This document shows positions 1 to 64,000 of a stretch of 64,000 bases of DNA, piece after piece. The position numbers and the translations under genes were made by a program. The notes under the pieces are model-generated. The model was given only the letters and a program-made list of their open reading frames with translations, was not told where the DNA came from and did not search any database. Where the stretch lies: positions 744,001 to 808,000 of the forward strand of contig JAEBUN010000016.1 in NCBI GenBank assembly GCA_023014365.1, given 5' to 3'. The DNA comes from Lepiota brunneoincarnata. Its lineage: Eukaryota; Basidiomycota; Agaricomycetes; Agaricales; Agaricaceae. Position 1 is the stretch's first letter, and every line of letters begins with the position of its first letter.

Positions 1-2930
1 TATTTCTTGATTGAATCACTCTGTTTGTCTGTCCCTCTGTGGGTGGTAGGTGGTAGAGAGTGCTTGTTTGATTCCAAGTTGTTTATAGAATTCTTTCATA
101 GATTTGGCAGCCAATCTGGGATCACAATTGCTGAGAACCTTTTCAGGAGGCCAAATCTAGAGAACAGCCATTTGATAAGAATTTTGGTGATCTTGTCTGC
201 ATTGGCAGTTTTCACAGTAGGTTCTAGAATTATCCCCTTCATAAGCTGGTCAACCACAACCAGTTTAGAATCATGGGGTCTGTCCAGGGGTAGGTCTGTG
301 ATAAGATCCATTGAGATGTTTGAGAATGGACAGGTAGAATGGGGTTCAGGGATAGGTTGAAGCAGTGGCTTCAGGGGGTGGCAATTGATTTTGTATTGCT
401 GGCAAGCACCACATCCTTGGACATATTTCTTGACAAATGATTGCATCCCAGGCCAATAGGCATACTCCTGGAGTTTTCTGGTAGTTTCTGCAATTCCAGG
501 GTGTCCTGCAGTAGGTGAGTCATGTACTCTTTGCAGTAAATGGCATCTGAGATGTAAATCTTGGGGTATTAATAGCTTTCCATGAACACATGAGTGTCCT
601 GAGTCATCTTTTGGGGCAATGTTGACCTGTTTCTTTTTTTCCACAGCTCCTTTATCTCTTGTTTGGTAGTTTCATCAATAATATGGATGTGTTGGGGCTG
701 TTCTGGGGTGAAGAATTTATTGGGTAGTGCAACAACTTGCTTGTTATCTTTTGTCTTGGGTTCATGATCAGGTTGTCTCAAGAGAGCATCTGCTGGTCTA
801 GTCCTGACTAAATTTATCTAAAGGTAACTCTTAGAAGGAAATTAGATAAAATCAGTCAGTCCTTATCGGGATTGAGAAATTTTATTATTAATAGCAACCG
901 CCAACAGCAAAGCTTGCCATCTAATAAAAGATTACTGCTGTGGGCCTGTAATTGCCAAGCGTTTCTTTCCAGGAATGTATCAGATTTCAATGTCAAATCA
1001 TTGCATGTAGGCAATCCATTGAGCTTGTCCTCTGCTAAGGTCTTTGGGTTTTCTCCATTGGCAAAGGTTGTTATGATCTGACCATACAATGGTCTTGTGA
1101 GAGGATTCTTCTATATGGTGGTGCCATTCCTTGAGTGCTCAGATTATGGCAAAGAGTTCTTGTTCTAAGCAATAATAGTTGCATTTGGCTGGTGAGAATC
1201 CTTTTGAGAAGTAGGCAACTAGGTCTTTAACTCCATTATTGTTGCATTGAAGGAGGACTGCTCCTGATGCAAATAGCAATGCATTGCATTTGATTTCAAA
1301 GGATTTGTCTCAGTCTGGAACCATTAGTACTGGTTTACTTTAGAATTTCCTCTTGAGGGTATTGAAGGTGTTCTGGTATTCTTCTGTCCATTCAAATTTC
1401 TTGGTTTTGGAAATCAAAGCATTGAGAGGCTTAGCCCATGTGGCATATTGATGTATAAACTTCCAATAGAAGTTGCAAAATCCTATGAATTTGCATACAT
1501 CATGTAGAGTAGTCAGTGTTGGCCATTCAGCAATGCCTTTGAGCTTTGTGGGGTCTATTGAGACTGAGTCTGGAGTGATGATGACTCCTAGGTATTCAAG
1601 TCATTGATGTTCAAATTCACATTTCTCAGTCTTGAGGTATAGATTGTTGTCTTTGAGTATCTTGAGTACTTCTCTTGTAAGATGTTGAAGTTCTTGTTTT
1701 GTTTTGGCATGGATGAGGATATCATCCATATAAACAATTACTCCTCCATTGTCAATGAGTTTTTGAAATAGGAAGTCCATCATGGATTGGAAGGTCACTG
1801 GGGAGTTGCACATTCCAAAGAACATAACTATGGGTTCAAATAGTCCTTGGAGTGTTCTGAATGCTCCTTTCCATTCATCTCCTTTGCATAATGGATGTTG
1901 TTATATCTTGCTCATATGTCAAGTTTGGTAAAATATTGTGATCCTCAGAGTTTGTTGAGAATGTGTGAGATGAGGGGAAGATTGTATGTGTTCTTGACTG
2001 TGTGCTCATTGAGGTACCTGTAATCTTGACAGGGGCATAGTTTTCCATCTTTCTTTCCTACCAAGAAGAAAGAGGAGGCCATTGGTAATTTGGATGGCTG
2101 GATGTATCCTTTTTGAAGGTTTTTCTCTAGGAATTTATCAAGTTTTTTTTCTTCATTGAGGGATAGTCAGTAAGATTTCATGGCAATTGGTTTGAATGAT
2201 TCTTTGAGTTTGATCTTGTGATCCCATGGTCATTGTGGGGGGAATTGTTCAGCTTGTTTCTTGCTGAATACTGGGATTTGTGGAATTCTGTGGGTACAAC
2301 TTTTCTTGGGTCATCATTTTTCTTTTCTCCATGTTGTACAGCAAGGAATTGTGATGCTGAGGCTTTGAAATTGATTTCTCCAAAGCTTGTAGGCTTGAGG
2401 GTGGAGATGTGGTTGAGTTGATCATTATAGATCCAGTTGGGTTCCATTGATTGGATGAGTTCTCAAAAGATAGTGTTGTCCCAACATTCATTTCTCCAGC
2501 ATAGTTGTTTAGCATCCCAGTCAATGTCTGGGTTGTGTTCTGCAAGCCAGGGGAATCTAAGAATGAGTCTTGGGCTTCCAAGGGAGACTATTTTTGGTTT
2601 GATTTCCATGTCTTTTCTATTAACCATTAGGTTGAGGGTTGTATAATGGGTAGCCATTCCATTTTCATTGATTGATCCATCAGCATTTTGTACTTTGATG
2701 GGTCAATTGAGAGGTATTGTCTTGAATGAGTGTTGTCTGACCATTCCTGGGTCAATAAAATTTCCTGCTGCTCCTGAATTGAGTAGGGTGAGCAGTTCCA
2801 TACTTTTGGGTCCTTCCTTAGTGAGCTTGTTTTTTCAGATTCAACAGGGTAGATGTATTATGTGTGCTGACAATTCCTGTAATTTTATGACATTAATAGA
2901 ATTTTGTGAGTAGGGAAAGGAAGGGGTTTT
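1..2930 (-). pseudogene. A1 pol remnant: protease, RT, RNase H, integrase
   Basis: Fragments in several frames align in gypsy order. Protease is near 2660-2800; its active-site triad reads Asn-Ser-Gly where Asp-Ser-Gly is expected (codon 2778-2780). The post-protease FPWLAEHNPDIDW-type motif is at 2463-2657. RT (1601-1825) keeps the MFFGMCNSP and YMDD boxes. RNase H lies around 860-1450 with many stops. The integrase zinc-binding module (H-H-C-C: HDSPTAGHPG, CGACQQ) and the first catalytic Asp (SMDLITDLP) are in 96-644. Stops are mostly TGA or TAG where Arg or Gln codons are expected. The protein is not translatable as one frame. Confidence 0.85.
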
Positions 2931-2962
2931 TTGTGGAGGGCTAGATGTGGTGGCTAGTCTCC

Positions 2963-4545
2963 TTAGGCAAAATCCTTAACCAGAGGGGTGTCTGGGTGGT
3001 TGGATTCATTTGCAAAGTGCTTGTAAATGTCCTCAACTTCTTTGTCAGTTGCATCTTCTAGTATATTGTAGAGGGAGTTCTTCTTCCTATAACTTGCTTG
3101 CCTTCTTCTGGATATCACATTTGACCTGTTTTTGGCATCCAGGTTGTGGGGTAGTTTGGGTTGGCAATAAATGCTCTTCTTGGTGGGGCATTTGCAGGCA
3201 AAGTGTCTAGTCTTGTGGCAGTTGAAGCATCTCTTCTCCTTGAGATCCCTTCTCTGGGCATCTGTGAGGATTGCATTGAGGGCTTCACAGGTGCACTCCT
3301 GTACCAACTGGTGGAGTCTGTCTTCTTTGGTCTCCTCATCTTCATCAGCTTCCTTGGTGAGTAGATCTAGCTTGTCCTCAAAGTTAAGGTTGTAGCCTGC
3401 TTCAGCAAGTTGGTCAATATCCATTGTGTTAGGGTCTGTTACCTGATAGGGGAGTGGAACATGGTGAGTAAAAGCATTTCTTTTCTCTTTAAATGAGCAA
3501 GGGCACAGAGTCATTGGAAACAAGGGAGTTCCTCAAGTTTGCATATAGCTGCATTGAGTTTGTAATATTTGATATGCTGTTTGAGCTTGTTTAAATCATT
3601 TGTTGAGTTTGTTTCCTGGATTGAGGCTAATTGTCTTGATTATGATGGGGTGATCCAGCCTGTTCTTGAAATAGTTGACCACCACCACTCCATCTCCAAG
3701 GTTGGCCTGATAGACAAGTATCTGGAACTGGGATATGTAATCATTGATATATCTCCTGTTCTGTTTGAGGTGGCAGATTCTGTCCATTGCATCTGTGGGG
3801 ACATTGTTTGGGGCAAATGATGTGTCAAGTTCTTCCAGGAATTTCTTCCATATTGGGAGGGTCTGACTTCCATCAAGTTCCTTGTTTGATTACAAGAATG
3901 CTCCTCTTCATGTTGCAGCGGAGCCAGTGGACATGTATGAAAGGGCAAATTGTATCTTGGTCTTGTCATCAGAAAAGGCTCTAGGCTTTGCATTGATGTA
4001 TAGTTGTACTGCATCCTTCCAGAGGCAGTAGTAGTCAGTCTCTCCATTACAGGTTGGGGGTGTATTGATCTTGGCAGAGGAGGCCATAGTGTCAGTGTCA
4101 GAGGTTGTGAATTCCTTGTTGGAAGTGTGAATAGACCCAGTAGTGGGGCTAACTTTGGATGATTTGGGTTGTACAGGGGAACTGGATTGAGGAATTGAAT
4201 GTACTGGTGATCCAAGTGGTGATGCAAAGGGTGAAAATGTCCTTGATGTAGGGGGTTCCTGTTGCAAAGTGTTGTCATGAATTCTTGTACTTGTTGAGGG
4301 TTGAGGACTGGAGGATGGAGTAGATGTTCTGTGAATTGGCTCCCCAAGCTTTGAGCAGGTAGAGGTGGCAGTTCTTTCAGGTGGTAGTTGTTTAGGTAGG
4401 GATTGAAGAACTGATGCTGAGGTGCTGGGTATCCTGGGTCTTCTGTTCAACATTGAACTCTCTTGGTGGGAGGTGTAGGGTATGGTGCAGAACCAGAGGG
4501 TGAACAAGTGAGGGGTATAGGTTTTGTTTTGTTTTTAGGGTCCAT
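2963..4545 (-). pseudogene. A1 gag remnant with zinc knuckle
   Basis: A plausible start is the ATG at 4545-4543 (MDPKNKTKP...), soon followed by an in-frame TGA. The reading then continues in other frames (3908-4507, 3640-4347, 3596-3787, 2963-3523). The first part is Pro/Ser/Thr-rich. The C-terminal part carries one CCHC zinc knuckle (CFNCHKTRHFACKC, spacing CX2CX4HX4C) after an acidic stretch. Gag forms the particle and binds the element RNA in this family. Identification rests on position upstream of protease plus the knuckle. Confidence 0.75.
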
Positions 4546-4707
4546 GGTAGTGTAGGGGGTGTAAGGTTGGGTTTGGAATCAGTTGTTGACCAGTCAGAAC
4601 TGTTAGATTCTTTGTAGTTGGTGGTAAGGGGGTCATTTCAGTTTGTTGACAGGGTGTAGAGGGAAGAGGTTGAGGGTGAAGGTGAAGGTGAATAAACAAC
4701 ACTTGTG

Positions 4708-4821
4708 GGTGTGTTATCCCAATCAATGCTTGAAGGTGCAGATGACCTATATACAATGCTTACAGGTGTGTTATCCCAATCAACACTTAAAGGTGTGGAT
4801 AACCTACATATCAATGCTTTC
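4708..4821. repeat. 57-bp tandem duplication in A1 leader
   Basis: Two imperfect 57-bp units (from 4708 and 4765) share GGTGTGTTATCCCAATCAA and similar downstream text. They lie in the 480-bp leader between the 5' LTR and gag. No function is visible. Confidence 0.7.
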
Positions 4822-5012
4822 AGTGCATCTGACCAAGGGTGCAGAGGGTATGGTAGCCTGCTCTATGGGGCTGTATCACCAGATAGCAACAAGGTATGTC
4901 ATCAGATATGGTTGGCACTTGGATAGTGATAAAGTGTATTGTCTGCTGGTGTGGAAGGGTAGTGACAAGGCATACTGATGCCACAGGGTGTACAATGGAG
5001 GTTGTCCAAAGG

Positions 5013-5024
5013 AAGCTTTAATCT
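5013..5024 (-). promoter_or_regulatory. A1 primer-binding site, self-priming type
   Basis: The 12 bases AAGCTTTAATCT (plus strand) lie 2 nt inside the 5' LTR boundary at 5027. Their exact reverse complement occurs in the LTR at 5540-5551, about 30 nt downstream (element sense) of a TATA-like TTATATA at 5581-5587. No sequence complementary to a tRNA 3' end (TGG...) follows the LTR. Tf1/sushi-type chromoviruses prime with the 5' end of their own RNA folded on such a site; the assignment here is by that analogy. Confidence 0.6.
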
Positions 5025-5078
5025 AATGTTATGATCCTTGCTCCTTCTGTATCTGAAGATAACTGGAGAAGGCCTTTA

Positions 5079-5415
5079 TGTAGAATATTGAGATATACTA
5101 CACAAAGAAGTTAGTACAATAATTAGTGAAATGAATAAGATACTCACTTCAGTCTCATTGCAAGAGCTGAAGTGTAACTACAGATAATATGGTATTTATC
5201 TAACACTACGTTACATGCACTTATCTGGAAACAATAAGCACAATAACAAGAGGTTAACAAGTAGAGGAACGTGTTTAAGGCATAGTGGGAAACTACAGAA
5301 CGGTAGAGATTGTGCATTGGTAATTGAGAGCAGGATAGACAACAAAAGTGGAGGGCAGGAAAGGAATGCCAGCAAAACGGAGATTGGAATTCAGCATGTG
5401 TTTGCGAGCCCAACA
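5079..5415. mobile_element. Solo LTR (family F), TSD CTTTA
   Basis: A 337-bp TGTAG...CCAACA block interrupts the family-A LTR between GGC and ATCACTC. It is flanked by CTTTA at 5074-5078 and 5416-5420. TG/CA ends and a 5-bp TSD identify a solo LTR. No second copy was seen in this window, so its parent family and orientation are unknown. Confidence 0.8.
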
Positions 5416-5659
5416 CTTTAATCACTCTGCAAGGTGTCCGAGACAGTTAGCCTTGCAGAGCTTAGTGGATCATGCTCAATGAGATAACAAGGGAACATGC
5501 CAAGTTAAGGCAGAGAGAGGTTAATGACTGCTGTTAACAAGATTAAAGCTTAAGGCTTTAATCTTTACTTGTACAGGCCTTTATATACCTATGAGATGCT
5601 ATATACTTGTTATAGGTCATTGGGCTGTTCTACTTGTCTTGTGCAGTCTTGACCATGAT

Positions 5660-6190
5660 TGTAAGGGGAACTCTGGGTCAATGCCCACAACTGCAAATTC
5701 GGAATTCTGATCCCCAGACTCCCTACCTTTGGAAATCTAATCCCCAACCTCCCTGCACTCGGAAATGCGATTCCCAGCCTCCCAATGCTTGGAAATCTGA
5801 TGTCCAGCCCTCCTGCACTTGAAAATACAATTTCCAGCCTTCCTGGGCCCAGAAATCTGTCCTCCCACACCCCAGCACTTGGAATTCCCTCCTACACCCC
5901 TCTGACACAGATGCAAACCCTCACTGGTGTGCACAACCCTAACCCAAGCCCATTCCTGACTATACTTACTTTAGGCATCCCTGACACCTCACGGCCATTT
6001 ATGTAGAGTAGATTACTCAACTCGGACCTTATGGCAGGTAGTATAAGTAGTGTAGGTGAGCTTGGAGAAACCTTACTTGATTCTCTAAGGTTTCTCCCTG
6101 CTCAGGTATGTACTTAGTAGAAGTCCAGAAATGATACTAAGGTTTCTCCCTCCTCAGCTGATGCAACGCAGCAACCAGGTTGCCCTTACA
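5660..6190. mobile_element. Solo LTR (family E) with 30-bp minisatellite, TSD ATGAT
   Basis: 531 bp with ends TGTAAGGG and CCCTTACA, flanked by ATGAT at 5655-5659 and 6191-6195. Positions about 5699-5895 hold six to seven degenerate 30-bp units of the form GGAAATCTGATCCCCAGCCT... A second, inverted copy is at 21557-22035. Because 30 is divisible by 3, the repeat is open in several frames and gives a 10-residue Gly/Arg/Leu/Phe/Pro peptide repeat on the minus strand. This is probably incidental to the repeat. Confidence 0.85.
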
Positions 6191-6616
6191 ATGATGTGCA
6201 TCCTAGCTGATGGCATCCTACTGTTATTTATATCTTACAATGAGTCAGTGTCCTTGTTCTCCATTCCACTGCTGTGCAATGTTCCATTGCTTTCCTCTGA
6301 CTCATAATCCTCTTCTCCTGATCCTATCTCCATGGATTCTCCTCCATTCTCATTTTCCATTCTCTTGGTGCTTCCATCTGCATCAGAGGTTGGATCGGTC
6401 AATCCATGGCTATCTTCTTCATCCTCAGGGTATTCCAGAATATCTTCCAGGGTTATCTCCATTCCTGTGTCTCTTGCAAGGTCCTGCATGGCATTGTAGT
6501 ATTCCCCTTCTTTGTCTTCATATTCCTGCACTTGTAGCTGGTCTGTGGTCTCCTGTACCCATCTTGTAAAGTCGAATAACTGTTCTTGTTCCTCTCAGTC
6601 TGGACTGTTCATAACA

Positions 6617-7113
6617 ACATACCTATGAGATACCATATACTTGTTATAGGGTATAGGGTTATCTACTTGTCCTGCACAGCTTTGACTATGATGTGCATCC
6701 TAGCTGATGGCATCCTGCTACTATTCATATCTTACAATGAGTCACTGTCCTTGTTCTCCATTCCATTGCTGTGCAATGTTCCATCACTTTCCTCTGACTC
6801 ATAATCCTCTTCTCCCAATCCTATCTCTGTAGCCTCTTCTTCATTCTCACTCTTCACTCTCTTGGTGCTTCCACCCATGCTGGAGGTTGGATTGGTTGAT
6901 CCATAACTGTCTCCTTCCTCCTCAGGGTATTCCAGAATATCCTCCAAGGTTATCTCCATTCCTGCATCTCTTGCCAGGTCCTGCATGGTGTTGTAGTACT
7001 CCTCCTCTTTGTCTTCATACTCCTGTGCCCATAACTGGTCTGTGGTCTCCTGTACCCATCTTGTAAAGTCAAATACTTGTTCCAGCTCTTCTCTGTCTGG
7101 ACTGTTCATAACA
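6617..7113 (-). mobile_element. Partial family-A LTR interrupted by A1
   Basis: Sequence from ACATACCTATGAG to CATAACA at 7113 matches the U3 half of a family-A LTR. The rest is absent, as expected if A1 inserted here and pushed the other half beyond the window start. The right flank is TCTGG. Confidence 0.7.
6732..7109 (-). CDS. LTR-encoded acidic U3 ORF (family A), intact copy
   Basis: 125 codons starting at the ATG 5 nt into the LTR (TGTTATGAACAG). The protein begins MNSPDREELEQ, has a helical aromatic part (DFTRWVQETTDQL, ITLEDILEYPEE) and a long acidic/Ser tail ending in DSL. It is homologous in frame to 41449-41817 (intact), to 6612-6235 and 26946-26570 (both with TGA at codon 6), and to a frameshifted copy at 52755. 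The TATA box of the LTR lies downstream, so the frame is in U3 and would appear at the 3' end of full-length RNA. No known domain is recognised; expression is not shown. Confidence 0.5.
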   Translation of the reverse strand: MNSPDREELEQVFDFTRWVQETTDQLWAQEYEDKEEEYYNTMQDLARDAGMEITLEDILEYPEEEGDSYGSTNPTSSMGGSTKRVKSENEEEATEIGLGEEDYESEESDGTLHSNGMENKDSDSL

Positions 7114-7465
7114 TCTGGTTGGCAAAGAAAGGACTGTTATAGTATGTTTTCCTTTCTTCTGCCAGCCAGTAGCTTTTTCCCCAAGGGGTTTTTTAATGCA
7201 CCCATGCTTTGGCCCTTTTGATGTGTTTCCCCCCTTTTTATTTTACTTCAGGGGGGGGATATTGTAAGGCTGCTCCCTTACACTGACCATGTGATTACTG
7301 ACACATCTCAGTATGGGTGTATGGAATAGACACTACTTCTTGTTTGACAACAACCATCATCATCTTCTCTCATACTCTCCCTCTTGATAATATATCCCTT
7401 GTGCTTGTTGACTTTCTTGTCTGCTACATCTCACTTGTGAGGACCCCCACAAAAGGGTCCTTACA
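7114..7465 (+). mobile_element. 3' end of another LTR retroelement: polypurine tract and LTR
   Basis: Sequence to the right of the family-A LTR runs into CAGGGGGGGGATA (7249-7261), a polypurine tract, followed directly by a 203-bp block with ends TGTAAGG (7263) and CCTTACA (7465). PPT plus TG/CA ends indicates a 3' LTR with its internal region lost. No TSD was found. A short tail of coding-like sequence (7120-7221) precedes the tract. Confidence 0.55.
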
Positions 7466-7992
7466 GTTTCACATCTATACCCATAGTTTTTTCACTGTAC
7501 CCACAGGTTCACATATGCACCTGTGATCTGTCACAGTGTACCCATACCCTTAACTGTAAGGGTATGATGTTTGAGGGTATGGGTAAGGGTTTAGAAAAAA
7601 ATACCCAGGGGTTACCCCTGTCATTCCCTAAAGACTGCAGGGACAACCATGATATCCACACATTCCCAGCTCCTTCTCCACTCAAAATGCACCAAATGCA
7701 ACCCACCAACATATGCAGAGACATCCTGCAAGTGGGAGATCGTGCAGGTGATTCTCCTTCCCATTTCCCTCTTCCCTTTTGTAGTATAACCATATGCTGC
7801 TGATCATTTTGTAGCTATGTATTTCTCTTTTTTCTCTCCTTGCATTACAAAATGTTCTTTCCCCATCCAAAAACCTCACCTCATAGTGTAAAAACTAGCC
7901 GGAAAATGTATTGTGAGGTAGCAAAATACAGCCCCCCTCTCACCTACTAGCTATCTAAGTCTTGATCTCGTCTTTCCCTTTCGCTCTCTGCT
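7466..7992. other. No gene seen; contains an 11-bp-arm hairpin
   Basis: ACCCATACCCT (7540-7550) pairs with AGGGTATGGGT (7574-7584), with a smaller nested CCCTTA/TAAGGG arm inside. The rest is AT-rich, without a supportable reading frame. Confidence 0.4.
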
Positions 7993-8165
7993 CTCTTCTC
8001 CCTCTCCCTCTCTCCATCCCTCTCCCTCGCACTTTCTCTTCTCCCTCTCCCTCTCTCCATCCCTCTCCCTCGCAATTTCTCTTCTCCCTCTCCCTCTCTC
8101 CATCCCTCTCCCTCACACTTTCTCTTCTCCCTCTCCCTCTCTCCATCCCTCTCCCTCGCACTTTC
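7993..8165. repeat. 43-bp CT-rich minisatellite, about 4 copies
   Basis: Units start at 7993, 8036, 8079 and 8122 with near-identical text (CTCTTCTCCCTCTCCCTCTC...CACTTT), followed by a short CT microsatellite at 8164-8180 and CCCT repeats to about 8222. The strand asymmetry (pure pyrimidine on plus) explains the long Ser/Pro-rich and Arg/Glu-rich open frames across it, which are not called as genes. Confidence 0.9.
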
Positions 8166-8222
8166 TCTCTCTCTCTCTTATTCTCTTCCCCTCGTCCTCC
8201 TTCTCCCTCCCTCCCTCCCTCC

Positions 8223-10145
8223 ACTCCTGTCCACCCGGGAGTAGTATGTAGCTTGTCGTGCTGTTTTATCTTTCCCGCCCCCGCCACCTTAACTGTCTGT
8301 GGTGTTGGTTGCATTGGCCCTACATGTAACTTGTTTTTTTGCGCATATTTTTCTTGGATGGGGGGGAGGGGGGGGGATTGTACTCTGCTGAGCACCTGCC
8401 ACGCACCCCAACAAATTTATGGCCTTGAGGTTTTCTTAAGGCCGTCTCGAGGGGGGTCACCTGTTGGTCATATTGTTAGCACAATCGGACCGAGAAATGA
8501 TGGAGAAGATGTAACGATACCTTCATTAAGGGGGGAAGGTGTTGCGGCCGCCCCCATGTTGACATATTCTCCGTTGCGGTGACTGAATATAGAGACGACA
8601 GACGGAGGTAGGGACGACGTTGAGAAGAGAAGAAAGAGTAGCGGCTGCTATTTTTTGCACTATTGTGCAAACACTATGGTACGTGGGTCCACTGGTCGCA
8701 TATTACTCATCCAAGGGGCAAGAGTTTAATATCAATTGCTATTGCAAACAAGAATACTTATTATGATTAGGCCCTGCTCGGCAAGGCTGCCTAAGTGGGA
8801 TTTGCCTACAGGTGGTCCGCCGAAATGGAGAACCGGTGGTCTCTAGGGGTTTGGTGGGTATCAGCGTGACAGAATAGAGGGAGTCAGAGTGGCCGGTTTG
8901 GGCCGGTTTTGATGTCGGCCAAGGTCGATACGTGATCGGATTTCACTCTGATCATCCCTTCCTTCGATCCTTCGTCCACGACCGTTTAGAATAAATCCGG
9001 ATTATATTTTAGTCATGACTCTACTGACCCTCCCACCTTCCGATATGCCCCACTACATAAAACATCAGAAGCAGACCAGAGAACTCATGTACTCCTTCTT
9101 ACAGTATCACAAGTGCTGGGGCAATGAGGGTGTAAGCAAGAATCACTCATGTTATAAGGGTAGTCGTGCTTATGTGAGTCACTAATGATTCAACCCAAGT
9201 CACTTACACCACCGAATGAAGAGATAAGGGCTTCAATATACCTGCCTTTGGGGGGGCATTACCCTCCGGCCGAGAGCAGGAGCCCTAAAAACTGAGTTTC
9301 CAAATAGACTTATCCCTATATTGAGAACTGCCAGCACCGACTCCTCATGGTGCAGCCCGTACATATGTATCAGCGTCCAGTGTCTATCATCGCCTGCGAA
9401 TTCGTCAGTCTTCCTTGCGCAGTGTGCAACCGGGAGGCGAACTTTTCACCCATCGTTTAACCCCTCATTTGAACGAACTACTGACAAAAGAGAAAAAATA
9501 AAGGAGCACGAAGGCCCCACAAACCCACAATCGTCTGAGGTCCTCGGGTACAACCGCCACACACAATTTCTCGTCGCCCAAATTAGTGTGGTCATTTCCT
9601 AGCCTGAGATCGGTGGAGAGCACATCATGGGCTTGGCATATGCACGTGCGATGCTATTTGGATTTGGCGCGGGAGTGAAGTTATGGATGGGATTTCGTGT
9701 GATCGGTTGCGAGCCGAGAAAATATGTAAGCGGGAGAGAGAAGTAGGGGAAAGGGCGTAAAGCGGTGGTGGGTTCGAGCTAGATGGGGTAGTATCATACG
9801 TAGTAGGGGAACTCCCCAACCAGGGAGGGCACGCCGCTAGATATGCTCCCATCTTACCTGCGAAGGGACATGCCGCATGCGACTACATGGATCGCTGCGC
9901 TCCCTACGGTTGGAGGACCCTGAAGACCTCAGGGACTAGGGTCTATCATCTATTATGTAAGAGCCAACCTTGCGAACCGATCCCTACCACGTCTAGCCTC
10001 TTGGCAACTTACGGAAGGAATGAGGATAAACACACCAAACATTTTTTTTCGCGCCAACGCCCAGCTCTCTGTCGGTTTTCATCCTGGTAAGTATCGCCAT
10101 CGCCAACGGCTTCCATGTTGACCACCCAACTTTGCATATAGAATC
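8223..10145. other. Intergenic, no supportable gene
   Basis: Composition shifts to CpG-rich here. A G-run at 8357-8378 and an AAGGGGGGAAGG|TGTTGCGGCC junction near 8529-8550 look like polypurine tracts before LTR starts. No matching LTR end or internal domains could be found. Open frames here are short and unrecognised. Confidence 0.4.
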
Positions 10146-12316
10146 ATGACGGTCATTATCTCTCGAATAACCGTCGCTGAGGCTGCCACCATAATCAATG
10201 CCATCATCACATTCGTTCAAGTCACCACTTCTTTGTCGCTCGTTTTACTCCTCATCCATTTCATGCCCAAATCGAATACCGCCCTCTCATGGAGCTCGAT
10301 TAGCAGAATCCTGCACTCGTCAAGCTGGCCCTCAATCCTGCGGGCGGACTCAGGTTCCAACAAAGGCGTCTGGCTTCGTTGTTGCAAGCATATCCGGCTT
10401 AGCTACGCTGACGTCTATCCTCATCGCCGTGGCTGGTGTTGTTTTACCGCTCGGCCTCAGCGAGGGGCCGCCCGTACCTTCAAGCTATCGTCAAGTTGAT
10501 GCGCGATACGTTCCAGATACTTCCCCATTCGCTCTTGTAACTACACCTAATCGCGCAAGTTTCTTGTATGGACGACAGTGTGGCACTATGGAACCATTAG
10601 CTTGTCCCGGAAATGGCGATAATCCTAATATTACGACAATCGCTCCTTCCACACTGGAGATCTTCAATAGCACCTCCCATGGCCCCTTCACCATACAGTA
10701 TCGCCAATTCGCGAACGGGAGTGGCAAAGTCAATGGTAGTGTCGGGGCCGATGCAGTTGCGGAGACCCTGGTACTGCGCAATGACACTTTCGCTGTGGAA
10801 GGCCTTATTGTTGATATGTCGTCGGAACACCCGGGAATCGGCTTCTGGAATCAGTCGTTCCCTGACGTGGCAAAGGGCACGACGTGGTCTCAAGACGTTC
10901 TGTGGCTTGAGCCAGTCACCCAGTGCGTCGATACCAACCTGACGGTAGATTACTTCATGTCGGTTAGACCTGACGACATATTCCGCGATTTCAACATCAC
11001 CGATCTAGGGGGCTTCACCAATCTCACCCGCCAGCCTCCCTCGCTCGATCGCGATGGCCAGAATATCAATCTTCTCCAACACGCATATAAGGGCGCGGCA
11101 TATAGCAACTTGTTCACAATGCAATTTCTGAATGCAACGCGTGAATCATCGTTCATTGGTGCACAGTACCCGAGCAATTCGAGTAATAGCATTTCCTTTG
11201 GATTGAACTCGCCGGCCGCCGTTCGCCTCTCCCCTCTGAACGCATCAGAGACTCCAGATCTCAACACAATATGTATCGGGTATGGTGGGCGGGATATAGC
11301 AAATATCACCAATGTCCATGTCGAATGTGGACTCTTCCTCGGGCCTCCTCAGCGGCTGGATGGCCGAGATCCAAGAATTGTTTCTCGAGGTTCAAGATGG
11401 AGGCAACAACTCCATGCCTGTTCCAGTGCTACACGCGCATCGATTCAGAGACTCACCTTTTCGACGAACGACACCCGGAGCCTCCCAAACCTCAAGATAT
11501 CCCGCCAGCCAAGTAATTTTACCGCTCTATGGGCGACAGAAAAAGTCAACATGTCGATGATTGACATTGACCTATTTTGGGGACGCGTGGATGACCGATA
11601 TGAAAATGATCCATCGCTATGGACCGTTCGCAGGCGACGGCTTCTATCTCCCTGCTGGTCGGTCTTCCCTTGCAATGTTTGCGGGTCTTCCTGCCGGTTT
11701 ACCTGGAGTCGCCCACGCCTATGCTTGGTACAAGGCCTATGACTCATTAGGTCTTGGTCTCTATTCCGGAGGGCGCGATTATGCCATCAAGGCAAAGTTT
11801 CAGTCCTTGGTCCAACAAGATCCGGCCCTGGGCCAAGCCCAAATACGCAATCTCATGTGGACGGATTCGATGGCGAGTTTCCTCGCCGTCGGTTCTCAGT
11901 CCAATTCCTCTTTATGGGCGGCTGAAAGTCAGAGGACGATTGCATATGACTTCAGATATGCCATCCCCGGACTCCTCTTATTGCTCATCTGGGCGCCATC
12001 ACTCCTTGTTGCAGCTTTCATTTTCCTTGGGCGCAAGCTCACTTCCGAACGCATGAGGGAGGTATTTAATCACGCGTCGGTGGGGAGGATTCTTGTTGGA
12101 GAGTCGGCACTTCGTATTCAGAGGCATGAAATGATGGTCTTGAATAATGGCTCGAGTGCCTCGGTTGTCAACTTGGGTGCTGGACGGAATGAGCAGAGTC
12201 ACCGTCGTAACAAAAGCGATTGGGCAAACGCGGGTGGAAGTGTGTTGGTCAGACTGGAGTTGGATCGGGGCAATGTGTATGGAGAGGATACCAAGTTGAT
12301 GTCGCCTGGGTTATAA
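10146..12316 (+). pseudogene. Membrane-anchored glycosylated protein, paralog 1, frame-disrupted
   Basis: Start ATG 10146 matches the start of the downstream paralog (MTVIISR.. vs MTFIVSR..). The product has two N-terminal membrane segments (about residues 16-40, and a second after ASGFVVASISG). A roughly 400-residue ectodomain carries more than ten N-X-S/T sites and shared motifs (GPFTIQYRQF, GIGFWNQ, DVLWLEPVTQCVDTNLT). A third membrane segment (YAIPGLLLLLIWAPSLL) precedes a cytosolic tail. The reading moves from frame 10146 to frame 10198 near 10370 (AAA where AA fits), passes through mixed frames at 11340-11470, and changes again near 11620 (extra G). Either sequencing indels or decay. 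Function unknown; extracellular sensing or surface role is only a guess. Confidence 0.7.
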
Positions 12317-12838
12317 TAAATCTCGGACTCGATTTTTTTTTTTTTCGGAAGCGTGTACCCTCTCTGAAGAATAGGTTAGGACAGCTACAAGAGTAGTAAG
12401 GCCCTTTTGGACGATAAAGTACCGAAGGCGCACGAGGTCTGTCGGTGTTGGGACCCCGGACAACCTGTGCGTACGTACAGTACATGTGTTAGTCCAAATG
12501 TACAAGACACAGGCCCGAACTTTGCCTGGGAGCGATAGGGTCCAAACGCAACGGCCAGAAGTGCATGGCGACGCGGAGGAAATAATAGTTTCTGGGGCCA
12601 AAGTGCGACGGGTAGGTCAATGCGAGATACGGAAAGTGGAGTGACACGTAATGCCAAGCTGAAAAGTGGTGCCAATTTGACAACAACCAGATTCATGCCT
12701 AGATTCATACCAACGACTTACGGAAAGACAACACCGCATATTTCCGCCCAAAATAACCCTTCCTTCCTAACATTTCCTTCGACCCATAAGTTTTGCCATC
12801 TCAGGTTTTCCCTGTGGTTCTCCTCAGCACTTGGAACC

Positions 12839-15128
12839 ATGACATTCATTGTCTCTCGATTATCCGTTGCTGAAGCAGCTACCATAATCAATGCCGCCAT
12901 CACATTCGCTCAAATCTCCATTTCCCTAACGCTCGTTATACTCCTCGTTCATTTCATGCCAAAAACAAATACGGCGCTTTCTTGGAGCACGATTAGCAGG
13001 ACTCTACACTCCTCGGTCTGGCCTACCCTCTTGCGCACTGACTCCAGCTCCACCAGGACGTCCGGTGCCGTCGTCGGGGGCATATCCTATCTCACCCTAT
13101 TGACGACGATCCTTGTTGCCATAGCCGGCGTCGTTCTGCCACTGGGCCTTGGCGAAGGCCCAATTGTCGTGTCAAACTATCACCTGGAAAATGCACAATA
13201 CGTTCCAGATACCTCCCCTTTGGCCCTCGCAACCAGACCGGATCGTGAAAACTTTGTGTATGGGCGGAGGTGTGGCAGGGGTGCCACTATTCTTTGTCCT
13301 GGCGTCGATAATAGCACAGCCCCTGGTGCGATTGGTCCTTCCACGCGCGAGATCTTCAATAGCACCCCCCACGGTCCATTCACCATTCAGTATCGCCAGT
13401 TTTTTGAGGCGGACCCGGAGCGGAAGGAATACATTAGCAGTACAGGATTCCTGGGAATGGGACAGACATGCTTATTGCGCAACGACACTTTCGCTGTCGA
13501 AGGCCTTATCGTTGATATGTCACCTGAGCATCCTGGAATTGGCTTCTGGAATCAGACATTGCCCAATAGGCCGGGTGGTGGAACATGGTCCCAGGACGTC
13601 CTGTGGCTGGAGCCCGTCACCCAATGTGTTGATACCAACTTGACGTTCGACTACTTTATCAGACCCGAATCTGTCTCCATCACTCGCTTCAATCTCACTG
13701 ATCACGGGGGCTTCGCCAACCTCACAGAGTTGGTTGTACCCGACGATAACATCGCTGCTTTCAACCTCACTGATTATAGAGGTTTTGTCAACCTCACTCG
13801 CCAAAATCCCCCTCTCGATCATGGAGGTCAAGGTGTCGATCTCGTCCAACGTGCTTATCTGGGCGCAGTATACAGCAACCTAGTCGCGATGTCAACGCTC
13901 AATGCATCACGCAGGATCGTCATCCATCGGCACGTCCTATCCACTGAATTTATCCAATGTCGGTCTCTTTTACCAGGGAGTGAACAAGTTGAGCTCCATT
14001 CCTCTCAGCTATATAAACGACACTGTAACAGACGCTGCTGCTTGAGTTATGCCGGGGTTTTCGGTAACGAGGCCACAGCTAATATCACAAATGTCCACGT
14101 TGAATGTGCCCTCTTCCTCGCACCCCCTCAACGAACAGACGGCGGAGACCCGAGGGATGTCAGTAGTGGACTCGAAATGGAGCCAAGCGATTCAATTCCT
14201 GTTCCAGCGCCACACGTGCATCGATCCGGAGAATCCACACTTTCGACAAACGGCACTCGCAACCTCCAGGGACCTCCGTGTATCCCGCCAACCGGACAAC
14301 TTCACCGTCCTTTGGGCGATGGAGAAAACCAACTTGTTGGTATCTGACCTCGGACCTATTTTGGGGACGCGTCGATGATCGTTATGAGAATGACTCATCT
14401 CTATGGACCGCTCGCAGTGAAGGCCTCTACCTACCTGGGGGCTCTCGTTCTTTCTTCCCCCGTAGTCCCATGAAGCGGCTTCCCTCCCTCTGCCCATGTC
14501 TCAGCATTGGAGCTGGGTGTATTCCTCCGGCTGATTTTGCGGAGGCCCTTGACTTTGCATCTTACTTCCGACCGATCCGACTACGCCATTGGGAAGAAGG
14601 CTCGAATCCTTGGTGCAAGAAAACCCAAGTACGGGCCACGCCCAGATTCGCAATCTCATGTGGACCGACATTCTGGCCAATAATGTCGTCGGCACTCAAT
14701 CCAACACCACCTTGTGGATGGCTGACAACGTAAAGGACGATCACCTACGACTTTAGATATGCCATCCCCGGATTCATCCTCTTCATGATCTGGGACACCG
14801 TCATTCTTCCTCGCGACCTTCCTCCTTCTGAGTCGCTTCGCTCACGTTGGAACATGTGAGGAAGGTGCTCAATCACACTTCGGTGGGGCGTGTGGTTGTT
14901 GGCGAATCGGTGCTTCGCGTTCAGGGGCCGGCGGTTGGACGGGGTGGAGTGGGTGGGCTGGAGGCTATGGGCCGTCAGGATAGTTCTGGGGCTAGTCATA
15001 AAGGCGGGCGGAGCCATCGTCGTGGTAGGAGTGACTGGGCGAATGCAGGTGGGAGTGTGATGGCTGCGCTTGAGTTGGATGGTAGAGGGGTTTATGAGGG
15101 TGTTCAATTGGTGCCGCGTCAGCTCTGA
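12839..15128 (+). pseudogene. Membrane-anchored glycosylated protein, paralog 2, frame-disrupted
   Basis: Tandem paralog of the gene at 10146. It shares the N-terminal two-helix anchor, ectodomain motifs (GPFTIQYRQF, FAVEGLIVDMS, TWSQDVLWLEPVTQCVDTNLT) and C-terminal tail (SVGRVVVGESVLR, SDWANAGGSV). The first frame is open from 12839 to about 13900. The match then moves to frames at 14049-14378, 14278-14733 and 14847-15128, so several indels separate it from an intact gene. It has an internal duplication of an FNLTD..GGF.NLT segment (13690-13800) that is single in paralog 1. A poly-T run (12333-12345) and a 520-bp spacer separate the two genes. Confidence 0.7.
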
Positions 15129-15516
15129 TTAGCTTGGTGTTTTATAAACAGTTTGAGACGCTGTGTCGTAAATTGGCTTTGTTTAAGCTATAAGTGTGTG
15201 GTCATAGCCTTCGGATTTGGATGATTGTGATGGAATGGTCAGTGGAAGAGCTAAAAATCAGAGACTAGGGGCTCAAAATTCGCTCGCTTGAGACTTCCAA
15301 ATGGTTGGCGCCCTGATACTATATTCCGCGGCGCAGAGCTGGCCTGTTTCCATATTCATCAGAGTCTATTACCCCCTCGACCTTGATCGAGTTGTGTGGC
15401 CATATCCTTCCAACTTGACCTTGCGGCCGTATTCTTTACTGCCGTCTACCCTACCAGATTTCCAATTCCGTCTCAAAGGGTATAAGAAAATACTATCTAA
15501 CTAGTCCGGTTCCCAC

Positions 15517-16981
15517 TCAAGCAACCCACCTCCCCAGAATAAACCTCTTCGCTTTACAATACTGCTCACACCGCGCCTGAACAGGCTCACCACCACCAAT
15601 AGCAGTCGCGCTCGGAGCCGAAGCTAAAACTTGAGGAGTCGGAGTGGGATTCGAAGCTGGAGTCTCCGAGGAAGTCGAGCCGTTGTTAGTAGCCTGAGTC
15701 GGACTGGGAGTCTCAGCCTCCTCTGCGGGTTCATCGCCACCATTAGCATCAACATCAGCATTGGCATCAGCATTGGCATCAGCATTGGCATCAGCATTGG
15801 CATCAGCATCGGCGTCAGCATCACCATCACCATCAGCATCACCACCAGCAACAGCAGCGCCAACGACGGCGTCAAATGGGGCGGCGGGGATTTCTTTGCC
15901 TGGGGGACCAACGGAGACACCGAGGTCACGGACTTCACCGTTTTCGATGTCGTAGACCCATCCGTGGATGAAGACATCTCCGGGGATGATAGGTTCGCCG
16001 GAGCGTTTGGCTGGGGTTGCGGTTGTGTTGGAGGCGAGGAGGGCGTAGTGCTGTAGTTGGATGTGTTAGCTTGGAAGGAGAAGTGGGAGGGGTGTACGCA
16101 CGCTGGTGATGACACTGTCTGTTGCGAGGCGCTGTACATTTGCTTTCACGTTCTCTTCGACTAGGGCGCGGAATCCAGCTGTGGGTGGGGGGTGAAATAT
16201 AGTCAGTTGATATAAAGTTTTGCTGGTGATAATATACTCACGTTCGCTGACGTCGGGTTCTTCGACCACCTCTTCGTCCTTGATTCTCTCCCTCAACTCG
16301 ACGATTTCGGGTCGAGTGGAGGTGCGGAAGATTTCACGGATGGGCTGGATCCAGCCTTGGACAATGCCATTGGCGACATCGATTTGGGACGGGGGTGGGG
16401 TAGCGATGGCAGGCTGCGACACCGCCGCAGCCATAGTGTCCCATCACGACGACATGTTTGACCCCAAGTACGGCGACTGCATAAGAGAGGACCGTGTGCC
16501 TGGAATTAATTAAAGTTAGTGGTTGATGAGGAACGAGATGCTTAGGGACAAAGAGGGTGGACGTACGTGTTTGTGTCAGTGGTTTGGAATTGGTTTGCAA
16601 TGTTGCGCTCGGTGAAAAAGGTACCAGGTTTGGCGTCAAAGATTGTTCCCTTCGTTCACGCGGCTATCTGAGCATCCTAGGAACATAAATGGCGGGGCTA
16701 GTATTGATTCATTAGTCGAGTGTACGCTTGCCCTATTTTGGATGATGCATTTACCCTGGCCATCATCAGTCAGCGTCTTCAAGAGGGTTGGGGACTGGGA
16801 GCCTATTTTTTCTTTGAAAGCCCTGTTTCCGTCAGCAAGGAGCTGTAGTTCGGGGGTGACAGCAGCGCTTGACGGAATGGTGACGCCCGATAATGGTCAC
16901 TTCGTGTGGGAGGTGGTGGACCGGGTGTGCGAGAGCCAAGGAGAGAGTGGAGAGTGCGGTAAGGAAGTTGAATGCGAGCAT
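15517..16981 (-). CDS. Secreted beta-carbonic anhydrase, 5 exons, with repeat-bearing C-terminal extension
   Basis: Beta-carbonic anhydrase interconverts CO2 and bicarbonate with a Cys/Asp-Arg/His/Cys zinc site. Exons inferred from splice consensus: 16981-16755, 16676-16567, 16499-16242, 16178-16102, 16050-15517; introns 51-78 bp. The first exon gives a signal peptide (MLAFNFLTALSTLSLALA). Exon 2 has GCSDSRVNE (Cys, Asp-Arg). Exon 3 has GHYGCGG (His, Cys). Exons 4-5 have the HYALLAS and VFIHGWVYDIENGEVRDL core. The tail beyond the core is about 90 residues and contains Asp-Ala-Asn repeats, ending ILGRWVA. Three single-base frame changes (near 16870-16900, 16650 and 16411) break the frame, each resolvable by removing one base. 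It may be intact with assembly errors, or a pseudogene. Confidence 0.8.
15741..15840 (-). repeat. 12-bp repeat encoding Asp-Ala-Asn-Ala in the carbonic anhydrase tail
   Basis: About five copies of GCATTGGCATCA (plus strand) followed by ATCACC/ATCAGC variants. In the gene frame they encode alternating Asp-Ala and Asn-Ala. Other frames across it are open by virtue of the repeat and are not genes. Confidence 0.85.
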
Positions 16982-19227
16982 ATTTTATAGACTAAGCTCT
17001 AATAAGCAAGCGTGGTTCGTAGGCACAGCCCAGAGGAATATTAGAACGTGGAGTAGAAATGAATGAGAAGGCGAAGCTAGCGCCTGGAAGGAAAGAAGGA
17101 CGAGGAAGAACAGATGAAAAACCTGCAAGCAAGCCAACAGCACAGAGAGAAGAAAGAATGCAGGTGGAAACCATGGTTTCTTTATGGGAGAGTATATAAC
17201 AGCCTCCAGAGTGGCTTGGTCAGTTTTGTCCTTGTTTTGGTGTCGCTACGCGGCTGGGATCTGTTTCGCGGAGGAGAGAAGGGTATCAATTGCCCAAGGA
17301 TAGAGGCCACATCATAAGAGGGCTTGGCCGATGCTTGGCTCTTTGAATTCAGGGCTAGGCAAGGCTTGGCGGATACAATGCGCTGCCGGGATTGATCGTG
17401 CGTGACAGATGAGTCGAGATACAAGGCAGACGTGCACAGGACTTGATGCCTGATGGTTTGTGTGCATTCCTCGAGCAAGCAACTTTTTGTAGGTTTGGGA
17501 AGCATTGTGCTCCTTTTTCGAGGTCTAATTTTGGTGTGGCATATTATTAGTACACTTCACGCCGACCCAAGACGGGAAGATACAAACCTGAACGTGGGGG
17601 GTGTTGCCATGGGTGTATTGTTCCTCGAACGAACGTAGGTAATTATCATGACAACTGTATCAAAGTTGTTGGCCTCGTATACAAGGTTTAACCGGGCCGT
17701 TGTTTTGCTGCCTCCATTTGTCGCCGACAAGTGCCAAGAAGATGATGACACCTGGAACTGGTACCGGTTTGGCGCTACAAGGGCGGTGTCGAATGGATAT
17801 GGTGCTTATATAATATGAGTGGTAAAAACGTTTTACTTTGCCGGGGAAGCAGGAGGGTCCATCGGGCAACACAATTATTTTGGCTTTCGGGGTGATGCTT
17901 AAAAGCTGGCGAAAATCGATATTTATGTGTTTCGTCATGTGAGTGATGAGACAAGTTGGTATAGTCCGGTCTGCACAGATGCCCCAAGTACATATCTCGG
18001 TCAGCTGGAGACTGCGTATGAGTTGCAAGACAACCCCATTGATCGCAGCCACCGGCCGTTCAAACTCGCACGTGTGCCACTAACGCTCGCCAGAATTCCA
18101 TGGACCTGGCCAACCTCATTCACGAGGAGTGCAAAGGTCAGATAGAGGGAGTCTTGTTTGCATCCTTCTGGCTTGTTGAATGAAATGACCAACAAAACAT
18201 GTCCATGCAGGTCGATGCAACATGATTTCATGACCTGGAATGTAGTTCGCAGCGTGAAATTGCGACGAGAGGGGTAGATTTAATTCATGAGCCATAATAC
18301 ATGGCTTAAGGGGCTATACTCTCCTTGCAAGTGCACATGATACCACCGGAGTAGTCCGTGTTATCATAATTCCAGCTTTTGAGGGTGTCTACAAGGGAAG
18401 TGGACAGGAGAGGCAAACATGATATGTGGGATGGTGGAGGTAGGTACGAAGGAGCTCACTGTGTCCCGGTTCGGGCTCGGAGTTAGAAAATGCTCAACTA
18501 GGAACTAGCGGGAGCATGGGCCCCTTCCAGGGTGGAGTTTAGGATTTCCTGAGATCAATCCAGATTGGGATGCAACTCCGGCACACTCCCGTTTGGGTAT
18601 TTAGAATCTCGAATTCCAGAGCCCACAAGAAGTCCTCCGATGATCCCTTAGTGCCGTAAACTTTTGTTCGTGATATAGTAATTGATGTTAAATTTCGTCT
18701 GCAATATGCGATCAGTTGACCCACTTACCAACCGATTATACATATATCTATCATAGTGTTAAAAAAAAAACAGTAGCCGCAACTCTTTCTTCTCTTCTAA
18801 ATATTGTCCCTGCCACCCTATGCAATCTCAAAAAGTGGAGGTAGTGCCAGAAGAGCATCTTCCCCATCACTTACTAGTCTGTTTGTGCTAACAATATGGC
18901 CAATAGGTCTGGTCTCTCAATAGGGCCATGGCAAAGTCTGAGGGCAATAACTTCATGGGGGTTCAGGGCAGGCAGGCACCAGCCCCCCAGGATTGGAGAA
19001 AAAATCTTGGGTGGGCCAATTATGATGTGGGAAAAAAACCAAAAAAACCTTCAGTGAAAGCACTTAAATGTGCTAGAGCAGTATCTCTGAGGATGCATAG
19101 GATGCTAGAGGCTCCTTCTTGTTCTAGGGGCTAAAATTTGGCTTCCTATCATGTAATGTAATTCACTGGGTTCACATGCCACCTGGGACCTCCCAGAAAG
19201 AACTCATTAGGGGATGTCACTTGCTAT
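16982..19227. other. Intergenic, no supportable gene
   Basis: Immediately upstream of the carbonic anhydrase start is a TATAAAAT on the minus strand. The rest holds short open frames without recognisable motifs, a 10-base A run near 18762, and a transition to AT-rich sequence toward the nest at 19228. Confidence 0.5.
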
Positions 19228-19308
19228 TGTTGAAGCAGCAAGGACATAAGTATAGTGGCAATGGAACACTCATGTTGTAGCTTGAGAGAGTTGCTGAGAG
19301 AAGATAAA

Positions 19309-19730
19309 TGTTATCAGAATTCCCTAATCAGAAGCCTGTCTGGAAGGAACTCTTATCAGAAGCATTGAGTATATAAATAGATAGAAGAACTGTCACTCTG
19401 AAACAATCAGAAGTGCACATCAGAACAATCTATAATTATGTAGATAGATAAGACCTTGACTCAGTATGACTCACTTTACCTGGGTCCAGATATATATATA
19501 GTATGAGCATAGCCACACATAGTAGTATATAAGGATACCATACTGTACCTTGTATCCTTATCTTAGTGTTATACAGTCCTTGCCTCCTATACCTCTTTGC
19601 CCTTAAACAGGTTGGACTTATAGTGCTCTGTTGTCTCCAAGTCACACTTAGTAGGACAGGACCAAGTCTGTATAGACATCCTGTATCGAACTCCATGCTA
19701 CTCATGAGCGAACCCCTAACCTGGGTAACA
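19309..19730 (+). mobile_element. Solo family-B LTR, TSD ATAAA
   Basis: 422 bp, TGTTATCAGAATTCC...CTGGGTAACA, flanked by ATAAA at 19304-19308 and 19731-19735. It resembles the LTRs of B1 and B2 but is longer and diverged. It is inserted in the solo copia LTR. Positions 19560-19572 keep the ATCTTAGTGTTAT start-site motif of the family. Confidence 0.88.
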
Positions 19731-20111
19731 ATAAAAGCAAGTTGTAGAGCAAGTAGATTGTGTTGAAAATAACTTATATTTTCCTTCTGGTCACTGATGC
19801 CATCTTGTGCTTGTACCTCTTTACCTATGACATATGCCTAGTCATATGTAGTCTTGAGCTTGAAATGCTATTTGCTTGTTATGACTGCATTGACCTTTAT
19901 GACTCACTATGCATACATATGACTCCTTTTGTATCTACATGAGTAGTACATGCTGTGAACTTTTACAAGTATAAATATGGCTCTACATTTCTTGTATTAC
20001 CTTAGAACAATCAACTTGCTCTACAACTTGCTTTTATCTACTCTCAGCAACTCTCTCAAGCTTCAATGTGAGTGTCCATTACTACTTCACTTACACCTCA
20101 CTGCATCAACA

Positions 20112-20124
20112 GGTTATGGGCCCC
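20112..20124 (+). promoter_or_regulatory. Copia primer-binding site for half initiator tRNA-Met
   Basis: GGTTATGGGCCCC follows the 5' LTR directly. It is complementary to the anticodon stem-loop of eukaryotic initiator tRNA-Met (GGGCCCATAACC), not to its 3' end. Drosophila copia uses a 39-nt half-tRNA in this way; the same mode is inferred here. Confidence 0.75.
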
Positions 20125-20326
20125 AATGATTGCCTGTTGGCTTGTGCGATTATATGCTGCATCCCAAACAAGCTGGATCACCCTGTTGTGAGCTTGAGAG
20201 TTGTTCTAACTTAACAAGTCCACACCATGTCCTTTCCCTTGTCACTCCAGATGATTGTGAGCTCATTTCTGCATTGTTTGCACTTTGCTAGCTGCACAAT
20301 TGCTAACAAGTTTTATATTTAGAACC

Positions 20327-21073
20327 ATGTCTTCCACTAGCTCTAATGGATCAATCTTCACTTCCATCCCCATTCTCACCAGCACTGAAAATTATTCTGC
20401 CTGGGTTAAGCACATGACTGCTGCTTTCAAGTGTGTTGGGCTCTGGGATGTTGTTACTGGAAGGTCTTCTTGCCCTATGAGGATTACCATCACCATGAAT
20501 GATGTAACTACTACAACAAACCAGGATGAAATCACTGCATGGGAAACACATAATATGCAGGCCTATGGTGCCATTATGATCTGTCTCTCTGATGCTTTGC
20601 TTGAGGATGGTAAAGACACTGCTGCTGCTGAATTGTGGGCACATCTTGAGGCACTCTATGGGATGACTGGCCCTTCAGCCACATTCGTCATCTTCCAGAA
20701 CACCCTTAACTTCCAATTGTCCAGAACTACTAATCCAAGTGTTGAGATCTCAAATCTTGCCACTAAGTTCCACCAATTGCATGCCACAAATGTGGAGGTG
20801 CCAGTGCTCCTACAGGCAATGACACTGATCAATGGTATTCCATGGGATAATCTACAGGGTATTATTCTGTCGACTACAGAGTTGTTGCACATTACCTTCA
20901 ATAACATATGTGCCCAAATAATGAATGAATGGAATAGGTGCAATGGCACCACTGCCACTAATGTGGCCTGCAACTCCAGAGTTCACTGTCAAGGTGGTAA
21001 ACCCCAGTGGCAGCAGCAATGCCAACAGCAGCCACAGCAGCAAAATGTGCCCCAAGGGCAGCAAAAGCAGTAG
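20327..21073 (+). CDS. Copia gag, N-terminal part
   Basis: 248 residues from ATG 20327 (MSSTSSNGSIFT; chosen because the upstream in-frame ATG at 20285 adds a non-gag leader). It has the copia gag pattern: TSTENYSAWVKHM near residue 20, ALYGMTGPSATF mid-protein, and MTLINGIPWDNL toward the end, followed by a Gln-rich segment. A TAG at 21071 interrupts it. The frame continues as a basic stretch (GKEPKRKRGCCGGKGKK) up to the C1 insertion at 21250. Capsid-forming protein of the element. Confidence 0.8.
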   Translation: MSSTSSNGSIFTSIPILTSTENYSAWVKHMTAAFKCVGLWDVVTGRSSCPMRITITMNDVTTTTNQDEITAWETHNMQAYGAIMICLSDALLEDGKDTAAAELWAHLEALYGMTGPSATFVIFQNTLNFQLSRTTNPSVEISNLATKFHQLHATNVEVPVLLQAMTLINGIPWDNLQGIILSTTELLHITFNNICAQIMNEWNRCNGTTATNVACNSRVHCQGGKPQWQQQCQQQPQQQNVPQGQQKQ

Positions 21074-21556
21074 CAGCTACAGGGAAATCCCAGAAACTCT
21101 TCCGGCAAAGAGCCAAAGAGGAAGCGTGGATGCTGTGGTGGAAAAGGAAAGAAAGCTTCCAAGGTGATGGCTCCTGAAGGCACCCTGCCAGCAGCCACAG
21201 GACAATTTGCCATATGTTCACCAGCAATTGCCAACCTTCCTTCCTTTCCTGTTAGGGCAACCTGGAGGGTTCAAGTGACTTAGGGAGCTGGAACATCACT
21301 GCAGGGAAATCCTAAGAGAATAGGATGAGAAAACCCCTGCAGGTGAAAACTATGTATATACTTGACTTATATAATCAATATAAATTGAACAAGGCTTGAC
21401 TGTGGTGTCTGGGTGTTGCACAAGGCCAGGTATGATTATGACAAGTGTAGGGAGTGAAGATAACAGTCTGAAGTCTATGGGAAATGAGAGGAAACAGGAG
21501 AAGGTTAAGGAAGGTGTAGAGGGTGAAAGGAGGGGTTTAACTGGGTAGTGAGGGGA

Positions 21557-22035
21557 TGTAAGGGTGACCTGGTCACCATGTTGCATTGGCTGAGCAGGGA
21601 GAAACCTTAGAGAATTGAGTAAGGTTTCTCCAAGCTCACCTACACTACTTATACTACCTGCCATAATGTCTGAGTTGAGTAATCTACTCTACATAAATGG
21701 CTGTGAGGTGTCAGTGATGCCTAAAGTGAGTATAGTTGGGGATAGGCTCAGGATAGGGTTGTGCATGCCAGTGAGGGTTTGCATCTGCAGCAGAGGAGTG
21801 TAGGAGGGAATTCTGAGTACTAGGGTGCTGGGGGACAGATTTCTGGGCCCAGGGAGGCTGTAAATCAGAATTCCAGATGCAGGAGGGCTGAAAGTCAGAT
21901 TTCCAAGCATAGGGAGGCTGGGAATCGGATTTCCGAATGCAGAGGGGCTGGGGATTGCATTTCCAAATGCAGGGAGTCTGGGGATCAGAATTCCGAATCT
22001 GAGGTTGTGAGAAATGACCCAGAGTTCCCCTTACA
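21557..22035. mobile_element. Solo family-E LTR with 30-bp minisatellite, TSD GGGGA
   Basis: 479 bp, TGTAAGGGTGACC...TTCCCCTTACA, flanked by GGGGA at 21552-21556 and 22036-22040, inside the 3' LTR of C1. It is inverted relative to the copy at 5660-6190 and has fewer 30-bp units. Confidence 0.87.
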
Positions 22036-22141
22036 GGGGACCTCTGGTGTGTTCTGGTTATGTTTGGGGTGTAAGTGTTTGAAAGGTGGGATGTACAGTG
22101 TGCTGGAAGGCTTAGGGGTGTTTGTGGATTGTCCCCTTACA

Positions 22142-22157
22142 TCTACCCCCCCCTCAG
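22142..22157 (-). promoter_or_regulatory. C1 polypurine tract
   Basis: On the minus strand CTGAGGGGGGGGTAGA ends exactly at the 3' LTR boundary (22141). Typical plus-strand primer site. Confidence 0.8.
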
Positions 22158-22826
22158 GACTGTGGCGACTCAAAGTGATGGTTGGGAGTGGTTGGAATGG
22201 GATGGAACTGAATTGGAGAGCTCATATGAAGCATGGAGCCCTGGGGTGTTGCTCATAGAATTTCTTAATGAGTTCTGGTGCATGTATGTCAGCTGAGTCT
22301 TCCCAGGAGTTATGTTCACAACTGAAACCTCTCCATTTGATCAAAAACTGAGTTTTTGTTGTACAAGTCAGCTGTCTAGGATTTCTTCTACTTCCCACTC
22401 CTTCTCATCATCAATGACTACTGGATTGGGTGGTGGGGGTGGCTGTCAAGCTGGGAATGGGTCCTCTGGCACAGGGAGGAGTTTTATGATGTTGAAAACT
22501 GGGTGGAGGCATTGCATGGACTGGGGAAGTTTCAGGTGGTAGGTGGTGGTGCCAACCTGTCATTCTACTGTATAGGGGCCTAGTCTGAGGTGTGACAGCT
22601 TCTTGGATGGTCAGGTGGTTTGAATATCACTTGCATCCAAGTAAACTTGATCCCTGAGTTTGAAGATAGGTGCTGGGGTGTGGTGTTGGTTGTAGTATCT
22701 CGCTATTTCATCTTTAGACTGTACCAAGGCAGCTTTGGCTTCCTCCAGTGTTGCTTTCATCCAGTTAGTGAATTTGTTGACTGTTTTCAGATGAGAGGAT
22801 CGCTGGTGAGGTTCAAAACCCATCTG
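22158..22826 (-). pseudogene. C1 integrase C-terminal part with chromodomain
   Basis: Continues the integrase interrupted by B1: MGFEPHQRSSHLKTVNKF follows TGRHPQ from 40004 once B1 is removed. It runs through a KLRDQVYLDAS motif to a chromodomain-like segment (FLIKWRGFSCEHNSWED, then APELIKKFYEQHP) near 22240-22400. A few stops lie within. Chromodomains of such integrases bind modified histone H3 and steer insertion into heterochromatin, which fits the nest. Confidence 0.75.
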
Positions 22827-23249
22827 TGTTACCTGGGTTAGGGGTTTGCTCTTGAGTAGCATGGGGTTCGACACAGGATGTCTATACAGAATTGATCCTG
22901 TCCTACTAAGCATGACTTGGAGACGATGGAGCACTATAGTCCAGCTGGTTTAGAGGCAAAGAGTTATAGGAGGCAAGAACTGTATAACATGAAGATAAGG
23001 ATACAAGGTAATGTACTGTATCCTTATATACTTCTAAGTGTGGCTGTACTCCTACTATAATAGTCCAGACCAGAGTAACTGTGAGTCAGAGATAAGAAAC
23101 ATGAGGCATATACTAAGAATAGTCCTTCTGATGTACACTACTGATGGTTTTATAGTGACATGGGAATGTAAACTAAAAATAACCATCCTTCTGATAAGAC
23201 TTCTGATAACATTAGGTCTGTTTCTAAAGTTGTTTTCCATTACAACTCA

Positions 23250-23933
23250 TTAGTTTCCTTCTTCCAGGTATTCGGCTAGGTAATTTGGTTTGTAGTAATT
23301 GACTTGAGGTTGGTTGGTGGAGTCTGGTCGAGGGGGAATGATGGGAGAAAAGGTGGGGGTAGGAGTTCTGTGGAGATCAAGTACAGCGGTGGTTTCTGGG
23401 GAAGGGGGTTGTCCTGGATAGAAAATGTCATATAGGAGATGTCTGAAATGAGGACTTTCTATTCTTTCTTCTGGTGGGGTGGTTGGGTTTCCTTCAGAAG
23501 GAACCACATGGTTCTCCTGTAATGTTTGATTTGGCAACGTCGTTGTAACATTCTTCATAGTAGTCATCATTGGTAAGGTCAATGTATCAATGATGAGTTG
23601 TGGGAGTGGTCGAGGGACAGGTTGTTGAATTTCTGGAGTAGGAGGTGTGTCAGGTCTTCTGAGCTGGACATTTGGTCCGTTTATGGCAGGGTTGGAAAAC
23701 TGCACAGTGGGGGCATTGATACTTGATGCAGTTGTAAGAGTAATGCCCTGGGGCATATTGTTTGCACCCGAGGCAGGCAAATTGGGGGTAGTCCATAGCC
23801 CAGTGTCTGGTATGTCTGCATTGGATGCAGACTGATCTGTTGGTGGTTTGGGGGTTGGTTCGTGAGTGAATGGGATTGGGGGAGTTCCGAACTGGGATGT
23901 GGTTATCAGTGATGGTGTGGGTGGTGTTCCCAT
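23250..23933 (-). CDS. B1 ORF4, Pro/Thr-rich, overlaps ORF3 in +1 frame
   Basis: 227 codons ending 39 nt before the 3' LTR. Pro/Thr/Ile-rich, with a conserved C-terminal block (RIESPHFRHLLYDIFYPGQ, PPRPDSTNQPQVNYYKPN). The same frame is open in B2 (38545-39075) with the same +1 offset from ORF3. No signal peptide, membrane helix or known domain is visible. It could be reached by frameshifting or as a separate protein. Confidence 0.55.
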   Translation of the reverse strand: MGTPPTPSLITTSQFGTPPIPFTHEPTPKPPTDQSASNADIPDTGLWTTPNLPASGANNMPQGITLTTASSINAPTVQFSNPAINGPNVQLRRPDTPPTPEIQQPVPRPLPQLIIDTLTLPMMTTMKNVTTTLPNQTLQENHVVPSEGNPTTPPEERIESPHFRHLLYDIFYPGQPPSPETTAVLDLHRTPTPTFSPIIPPRPDSTNQPQVNYYKPNYLAEYLEEGN

Positions 23934-24699
23934 TGGGGGTGAGATGTCTGAAAGGGTTTCTGAGATTGGTGGGCTTCTTTCCCTTATTGGGAGTGGTGGT
24001 AGTGATAGTGGTAGGGACTGTCATGGCAATGGGGGTGATGGTTGTGGTGGGGGGCTGCAAGGTATGTACCTCATTTTGTTTGGGTAAATTCTTTAACACC
24101 TTGGACATGAGGCTCGATCTTGAGTGGAGAAGTTGCTCGAGTGATTCTGCCCAGGCCTGTTGCGTATTGTACGCAGTAGCGAGAGCCTTAGTCTGTCGTA
24201 CGTGGTGGGTATAGTCATACCAGAGTTGTCGGTCGTATTCCAAAATTGGAGAGTGTTCCAATTTATTTGTAAGGGCTCTGTCGGTGGCAGCCTTGCGCAG
24301 ATCTCCATCAGAAGGGTGATCTGGTCCATGTTGTCGTACTCCAGCTGTATGGTATCTAAGGGAGGTGGCTGGGGTGATTGTTGGTTCTGGGGTGGTGTTG
24401 GGATCAGGGGTCTCATCTCTGAGGGAGGCGTAAGCAGTGGCGAAGGTGTGAGAGGGGGTGTTGGTAGATGGGGCTGGAATGGGAGTTGTTTGAAGTGTTG
24501 TATGTTCAACATTTGCATTATTAATGATGATGATAGAGGATGATGAGGAAGTTGGGGAGGGTATTGTGGAGTAAGGGGGAGTGGTTTGAGGGTGATTGAG
24601 GTTGAGGTTCATGGGCATCTTTTTAAGTATGTTTGGTGTGAGAGCAAAGCTGTCTTCGGTAGGTTCTGGTGGGTTTCTGATCTTTCTGGGGAATTTCAT
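23650..24699 (-). CDS. B1 ORF3: Pro/Thr-rich protein with three C-terminal zinc knuckles
   Basis: 349 codons downstream of the chromodomain, overlapping the pol end by 77 nt. The N-terminal half is Pro/Thr-rich. A conserved helical middle (YDRQLWYDYTHHVRQTKAL, AWAESLEQLLHSRSSLMSKV) follows. The C-terminus has three Cys/His knuckles in 55 residues: CIQCRHTRHWAMDYPQF (fourth ligand Tyr here, Cys in B2), CLGCKQYAPGHYSYNC and CPHCAVFQPCHKRTKC. Such an ORF is not part of the standard gag-pol plan. It resembles a second nucleocapsid-like protein in the place where some gypsy elements carry env. It is open although pol and gag of this copy are full of stops. Homologous to 37719-38675. Confidence 0.65.
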   Translation of the reverse strand: MKFPRKIRNPPEPTEDSFALTPNILKKMPMNLNLNHPQTTPPYSTIPSPTSSSSSIIIINNANVEHTTLQTTPIPAPSTNTPSHTFATAYASLRDETPDPNTTPEPTITPATSLRYHTAGVRQHGPDHPSDGDLRKAATDRALTNKLEHSPILEYDRQLWYDYTHHVRQTKALATAYNTQQAWAESLEQLLHSRSSLMSKVLKNLPKQNEVHTLQPPTTTITPIAMTVPTTITTTTPNKGKKPTNLRNPFRHLTPNGNTTHTITDNHIPVRNSPNPIHSRTNPQTTNRSVCIQCRHTRHWAMDYPQFACLGCKQYAPGHYSYNCIKYQCPHCAVFQPCHKRTKCPAQKT

Positions 24700-27600
24700 G
24701 AGCTTCTTTATACTCGGTTAGGTATTCTTCGGCATTTGTGCAGAGTGTTTCATTGGTGATCCACTCATTCTCCATGTGGGAGTATCCTTTCCATTTGACA
24801 TAGTATTGAACTTTTCCATGATATTGGTGGTGATTTAGAATAGCTTCTATTTCATATTCTTCTTCTTCATTGATGATGTCTGGTAGTGGTGGAGTCAGAT
24901 GAGATCCGTATGCTTCTGTTTCAGTATATGGGGTTGAAAGATTTTGGTGGAATACTGGGTGTATCTTCCATTTGATCAGGAGTTTTAATTTGTATGTTAG
25001 TGGTGATAAGACTTCTGAGATAAGGAAAGGTCCTAGTTGTTTTGGGGATATTTTGTTGGAGATGAAGGGGAGTTTGAGGTTCTTGGCTTCTAGCCATACT
25101 TTTTGATGTGTTTCAAGGGGTTTGACAGTTCTTCTGGTTCTTTGTTTCATAATATCAGTGGAGAGTTGATGTGGTGCATGTGCTTCTTTTCTGGTGTCAT
25201 CAAGGAGTCTGATGCGTTTGTCTACTGATGGAAAGTTTGATCTTTCCATTACCATGGGTATCGGTGGAGGGTTGTATCCCATGATTAGTTCAAATAGGGA
25301 TTTCTGCCTTGAGGCATGGATTTTGGAGTTGTGTGCAAATTTGGCAATAGGAAGGGTTTCTGACCAGTCAAGGGGGTTTCTGGTGCAGTATATGGCAAGG
25401 TAGGTTTCAATTTCCTGGTTGTATCATTTGGTGGAACCATCTGTCTGGAGGTGGTATGCAGTTGAGAATGCTTGTTGGATGTTTAGGCATTTGGCTAGCT
25501 CTCAGAGGGAGTTGGCGGCAAATCTGGGGTCTCAATCTGATATGATCTTGTCAGGTAATCTGAACCTGGTGAAGACTTTTTCTATTAATAGTCATCCGAT
25601 GTCATCGGCATTTGATCAATCTGAGGTTGGGATGAAAATTACCCCCTTCATAAGGCTGTGGTCCACCACAGATAATATTGCATTATGGCTGGTGCTAGGT
25701 GGTAGACCAGTGATAAGATTCCATGAGATTTGAGCAAATGGGTGTTTGGAAGATGATGGTGGGATCAGTTGAGTCAGTGTGTGATCCAGTCTGTGTATGA
25801 TTTTGTGTTGTTGACATTCTAGACAGCCTTTGACGTAATTCTTTATGAATGTTGACATTCCTGGCCAATACACTTCTTTCTTGGCAAGGTGGTATGTTTC
25901 CTGTTCTCCAGGGTGGCCATGTGTAGGGTGGTCATGGTATCTTGTGATGACATTGCATCTGAGTTAGAGGTCTTCTGGAATGATGACACATTCTTGGAAC
26001 ATGAGGAGTGGACTGTTTGAGGTCAGGACTGTTCTGAAGTCTTTATCAGTGGCATTAGGGTGAGTTTCCTTCAGGAGTTTGAACACTTTGGTGGTTCTAG
26101 CATCATATTTGGGTGATTCCGTGATTCTTTCTTGGAGTTCCATATCGACAGTGGTGATAAAGAGGTGTTCTGGGAGTACTGTGATCAGGTTTTGATCTTC
26201 TATGTCACCTGTGGTGACAAAGAGGTTATTTGGAAGCATAGTGTTATGATCTGTGCTCCTTCTGTATCCGAGGATAACTGGAGATGGCCTTCAATCACTC
26301 TACAAGGTGTCTGAGACGGTTGGCCTTGCAGAGCTTAGTGGATTGCACTCAATGAGATAACAAGGGAACATGTCAAGTTAAGGCAGAGAGGCTTAATGAT
26401 CACTGTTAACAAGATTAAAGCTTGAGGCTTTAATCTCTACTTGTACAGGCCTTATATACCTATGAGATACTATATACTCATTATAGGTTATTGGGCTGTT
26501 CTAGTTGTCCTGCACAGTCTTGACCATGATGCGCATCCTAGCTGATGGCATCCTACTGTTATTTATATATTACAATGAGTCAGTGTTCTTGTTCTCCATT
26601 CCACTGCTGTGCAATGTTCCATCACTTTCCTCTGACTCATAATTCTCTTCTCCCGATTCTATCTCCATGGATTCTCCTCCATTCTCAGTCTCCACTCTCT
26701 TGGTGCTTCCATCTGTATTGGAGGTTGGATCAGTTGATCCATGGCTATCTTCTTCATCCTCGGGGTATTCTAGAATATCCTCCAGAGTTATCTCCATTCC
26801 TGCTTCTCTTGCCAGATCCTGCATGGCATTATAATATTCCCCTTCTTCATCTTCATACTCCTGCACTCGCAACCGGTCTGTGGTTTCCTGTACCCATCTT
26901 GTAAAGTTGAATAGTTGTTCTTGTTCCTCTCAATCTGGGCTATTCATAACACATAGTGATGTCTTCATTATCATTATCCTCATCAGGGATGTGGTCTGGA
27001 CGTCTTGATAGAGCATCTGGTGCAGGGATCTTTGATCCTGGGATGTGTTCTAATTTAAAATTGTAGTTGGTGAGGGTTTGGACCCATCATGCTTGTCGGT
27101 GGTTGATTGTCTGGGGTTTACACAAGTATGTGAGGTTTTGGTGGTCTGTTCTGATGCAGACTGTATGAGGGCTGCCAAGGAGGTAATGATGCCATTCTTC
27201 AAGGGCTCAGATAATAGCAAGGAGTTCCCTATTGTAGATGTCGTAGTTGCGTTCCGCTGGTCTGAACATCTTTGAGTAGAATGATACAGGTTTCCATATT
27301 CCATTGATGTTGTGTTGGTATAGGACAGCTCCTGATGCGAATTTGGAAGCATTGGCTTCTATTTTGGAGGGTTTTGTGGAGTTGGGCATGAGGAGTATCA
27401 GTTCTTTTAAGAATTTGTTCTTGAGCATTTCGAACCCTTTTTGTTGTTCTTCTTTCCATTCAAATTTGTTTGATTTGGATAGGAGTTGGTCAAGGGGTTT
27501 GGTATGGTGGGAGTAGTTGCAGATGAACTTTCAGTAGAAGTTACAGAATCCGATGAATTTCCAAATATGTCGGACTGTTTTCAGCACTGGCCAGTCTTCT

Positions 27601-29087
27601 ATTCCCTTGAGTTTTCCAGGGTCCATTTTGATTTCGTCAGGCATGATAATCATGCCAAGATATTCAAGTTGTTGCTTGTTGAACTTGCATTTTTCTGTTT
27701 TGAGGTAGAGATCATTTTCCTGCAGGATTTGCAGTACTTTTTCTGTAAGTCAGTTGGTTTCCTCTTGGGTTTTACTGTAGATTAGTATATCATCCATATA
27801 GATGATGATTCCTCCTTTCTCCATTATTTCAGAGAATAGCGTGTCTATCATGTGTTGGAATGTCATGGGACTGTTGCAAAGTCCGAAAAACATCACAGTT
27901 GGTTTGAAAAGACCCATAGGAGTCTTGAATGCTGCTTTCCATTGATTGCCATCTTTGATTCTGATGTTATTGTATCCTAGTCAGATGTCAAGCTTAGTGA
28001 AGTACTTAGCTCCTTTGAGTTTGTCCATGATAGAGAAAATCATGGGAATTGGGTAGGCATTTTTGATGGTGTGATCATTTAGATAATGATAGTCTTGGCA
28101 GGGTTGGAGGTCTCCTCCTTTCTTGGCAACAAAGAAGAAGGGTGATGCCATAGGGGATTTTGAGGGGCAGATGTACCCTTTTCGGAGGTTTTCATCTATG
28201 AATTCCTTTAGTGCTTTTTCTTTGGCAGGTGCCACTTGATAAGGCTTCATTGATTTTGCTTTGAATGTCAGTTTTAGTTCAATTTCGTGATCAAACGTTC
28301 TTGATGGTGGGAATCATTTGGAGGCTTTCTTATTGAATATTTTAGCCCATCAGGCAAATCTTCAAGGGATCTTGGGTGGTTCCTTGTTTGATTCCAGTTG
28401 TTTTCCTTTTTGGTTTGCTGATTTTGTCAGGTTGTGTTGCTCATTGTGGAGCATCATGGCATGTGTCGCTTTGGCATTTACTTTTAATGGGGTTAGAAGC
28501 ATTGGATTCATTTCTCTTTCTAAAGAGAAGGTGTTGAGGTCAACATTTGACAGGTTGACATATTCTTCAGGGTTTTCCTCAGGTTGAGAAGTCTTTCCAG
28601 CCATAATGTCCATGGTGATGGAGTTGAGTTTGACAGGTCGTTGTAGGGTTCTGAGGAGTTTGGAAAAGTCCTGGTGATCAATTTGGGGTTTCCAAGAGAA
28701 TATCTTGGTTTTCCAGTTGATGTTGGGATTGTATTGTTCCAACCAGGGGAATCCAATGATGAGATCTTTCTCACTGGTATTTGTGACATATGCTTCTAGC
28801 ATGCAATCTCTTCCATTGATGATGGTTCTGATCTTGATGTATTCATGGATCTTGCCATGTTGATTGTCAGTTCCGTCAACATTGCTGAGGGGAATTGGTT
28901 GGTCCAGCCATTTAGTTTGATAACCATGTCGTTCAACAACTTTGTGGGAGATAAAGTTCCCTTGGGCTCCTGAGTCTATCAGGGCAGTGATGGCCACAGG
29001 TTTTGATGTCCATTCACTCCAAATCTCAATGGGTAAGAAAAAGGATTGTTTATTTGGGGATAGTTGTAATTGTACAGAGTTTATCAA
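24623..29087 (-). pseudogene. B1 pol remnant: PR, RT, RNase H, integrase, chromodomain
   Basis: Protease ITALIDSGAQGNF (intact Asp) and FPWLEQYNPNINW in 28362-29087. RT in 27981-28250 (KGYICPSKSP, FFFVAKKGGDLQPCQDY), then a TGA before LGYNN, and YMDD near 27790-27815. RNase H 27050-27440. The integrase zinc module (NYVKGCLECQQHK) and first Asp (SWNLITGLPPS) are at 25616-25873. The chromodomain at 24623-25282 is YEIEAILNHHQYHGK..YYVKWKGY.  A solo LTR (26242-26951) splits RNase H from integrase. Several stops are at CGA sites. Confidence 0.88.
26242..26951 (-). mobile_element. Solo family-A LTR in B1, TSD CATAG
   Basis: 710 bp, plus-strand ends TGTTATGATCT and CATAACA, flanked by CATAG at 26237-26241 and 26952-26956. 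Removing it restores continuity with the B2 pol sequence at the same point (ITMLPNNLF). It carries the U3 frame (26947-26570) with a TGA at codon 6 but otherwise open to the DSL end. Confidence 0.92.
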
Positions 29088-29146
29088 GAAAATGTCCTTC
29101 TGAGTTCTGGAATGTGCAGGGGCACATCGATTGACAGTGTTCCTTT

Positions 29147-30950
29147 TTAAAAATCCTGGAATGGATGCATCTCCAGATCCTTGGCTAGCATGGAGTGGAG
29201 TTCTTGTTGTAACTTGGGATTGAGTTCATCAACCATTTGGCGCATCTGAGATGCAACTTCTGCAACAGCAAGGGAGTATTTGCATTGAGGTGATGGCTGG
29301 TTGTTCCGATTTTGGAATCCAGGACAAGTGTTTTGTTGTCCAGAAAAAGGATGGTTGGGGTTTCTTGCAGGGTGAGGGGGGTTGGTACACATTCCTGGGA
29401 AGTGTCTGGCTAGTGGTGGTTGTGGGCATTTATTGACCCAATGGTCTTTAGCTCTGCATCGGAAGCATTCTTGGTTCTGATATGATTTCATTTGTTGTCC
29501 AGTGACAATGGCATCTAACTCCAATGGTTCTTGTGTGGAGTCTTCTTTGGTATATTCTGGTTGTGGAATCTCAGGATAAGGATCTTCAAATCCTTCTTCT
29601 ATTGCGGCATGGTCTATTCCCATGGCATGTGGGTCTCATGGAGTGAAACATGGAGCGTTACTCCTTTGGTAGAATTGTGCATAGGGCACATTGTTGTTTG
29701 GATGGCTTGGTCCACAGTTGGGCTGGTATTGGTTCCTCTGAGGGAACGTGTTTCTGGGGGGTACCATAAAGGGCATTGATTCTGTGGAAGTTGTCATCGA
29801 GTTTGTTGGCTTGGGTATACCAAGCGGCGATGGTTGTCGGAGGGTTCTCTGATTTGTTGATTTTCATGGCAATATGGCAGTTGATTGCCTTGTGGTATAG
29901 ATTGATGAGTGTGCAATCTTTGTTAAGTCTGGATTGACGGATGAGTTCCTTGAATTGAGCATTGAACTCTGTCATCAGTTTGCCTGCTTGGTGCAGGGTC
30001 TGAAGTCTGGTGTGTGCATATGCATGTTCATCTGCCAGGGTGAAGTCAGCTCTAAGCTGGGCAGTGAAGTTGTCCCATGGCTCCATGGCTATGGGTTGTC
30101 CTGCTTGGGTTTGGGCGTTCCTCTCATGGAGGTATTGTCTGGCCCAGGCTCAGGCATCTCCTGATTGCATTGTCAAAAGAACGAATAAGGTTCTGGCAAG
30201 GTTGGTGTTGTAGGTAGTCACGTTAGCAAGCATGTAACCTTCACATTGGAAGATCCAGTCTTCAAAGAGTCTTCTGGTTCCATCGAAGGTGATGGGTTTG
30301 AGGAGTCCTAACTCCTTTGGCGTTTGTGCTGTGGCCATTATTTGCATTTGTCCAGGTAGCGGCAGTGGTGGTATTGGTGGCTGCAGTGGTTGTATGGGTG
30401 GTGCCAGTAGGGTTAAGGGTTGTACTGGTGCTGGTAATGTGGGTGGTTGAGGATCGGGTTCCGATTGGTTGTCATCGGTGATGTAGATGTCTGAGTCATT
30501 GTCTACTGGGGGGGTTCTTCCTTGGTTTACTGTGTATTTGTGATGCGTAAGTAAGTTTTCCTCTGATTGGGAAAGTTCTCTTGGTTGTTTGAGGGCATAT
30601 TTGAGTTTTTGAAGTTCAAAGTTGTTTAGTGGGTCTACTTTGGCATGATATTCTTTGGCTTGTTTGTGTTTTCTTTCTTCTCATTTGTAATGTTCTTTTA
30701 ATTCTCTTTTGTGTTGTATTCTTTGTCATTCTGCTAGTTCTTCAGCAAAACTCATTCGAGTGCATGTGGATGTTGATGCTTTTGGAGCAGGTGAGTTGAA
30801 TGGAGATGGAGGATAGAATGGAGATGGTGTTTGAGTGGGTATAGGGTTTCTTCTGGGATCCGGATTTTGGGTTCCTGATCTGGAGATTCTACTTTTCAAT
30901 TTGGGAGGAGGTGATGGAGTTTCTCGGGCCAAGAACTTCTTGGGAGGCAT
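29147..30950 (-). pseudogene. B1 gag remnant
   Basis: Homologous along its length to the intact gag of B2: MPPKKF start at 30950, a capsid part with LLKPITFDGTRRLFEDWIFQ, one knuckle (CFRCRAKDHWVNKC) and the HPFQDF end at 29147. Broken by stops after QSGDA and at other points. It has one copy of the segment duplicated in B2. Confidence 0.85.
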
Positions 30951-30962
30951 GGTGGTAGTTGT

Positions 30963-31205
30963 CTAGCAATTGATTATCACTAGAAGGATGAAAAATTGGG
31001 TTGCAATGATGGAGATTCCTGAATACAGGTTCCACAATCTGACAACACAGCAGTGACAAGGGCACGTGATGCGTTCAAGTTCTAGGGTGATTATTCGATA
31101 GGCAATGAGGGTGGCAGTGGAGGTGACAATGAAAATGAGTAGGTAAGCCAGGTCTTCTGGCAGGGAGAGGTTGAGGGATGTAGTGATGGCTACATAGAGG
31201 GGTGG
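30963..31205 (-). pseudogene. B1 leader ORF (hydrophobic), split by B2
   Basis: From the B2 insertion point to the stop just before gag, this frame encodes two hydrophobic segments around a Cys cluster (CPCHCC), homologous to 31689-31949. Joining across the GGTGG duplication brings in the missing start from 39498 onward in the same frame. Confidence 0.6.
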
Positions 31206-31385
31206 TGTTATCAAAATTCCATCAGAAGGACAGTTATGTTTAGCTATATTTCCCATGTCACTATGAAACTATCAGTAGTGAACATCAGAAGGACGATTCT
31301 TACCACATGCCTCATGTTTCTTATCTCTGACTCATAGTTACCTTGGTCCGGACTATTATAGTAGGAGTACAGCCACACTCAGAAG

Positions 31386-31430
31386 TATATAAGAATACAG
31401 TACAATACCTTGTATCCTTATCTTAGTGTT
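31386..31430 (+). promoter_or_regulatory. B2 LTR promoter: TATA box and predicted RNA 5' end
   Basis: TATATAA at 31386-31392; the motif TATCTTAGTGTT at 31419-31430 begins 27 nt downstream. The latter is exactly complementary to the site after the LTR, so it is taken as the start of the transcript. The start site itself is inferred. Confidence 0.55.
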
Positions 31431-31590
31431 ATACAGTTCTTGCCTCCTATATCTCTTTGCCCTTAAAACTGGCTGGACTATAGTGCTCCATCGTCTCCAA
31501 GTCATGCTCAGTAGGATAGGACCAAGTCTGTATAGACATCCTGTGTCGAACCCTGTGCTACTCAAGAGCAAACCCCTAACCTGGGTAACA

Positions 31591-31603
31591 AAACACTAAG
31601 ATA
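31591..31603 (+). promoter_or_regulatory. B2 primer-binding site, self-priming type
   Basis: AAACACTAAGATA directly follows the 5' LTR; 12 of these bases (31592-31603) are the exact reverse complement of LTR positions 31419-31430. B1 has the same pair (39606-39617 with its LTR). No tRNA 3'-end complement is present. This is the arrangement known for Tf1-type self-primed elements. Confidence 0.65.
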
Positions 31604-31688
31604 CTCTGCTGCTTATCTCTTGCTCGCCCTCTACTCTGCTCTGCTCTACTGATGTACTGAACATGTCGAGGTACCCTGGTCGTTCAAA

Positions 31689-31949
31689 ATGATGTGTGAA
31701 AGAAAACCGCCTCTCTGTATAGCCATCGCTATGTCCCTCAACCTCTCCCCACCAGAAGACCTGGCTTACCTACTCATTTTCATTTTTACTTCCACCTCCA
31801 CCCTCATTGCCTACCAAATCATCACTCTAGAACTCGAATGTATCACATGCCCCTGTCACTGTTGCGTCATCAGATCGTGGAACCTATACTCAGGAATATC
31901 CATCATTGCAACCCAATTTTTTATTCTTCTAGCGATAATCAATCGCTAG
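31689..31949 (+). CDS. B2 leader ORF: small hydrophobic protein before gag
   Basis: 86 codons, stop 12 nt before the gag start. Two hydrophobic segments (LAYLLIFIFTSTSTLIAY and ISIIATQFFILLAII) flank a conserved Cys-rich part (ITCPCHCCVI). The homologous frame in B1 differs mostly by conservative changes. No known family recognised. It may be a membrane miniprotein, a regulatory upstream ORF, or an accident of sequence; conservation between only two related copies is weak proof. Confidence 0.45.
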   Translation: MMCERKPPLCIAIAMSLNLSPPEDLAYLLIFIFTSTSTLIAYQIITLELECITCPCHCCVIRSWNLYSGISIIATQFFILLAIINR

Positions 31950-31961
31950 ACAACTGCCACC

Positions 31962-33863
31962 ATGCCTCCGAAGAAGTTCTCAGCCCAAGAAACTCCATCA
32001 CCTCCTCCCAAATTGAGAAGTAGAATCTCAGGATCAGGAACCCAAAACCCAGATCCCAGAAGAAATCCTATCCCCACTCAAACACCATCCCCATTTTATC
32101 CTCCATCTCCATTCGACCCGCCCACTCCAAGTACATCAACACATACACAAACAAGTTTTGCTGACAAACTAGCAGAACGACAGAGAATACAACAAGAAAG
32201 AGAATTAAGGGAACACTACAAACAAGAAGAAAGAAGATGCGAACAAGCTGAAAAATACCATGCTAGAGTAGATCCATTAAATGGCTATGAACTTCAAAGA
32301 CTTGAATATGCCCTCAAACAACCAAGAGAACTTTCCAAATCGGAAGAAAACTTACTCACATGCCACAAGTATGCAGTAAATCAAGGAAGAACTCCCCCAG
32401 CAGATAACGACTCAGACGTCTATATAACAGACAACAACCAATCGGATCCCGATCCACAACCACCCGCATTACCTGCGCCAACTGTACCCTTAGCCCTACC
32501 GGCTCCTCCTCTACAACCAACACAACCCCTATCACCACCACCGCCGCTGCCACCTGGACAATTACAAATAATGGCCGCCGCACCTACCCCAAAGGAGTTA
32601 GGACTCCTCAAACCCATCGCCTTCGATGGAACCAGAAGACTCTTTGAAGATTGGATCTTCCAATGCGAAGTTTACGTGCTCACCAATGCGACCACTTACA
32701 ACACCGACCTTGCTAGGACTCTATTTGTCCTTTCAACAATGCAATCAGGAGATGCCCGAGCCTGGGCGAGACAATACCTCCACGAAAGAAACGCCCAAAC
32801 CCAACAAGGGCAACCCATAGCCATGGAATCATGGGACAACTTCACTGCCCGGCTCAGAGCTGACTTCACCCCGGCAGATGAACATGCGTACACGCATACC
32901 AGGCTTCAAACCCTGCACCAAGCAGGTAAACCAATGACTGAGTTCAACTCTCAGTTCAAGGAACTTGTCCATCAATCTGGACTAAACGAAGATTGCACCC
33001 TGATTGATCTATACCGCAAGGCAATCGACCGCCGTATTGCCATGAAGATTGACAAATCGGAAAACCCTCCGACAACCATCGCTGCCTGGTACACCCAAGC
33101 AAACAAACTCGACGACAACTTCTGTCAAATCAATGCCCTCTATGGCACCCCCAGGAACACGTTCCCCCAAAGAAACCAATATCAATCCAACCACGGACCA
33201 AGCCATCCAAACAACGACAACTTCTGTCGAATCAATGCCCTCTATGGCACCCCCAGGAACATGTTCCCCCAAAGAAACCAATATCAATCCAACCACGGAC
33301 CAAGCCATCCAAACAACAATGTACCCTACACACAATTCTACCAAAGGAGTAACGCTCCACGTTTCACCCCACGAGACCCACACACCATGGAAATAGACCA
33401 TGCAACAGTAGAAGAAGGATTCGAAGACCCTTACCCCAAAATACCCCAACCGGAATATGCCAAAGAAAACCCCGCTCAAGAACCATTGGAGCTAGATGTC
33501 ATTGTCACCGGACAACAGATGAAATCGTACCAAAACCAAGAATGCTTCCAATGCGGAGCCAAAGATCATTGGGTCAGCAAATGCCCTCAACCACTGCCAG
33601 CTAGACGCTTCCCAGGAATGCGTACTAATCCCCCTCGCCCTGCAAGAAACCCCAATCGTCCCTTCCCTGGACAACAAAATACCTGTCCCGGATTTCCAAA
33701 CCGGAACGCACAACAATCACCACAACGCAAGTATTCCCTTGCCGTCGCAGAAGTTGCATCTCAGATGCGCCAGATGGTCGATGATCTTGATCCTGAACTC
33801 CAACAAGAACTCCACTCCACACTAGCCGAGGACCTGGAGATGCATCCATTTCAGGATTTTTAA
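31962..33863 (+). CDS. B2 gag, intact
   Basis: 633 codons from ATG 31962 (MPPKKFSAQE). Pro-rich N-terminus; a highly charged helical part (residues about 65-130, AERQRIQQERELREHYKQ); a Pro-rich linker; a capsid-like domain (from about 210: LLKPIAFDGTRRLFEDWIFQ, LRADFTPADEHAYTHTRLQ); a 34-residue tandem duplication near 385-453; and one zinc knuckle (CFQCGAKDHWVSKC, CX2CX4HX4C) near 525. Ends HPFQDF. Forms the virus-like particle and packages RNA in this family. The only long gag in the window without stops. Confidence 0.9.
   Translation: MPPKKFSAQETPSPPPKLRSRISGSGTQNPDPRRNPIPTQTPSPFYPPSPFDPPTPSTSTHTQTSFADKLAERQRIQQERELREHYKQEERRCEQAEKYHARVDPLNGYELQRLEYALKQPRELSKSEENLLTCHKYAVNQGRTPPADNDSDVYITDNNQSDPDPQPPALPAPTVPLALPAPPLQPTQPLSPPPPLPPGQLQIMAAAPTPKELGLLKPIAFDGTRRLFEDWIFQCEVYVLTNATTYNTDLARTLFVLSTMQSGDARAWARQYLHERNAQTQQGQPIAMESWDNFTARLRADFTPADEHAYTHTRLQTLHQAGKPMTEFNSQFKELVHQSGLNEDCTLIDLYRKAIDRRIAMKIDKSENPPTTIAAWYTQANKLDDNFCQINALYGTPRNTFPQRNQYQSNHGPSHPNNDNFCRINALYGTPRNMFPQRNQYQSNHGPSHPNNNVPYTQFYQRSNAPRFTPRDPHTMEIDHATVEEGFEDPYPKIPQPEYAKENPAQEPLELDVIVTGQQMKSYQNQECFQCGAKDHWVSKCPQPLPARRFPGMRTNPPRPARNPNRPFPGQQNTCPGFPNRNAQQSPQRKYSLAVAEVASQMRQMVDDLDPELQQELHSTLAEDLEMHPFQDF
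33120..33323 (+). repeat. 102-bp in-frame tandem duplication in B2 gag
   Basis: Two nearly identical 102-bp units (starting 33120 and 33222) encode INALYGTPRN..FPQRNQY-type repeats of 34 residues. B1 has a single unit, so the duplication is private to B2 or its recent ancestor. Confidence 0.85.
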
Positions 33864-33949
33864 AAAGGAATGCTGTCAACTGATGTGCCCCTGCACGTTC
33901 CAGAACTCAGAAGGACATTTTGTACTCTCACTCCCAGAAGGACATTTTC

Positions 33950-36900
33950 TCAATAAACTCTGTACAATTATGACTATCCCCAAATAAACGATCCCTTTTC
34001 TTACCCATCAAGATTTGGAGTGAACAGACATCAAAACCTGTGGCCATCACTGCCCTGATAGGTTCAGGAGCCCAAGGGAACTGCATCTCCTATAAAGTCA
34101 TTGAACGACATGGTTATCAAAACAAATGGCTGGACCACCCTATTCCTCTCAGCAACATTGACAGAACTGACAATCAACATGGCAAGATCCATGAATACAT
34201 CAAAATCAGAACCATCATCGATGGAAGAGATTGCATGCTAGAAGCATACATCACAAACACTGGTGAGAAGGACCTCATCATCGGATTTCCCTGGTTGGAA
34301 CAATACAATCCCAACATCAACTGGAAGACCAAGACATTCTCTTGGAAACCCCAAATCAATCACCAAGACTTTTCCAAACTCCTCAGAACCCTATGACGAC
34401 CTGTTGAACTCAATTCCATCGCCATGGACATAATGGCTGGAAAAACCTCCCAACCCAAGGAAAACCCTGAAGAATACGTCAACCTGTCAAACGTTGATCT
34501 CAATACCTTCTCTTTAGAAAGAGAAATGAACCCAATGCTTCTAACCCCATTAGAAGTAAATGCCAAAGTGACACATGCCACAACACTCCACAATGAGCAA
34601 CACAACCCAACAAAATCGGCAACCCAAAAAGGGAAACAACCAGAATCAAACAAAGAACCACCCGAGATTCCTCAGAGATTTGCCCGATGGGCTAAAATAT
34701 TCAACAAGAAAGCCTCCGAACAATTCCCACCATCAAGAATGTTTGATCACGAAATCAAACTAAAACCGACATTCAAAGCAAAATCAATGAAACCTTATCA
34801 AGTGGCACCTGCCAAAGAAAAAGCATTAAAAGAATTTATAGATGAAAACCTCCGAAAAGGGTACATCTGCCCCTCAAAATCCCCTATGACATCACCCTTC
34901 TTCTTTGTTGCCAAGAAAGGAGGAGACCTCCAACCCTGCCAAGACTATCATTATCTAAATGATCACACCATCAAAAATGCCTACCCAATCCCCATGATTT
35001 CCTCTATCATGGATAAACTCAAAGGAGCTAAGTATTTCACTAAGCTCGACATCTGCCTAGGATACAATAACATCAGAATCAAAGATGGCGATCAATGGAA
35101 AGCAGCGTTCAAGACTCCCATGGGTCTTTTCGAACCAACTGTCATGTTTTTCGGACTCTGCAATAGTCCTGCAACATTCCAACACATGATGGACACATTA
35201 TTCTCCAAAATAATGGAGAAAGGAGGAATCATCATCTACATGGATGATATCCTAATCTATGGTAAAACCCAGGAAGAAACCAACTGACTTATGGAAAAAG
35301 TACTGCAGATCCTGCAGGAAAACAACCTCTATCTCAAAATGGAGAAATGCGAGTTCAACAAACAACGACTTGAATATCTCGGCATGATCATCACACTAGA
35401 CAAGATCAAAATGGATCCTGGAAAACTCAAGGGAATAGAAGACTGGCCAGTGCCAAAAACAGTCCAGACACATTCGGAAATTCCTCGGATTCTGTAACTT
35501 CTACCGGAAGTTCATCCACAGCTACTCCCACCACACCAAACCCCTGAACCAACTCCTTTCCAAATCAAACAAATTCAAATGGAAAGAAGAACAACAGAAA
35601 GCATTTGAAATGCTCAAAAACGAATTCCTAAAAGAACCGGTACTCCTCATGCCTGACTCCACAAAACCCTTCGAAATAGAAGCCAATGCTTCCAAATTTG
35701 CATCAGGAGCTGTCCTGTATCAACATGACATCAACGGAATACGGAAACCCGTATCATTCTATTCAAAGACATTTGGACCAGCGGAACGCAACTACGATAT
35801 CTACGACAGGGAACTCCTCACTATTATCCAAGCCCTCGAAGAATGGCGCCACTACCTCCTTGGCAGCCCTCACACTATCCGTATCAGAACTGACCACCAA
35901 AACCTCATGTACTGGCGCAAACCTCAGAAAATCAACCACCGACAAGCATGATGGGTACAGACCCTCACCGACTACAACTTCAAATTAGAACATGTCCCAG
36001 GATCAAGGATTCCTGGACCAGACGCTCTATCAAGACATCCAGACCACATCCCTGATGAGGATAACGACAACAAAGACATCACCATGCTTCCAAACAACCT
36101 TTTTGTCGCCACCACTGACATAGAAGATCAAAACCTGATCACAATACTCCCAGAACATCTCTTTATCGCCACCATCGATATGGAACTCCAAGAAAGAATC
36201 ATGGAATCACCCAAATACAATGCTAGAACCACCGAAGCATTCAAACTCCTGAAGGAAACCCACCCTAACGCCGCCGATAAAGACTTCGGAACAGTTCCAA
36301 CCCCAAATGGTTCACTCCTCATGTTCCAAGAACATGTCATCATTCCAGAAGACCTTCAACTCAGACGCAATGTTATTGCAAGATACCACGACCACCCTAC
36401 ATGTGGCCACCCTGGAGAACAGGAAACATACCGCCTTGCCAAGAAAGAAGTTTATTGGCCAGGAATGTCGATGTTCATAAAGAACTATGTCAAAGGCTGT
36501 CCAGAATGTCAACAACACAAGATCATACGCAGACCGGACCATGCACCAACTCAACCGATCCCTCCATCATCCTCCAAATGCCCATTTGCCCAGATCTCAT
36601 GGGATCTTATCACCGGTCTACCGCCTAGCGCCGGCCATAACACAATATTGTCCATGGTGGACCACAGCCTTACGAAGGGGGTAATTTTCATCCCAACATC
36701 AGATCGATCAAACACCGATGACATCGGACTGATTATTAATAGAAAAGATCTTCACAAGATTCGGATTACCTGACAAAATCATATCAGATCGAGACCCCAG
36801 ATTCGCTGCCAACTCCCTCCGACAACTGGCCAAACATCTAAACATCCAACAGGCATTCTCAACTGCATACCATCCCCAGACAGATGGTTCCACCGAACGA

Positions 36901-37702
36901 TACAATCAGGAAATCGAAACCTACCTCGCCATATACTGCACCAGAAACCCTCTTGACTGGTCAGAAACCCTCCCTATTGCTGAATTCACACACAACTCCA
37001 AAATACATGCCTCAAGGCAGAAATCCCCATTTGAACTAATCATGGGATACAACCCTCCACCGATACCCACGGTAATGGAAACATCAAACTTTCCATCAGT
37101 AGACGAAATGCATCAGACTCCTTGATGATGCCAGAAAAGAAGCACATGCGGCACATCAACTCTCCGCCGATATTATGAAACAAAGAACCAGAAGAACTGT
37201 CAAACCCCTTGAAACACATCAAAAAGTATGGCTAGAAGCCAAAAACCTCAAACTCCCCTTCATTTCCAACAAAATATCCCCAAAACGACTAGGACCTTTC
37301 CTTATCTCAGAAGTCTTATCACCACTCACCTACAAACTAAAACTTCCAATCAAATGGAAAAATACACCCGATATTCCACAGAAACCTTCTAACCCCATAT
37401 ACCGAAACAGAAGCATATGGATCTCATCCAACTCCACCACCACCAGACATCATCAATGAAGAAGAAGAATATGAAATAGAAGCTATTCTAAATCACCGCC
37501 AACACCACGGAAAACTCCAATACTACGTCAAATGGAAAGGATACTCCCACACGGAGAACGAATGGATCACCGATGAAACACTCCACGCAAACACTGAAGA
37601 ATACTTAACTGAGTATAAAGAAGCTCATGGAATTCTCCAGAAAGAACAGGAACCCACCAGAACCAACCAAAGACAACTTCGCTCCCACACCAAACCTACT
37701 TA
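33950..37702 (+). pseudogene. B2 pol, mostly open but interrupted
   Basis: Protease reads LIGSGAQGN: the catalytic Asp codon is GGT (34061-34063). A TGA follows at 34396. RT is open from 34424 to 35287 with KGYICPSKSP, LDICLGYNN, FFGLCNSPATFQ and IIIYMDDILIYG (intact YMDD), then a TGA where CGA is expected. RNase H with IEANASKFASGAVLYQ and TDHQNL. The integrase zinc module (H..H, KGCPECQQHK), D (SWDLITGLPPS) and E regions (YHPQTDGSTERYN) are split by a frameshift near 36735. The chromodomain (YYVKWKGYSHTENEW) lies near 37500-37600, after a further frame change. Ends at TAA 37700-37702. Confidence 0.88.
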
Positions 37703-37718
37703 AAGATGCCCATGAACC

Positions 37719-38675
37719 TTGACCTCACTCGCCCCCAAACTACTCCCCCTTTTTCAACAACACCCTCACCAACTTCCTCATCATCTTCCAGTCGTCATCA
37801 TAAACAATGCAAGTGTCGAACATACTACACTTCAGACAACTCCCGTTCCAGCCCTGTCTCCCTACACCCCTTCTCACACCTTCGCCACAACATACACCTC
37901 CCTCAGGGACGAGACCCCCGACCCCAACAACACCCCAGAACCAACAGCCACCCCAGCCACCTCCCTTAGATACCATACAGCTGGAGTACGATCATATGGA
38001 CCAGATCACCCTTCTGATGGAGATCTGCACAAGGCTGCCACTGACGGAACCTTTACAACTAAATTGGAACATACTTCAATTTCAGAATACGACCGACAAC
38101 TCTGGTACAACTATACCCACCACATACGACAGACTAAGGCTCTTGCTACTGCGTACAATACGCAATGTGCCTGGGCAGAATCACTCGAGCAACTTCTCCA
38201 CTCAAGATCGGGCCTCATGTCCAAGGTGTCGAAGAACCTACCCAAACGAGATGAGGTACATACCTCGCAGCCCCCCACCGCAACCATCCCCACCACTACC
38301 ACGATGACCACTGCCACAATCATCACCACCATCCCCAACAAGGGAAGAAAGCCCACCAGTATCAGAAATCCCTTCAGACTTCTCACCCCCACCAAGAACA
38401 CCACCCACACCGTCGCCAGTAACAACGTCCCGATTCGGAACTCCCCCAATCCCGTTCACTCACAAACCAACCCCCAAACCACTGACAGATCAGTCTGTAT
38501 CCAATGCAGACACACAGGACACTGGGCCATGGATTGCCCCCAATTTGCCTGCCTCGGATGCAAGCAATATGCCCCAGGGCATTACTCATATGACTGCATC
38601 AAGTATAGATGCCCCCACTGCGCCATTTTCCAACCACGCCATAAACGGACCAAATGCCCAAGTCGAAAGACTTGA
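37719..38675 (+). CDS. B2 ORF3: three zinc-knuckle protein
   Basis: 318 codons in this frame. The true N-terminus by comparison with B1 is MPMNLDL at 37706, one frame away, so a single-base change near 37790 has split it. Conserved helical middle (YDRQLWYNYTHHIRQTKAL) and three complete knuckles at the C-terminus: CIQCRHTGHWAMDC (CX2CX4HX4C), CLGCKQYAPGHYSYDC and CPHCAIFQPRHKRTKC (both CX2CX6HX4C). Follows pol by 16 nt. Function unknown; RNA or DNA binding is inferred from the knuckles. Confidence 0.65.
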   Translation: MTSLAPKLLPLFQQHPHQLPHHLPVVIINNASVEHTTLQTTPVPALSPYTPSHTFATTYTSLRDETPDPNNTPEPTATPATSLRYHTAGVRSYGPDHPSDGDLHKAATDGTFTTKLEHTSISEYDRQLWYNYTHHIRQTKALATAYNTQCAWAESLEQLLHSRSGLMSKVSKNLPKRDEVHTSQPPTATIPTTTTMTTATIITTIPNKGRKPTSIRNPFRLLTPTKNTTHTVASNNVPIRNSPNPVHSQTNPQTTDRSVCIQCRHTGHWAMDCPQFACLGCKQYAPGHYSYDCIKYRCPHCAIFQPRHKRTKCPSRKT

Positions 38676-39075
38676 TATGCCCCTTATTCCAGAAATCCAG
38701 CAACCCGTCCCTCAACCACTCCCACAACTCATCATAGATATATCAACCTCACCCACAACAATTATTACAAGGAATGCTACGACGATGTGGCCAAATCAAA
38801 CATTACAGGAGAACCATGCGGTTTGTTCTGAAGAAAACCCAACCACCCCACCAGAAGAAAGAATAGAAAGTCCCCACTTCAGATGCCTACTATACGACAT
38901 TTTCTATCTGGGACAACCTCCATCCCCAGAAACCACCACTATACTCGATCTCCACAGAACTCCCACTCCCACTTTCTCTCCTGTCATTCCTCCCAGACCA
39001 GACTCCACCGACCAAACTCAGATTGAATATTACAAACCAAATTACTTAGCCAAATACCCAGAAGAAGGAAATTAA
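38545..39075 (+). CDS. B2 ORF4, +1 overlap with ORF3
   Basis: 176 codons ending 37 nt before the 3' LTR; overlaps ORF3 by 131 nt with the same +1 offset as in B1. Shares the RIESPHFRCLLYDIFYLGQ block and the YYKPNYLAKYPEEGN end. Pro-rich. No recognised domain. Confidence 0.5.
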   Translation: MPASDASNMPQGITHMTASSIDAPTAPFSNHAINGPNAQVERLDMPLIPEIQQPVPQPLPQLIIDISTSPTTIITRNATTMWPNQTLQENHAVCSEENPTTPPEERIESPHFRCLLYDIFYLGQPPSPETTTILDLHRTPTPTFSPVIPPRPDSTDQTQIEYYKPNYLAKYPEEGN

Positions 39076-39497
39076 CAAGTTGTATGGAAAACAACTCTAG
39101 AAACGGACCTAATGTTATCAAAATTCCATCAGAAGGACAGTTATGTTTAGCTATATTTCCCATGTCACTATGAAACTATCAGTAGTGAACATCAGAAGGA
39201 CGATTCTTACCACATGCCTCATGTTTCTTATCTCTGACTCATAGTTACCTTGGTCCGGACTATTGTAGTAGGAGTACAGCCACACTCAGAAGTATATAAG
39301 GATACAGTACAATACCTTGTATCCTTATCTTAGTGTTATACAGTTCTTGCCTCCTATATCTCTTTGCCCTTAAAACTGGCTGGACTATAGTGCTCCGTCA
39401 TCTCCAAGTCATGCTCAGTAGGACAGGACCAAGTCTGTATAGACATCCTGTGTCGAATCCTGTGCTACTCAAGAGCAAACCCCTAACCCGGGTAACA

Positions 39498-40003
39498 GGT
39501 GGTTTTCTTTTGTACATCATTTTGAACGATCAGAGTACCTCAACACATTCAGTATATCAGTAGAGCAGAGTAGAGTAGAGGGTGAGCAAGAGATAAGCAG
39601 CAGAGTATCTTAGTGTTTTGTTACCTGGGTTAGGGGTTCGCTCTTGAGTAGCACAGAGTTCGGCACAGGATGTCTATACAGACTTGGTCCTGTCCTACTA
39701 AGCGTGACTTGGAGATGACGGAGTACTATAGTCCAGCTGGTTTAGAGGCAAAGAGTTATAGGAGGCAAGAACTGTATAACACTAAGATAAGGATACAAGG
39801 TAATGTACTGTATCCTTATATACTTCTAAGTGTGGCTGTACTCCTACTATAATAGTCCAGACCAGAGTAACTGTGAGTCAGAGATAAGAAACATGAGGCA
39901 TATACTAAGAATAGTCCTTCTGATGTACACTACTGATGGTTTCATAGTGACATGGGAATGTAAACTAAAAATAACCATCCTTCTGATAAGACTTCTGATA
40001 ACA
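39498..40003 (-). mobile_element. B1 leader start and 5' LTR beyond the B2 insertion
   Basis: After the GGTGG duplication the sequence is the reverse complement of the leader seen in B2 at 31591-31720. The B1 5' LTR then lies at 39619-40003. This proves that B2 inserted into the B1 leader rather than beside B1. Confidence 0.9.
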
Positions 40004-40673
40004 ATCTGGGGATGTCTACCAGTGTCGAGAAGGCAGGGGGAGTGCTGGGTTGAGGCATGGATATGATTATTGTGTTGAAATTCAGCCAGTGGGAGGAGAT
40101 CTAGCCAGTCATCCTGCCTCTTGTTGACAAAGATCCGAAGGTATTGGTCTAATTCTTGATTAACCCTTTCAGTTTGACCATCTGCTTGGGGGTGCCATGC
40201 AGTCATGCTCGCTACCTTAATTCCTAGCTTCTGGTAAAGTTCCTTAGTGAACTCTGTGACAAACTGGGGGCCTCTGTTGGACACCACCTGTTTGGGGAGC
40301 CCATGGAATTTCCATACATTGTGCAGGAATAGCTGAGCAGCTCCTTCTGCTGTCACTGTGGTGTGCATGGGGATGAAATAGGCTTGCTTGGAGGCCAAAC
40401 AACTATGGTCATCTCAGCATCATACCTAGCCAAAGGGGGAAGCTCTACAATAAAGTCAATGCTGATGGTATCCCATTGGGACTCAGGAATAGGCAAGGAG
40501 TGAAGTTCTCCAGTAGGGTGGTGATGGTGGGGCTTCATTCTGAGGCATAAGTCACATGTGGAGACATACTGACTGATGAAGCAAGACATCTGCCACCACC
40601 AGTAATTTTGGGAGACCAATTCAAGTGTCTTCCAACAACCTGCATGTCCACCAATCAGGGAATTGTGGTAGAG

Positions 40674-41326
40674 TGTCATATCCATGCCAAGTATGAGCCT
40701 AATCATTAGACTTTGGCTTCTCAACTCCACCCAGTTCCACACAAGAACCCTCTGACTTGGCCCCAACTTACTCCAACCACAACCCATTGCCCTGATCACA
40801 CAGTCACCTCTGCACGTGCTGTGGTCACCTGATCCTCGGTGACTTTACTTTTGGTTTCTCCATTCTTTGTCCATGACTAGGACACATCATCAGTCTCCAT
40901 ACCCATACCAGTTTCCATTCTGTTTGTAATCTGTTTGTAATCTGTTTGTAACCATATTGGTCTCCACTTTGCTCCATCCATAGTTAGTACAAGTCATAAT
41001 TTGTAAGACCTGCAGTATATATACTGTAGGTACTTGGCTTGTACTCTTCAGTCTGATAATCAAATCGAGCAGCAGACCAGCTCCCTGTTCCATATCCTCC
41101 TCTCTCTCTGCCTCACTCCACTTTGGCTCTGACCTCCTGAAATACAGACTAGGACAGTAGGAGGGCACAGCACATAAGCTGAGGCCACAAGTCCAACCCC
41201 CCATCCGAAGTACTCTGCCTTGGTCCCAAAGTCTACATACTGACTTTGCCCTGTCCCCCAGGTATCTTGTATTAAGGATACCACCCTGACCCTCCACTTC
41301 AGTCCTGACCCACACTGGCTCTAACA
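40674..41326. mobile_element. Solo family-D LTR in C1, TSD TAGAG
   Basis: 653 bp, TGTCATATCC...GGCTCTAACA, flanked by TAGAG at 40669-40673 and 41327-41331. Contains TATATATAC and three 11-bp units CTGTTTGTAAT near 40920-40950. LTR orientation is not established. Confidence 0.93.
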
Positions 41327-41444
41327 TAGAGGGCCACAATGCAGCATTGGAGGTTATTGCTGTTCAGGATGTAGATCCAGCCTTAGAATAATAACAGTCC
41401 ATCTGCATTAGACCACTCAGATGAGTGTATGGTTTTAGAGGAGG

Positions 41445-42142
41445 TGTTATGAACAGTCCAGACCGGGAGGAACAAGAACTATTGTTCGACTTTACAAGAT
41501 GGGTACAGGAGACTACAGACCAATTACGGGCACAAGAATATGAAGACGAGGAAGGGGAATATTACACCGCCATGCAGGACCTGGCGAGAGAAGCAGGAAT
41601 GGAGATAACCTTGGAGGATATATTGGAATACCCCGAGGACGAGAGAGATAACCATGGATCAACTGACCCAACCTCCGATACGGATGGAAGCACTGAGAGA
41701 ATGGAGAGCGAGAACGGAGAGGACTCCATGGAGATACAATTGGGAGAAGAAGATTATGAGTCAGAGGAAAGCGATGGAACATCGCACAGCAGTAGCAAGA
41801 GTACTGACTCATTGTAATATAAATAACACTAGGATGCCATCAGCCAGGATGTGCATCATGGTCAGGACTGCGCATGACCAGTAGAACAGCCAAGTAACCT
41901 ATAACGAGTATATAGCACCTCATAGGTATATAAGGCCTGTACAAGTAGAGATTAAAGCCCTAAGCTTTAATCTTGTTAACAGCGGTCGTTTACCTCTCTG
42001 CCTTAACTTGGCATCTTCCCTCGTTATCTCATTGAGCGCGATCCACTAAGCTCTATAAGGCCAACCGTCTCGGACACCTTGTAGAGTGATTGAAGGCCGT
42101 CTCCAGTTATCCTCGGATACAGAAGGAGCACGGATCATAACA
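41445..42142 (+). mobile_element. Solo family-A LTR in C1, TSD GGAGG
   Basis: 698 bp, TGTTATGAACAG...GGATCATAACA, flanked by GGAGG at 41440-41444 and 42143-42147. It is the best-preserved copy of the family: intact U3 frame, TATATAAGG near 41927-41935, and a perfect inverted repeat AGATTAAAGC/GCTTTAATCT just downstream, which includes the predicted self-priming sequence. Confidence 0.94.
41449..41817 (+). CDS. LTR-encoded acidic U3 ORF (family A), intact copy
   Basis: 122 codons from the ATG 5 nt into the LTR to TAA at 41817. MNSPDREEQELLFDFTRWVQ start, conserved AREAGMEITLEDILEYPED core, acidic/Ser-rich second half (LGEEDYESEESDG) and TDSL end. Ends about 110 nt before the TATA box, so it is wholly in U3. 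In a complete element it would be present in the 3' part of genomic RNA. Two of five copies in the window are fully open and two have only a codon-6 TGA. No homology recognised. Confidence 0.5.
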   Translation: MNSPDREEQELLFDFTRWVQETTDQLRAQEYEDEEGEYYTAMQDLAREAGMEITLEDILEYPEDERDNHGSTDPTSDTDGSTERMESENGEDSMEIQLGEEDYESEESDGTSHSSSKSTDSL

Positions 42143-42626
42143 GGAGGACTCCTTGAGCCTATGAGCCAAATTCATAACTGCCTCTTCTGCAATCTCAGAG
42201 TGATTGCCTGCCCAGATGTCGCATAGAATGGCTTGTTCTTTGCCAGTGGCTTGAATTCCTTTGAGGGCTTGGATCGTGAACTTCTCCCTGGTCAAGAGGA
42301 TGACATCTTCATTGTCACAATCTCCAGGGCCATAGTCTGCACAATGGGACAACACATCAGCTTTCCCCATTGTTTTACCTGGCTGGTGGTGAAGCTTGAA
42401 GTTGAAGTGAGCCAAGACAAGTGACTAGTGAGCTTGGCAGCAATTAAGCTTTTTAGCTGTCATGAAATACTCTAGGTTTTGGTGGTCTGACCAGATTTCC
42501 ACAGTGTGGGGGGCACCTTCTAAGAAGTGCTGCCACTCCTCAAGTGCCTGGATGATTGCCAGCATTTCCTTGTTGTGAATCTCATAGTTTTGTTGTGCCT
42601 GGTCCAGGGATTTAGAATAGAATGCC

Positions 42627-43278
42627 TGTCATATCCATGCCAACTCAGAGCCTAATCATTTAAACTTCGGCTTCTCGACTCCACGCATGTTCCACACAAC
42701 AACCCTCTGCCCTCCGACTTGGCCCTGACCTGCTCCAACCGCAACCCACTGCCCCGATCACACGACCACCTCCACACGTGCCGTGGTCACCTGACCCTTG
42801 GTGTCTCATACCCCCATCTCCATTTCCCGTCCGTAGTCAAGATACATTATTAGTCTCCATACCTGTACCCATTTCCATTCCATTCGTAATCCGTTTGTAA
42901 TCCGTTTGTAACTAGATCGGTCTCCGCTTTGCTCCACACGTAGTCAGTACAAGTCATAGTTCATAAGGCCAGTAGTATATATACTATAGGTACTTGGCTT
43001 GTACTCCTCAGTCTGATAATCAAATCGAGCAGTGGACCAGCTCCCTGTTCCCTATCCTCTCCTCTCTTCTGCCTCGCTCCGCTTCGGCTCCGACTTCCTG
43101 AAATACAGTAGGAGGGCACAGCACATAAGCTGAGGCCGCAAGTCCAACCCCCTGCCCAACGTACTCCACCTCAGTTCCGAAGTCTACGTACTGACTTCGC
43201 CCCGTCCCCCTGGTTACCTTATATCAAGGATACCACCCTGACCCTCCGCTTCAGTCCCGACCCGCACCGGCTCTAACA
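42627..43278. mobile_element. Solo family-D LTR in C1, TSD ATGCC
   Basis: 652 bp, TGTCATATCC...GGCTCTAACA, flanked by ATGCC at 42622-42626 and 43279-43283. Interrupts the RNase H region of C1. Confidence 0.93.
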
Positions 43279-45575
43279 ATGCCACTGGGTACCATTTACC
43301 TTCTTCCAACTGCTGAGAGAGTACCACTCCAGTGGTGAAATCCAAACTGTCTGCCTCAAGTCAGAAAGGTAAGGAGGTGTCTGGCAAGGAAAGAATGGGT
43401 GTGGACATGATTAACTCCTTAAGGATGGTCAAAGCACTATGTTCTAGCTCTCCCCATCACCAAGGAGTGTCTGATTTAGTGAGATCAAACAGAGGGCAGG
43501 TGTAGTATGAAAAATCTTGGATAAAACATCTATAGAAGTTCACAAAGCCCAGGAACACCTGGACCTCTTGCTTGTCTGTAGGCTTCAGCCACTCCTGTAC
43601 TCCAGCAACCTTTACTGGGTCCATTTCCACCTTATTTTCTGAAATGACTAGCCCTAAGTACTCCACCCTGGTCTTCTTGAACTTGCACTTCTCTGGTTGG
43701 AGGTAGAGCCAGTGGCAGTGAAGTATCTCTAGAATGTGATGAGTGACTCTCCTATGTTCTTCTATGGTCCTTGTGAAGATGAGGATGTTGTTGAGATATA
43801 CTACAATGACCCCTTCCACAATGAGGTCCCTGAAGACATTGTTCATCATTGTCTGGAAAGTAGTGGGGCTGTTGGTAAGTCCAAAGAACATCACTAGAGG
43901 CTCAAAGAGGCCCTGGTTGGTGCAGAAAGCTGCTTTCCATTCATCTCCAGGCTTAATCCATATGTTATTGAAACCCCAGCAAATATCGAGTTCAGTGAAA
44001 TACCTGACCCCTCAGAGTTGATTTACAAGCTCTGAGATGAGTGGGAGTGGGTATTTATTTTTCACCATGATCGTGTTAAGAGCTTGGTTATCTTGAACCA
44101 GTCTGAGTGAGCCATCCTTCTTTTTAATAAAAAATACCAGAGAGGCCATGGGAGACTTCAAAGCACAGATTCTCCCAGTAGCTAAGTTCTCCTGAATGAA
44201 GGAGTCAAGTTCTGACTGTTCAGAGGGGGCCAGAGGGTATACCTTACAGCCTGTAGGCATTGCTCCCAGTATGAGCTCAATAGCATGGTCCCAAGCCCTT
44301 TGTTCCAGGAGAGAGTTGAAGGACTCTTTCTCAAACATGGAGGTGAAGTCATGGAGATACTCAGAAATGGGATCTAGAGGGCCAAAGATTTCAGGGGATG
44401 CCTGAGGAGGTTGCAAATTGTGGTGGAAGGCCTCCTCAAGTCTTTGGGAGGTAGTGCTAGTTGCTTGGATGAACTGGGGGTTTGGACAGAGAACAGTGGC
44501 CCAGATATGTTCACTGTCTCTGGGCCCTCATTCAGATTTTGCTTGGAGACCCAGGATCTCTTGAATCTCCTCCCAGTTGTTACTCCAGAGTGGATAAGGG
44601 CCTTCCAAGCACACCAAGATTGCTTTAATTTTGGCCTTCTGGAGCTTTTGTTTGGTTCTCAGCTGTTCCTTACACAGTGTGCAACATCTATCTGGGCACT
44701 GGGTCATCTGGACTTCACCTGTCTGCCAGTCTACTTCAGGGTTATGCTCCTTCAACTATGAGAAGCTGAGTAGTAAATCTTGCTTTCCAAGTGACATGAC
44801 CACCAAGGTGGTGTGCTCTGAATGAGATTTGTAATGGAGAACTATGTCTAAGACCTCCATAATTGAACCTGCTTCCTTCTTGGTGCCATCAACATTGAAG
44901 ATGGGGATGGGTTGGGAAAGGAGGCACATGTTGAGATAATTTCTCTGTACAAAATTGCAGTCAACAAAGCAGCTTGTCACCCCACTGTCTAGGAGGGCCT
45001 GAGTGACCTTCTGGTCCGCTGTGTCTGTCATTTCTAGCTCCACTATCAGATGAAGTAACTGTGGAGACTCCACTGAAGATATCTTGAACACCAAGGGCAA
45101 ACACTGCTCCCATTTTGGCCATCTCAGTCATTTAGGCAGGGAAGAGCTTAAAGGGGGTGCATCTTGTACAGGGATTAGGTTTTGGGTAGGGACAGTGTCA
45201 TTTATTAGGTTTATGGGTAATACACTGTACCTACTCCCTGTGGGCAACTGGGGCACACTATTCACTGACTGCTTGAGACAAAATCCATTTTGTCTTCACT
45301 TTCCCAATTTTCTGATGACCCTTGAGCTTCCATGATGTCTTTCTCTGCCAATAATTGCTGAATCAGGGCTTCCTTCTCCTCCAAGTCTAAGAAGCAAACA
45401 TTGAAACACCTAGGGCATTTGGATTTGATGTGGCCTGGCTGGTGGCATCTGTAGCAGACTATGGGAATGGTTGTGGCCTTTCTGGTTGCATCAATATCCA
45501 TTGGGACAGGTTTGGAGTGGGGGTGATGTGGGCAAAGGAGCAGACTGGTGGAAAGGGAGTCAATGTTGATGTGAT

Positions 45576-45596
45576 GGGGGGGGGGGGGGGGGGGGG
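45576..45596. repeat. 21-base G homopolymer
   Basis: Uninterrupted G run (C run on the coding strand of C1 gag, reading poly-Pro). Length is likely unstable in vivo and unreliable in assembly. Confidence 0.95.
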
Positions 45597-46371
45597 CAAC
45601 AGGGGCAGATGTGAGGTGATAGGAGTTGGTGGAGGGCTTTACTGAAATTTGTGTCTGCCCCAAGGCTTGGAAGGCTTTGTTGGTAGCTCAGCTTTGGTCT
45701 ATGAGCTGCACTGCTTTGTACCAAGCCTCTGGAGCATTGTCTGAGGGTTGGTTAGCTGTCATTGTGGCTACTGCAGTCTGTATTGCCAGGCAGAGGCCTC
45801 AATGGAATTTGACAACAATGGTCTTGTCATCTTTGTACCTAGAGTCTGAGATAAGCTCCAGAAACTCATCCAGGTAGTCTTTGACATTCCTGTTTCATTG
45901 GAAGTACTCTGTACCTTCCAGCCAATTGACAGCAGCTGCCTTGGAGTCCACAGGGAAGAAGTGCTTACAGAATTTGCCCTGGAAGTCCTCCCAATCTAGG
46001 AACCTCTCTGCTCCTCAGTTTCTATCTTCCCACCAAGATATCTGATCCATCCACTTAGCAGCATGCCCCTCTTTCATGAATGATATAGCCCAGAGTATCT
46101 TCTGCTGGTTCAAGGTGAAATGAGTGGGGCAAAGTTGTAGGTAAGTGTTACAGGAGTTCAAGAAGGCCCTCTCATGTGTTTGGTCACCTGAGAAGTCTGG
46201 TAGAGTTGCTGGTTTGACTTTTGAGGAGTGAGGGTGTTAGGTAGAGGGAGAGGACATGTCAGGGACAGGTGGAGCCACATCAGGGGTGTTTGGGGTTTTT
46301 GGATGTTGGGAGAGTTCTTGGAGGGTGGTTTGAATTGACTGGATCACTTCTGTGAGGGTTGCTGGAGTTGG

Positions 46372-47013
46372 TGTCATATCCATGCCAACTCAGAGTCTAA
46401 TCACTTAAACTTTGGCTTCTCGATTCCACATGTGCTCCACACAACAACCCTCTGCCCTCCGACTCGGCCCCGACTTGCTCCGACCGCAACCCACTGCCCC
46501 GATCACGTGACCACCTCCACACGTGCTGTGGTCACCTGACCCTCGGTGTCTCTAGTTCCAGTCTCCATTTCCCATCCGTAGTCAAGATACGTTATCGGTC
46601 TCCATACCTGTACCGGTTTCCATTCCATTCATAATCTGTTCGTAATCCGTTTGTAACTATATCGGCCTCTGCTTCACTCTGCACATAATCAGTACAAGTC
46701 ATAGTTCGTAAGGCCAGTAGTATATATACTGTAGGTACTTGGCTTGTACTCCTCAGTCTGATAATCGAATCGAGCAGTGGACCAGCTCCCTGTTCTCTAT
46801 CCTCTCCTCTCTTCTGCCTCACTCCGCTTCGGCCCCGACTTCCTGAAATACGGACTAGGACAGTAGGAGGGCACAGCACATACGCTGAGGCCGCAAGTCC
46901 AACCCCCCGCCCGATGTACTCCGCCTCGGTCCCGAAGTCTACGTACTGACTTCGCCCTGTCCCCCAGTTACCTTATACCAAGGTTACCACCCTGACCCGC
47001 ACCGGCTCTAACA
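46372..47013. mobile_element. Solo family-D LTR in C1, TSD GTTGG
   Basis: 642 bp, TGTCATATCC...GGCTCTAACA, flanked by GTTGG at 46367-46371 and 47014-47018. Retains more CpG than the other nested D copies, e.g. CGATCACGTGACC. Confidence 0.93.
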
Positions 47014-47196
47014 GTTGGGCAATTATAGCCAGAGGGTCTGAGGGCCCATTCTCCAGTGCATTTTGCTGTGACATGAGTGAGAGACAAGGTTGGACAAGGG
47101 AAGAGAAGAGTGCTAAGTGATAGGCTGCTACTGAGTCAAAAAACATGTTATGGACAGGGTAGGGCCTATGGACACAAGACTGGTCTTGTTAGGGAG

Positions 47197-47319
47197 ATCC
47201 TATTCTTCTGTTAGGGTGATCTGGAGGGTTTGAGCAACTTAGGGAGCTGGAATGTCACTGCAGGGAAATCCTAAGAGAATAGGATGAGGAAACCCCTGCA
47301 GGCAAAAACTATGTATATA
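47197..47319 (-). promoter_or_regulatory. C1 promoter and self-priming site
   Basis: Plus-strand ATCCTATTCT (47197-47206), 2 nt inside the 5' LTR boundary, is the exact reverse complement of AGAATAGGAT in the LTR (47276-47285). The latter lies 29 nt downstream, in element sense, of TATATA (47314-47319). The layout is the same as in families A and B. Confidence 0.5.
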
Positions 47320-47614
47320 CTTGACTTATAATCAATATAAATTGAACAAGGCTTGACTGTGGTGTCTGGGTGTTGCACAAGGCTAGGTATGATTACACTG
47401 AGTGTAGGGAATGAAGATAACAGTCTGAAGTCTATGGAAAATGAGAGGAAACAGGAGAAGGTTAAGAAAGGTGTAGAGGGTGAAAGGAGGGGTTTAACTG
47501 GGTAGTAAGGGGACCTCTTGTGCATTCTGGTTATGTTTGGGGTGTAAGTGTTTGAAAGGGGGGATGTACAGTGTGCTGGGAGGCTTAGGGGTGTTTGTGG
47601 ATTGTCCCCTTACA

Positions 47615-50600
47615 TTCCCCCCATCAACTCATTCCCTTGTGAAAAATATCCATGATGCAAGGCACCATACTGGTCCTGATCATACTCCTGGTCATGTGGG
47701 AAATCCTGTGACCTCTTTCCACTCCAAGACCTCATCCCCCATTGCTGGTTCCTCTAAGGGACCTTTTGAATCTATGAAGGCCTGAGCCTGCACATCTTAC
47801 AATATATACAAGGACAAAGGAGGCTAGACAACTTGTAGAGTTTACTCCAAGTGGGAAGGAAAAAATGCTGTTGCCATCTGTAGAGAAAATGTTTGAGGAT
47901 GATGATGAGGACAATATATCTGGAATGGAAGAGGATAATGATGTTTACATGTGCATAGACTGATTCTCTCAGAAAAATCTCACTGACAGTGGATTACAGT
48001 CCCAAGTTCAACAAGGAGGACCCCACACTTTGGGGAACTCCTCCATACACCAGCACCCATGTAGGTGCTTTGGACTATAGTAATTACTGTTCCTGTATGC
48101 CTTTCATCATTAGTAACAAATGTGGCATGTCATGTGATCTGTCTAAATGCAAAAAATGTAAGGGAAAGAAGAAAGCACTTGAGCCCAATAGCACTGAATG
48201 GATCTTAGATTCAGGTGCCTCCCATCATTTTTCAGGGAGTTTAGAGGACTTCAATGATCTCAAAGAAGGCAATTTCAGACCGGTTAGTACTGCCAACAAA
48301 GATGCTTCATTGATGATTAAAGGAATTGGTTCCATCCTCTTGTGTCATCAGATCCAGCATGGTGACAAATCAGAAGTCATGATTACATGCTTGACATCTG
48401 TTTATTTTTGTCCTGGACTCACAATGAGACTACTTTCTGTGGGAACCCTGCTCTGCACAGGATGGAAAGTAGAAGGAAATGCAGATCAGATAACCTTCCA
48501 TGATATGCAAGAGAAAGAGGTATTACAGGCTCATCCTTCCCTATTGAGCCCTACCATCTTTTGGGTAGAAGGAAAATGTGTTCTTCAAGAAAGCATGTCC
48601 TCCCTGAAGGGACCCTCTGCAGAGACCTGGCATCATTGACTCAATCATGCTTTGGAAGAAGTACTCAGACATATGACTGAAAATACTTGGGGTTGTTTAC
48701 CATTCAGTATCCAAAAGGATCCCACATGTCCTGATTGCACTTTGGGTAAGCAGCATCTGAAAACATTTATAGAATCTCATAAACAAGCATCATCATTCCT
48801 TGAATTGATCCATACAGATCTTCTAGAACTTCCAGTGCTCTCATACCATAAATGTAAATGGGTGATTACATTCTTAGATGACTTCTCTTCTCATGCTTGG
48901 ATAGTACTCCTTAAAGCCAAGTCCAATGCCTTCTATGCATTCTGTAACTTTAGAGCTAATGTTGAGTTACAATTTAAGAAGCCAATCACATGCTTACACA
49001 GTGATTGTGGTGGAGAATATATGTCATCAGAATTTCTGAACTTCCTAAAACAACATGGTATTACACACAAGACCAGTGCACCCAATGTGCATCAACAAAA
49101 TGGTTGTGTGGAACATTTGAATAGAATGTTAATGGATAAGACATGTGCCATGCAACTAGAAGCTTGTCTTCCCCCCTCCTATTGGGAGTTTGCACTAGAT
49201 ACAGCCATTCATGTCTATAATCGCACACCTATGTCTTGCTTCCCTGATCAAAATGGCAATCAGTAAGAACCCAGATATTTCTTACCTTAGAGTATTTGAG
49301 CATACATTCTCCTCCCACAATGGGACAACAAATTGGTACCTAAATCTGAGCTTATGCTCTTTGTGGGATATGAGTATGCAACAAAATCCTATCAGTTTAT
49401 TAGATTCAACCAAGGCAATGTTATTTATGTTTCTCCCACTGCCCAGTTCAATGAAGGACTTTTTCCCAAGTACCAAGAGTTCTCACAAAAGAAACAAGTT
49501 GAGTTTGATCCTCCTCTTCCCAATTTTGACCAATTTCCAGTCCCAGATTTGCCACAAGGTGGACTGCCATCTCCACCATCAATTCCTCCTTCTAATAATA
49601 ATCCTCCTAGTACTGACAATTCTACTGATTCGCAAACACCCCCAGATACTCCTGGAGCTATGAGTCCAGAAGCACCTAGTGAGCCTTCCCAATCTCCATC
49701 TCCTCTAGCTCCACCACCTCCTCCCAAACCAAGATGCTCTGCTAGGATTCCCAAACACATTCAGTGACTGGATTATGAGAGAAGTGATTTGCCCCAAGGG
49801 TGAAAGAGGAAAGACAAGGATGAAATTGATAAGGAGCAAGGTCCGTGATGGAATCCCATCTGCAGACATCCAGGTCATTTAGATAATCTGGAGGAAATTG
49901 AATGTGCTTGCCAACACATGTGGCATGCTCCTCCCAACTTCCCATGGGGACCAGGATATCCAGTTCAGGGGGAACCTAATGTTCAACAGCTTTGCCAAGA
50001 ACAAGAAGTTGATTTCATAGAGTTCTTGTTGGTACAACATACTGGGAAACAAGAAGGTGTACCTACCAATTTCCACAAATTAATGAAGCTTTCTAAAGCA
50101 TCACACAATGAATGGTTAAAGGCATAACTTGAGGAATTAGAAGCTTTAAAGAAGCACAAAGTATACAATTTGATGCCACTCCCAAAAGGTCAAAAGGCTA
50201 TCAAAAACTGTTGGGTTTTCACTGAGAAATCTGATGGCTGTAAACATGCTTGCTTAGTGGCAAAAGGTTTCTCTCAAATCAAAGGCATTGAGTTTGATGA
50301 GTTATTCTCTCCAGTTGTCTGCTATGAATCTACTAGAATACTTCTTGCATTAGCAGTGCTTGAAGACTGGGGTATTGAAGCATTAGACATAAAAACTGCC
50401 TTTCTTAATGGCAAACTGGATGAAGAAATCTATATGGAACAACTGGAGGGATTTTGCATTCCTGGTAAAGAGAATATGGTATGGAGGTTACGATGTGCAT
50501 TATATGGCCTTAACCAAGCCAGCTTAGCCTGGTGGTGCAAGATGTCTGAATCTATGCAGACACTTGGCTTACATTATGATAAAGTGCTGTATATCTGCCG

Positions 50601-51135
50601 CTATTTGCTTGGCACACCTAACTATCAAATTGTCTATGATGGAAAGAAAGGCAAAGGGATAATTGGTTATTCTGATTCAGATTGGGTATCAGATCCAATT
50701 AAGCAATGATCTGTAACTGGGAATTTCATTAACATTGCTTCTGGTACTGTTTCCTGGCTTAGCTGTAAGCAAAAAACAGTTGCACCCTCTTCCACTGAAG
50801 TGGAATATATGGCTCTCTCTGATTGTAGCTGTCAGCTTATGTGGATATGCTTCTTATTAAGTGAGCTTACATTTGAACTTCCCACTTTACCTCTGAATGG
50901 TGATAATATGGGTTCTATCTTCTTGAGTGTTAATCCTGCAATGGAAAGACAATCAAAGCATATTGATATCCAATATCATTATATTCAGGAATGCATTGAG
51001 AATAAAATGATCGTGGTATCTCAGATTGATGGGAATGAAAATCCTGCTGATCATTTGATGAAAAACCTTGGTCAAATGAAGTTTGAACATTTTCATCCTT
51101 TGTTAGGTATTGAGTTTACAAACTCTACCTCATAA
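47615..51135 (+). pseudogene. Copia pol remnant: protease, integrase, RT, RNase H
   Basis: From 47989: protease motif WILDSGASHHF; a gag-pre-integrase module ending in WHH then TGA where Arg is expected; an integrase core with D (HTDLLELP), D (HSDCGGEY) and E (NGCVEHLNR). After a Pro-rich linker (49333-49767), RT begins at 50170 (CLVAKGFSQIKGIEFDELFSPV, DIKTAFLNGKLDEEIYMEQ). It passes straight from LGLHYDKVLY to CRYLLGTPNY, so the part holding the YVDD catalytic box is missing. RNase H follows (SDSDWVSD, STEVEYMALSDC, NPAMERQSKHIDI). Stops at several points. Not functional. Confidence 0.88.
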
Positions 51136-51153
51136 TTCCTCTTCCCAATGTCT

Positions 51154-51166
51154 GAGTGAGGGGGAA
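51154..51166 (+). promoter_or_regulatory. Copia polypurine tract
   Basis: GAGTGAGGGGGAA directly precedes the 3' LTR at 51167, as expected for the plus-strand primer of a copia element. Confidence 0.85.
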
Positions 51167-51775
51167 TGTTGAAAATAACTTATATTTTCCTTTCTGGTTG
51201 CTGATGCTGTCTTGTGCTTGTGCCTCTTTACCTATGACATATGCCTAGTCATACATAGTCTTGAGCTTGAAATGCTATTCACTTGTTATGACTGCATTGA
51301 CCTCTATGACTCACTATGCATACATATGACTCCTTTTGTATCTACATGAGTAGTACACACTGTAAACTCTCATAAGTATAAATATGGCTCTATATTTCTT
51401 GTATCACCTTATAACAATCTACTTGCTCTACAACTCACTTTTATCTACTCTCAGCAACTCTCTCAAGCTTCAATGTGAGTGTCCATTGCTACTTTGCTTA
51501 TGCCTCACTGCTTCAACAGATTGTTCTAAGGTAATACAAGAAATGTAGAGCCATATTTATACTACTATGAGTTTACAGCATGTATTACACATATAGAGAT
51601 GAAAGGAGTCATATGTGAGCATAATGAGTCATAGAGTTCAACACAGTCAGAATGAGTGAATAGCAGTTCAAGCTCAAGACTACATATGATTAAGCATATG
51701 TCAAGGGTGAAAAACACAAGCACAAGACAGCATCAGCAACCAGAAAGGAAATCATAAAGAATTTTCAACAGCTAT

Positions 51776-52750
51776 ACAATAGAACTCTATCAGAAAACTA
51801 TCAGAACCCTGAGTTCATCCAGAGTATAAGGAATCAAGAGTTTATCAGGAGTTCATTAAAACTCTATCAAGACTCTGACTTATTGAATAGTTTTAGGTTT
51901 TATCCAAGAGTAGATATACATAGACCTCCAACATTTCTAGTGAAGTCTATCAAAAGAATCAAAATATTATGACTTCTGCCCTTGTCTAACTGGAAACCAT
52001 CCTTTTGGAATAAGCATCAATGTACCTACCTAGTGTTGTATTGTATTACTGAATTAGGCAGAATTTTTGTGCTTATAATATGACTTGCATTATTTCTAGG
52101 ATGTTTTAGCTGTATTATATTTACATAATTCTATCAAGAAAAAAAACAACTTAAGTGAGGAAACAGGAACTGCATTGAGGGAGGTGTAGTAAAGGCTACA
52201 CTCCTTGGGTCTGCTGTTGCTGGACCTCTTAGCTGAATGTTTGATAGAAACAAAATAGTAACTTGGGTAAAGCTGCTGAGATAGCCAATATGGCTATTGT
52301 GTAGTGAAGATATGAGGGTAAGATGTTAGCAGAGTATATAGGCCAGAAACCCAAGTGATATTTGAGTAAGGATTGTAATCCTTGCTTACAGCTATATATA
52401 TAAAAGGTCTGTACACAGACCAAGCTACTGAAACTATGGTAACTAGATAATATCACATGCATGACAATATCAGAGTATAAATAGATGAGATATACTATGC
52501 ATGATCACAACAGAAATGGGAGGTGTTGGGGTGAGTTGCCAAGGTATCCAGGGTCAAACTCCTAAGGTACCCAAGCTAGCCAATGCTCAGGGACCCCAGG
52601 GTAGCCAGAGTGGCTGGGGCTACCAGATAAACTATCAGCATAGAGAAACCTACTATCAGGGTGATCCCCCTGACAGCTTGCTTATTTATATTCCTGAGGT
52701 CCTGTGTTTGAATCCCTCTGTTGTTGATATATTTTTATTGTATATAATAC
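51776..52750. other. No gene or recognisable element
   Basis: AT-rich sequence to the right of the nest. A GAGTTCATC/AGTTTATCAGGAGTT-like loose repetition near 51810-51900 and a T-loop-like GTTTGAATCC at 52709-52718 were seen, neither enough for a call. Confidence 0.4.
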
Positions 52751-53656
52751 TGTTATGAACAGTCCAGACAAAGAGGAGCTAGAACTAGTCTTCAAATACA
52801 CAAGATGGATACAGAAGACCACAGACTAGCTACAGGCACAGGAATATGAGGATGAAGAAAAGAAGTACTATAATACCATGCAAGACTTGGTGAGAGATGT
52901 GGAATGGGGATAACCCTGGAGGATTTTATGGAGTACTCCAAGGAAGAAGGAGATAGCAATGAACCAATAGAACCAACCTCCAACACAGATAGAGATACTA
53001 AGATAGCAGATAGCAGCAATGGAGAAGAAACTATGGAGATAGGATCAAGGAAAGGAGAATATGAGTCAGAAGAAAGCAATGGAACATTGTATAGTAGTGG
53101 AATGGAGAATGAGTACAGTGACTTATTGTAAGATAAGTATAGTAGCATGATAACAATTGGATCTAGGATCTAATATATCAACCTACACTAGTGGCAATAT
53201 CAAGGAGGAAGATGATAGCAATGAAAGTACAGGAATGGAGATAGTAGCAGAAGGAGATAAGAGTGAGTCAGTAAAAAATAGCAGAATATTGCTGAACAGC
53301 AGGGGAATGGAAGACAAATAGTACTGACTCAAACAAGTCACATATAGCATAGGATGCCACCAGGTGCACATCCTAAGGCTATGCAACAGTAGAATGGCTG
53401 GTATACCTATAACAAGTTTATATTCCCTTCATAAGTATATAAGCCCTGTACAATAGTAAATTAAAGCCTTAAGCTTTAAACTTGTCAGTTGCAGCTATAT
53501 TAATTCTTCTCTTAACTTGGCATATTCTCTCATTGTCTGAAGCTATCTCAATTCACTAAGCTCTATGGGGCCAACTATCTCAGACACCTTGTAGAGTGAT
53601 TGGAAGCTCTCTCCACTTGTCATCATGCACACTATAAGGAGTCAAGGATCATAACA
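52751..53656 (+). mobile_element. Old family-A LTR, expanded by internal duplication
   Basis: 906 bp, TGTTATGAACAG...GGATCATAACA. Longer than the 700-bp norm because part of the U3 frame (about 53040-53140) is repeated at 53210-53330. U3 frame broken by TAG and a frameshift. Flanks AATAC/ATGTC do not match, so TSD is lost or the copy is rearranged. Confidence 0.8.
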
Positions 53657-54249
53657 ATGTCTGCATCTGTTCCTATAGAGACTAAGAGTGTACTGCTCTT
53701 TGTTTTGCCTTTGCCAATAGATAGGGTACTGGAAGGGGTAGTGGAGATGGTTGTGAATACAGGAGCAAGAGTGGGATATACACTGTAAGACCCAGGGGGT
53801 CATGATAAACAACCTCTGATTCCAGCATAAGGTGTGGTCAATTCCTACTATAAATAGGGATATTGGTGTTGTGGATATTCACTGATAATGTAGTAATTAT
53901 GCACCTTAGTGTAGTTGATTACCACACTTAATGGAGGAATATCACTATATTTAAGGTCATGAGGGGTTGTGATTCACATCAAGTTTTTAAAGGATTACAA
54001 CATTTGTTCAGAAGGAAACTGACGAAAATCACAACCTTTTCTGGGAAGGAAACTGAAGGGAATCACAACCCCTGTTCTGGAGGAAATCATGCTAGTTAGT
54101 CAGTGGAAGAGACAATGGTCTTAGTTATCATTCTTGACTACAAAAGATGCTTAAGTTGAATGTTCAGGTGGTCAGCCTCCTCAGGTGTGAGCATGAAAAG
54201 TGTGTAATTATTGCCTATTACTAGATTGATAGGCAACAATATATCTGTA
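53657..54249. other. No gene; degenerate short repeats
   Basis: A TGTAAGACCCAGGGGGTC start at 53786 looks LTR-like but has no matching end. Around 53960-54080, about three units of GGAAACTGA..GGAATCACAACCC occur. Confidence 0.35.
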
Positions 54250-56698
54250 CTACTTCCTCCTCAACCTCTTCATCTTTCCACCACTTTCCATCGCTTTTCT
54301 CTTCCTCCCCACCAAAACCCCAGTATCCTCACCATCAATGCTGCCCTCTTCCTTGTCATCAGCACCATTCTCTTCCTTGTCGTCAGTGCCACTCCCTTCC
54401 TCATCATTGGCACTGTTCTCCTCCTCCTCATCAGCACCACTCTCTCCCTCATCATGGGCACCATTCTCTTCCTCGTCATCTGTATCCCTCTCTTTCCCAG
54501 CATCACCACCTGCCTCTCCCCTGTTACTGCTCACTCCTTCTTCACCTGCACCCTTACCACTGCTCATCCCCAGCTCTTCAAGCTCAGGAGCATTTCTGGT
54601 CCCATTGTTTTGATCCTTGTTAGTACCCTCATGGTCCTCATCTTCCTGAACTTGGGTGCCATTCAGAGCATGGAGGCTTCTGTTCCTGTTGGACCTTTTG
54701 TTTTTGAGCACCATCCTCATGATCTCCAGAGTAGCCCAGTTTCCTTCATAATGTTGAAGTTGTGGATGCTTAGCATGTACCTGTGTGGTGTATGTAGTTC
54801 ACAGTCAGGATTTAGAGGTGGTTGAGAATAAACATACAATATTTACAACCTGGGCTAAGGGAAGTGGGTCTTGATGCCTCCAATCAACTTTGCATGGTAT
54901 ACATGTGTTGTCTAGGATATCACCAATAAATGTCTGCGACAAAAATTAGCATTTAAAGTAAAATGAGGGAAGGACTTACTTGATAGTAATTGTAGAGCAG
55001 CTTGTTGTTCTCCAAACCCATTTTGTCTTGAAGCCTTGTAAGGCTGCCATGGGGGCAAGGGATCTGTTTCATATTTTGATCCTTGGTCTTTGAGGCACTA
55101 CCTTTTTTCAACTTATCAATCTCTGCTGAAAAGGTAGAAACTTTCGTAGGTTTTATTATAGATAGTGGGCTTGTTTTCACTAAGCTTAGCCGCAATTTGA
55201 TAAGCTTAAGCTAATACAAGTGGAATGAGATAGATAAAGAACAGTTTTGTCTTTTAGGGTGTTCTGGGGGTGCGTTCTGACAGCAAAATTCAAGAGAGTA
55301 GTGTTTTTAGAGGTTAATGAACAGCCGTTGAAGTTATCATAGCCGTACAGTGCAACAATGAAAGGACAATCCCTGTCAATTCAAAGCGCTGGGTCTCTGG
55401 TCTCTGGTCTCTGGTCTCTGAACTCTGGTCTCTGTCTCTGTCTCTGGGTTGGTTGACGACCGAAGAAATCACACTTAACGATGCACACTAAATAGCCCTC
55501 TGAAACCGTTCTTGATCACGGCTCGCAGACTTGCATGTGGAAGCGGGGGTCAGACCTCTTGCTTCTCCATGAACAAGTGCAACCATATTTATATTGTTTA
55601 GATACATACGAGAGATAGTAAATATGAAATAGAAAACAATAAGCTTAATTGTTACAGGCACTGTAGAACATTTTGGAAGGTTTGGCAGCATTTCTACCTC
55701 ACCCTGGGTTATGGGTTTTTCTCTGATTAACAAATGGCAATCCAGCCAGACATGTTCCGTGCTTGTCTGCATTATTCTGCGTCCACACGAGCACGTTAAG
55801 TTTCCGGATCAATTATGATCGGAATGTATAGCGGATGGACAATCCCTTGATCTGTTGTAATTAATCTCAGTTAAGCAGTATGCCGAAGTGCCGGAACCCA
55901 CAAAGCACTTGTTAATTAGGAGTCTTTGATATTTCTAGGGTTTTGGGCATCAGGTATTGCCTCCCAAACGTTGGACGTTCCGTTCTGTGGTCCGGTCATC
56001 ATTATTGAACTTGCGATAGACGTAATATGCCTGCGACAGCCGCTAGGTACATTCTTTTATGTTCAAATGCATTCGGGTTCATCAGAAAACTGCTTGTAAG
56101 GTCCCTTGATGTGACCGGGGTATACTCGATAGGCTATGTAGAGTCCTGAATCCCTCCAGAGAGCACTCTGATAGCTTGGTTCACTAAGCTTAGTGATAAT
56201 GAGCTGGTTTGAACACTTCCGAGGCTCGAATATCCTCAGTTTCGTCGAACTGGCTACTACAGGATATAGTACCAATCCTCTATAGAGTTCTTTAATGATA
56301 TAGCCAATGATTCTATGTAGAGAATCGTTCCGGAGTATGGAATTCATGTATAGGCATGAAATCGGCGTATCACCACTAAACAATGTCAGTCGTATAGATA
56401 GTACAAAGAAAATAATGGACTTACCTTCTTGTTTTGCAACCTTGGCAAGCAGGGTGGCCAGGACAGCATCATTTGGGGTTTGGGTCTGTGCTTGAGGTGG
56501 TGTGGGCATCCTGTTCTCTTTTGGTGGGGTGGGTGCCTTCCTTGTAGGTTTTTTTGTAGCTTTTGTGGTGGCAGTGGTGGGTGTCTGTGATGATGTCAGC
56601 TGGGAGCTGGGTTTCCCACCTGTGGTGCTGATCGTCTGCCTAGCGGGCTTCTTGGAGGCACTGGCAGTTTTCTTGGTGCTGGTCATGTTCATATGCAC
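54250..56698 (-). CDS. Four-exon gene: Lys-rich/coiled-coil N-terminus, acidic repeat, basic tail
   Basis: Splice-inferred exons 56698-56425, 55125-54980, 54933-54850, 54780-54250 join without a stop into 344 residues. Introns 2 and 3 are 46 and 69 bp with GTAAGT/GTTGTA starts and CAG ends; intron 1 is 1299 bp and contains an insertion. Layout: basic Lys/Thr/Pro-rich residues 1-75, a coiled-coil-like stretch (LATLLAKVAKQEAEIDKLKK), a compact central part with Cys (IPCPHG, NTCIPCKVDW), NWATLEIMRMVLKNKR, a degenerate 10-residue acidic repeat (DDEEENGA, about five units) and a bipartite basic end (GRKRKAMESGGKMKRLRRK). Nuclear localisation is likely; function unknown. It may be a host gene or a gene of a transposon. 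Confidence 0.6.
55380..55830 (-). mobile_element. Possible LINE 3' fragment
   Basis: On the minus strand a frame reads CSCGRRIMQTSTEHVWLDC, the Cys/His pattern (CX1C...H...C) seen at the C-terminus of many LINE reverse transcriptases. About 350 bp downstream is a simple repeat AGAGACC (55390-55446), a common LINE tail type. Everything upstream is degenerate. Confidence 0.3.
55390..55446. repeat. GGTCTCT microsatellite
   Basis: Seven-base GGTCTCT units followed by GTCTCT units, slightly degenerate, over about 57 bp. Confidence 0.85.
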
Positions 56699-56710
56699 TA
56701 TGAATAAAGT

Positions 56711-58500
56711 GTGAGCAACTGCAGGAAGCCACCAGATGATGATTACAATATGGAAATTGATGAGCCCACAGATGGAAGCTTATCAGACACTCATGTGTAC
56801 CTCTCTCAGGGAGAAACGGTGAGAATGGAGCACACCAAGTCCAGGAGAAATATTTGGGAGCTATTCTTCCAAGAATGTGTGGCTGCTGTTGCTAAGCATA
56901 AAGAAAGAGAAACTCCACTAGGTCATCAAAAATGGGAGAACTGAGAGAGGAACCCACCCACTACTAGTGCACCTGTCTTTGTCTGGGATTGGGATTTTGA
57001 TGATCCCACCAAGTTTACATGACAACTTGTGAGGAGAGATGAACAAGAGAGTACGCTTGTGGAATACAGCCCAGAGCAGAAATGATATGATGCTGTTTTC
57101 AATGAGTGGCACTATTGCACAGAGTGGGGGAAGGATAAGGAGGATAGTGACAATGAAGACATGCATGAAATCCAGGAGATTGCTGTGAGCCCAGTTGAGA
57201 TGTTTCAGGGGGGGGGGAGACCAAAGTCAGGCTCCTGTGAGCACAGCCAAAATTCCTTGGGGGGAGGTGCTGGAAGTTGAGTAGTCTATGCAACTCGCTC
57301 CTGTATCAGCACATCTGGCAGACAGTGACCAATTTGTAGCCAACAATTTGCAGTGTGCAACTTTGGAGATCCTTTATAACCAGTTCAGCTTCACAGTCCC
57401 TGCAGACCTGAGTGAGAATGACACTGTGGTTGGACCTGTGAATGGGAGGAGCTTGATTCACACTTTGGGGATTACATGGACACCTTTGGAGAGTCCATTT
57501 TTCCCCACACTATTGGGTCAAAGATGTTTAAAGTTTCTTGCCTGTTTTTCTGAGAAGCTTCCTCCACAACCACATATCCAAGAGTGGGACTTAGCTGACC
57601 CCAATTCTCACACCTTGATAAACTCACACCAGTTGAAATTCATTTGAGTTGTAGCCAACTCAACTGATCAGATGTACATATTTGATTTTGGATCAGAGTT
57701 CACTGTGCCCTAAACCTTGCTGTGTATACTGCAACAGCTGCTCTTTCCATTTGCAGGATGGTGAGCAACATTAAGGAGAAAGACATGGTGCTGGAGTTGG
57801 TAATGGCTGGGACATGTTTCTGCATGCTTCAATCTGCCACTTCCCTCAGGGCCCTTCCCACAGGGGTGCTTCCTCAACCAGTATCAGTCCTGCTTTGTCT
57901 GCTAGACCACAAGTTCACTAAGACAGACTATGAATTCTACCATCAGTAGTGTCAGATCATTCTGAAGCAGTATTGTGGTCAAGCAGCATTGTTGCATGGG
58001 GGCTTCATTCATCACATTGCCCTTGACACCATTGGTATACAGGATACCCTATCTGGTCCATCAGGCAAATATCATGATGGTTTGCCCATGTATTCTGTTA
58101 TGGATGCAGCAGGGAATGAGTTTTTGGATGACAAATTAAGCCAGGATGAGTTAGATGTAATCTGTGGGTTATATGTCTCATACACAGGTCTGAGTTCTTA
58201 TTCCATTCATATTTAATGTGTCACTGACTGTGATCTTCAGGTCAAGGTGAGGACAAAAGAAAAGTGTCATGGTTTCCCTTGACACACCTTTATGAGGGAT
58301 CAGGTGAAGATTTGGGATGTTGGTCTGACCAGATGGACAATCTCTACAACAGACAAGTGGCCTGTGTGATGGGAGCCTGCAAGGATGAGAAGACGGGATT
58401 TCCTTGGACTCCATCAATTTGGTGCCAGTGGCTGAGAGGTGCCCCTGAAGGATGAAGAGCAATGAAAGTCCTTGAAGAATGATCCAGGGAATTATCAACA
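56711..58500 (+). pseudogene. Decayed conserved fungal protein of unknown function
   Basis: Discontinuous frames read as one long protein: VYLSQGETVRMEHTKSRRN near the start, SAPVFVWDWDFDDPTKF, DEQESTLVEYSPEQK, FNEWHYCTEWG, then VVGPVNGRSLIHTLGITW, LGQRCLKFLACFSEKLPP, MLHGGFIHHIALDTIG, DVICGLYVSYTG and SWFPLTHLYEGSGE. The order and motif style resemble a large family I recall from Agaricomycete genomes without assigned function; that memory is not a database result. TGA codons replace expected Arg at several places. Confidence 0.45.
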
Positions 58501-59262
58501 AGTTCAGTCCCCCTAGTGCCCATTGGTAGATTTGTCTTTTTGTTTTTGCTGGAATAATGTCATATAAATACTGAAGTAGCTGGAATCACAAGTCAATATA
58601 TATGTTTAATCTCCACCAGGCAAGCCAAGTTGAATGAGTGTCTTGAATAGTTGGTGATGTTACACACACGCTGAAGCCAATGGCTTGACCTATACACCCA
58701 TAAAGCTGTTCCTCCTAGTTCTATGGTCACCCCCTGTCCCATCATCTATAGATCAGGGACATTGCATCTCTTGTTCCATTCACTTAGGATGAGGATGGTT
58801 AGAGGGCATGGGAAAAAAAGGTCAGGTGACCATAATCAATCAGCCTGTTTCCTTCACACAATGCCTTCCACCATCATCTCTGTTGTGCTTAACCACCTGG
58901 AACCTGTTTAATGGATGAGGTGAGTATTATGAAGGTCAAACTCTCATATACTGACACTCAGCACAGATGTTACTCCGTCATAGAAGCTAGATGCCAATCT
59001 GTGACTACCATCTGAGGATCTCCTCGGACGCTAACTGAGAGCTCTCAAACTTACTGTGTGCAATCATTGTGTACAGTGACATGTACTACTCTCTGGATTG
59101 GTGGATGTTAGGCCAGACATCCTACCTTCACATACTGATTCCTTATCCACACCCTCCCATTCTGTAGAAGTGCTCCTTGTGATGAGTAATATATGCTTGT
59201 CAAAATGTCTCATGCATCCCTGTATGAGTTATTCCACATCGGCAGAGTAAGTCCACCACGCT
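58501..59262. other. No gene seen
   Basis: Short frames only; no recognised repeat or element boundary. Confidence 0.4.
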
Positions 59263-60323
59263 GTGCTATTGTGCTTTTTGTCTCTCTACTCTGACCATGT
59301 CTGTCCTCTGCACCTGCAGTTGCAGCCTGCTTGTAACACATGCTACAAAATGAAACCATTTGAATGGCCATGGAAAGACATCACTCAAAGCAAGTGTCCT
59401 GGCAGAGCAAGAATGGCTGGGACACACTTTCTTCCCCCCCAATCTCTGACATTCCCAAATTCCACCTCAGGACCACTGGAAGAGAGACTCCAAAAAGCGG
59501 TTGCAATCCATTTCTGACCAGGATGGCAGCTGCATGTGGATTAAGGCAGCCCAACCTGAGGTGTACCAACCTCCTGAGAAATTTCCTACCTCTCAAGCTG
59601 ATATGGACCTCACAGAACCCCTCCCTGCACTAGAGCAAAATCATGACAATAACTTCCCTGATATATTGCCATCTACGTGCCAGTCAGACAGGTTTGTGGA
59701 TAGAATCAGGCACGTGATGGAGCATTGATGGGGAAATGGCCACCTGTGAGATGATGGTTCTGGGCCTGCCTATAGGAATGATACCGACAGTGAAGACAAG
59801 GAATTTGGTGGTGTTGTCAGAGCTGAGCCTGAAGCTTCCCAGCCTGAAGCCTGCAAGAGCAATGAAGCCTGCAAGAGCAATGAAACCTGTGAGAATGATG
59901 AAGACAGCAAGGTTGACAAAGATGATGGTTTGTTTGTGGGGTCTGAGGTAGCTGGCATTTCCTCTTGGAACATGCTTGGTGAAAATTTCAAGTGTGAAGT
60001 GGTGTCCACATCCACAGGTTTGTTCTCACTTCATGAATCACCTGCCTTGCTAACAATACTTCAGATGTGAATGCCTTGGGGGATTTGGACCTTAATCTGC
60101 TTCATAGCTATATGCTCAAGGTGGAGGACCACATAACTGAGCACACCTTTAGTCAACTCTGTAAAGCTTTTCCAGGTAGCAATCAGGTCAGCCTGAAAAT
60201 GACCAAGAAGTGCATTCAATCCCTGTCTGGATTTCAGCCCATACAATACAGCTGTTGTATAAACAGCTGTGTTTGCTTTGTTGGGCCATATGAAGACCTC
60301 ACTGAATGCCCCATGAAGTGAGG

Positions 60324-60962
60324 GCAAATGGCATGTGTTTGAGAGGGGATGCAAGGTACGACCGCTACCGCTGGTCGTTATGGGTTTTGACCCAGACGTG
60401 TTTGAAAGAAGGTGAAGGAACGAGTGTGCACGGGCACTTTTTACGAGACTCGGGGTCGTATTTTTCTCCCCCCTATTCTACACATCCGAACCGTATTTAA
60501 GGTAGATAGGGCATTTTGAGCAGAAAAGCTGAAACAAAAGCGATAATAATAATAAAAAAGAAAAGAAAGGAAAAGAAAAGCCAGTTGAATGGCTCGTCAA
60601 GTGGCTCAACGACGTTGCGGTCGTGTAACTCGAGCATGGAATGGAAACGGAGAGAAAAGAGAAAAGAAACAGGGAGAAAAGAGAAAAGAAATGTATGAGG
60701 GGCACATACTGTGAGACAGTGGGCCTCCGAGGGGCCCTTTTGTAAGGCGTGGATACCCGCCCGATATGCAGAGTTGGGGCGTGGATGTGTGGGTAGCATG
60801 GCGATGGACAAATCTGACGTCGGAATGAAATGTCGGATTTGAAATTCTAAAGTTGGGAAATCGGGTTGGAATGAGGAGATGTCTGAAGATTGTCTGTCCA
60901 GACTAGTGAGGAGAGGTCGTGCATTGGTGGCTCTGCTGCCAGTGCACGTCCGATCCTTACAC
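60324..60962. other. About 640-bp GC-rich insertion in the transposase
   Basis: The transposase frame is expected to run from ECP (60318) directly to CKE (60969, TGCAAGGAA). Between them lies CpG-rich, non-homologous sequence with A/G-rich runs. TGAAG before and TGCAAG after might be a decayed duplication; element type unknown. Confidence 0.4.
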
Positions 60963-61008
60963 CCAACTGCAAGGAATTGTGATACACAACTAATGGAAAG
61001 CCACACAA

Positions 61009-61668
61009 TGTTAGAGCCGGTGTGGGTCGGGACCGAGGCAGAGGGTCGGGGTGGTAACCTTGATATGAGGTAACCGGGGGACAGAGCGAAGTCAGTACGT
61101 AGACTTTGGGACCGAGGCGGAGTACGTCGGGCGGGGGGTTGGACTTGCGGCCTCAGCGTATGTGCTGTGCCCTCCTACTGTCCTAGTCTGTATTTCGAGA
61201 AGTCGGGGCCGAAGCGGAGTGAGGCAGAAGAGAGGAGAGGATAGAGAACAGGGAGCTGGTCCGCTGCTCGATTCGATTATCAGACTGAGGAGTACAAGCC
61301 AAGTACCTACAGTATATATACTACTGGCCTTACGAACTATGACTCGTACTGATTACGTGCGGAGCGAAGCGGAGGCTGATATAGTTACAATGGATTATGA
61401 ACAGATTACGAATGGAATGGAAACCGGTACAGGTATGGAGACCGATAATGTATCGTGACTATGGACGGGAAATGGAGACTGGAACTAGAGACACTGAGGG
61501 TCAGGTGACCACGGCACGTGTGGAGGTGGTCTTGTGATCGGGGCAGTGGGTTGCGGTCGGAGCAAGTCGGGGCCGAGTCGGAGGGCAGAGGGTTGTTGTG
61601 TGGAGCACACGTGGAATCGAGAAGCCGAAGTTTAAGTGATTAGACTCTGAGTTGGCATGGATATGACA
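61009..61668. mobile_element. Solo family-D LTR in the transposase, TSD CACAA
   Basis: 660 bp, TGTTAGAGCC...GGATATGACA, inverted relative to the three nested copies, flanked by CACAA at 61004-61008 and 61669-61673. Removing it with one TSD copy restores the transposase frame NGKPHKTFGYLP. CpG-rich, so likely the youngest D copy here. Confidence 0.94.
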
Positions 61669-64000
61669 CACAAGACATTTGGGTACCTTCCCCTCATCCC
61701 TTGCCTACGAGCTATGTCAGCAAACCCCACACATGCAAAAAAGATGCATTATCAGGGTGAACACATTCACAAGCCTGGCATCATTAAGGACATATTTGAT
61801 GGTTCCCATTATCAGTCCTTGCTCAGTACTCTCATCCCCGACACAAGTCATCCCATGTTCTTTTTCTCTGATGAGTGTGACATTGCCCTTGGTCTTTCAA
61901 TGGATGGCTTCACTCCATTCAAACAGCATGATAAGACATGCTGGCCCATCCTCCTTGTCAATTACAATCTACCCCCTGAAATATATTTCCAGAAAAATTA
62001 CCACATTCATGTTGGTACAGTCCCAGGTCCGAAAAAGTCTTGGGATTGGAATTCATTCTGCTGGCCACTTGCTCAAGAACTCATTCAGCTTGAAATAGGT
62101 GTCAAAGCTTTTGACGCTATCAGTCAATTGTTATTCTCACTTCATACCTATCTCATCATAGCATTTGGTGACATTCTGGCCATGGCTATGATCACACGCA
62201 TGAAAGGGCAGAATGGTATTAGTTCATGCTGCATCTGCAACATCAAAGGGATATGCTCACACTCTCACACTTACTACATCCCTCTTTGATAAGATAAGCT
62301 TCCTGAAGCAAATCCCCTTCAATACAACCTGTCTGACCTCCCCATTCACACTCACAGGGAGTTTTTAGAGCAAGCCCACACTGTGGAAATGGCCCCCAGT
62401 AACTCCGTACATGAGGAACTTGCCGAATGATATGGCATCAAAGGGATACTGATCCTCAGTACCATATCCTCGCTCTCATTCCCATCTTCATTCCCATTTG
62501 ACTTCATGCACCTCATTTGGGAAAATTTGATTCCTAACCTCATTCTGTTCTGGACTTGCAAGTTCAAGGACCTAGATCACCAGGGCAAAGGCTATGCTAT
62601 TGCAACGCAAATCTGGAATGAAATTGGCACAGCTACAGCAGCATGTGGCGCAACAATTCCAGCAGCTTTTGGAGCTTCAGTACCCAACATTGCAACTAAA
62701 CGGTTACAAATGACTGCCGAGATGTATGCCATTTGGACACTTTATATTGCTCCAGTTGTGCTTCATGGCAGGTTCACAAATGTGAAGTACTATGACCACT
62801 TCATGCAGCTTGTCAAACTTTTGAAGCTTTGCTTGTTGTTTGAGCTCATGGAAGAGAACTTGAAACAGATTGATGAGGGTTTCAAGTCTTGGGTTCAGAT
62901 GTATGAAAAGTGAGTATCTGCCTTCTACATTGTGCTCTTATACTTAAATAAATGTAGGCTATACTATCAAAATGACTCTGTTTGACTCTCCGCTTGTCCT
63001 CTGACCCTCCATACCATTCTTCATATTGCATGGGGTATCCAGGTAGTGGATCCTGTCTGGACGTATTGGGCATTTGCTATGGAGCATCATTGTAACACTC
63101 TGCTTCCATCAATCAGAAGTAGACACTACCCTTACAAATCCATCAACACCTTTGTTGTGGCAATTGCACAACTAGATCAAATATGATTATTATACAATCT
63201 TTACAAAGTGCTATCTTTGGATCCTGACAAGATGAAAGTGGACCAAATTGTTCATGATTTATGTATGTTCAACCTGTCATCTTGTCATTGTCACTTAATC
63301 ACTTGCTTGCAAATAGACCCCCTCTACATGTTTTCCACCCCATGACAGTGTGAGGCCCTACCCCCACCCATAAATAACAAAGTTCTAGCTTCTTTAGCAA
63401 CATGCTTTGATGTCACAAAGCAAGCTATTCAATCTGTCATAAAACAAGATCAGCCCATTGTCCAGTATGGCAGAGTAACTCGTCTTGAAGGAGGTGATCT
63501 CATGATTGCCTGTAACTTAGTTGGGAAGAGAAAGGACAGTCAGGATGCATCCTTTGTGCAAGTTGAGTTCTATGCTCCTTCCTGCACATGGTATCTGAAT
63601 GTTCTTCATTCCAGTATACTCAACTTGTGGATCAGCATGCTCACCAAAAGAGAAGAACACCAGAATTCAGGCCATGTGATTTCTTTGGCCAACTAAAGTG
63701 TATCCTAGTTCTGGAACTCCTGTCTGCACCACAACTCAACTTAGCCATGCCAATGACCATTATTCTGACACTTATTTGTGGTGTCAAGGCAACATGGAAG
63801 AGTGGCATTTATTATTACAGTAATAAGGATTGTGGTGTTGACAAAGTTGTCAATCTAAGTACAGTGCAGTGTGTTGTTGGAAGGATATTAGACAGGGGTG
63901 TGTGGGCCATTGTAGATCAAAGCCCTGATATGGAGATCCAGGTGGATTAAGGCTCCGATCATGTTGATTTGCAAACCATTCAAGTCTACCATTACAGGCC

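Follow-up and report, generated by a model that had tools for sequence, protein, structure and literature searches.

The family B element and the frames at its 3' end

The window, by which we mean the whole 64,000-nucleotide stretch of Lepiota brunneoincarnata DNA analysed here (contig JAEBUN010000016.1), holds two copies, B1 and B2, of an LTR retrotransposon family that we call family B. B2 lies on the plus strand at 31206-39497, between a 5' LTR (31206..31590) with TG...CA ends and a 3' LTR (39113..39497), each of 385 nt and 98.2% identical, with a 5-nt target-site duplication, GGTGG, just before the first and just after the second. Its gag is a 637-codon open frame (31950..33863) with a Retrotrans_gag domain (Pfam PF03732, E 7.7e-11) and one CCHC knuckle, within which a 102-nt tandem duplication, 98% alike, is seen at 33112-33315. 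The pol gene (33974..37703) is broken over several frames in the open-frame list and carries a chromodomain at its end; in the copy used as alignment reference (L031) the 3' part of pol contains Integrase_H2C2 (2.2e-20), rve (7.9e-8) and Chromo (4.5e-13) domains. With an integrase followed by a chromodomain ending pol, a gag capsid domain and LTRs, family B is a Ty3/gypsy chromovirus.

The sequence-only reading had placed after the chromodomain of both copies a single ORF of 320-350 residues with three zinc knuckles, at 37719-39075 in B2. Frames and knuckle spacings are found in both B2 and B1, though both copies are damaged, and the B2 interval proves to be two reading frames joined. The knuckle frame, ORF3, is open at 37716-38675 in the open-frame list and stops at 38675; a separate frame is open at 38308-39075, and its part at 38676-39075, outside the knuckle frame, is that of the second candidate gene, ORF4. 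By homology with family members ORF3 of B2 spans 37706..38831 from ATG to stop, with a frameshift close to its beginning and a premature end at 38675, and less damaged copies run from an ATG matching 37706 to a stop matching 38829-38831. The three tandem CCHC knuckles (CX2CX4HX4C, CX2CX6HX4C and CX2CX6HX4C) occupy 38496..38657. ORF4 (37807..39075), overlapping in the +1 frame, is 422 residues long in less damaged copies and has one premature stop in B2; all these B2 features are on the plus strand.

The same two frames are present in B1, where the long frame past the chromodomain runs on the minus strand at 24717-23650 with the same three knuckle spacings. ORF3 of B1 extends over 23650..24618 as far as a premature stop and its first knuckle is broken, the last Cys being replaced by Tyr; ORF4 (23250..24518, minus strand) is interrupted by two stops (locus L039) and appears as frames 24608-24093 and 24020-23250. 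B2 seems to be nested in B1 across 22827-40003, with the GGTGG duplication at the joint: beyond B2 lie an apparent B1 5' LTR and part of its leader (40003-39498), and before it come the body of B1 and its 3' LTR (31205-22827). Elsewhere in the window, the frame at 47959-48639 contains DSGASHH, which we take to be a protease-like motif, and is perhaps a Ty1/copia fragment.

Copies in the genome and the predicted proteins

The genome (55.6 Mb in 95 contigs) was searched for further copies. Confinement of ORF3 to the two window copies would have spoken against the earlier proposal, but the B2 ORF3 query gave matches at 125 scored places, the best of 785 candidates; B1 ORF3 gave 114 scored matches of 895 candidates and ORF4 gave 99 of 583. 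Counted from the match lists, 48/125 places are stop-free in the match for ORF3, 49/99 for ORF4 and 31 for both, the ORF3 count being made with a query short of its last ~50 residues and in a way that leaves frameshifts undetected. Premature stops across the family, among the matches listed, are mostly TGA, a pattern suggestive of C-to-T decay once the copies had inserted. For comparison of copies we took 30 loci from each of the two ORF3 searches, leaving out L001-L008, and removed 5 duplicates from the 60, giving 55 copies from this single genome, aligned to L031. Since they were selected by ORF3 similarity, conservation of ORF3 may be inflated; that of the ORF4 tail is not.

In L031 ORF3 has 374 codons and ORF4, in the +1 frame, 422, with 1,022 nt in common. 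Both frames are delimited by well kept signals: the ORF3 start (ATG3) is present in 52/55 copies and its stop in 53/55, the ORF4 start (ATG4) in 51/55 and its stop also in 53/55. In the four that lack ATG4 an in-frame ATG lies one codon further upstream, giving an ORF4-frame ATG at +97 or +100 in 55/55, and the codon for Met64 of ORF4 is invariant in all copies with letters there. At 0.93 the conservation of ATG4 does not stand out, lying at the 63rd percentile among trinucleotides of the region. Thirty-seven of the 55 copies have no gap or insertion across the whole pair. Stops average 2.02 per copy in ORF3 and 1.47 in ORF4, compared with 16.20 in the third frame; ORF3 is stop-free in 11/55, ORF4 in 17/55 and the third frame in 0/55, and five of the 55 keep both ORFs without stops or indels. 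Antisense to ORF3, an open frame of ~107-114 codons is seen in minus-strand loci among L010-L038 and in both window copies, perhaps as a by-product of the sense codons.

The ORF3 product (374 residues, pI 8.8) begins with a Thr/Pro-rich N-terminus, followed by a middle that is probably helical, the three CCHC knuckles and then an acidic tail. All four ligands are kept in 50/55 copies for knuckle 1, 53/55 for knuckle 2 and 54/54 for knuckle 3, and the 12 knuckle residues are conserved at 98.9% on average, against 85.8% for the whole of ORF3. Knuckle 1 has the CX2CX4HX4C ligand spacing of zf-CCHC (PF00098), knuckles 2 and 3 have CX6H; the family cut-off of 20.8 bits is missed by the whole ORF3 (13.8) and by the knuckle piece (17.8), as it is by the element's own Gag knuckle (16.4). 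In a sequence search of the PDB knuckle 1 alone reached E below 0.1, aligning over 21-22 residues with the p10 nucleocapsid of MLV (1a6b, 1u6p; E 0.0046 with a single sequence, 0.038 with the alignment). ORF3 differs from p10 in that its knuckles number three, two of them of the longer CX6H spacing, and belong to a protein encoded apart from Gag. We think it likely, from these motifs, that ORF3 binds nucleic acid. The earlier proposal of a nucleocapsid-like or nucleic-acid-binding accessory protein therefore holds for ORF3, given its knuckle motifs and the purifying selection described below, with binding a prediction from the motifs; it had missed the second protein. As for the conserved helical middle of that proposal, structure prediction places a long helix at ORF3 127-176 at very low confidence (pLDDT of about 41-56), and the middle appears to be dual-coding, overlapped by ORF4.

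The ORF4 product (422 residues, pI 5.4) is acidic and 21% Pro; the frame covers nearly all of ORF3 and continues for ~80 codons further. Its best kept parts, among 16 copies, include the putative dual-coding zone and the last ~75 residues. It matches no family in Pfam or NCBIfam and no PDB entry by sequence; NCBIfam gave no match, and AlphaFold models of the two proteins (mean pLDDT 33 and 35) are too weak to interpret. No relative of either ORF was found at E <= 0.001 among 5,058 and 6,717 candidates from public genomes and metagenomes, a search that says little on fungi, nor was any found in viral contigs searched with the ORF3 alignment.

Purifying selection on both frames

As a neutral control we used singletons, variants private to one copy that should mostly postdate insertion, and set against them shared variants, present in at least three copies, which should mostly date from the replicating phase; the main counts leave out CpG-type transitions. 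In the ORF4-only tail (38832..39072, plus strand in B2; 241 nt) shared variants comprise 60 synonymous, 24 nonsynonymous and 2 stop changes in the ORF4 frame, against 20, 38 and 1 among singletons (p=3.7e-5), and the other two frames of the tail give no signal (p=0.12 and 0.82). The ORF3-only start shows the same excess (22 vs 7 shared against 9 vs 13 singleton, p=0.02), and across the whole overlap the ORF3 frame is constrained (p=1.4e-4), with no synonymous excess of shared variants in the ORF4 frame there (p=0.72). Pol, as positive control, gave p=2.6e-4, and the stretch past the tail, as negative control, p 0.16-0.59 over its three frames. When only transversions are counted, no comparison reaches significance (p > 0.25 for pol, the overlap and the tail).

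The overlap is not uniform, as the codon phase of shared variation, followed in 100-nt steps, shifts along it. Over ORF3 aa 1-66 shared variants fall mainly in ORF3 third positions (33/46; p=2.3e-7 against uniform, 0.099 against singletons). Over ORF3 aa 67-166, equivalent to ORF4 aa 34-133 (37907..38206, plus strand in B2, limits set by the 100-nt steps), there are 21 shared variants spread over the phases as 8, 6 and 7, and singletons are normal at 51. At ORF4 aa 134-166 the preference is for ORF4 third positions (11/16, p=0.011 against singletons), the next 200 nt show shared variants without phase, and in the stretch from the knuckles onward to the stop of ORF3 its third positions again dominate (66/86, p=1.2e-4 against singletons; 22/22 in aa 267-300). 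In the tail 64/86 shared variants are at ORF4 third positions (p=0.002 against singletons). The drop of shared relative to singleton variants in the ORF3 67-166 zone is significant against pol (p=0.0082), ORF3 1-66 (p=0.0012), knuckles-to-end (p=1.2e-5), the tail (p=2.9e-5) and the stretch past the tail (p=0.017), and its singletons are not reduced (0.163 per nt; 0.14-0.23 in other zones). With CpG variants counted the synonymous drop is weaker (ORF3-synonymous p=0.005, ORF4-synonymous p=0.21). Such a collapse of shared variation in every codon phase, where private mutations are normal, appears to be a signature of dual coding.

Divergence between 19 B1-like and 30 B2-like copies (49/55; L055, L056, L058, L063, L064 and L066 were left out) was measured as Nei-Gojobori dN/dS with codon bootstrap. 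Pol gave 0.23 [0.16-0.31] with dS 0.34. ORF3 gave 0.14 (dS 0.65) for codons 1-33, 0.34 (dS 0.31) for 34-66 and 0.16 (dS 0.67) for 267-374, from the knuckles to the end, so that the values of 0.14-0.16 at its two ends are far from the dN/dS near 1 that would have undermined the sequence-only reading. Its middle is not clearly constrained when taken alone, at 0.67 [0.42-1.10] with dS 0.16 [0.11-0.23] for 67-166, 0.60 for 167-200 and 0.62 for 201-266. ORF4 is at 0.45 [0.28-0.70] with dS 0.22 [0.14-0.32] for codons 34-133, 0.20 [0.10-0.40] for 134-166 and 0.13 [0.08-0.19] with dS 0.75 for the tail of ~80 codons; constraint is not clear for 1-33 (0.58 [0.30-1.15]), 167-233 (0.59 [0.37-1.04]) or 234-340 (0.85 [0.61-1.23]). 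The third frame gave 1.20 and, in the tail, 1.29, with dS 0.14-0.18. In the zone at ORF3 67-166 dS is thus 0.16 and 0.22 in the two frames, compared with 0.65-0.75 in the single-coded ORF3 start, knuckle-to-end stretch and ORF4 tail and 0.34 in pol. As constraint in one frame can lower dS in the other, the case for dual coding in this zone rests on total variation and phase jointly.

Judged by variation among its copies, the family is shown to have spread under purifying selection on both frames, with a zone of ~100 codons constrained beyond what one frame explains. Both frames are very probably coding. Because both are constrained, and because ORF3 67-166 bears the dual-coding mark, we propose that family B carries, in the interval from the chromodomain that ends pol to the 3' LTR, two extra overlapping genes, a reading to which we assign a probability of roughly 0.78.

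Expression, alternatives and implications

How the pair might be translated is suggested by the arrangement of start codons. ORF3 would begin by reinitiation just past the pol stop, or from a subgenomic mRNA, and ORF4 by leaky scanning to the next out-of-frame AUG, ~100 nt downstream of the ORF3 start. The pol stop and ATG3 are 2, 3 or 4 nt apart in 41/55 copies; this spacing, hence the register, varies among copies, so fusion of ORF3 to pol is not a constant property of the family. A comparable arrangement is the coupled stop-start of the SART1 non-LTR retrotransposon, which overlaps as UAAUG (PMC5972666); in both the start is beside the upstream stop, but in most family B copies 2-4 nt separate the two signals. 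From ATG3 up to the ORF4 start, none of the 55 copies has an ATG in any frame but that of ORF3; the ATGs that do occur there lie at +6 in most copies and at +66 in one, which fits leaky scanning. Reinitiation combined with leaky scanning is nevertheless put forward tentatively, as somewhat short of an even chance.

One alternative accepts ORF4 as real and places its start elsewhere than at the first AUG, either in an ORF3-ORF4 transframe protein made by +1 frameshifting or internally, for instance at the invariant Met64. It draws on the stretch encoding ORF4 aa 1-33, which is not clearly constrained in its own frame and in which ORF3 third positions dominate (11/17 shared variants). Against it speak the ORF4-frame ATG found at +97 or +100 in every copy and, within the region, the lack of any candidate intron whose GT, YAG and branch site are conserved, and no shift site was identified; moreover, ORF4 is already constrained at aa 134-166, 5' of the knuckles, so a switch of frame after the knuckles would be insufficient. 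We regard this alternative as unlikely. A lower probability still attaches to the low-variation zone being a cis-acting RNA element, for packaging or processing, in place of dual coding. In L031 the zone is predicted to fold slightly better than shuffled sequences do (z -2.16), but a control taken over the knuckles scores much the same (-1.74) and the fold is not distinctive. In addition, the zone is flanked by constrained ORF3 on either side and by constrained ORF4 on its 3' side, so both frames must run through it if the transcript is unspliced.

That ORF3 alone is a gene, and ORF4 open by chance in a sequence poor in T and G, is very improbable. When ORF4 codons were shuffled synonymously the ORF3 frame remained open in 0/2000 cases, so ORF3 is no by-product of ORF4. 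The reverse shuffle of ORF3 left the ORF4 frame as open as observed in 5-6% (P 0.05-0.06); the sequence being C-rich and T-poor, a long open +1 frame is only mildly unusual given ORF3, and openness alone does not prove ORF4. The lack of an ORF4 signal across the overlap as a whole also fits a chance frame. It is contradicted by the tail of ~80 codons outside ORF3, with its dN/dS of 0.13 against 1.29 in the third frame, and by the ORF4-phase variation at aa 134-166. Codon usage, as correlation with gag/pol, is 0.70/0.60 for ORF3 in the overlap, 0.25/0.41 for ORF4 in the overlap, 0.44/0.45 for the ORF4 tail and 0.43/0.48 for the third frame; this is at best a weak hint that ORF3 may be the older frame, because the third frame also exceeds ORF4. 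Equally implausible is a captured gag duplicate or decayed env, suggested by the location after pol and by one knuckle resembling that of Gag, as likeness to Gag is limited to 16 residues at the knuckle with nothing beyond, no capsid domain was found in ORF3 by Pfam domain search, ORF3 has three knuckles against one in Gag, and there is no hydrophobic segment, the highest 19-residue Kyte-Doolittle means in L031 being 0.59 (ORF3) and 0.54 (ORF4), a hydropathy scan that agrees with the lack of a membrane helix noted earlier.

Chromoviruses are usually described as gag-pol elements. Family B shares their gag, integrase, chromodomain, LTRs and 5-nt target-site duplication, and differs in adding what we read as two overlapping genes past the chromodomain. 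In another Ty3-type family of this genome the end of pol can be read at six loci (L070, L072-L076), whose ~0.7 kb after pol contains no knuckle motif and no frame longer than 138 codons. Besides family B, L070-L076 and further places point to two or more Ty3-type groups whose pol frames span ~1396 and ~1286 codons and in many cases contain no stop in the match.

A 3' region encoding two proteins in different frames is known from complex retroviruses (HTLV pX, HIV tat/rev). The likeness of family B to these is in the 3' two-frame layout. A third gene after pol is also found in bdelloid rotifer LTR retrotransposons, whose ORF3 products are env-like, GDSL, DEDDy, coiled-coil or transmembrane proteins; the word 'overlap' is absent from the main text of that report (PMC5408684). 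Our literature search, which covered subscription journals thinly, returned no report of such an overlapping gene pair, and the ORF3s reported there in LTR elements are of other kinds than the family B pair.

ORF3 could supply the element with a second nucleocapsid-like protein that binds RNA/DNA, and ORF4 could be its largely disordered, Pro-rich partner or a regulator. For transposable-element annotators the pair is a caution that models allowing one frame per locus miss genes. If our reading is correct the birth of overlapping genes could be studied zone by zone, in well over a hundred copies within one genome, since private mutations provide a built-in neutral control. A selected overlapping accessory pair would also represent a retrovirus-like complex layout inside an LTR retrotransposon. 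We lean, by a small degree, towards the broader view that a fungal LTR retrotransposon family has independently evolved a 3' accessory region like that of complex retroviruses, in which a nucleic-acid binder with three knuckles and a Pro-rich partner that resembles no known protein, sharing ~1 kb in two frames, would together serve replication or escape from host silencing.
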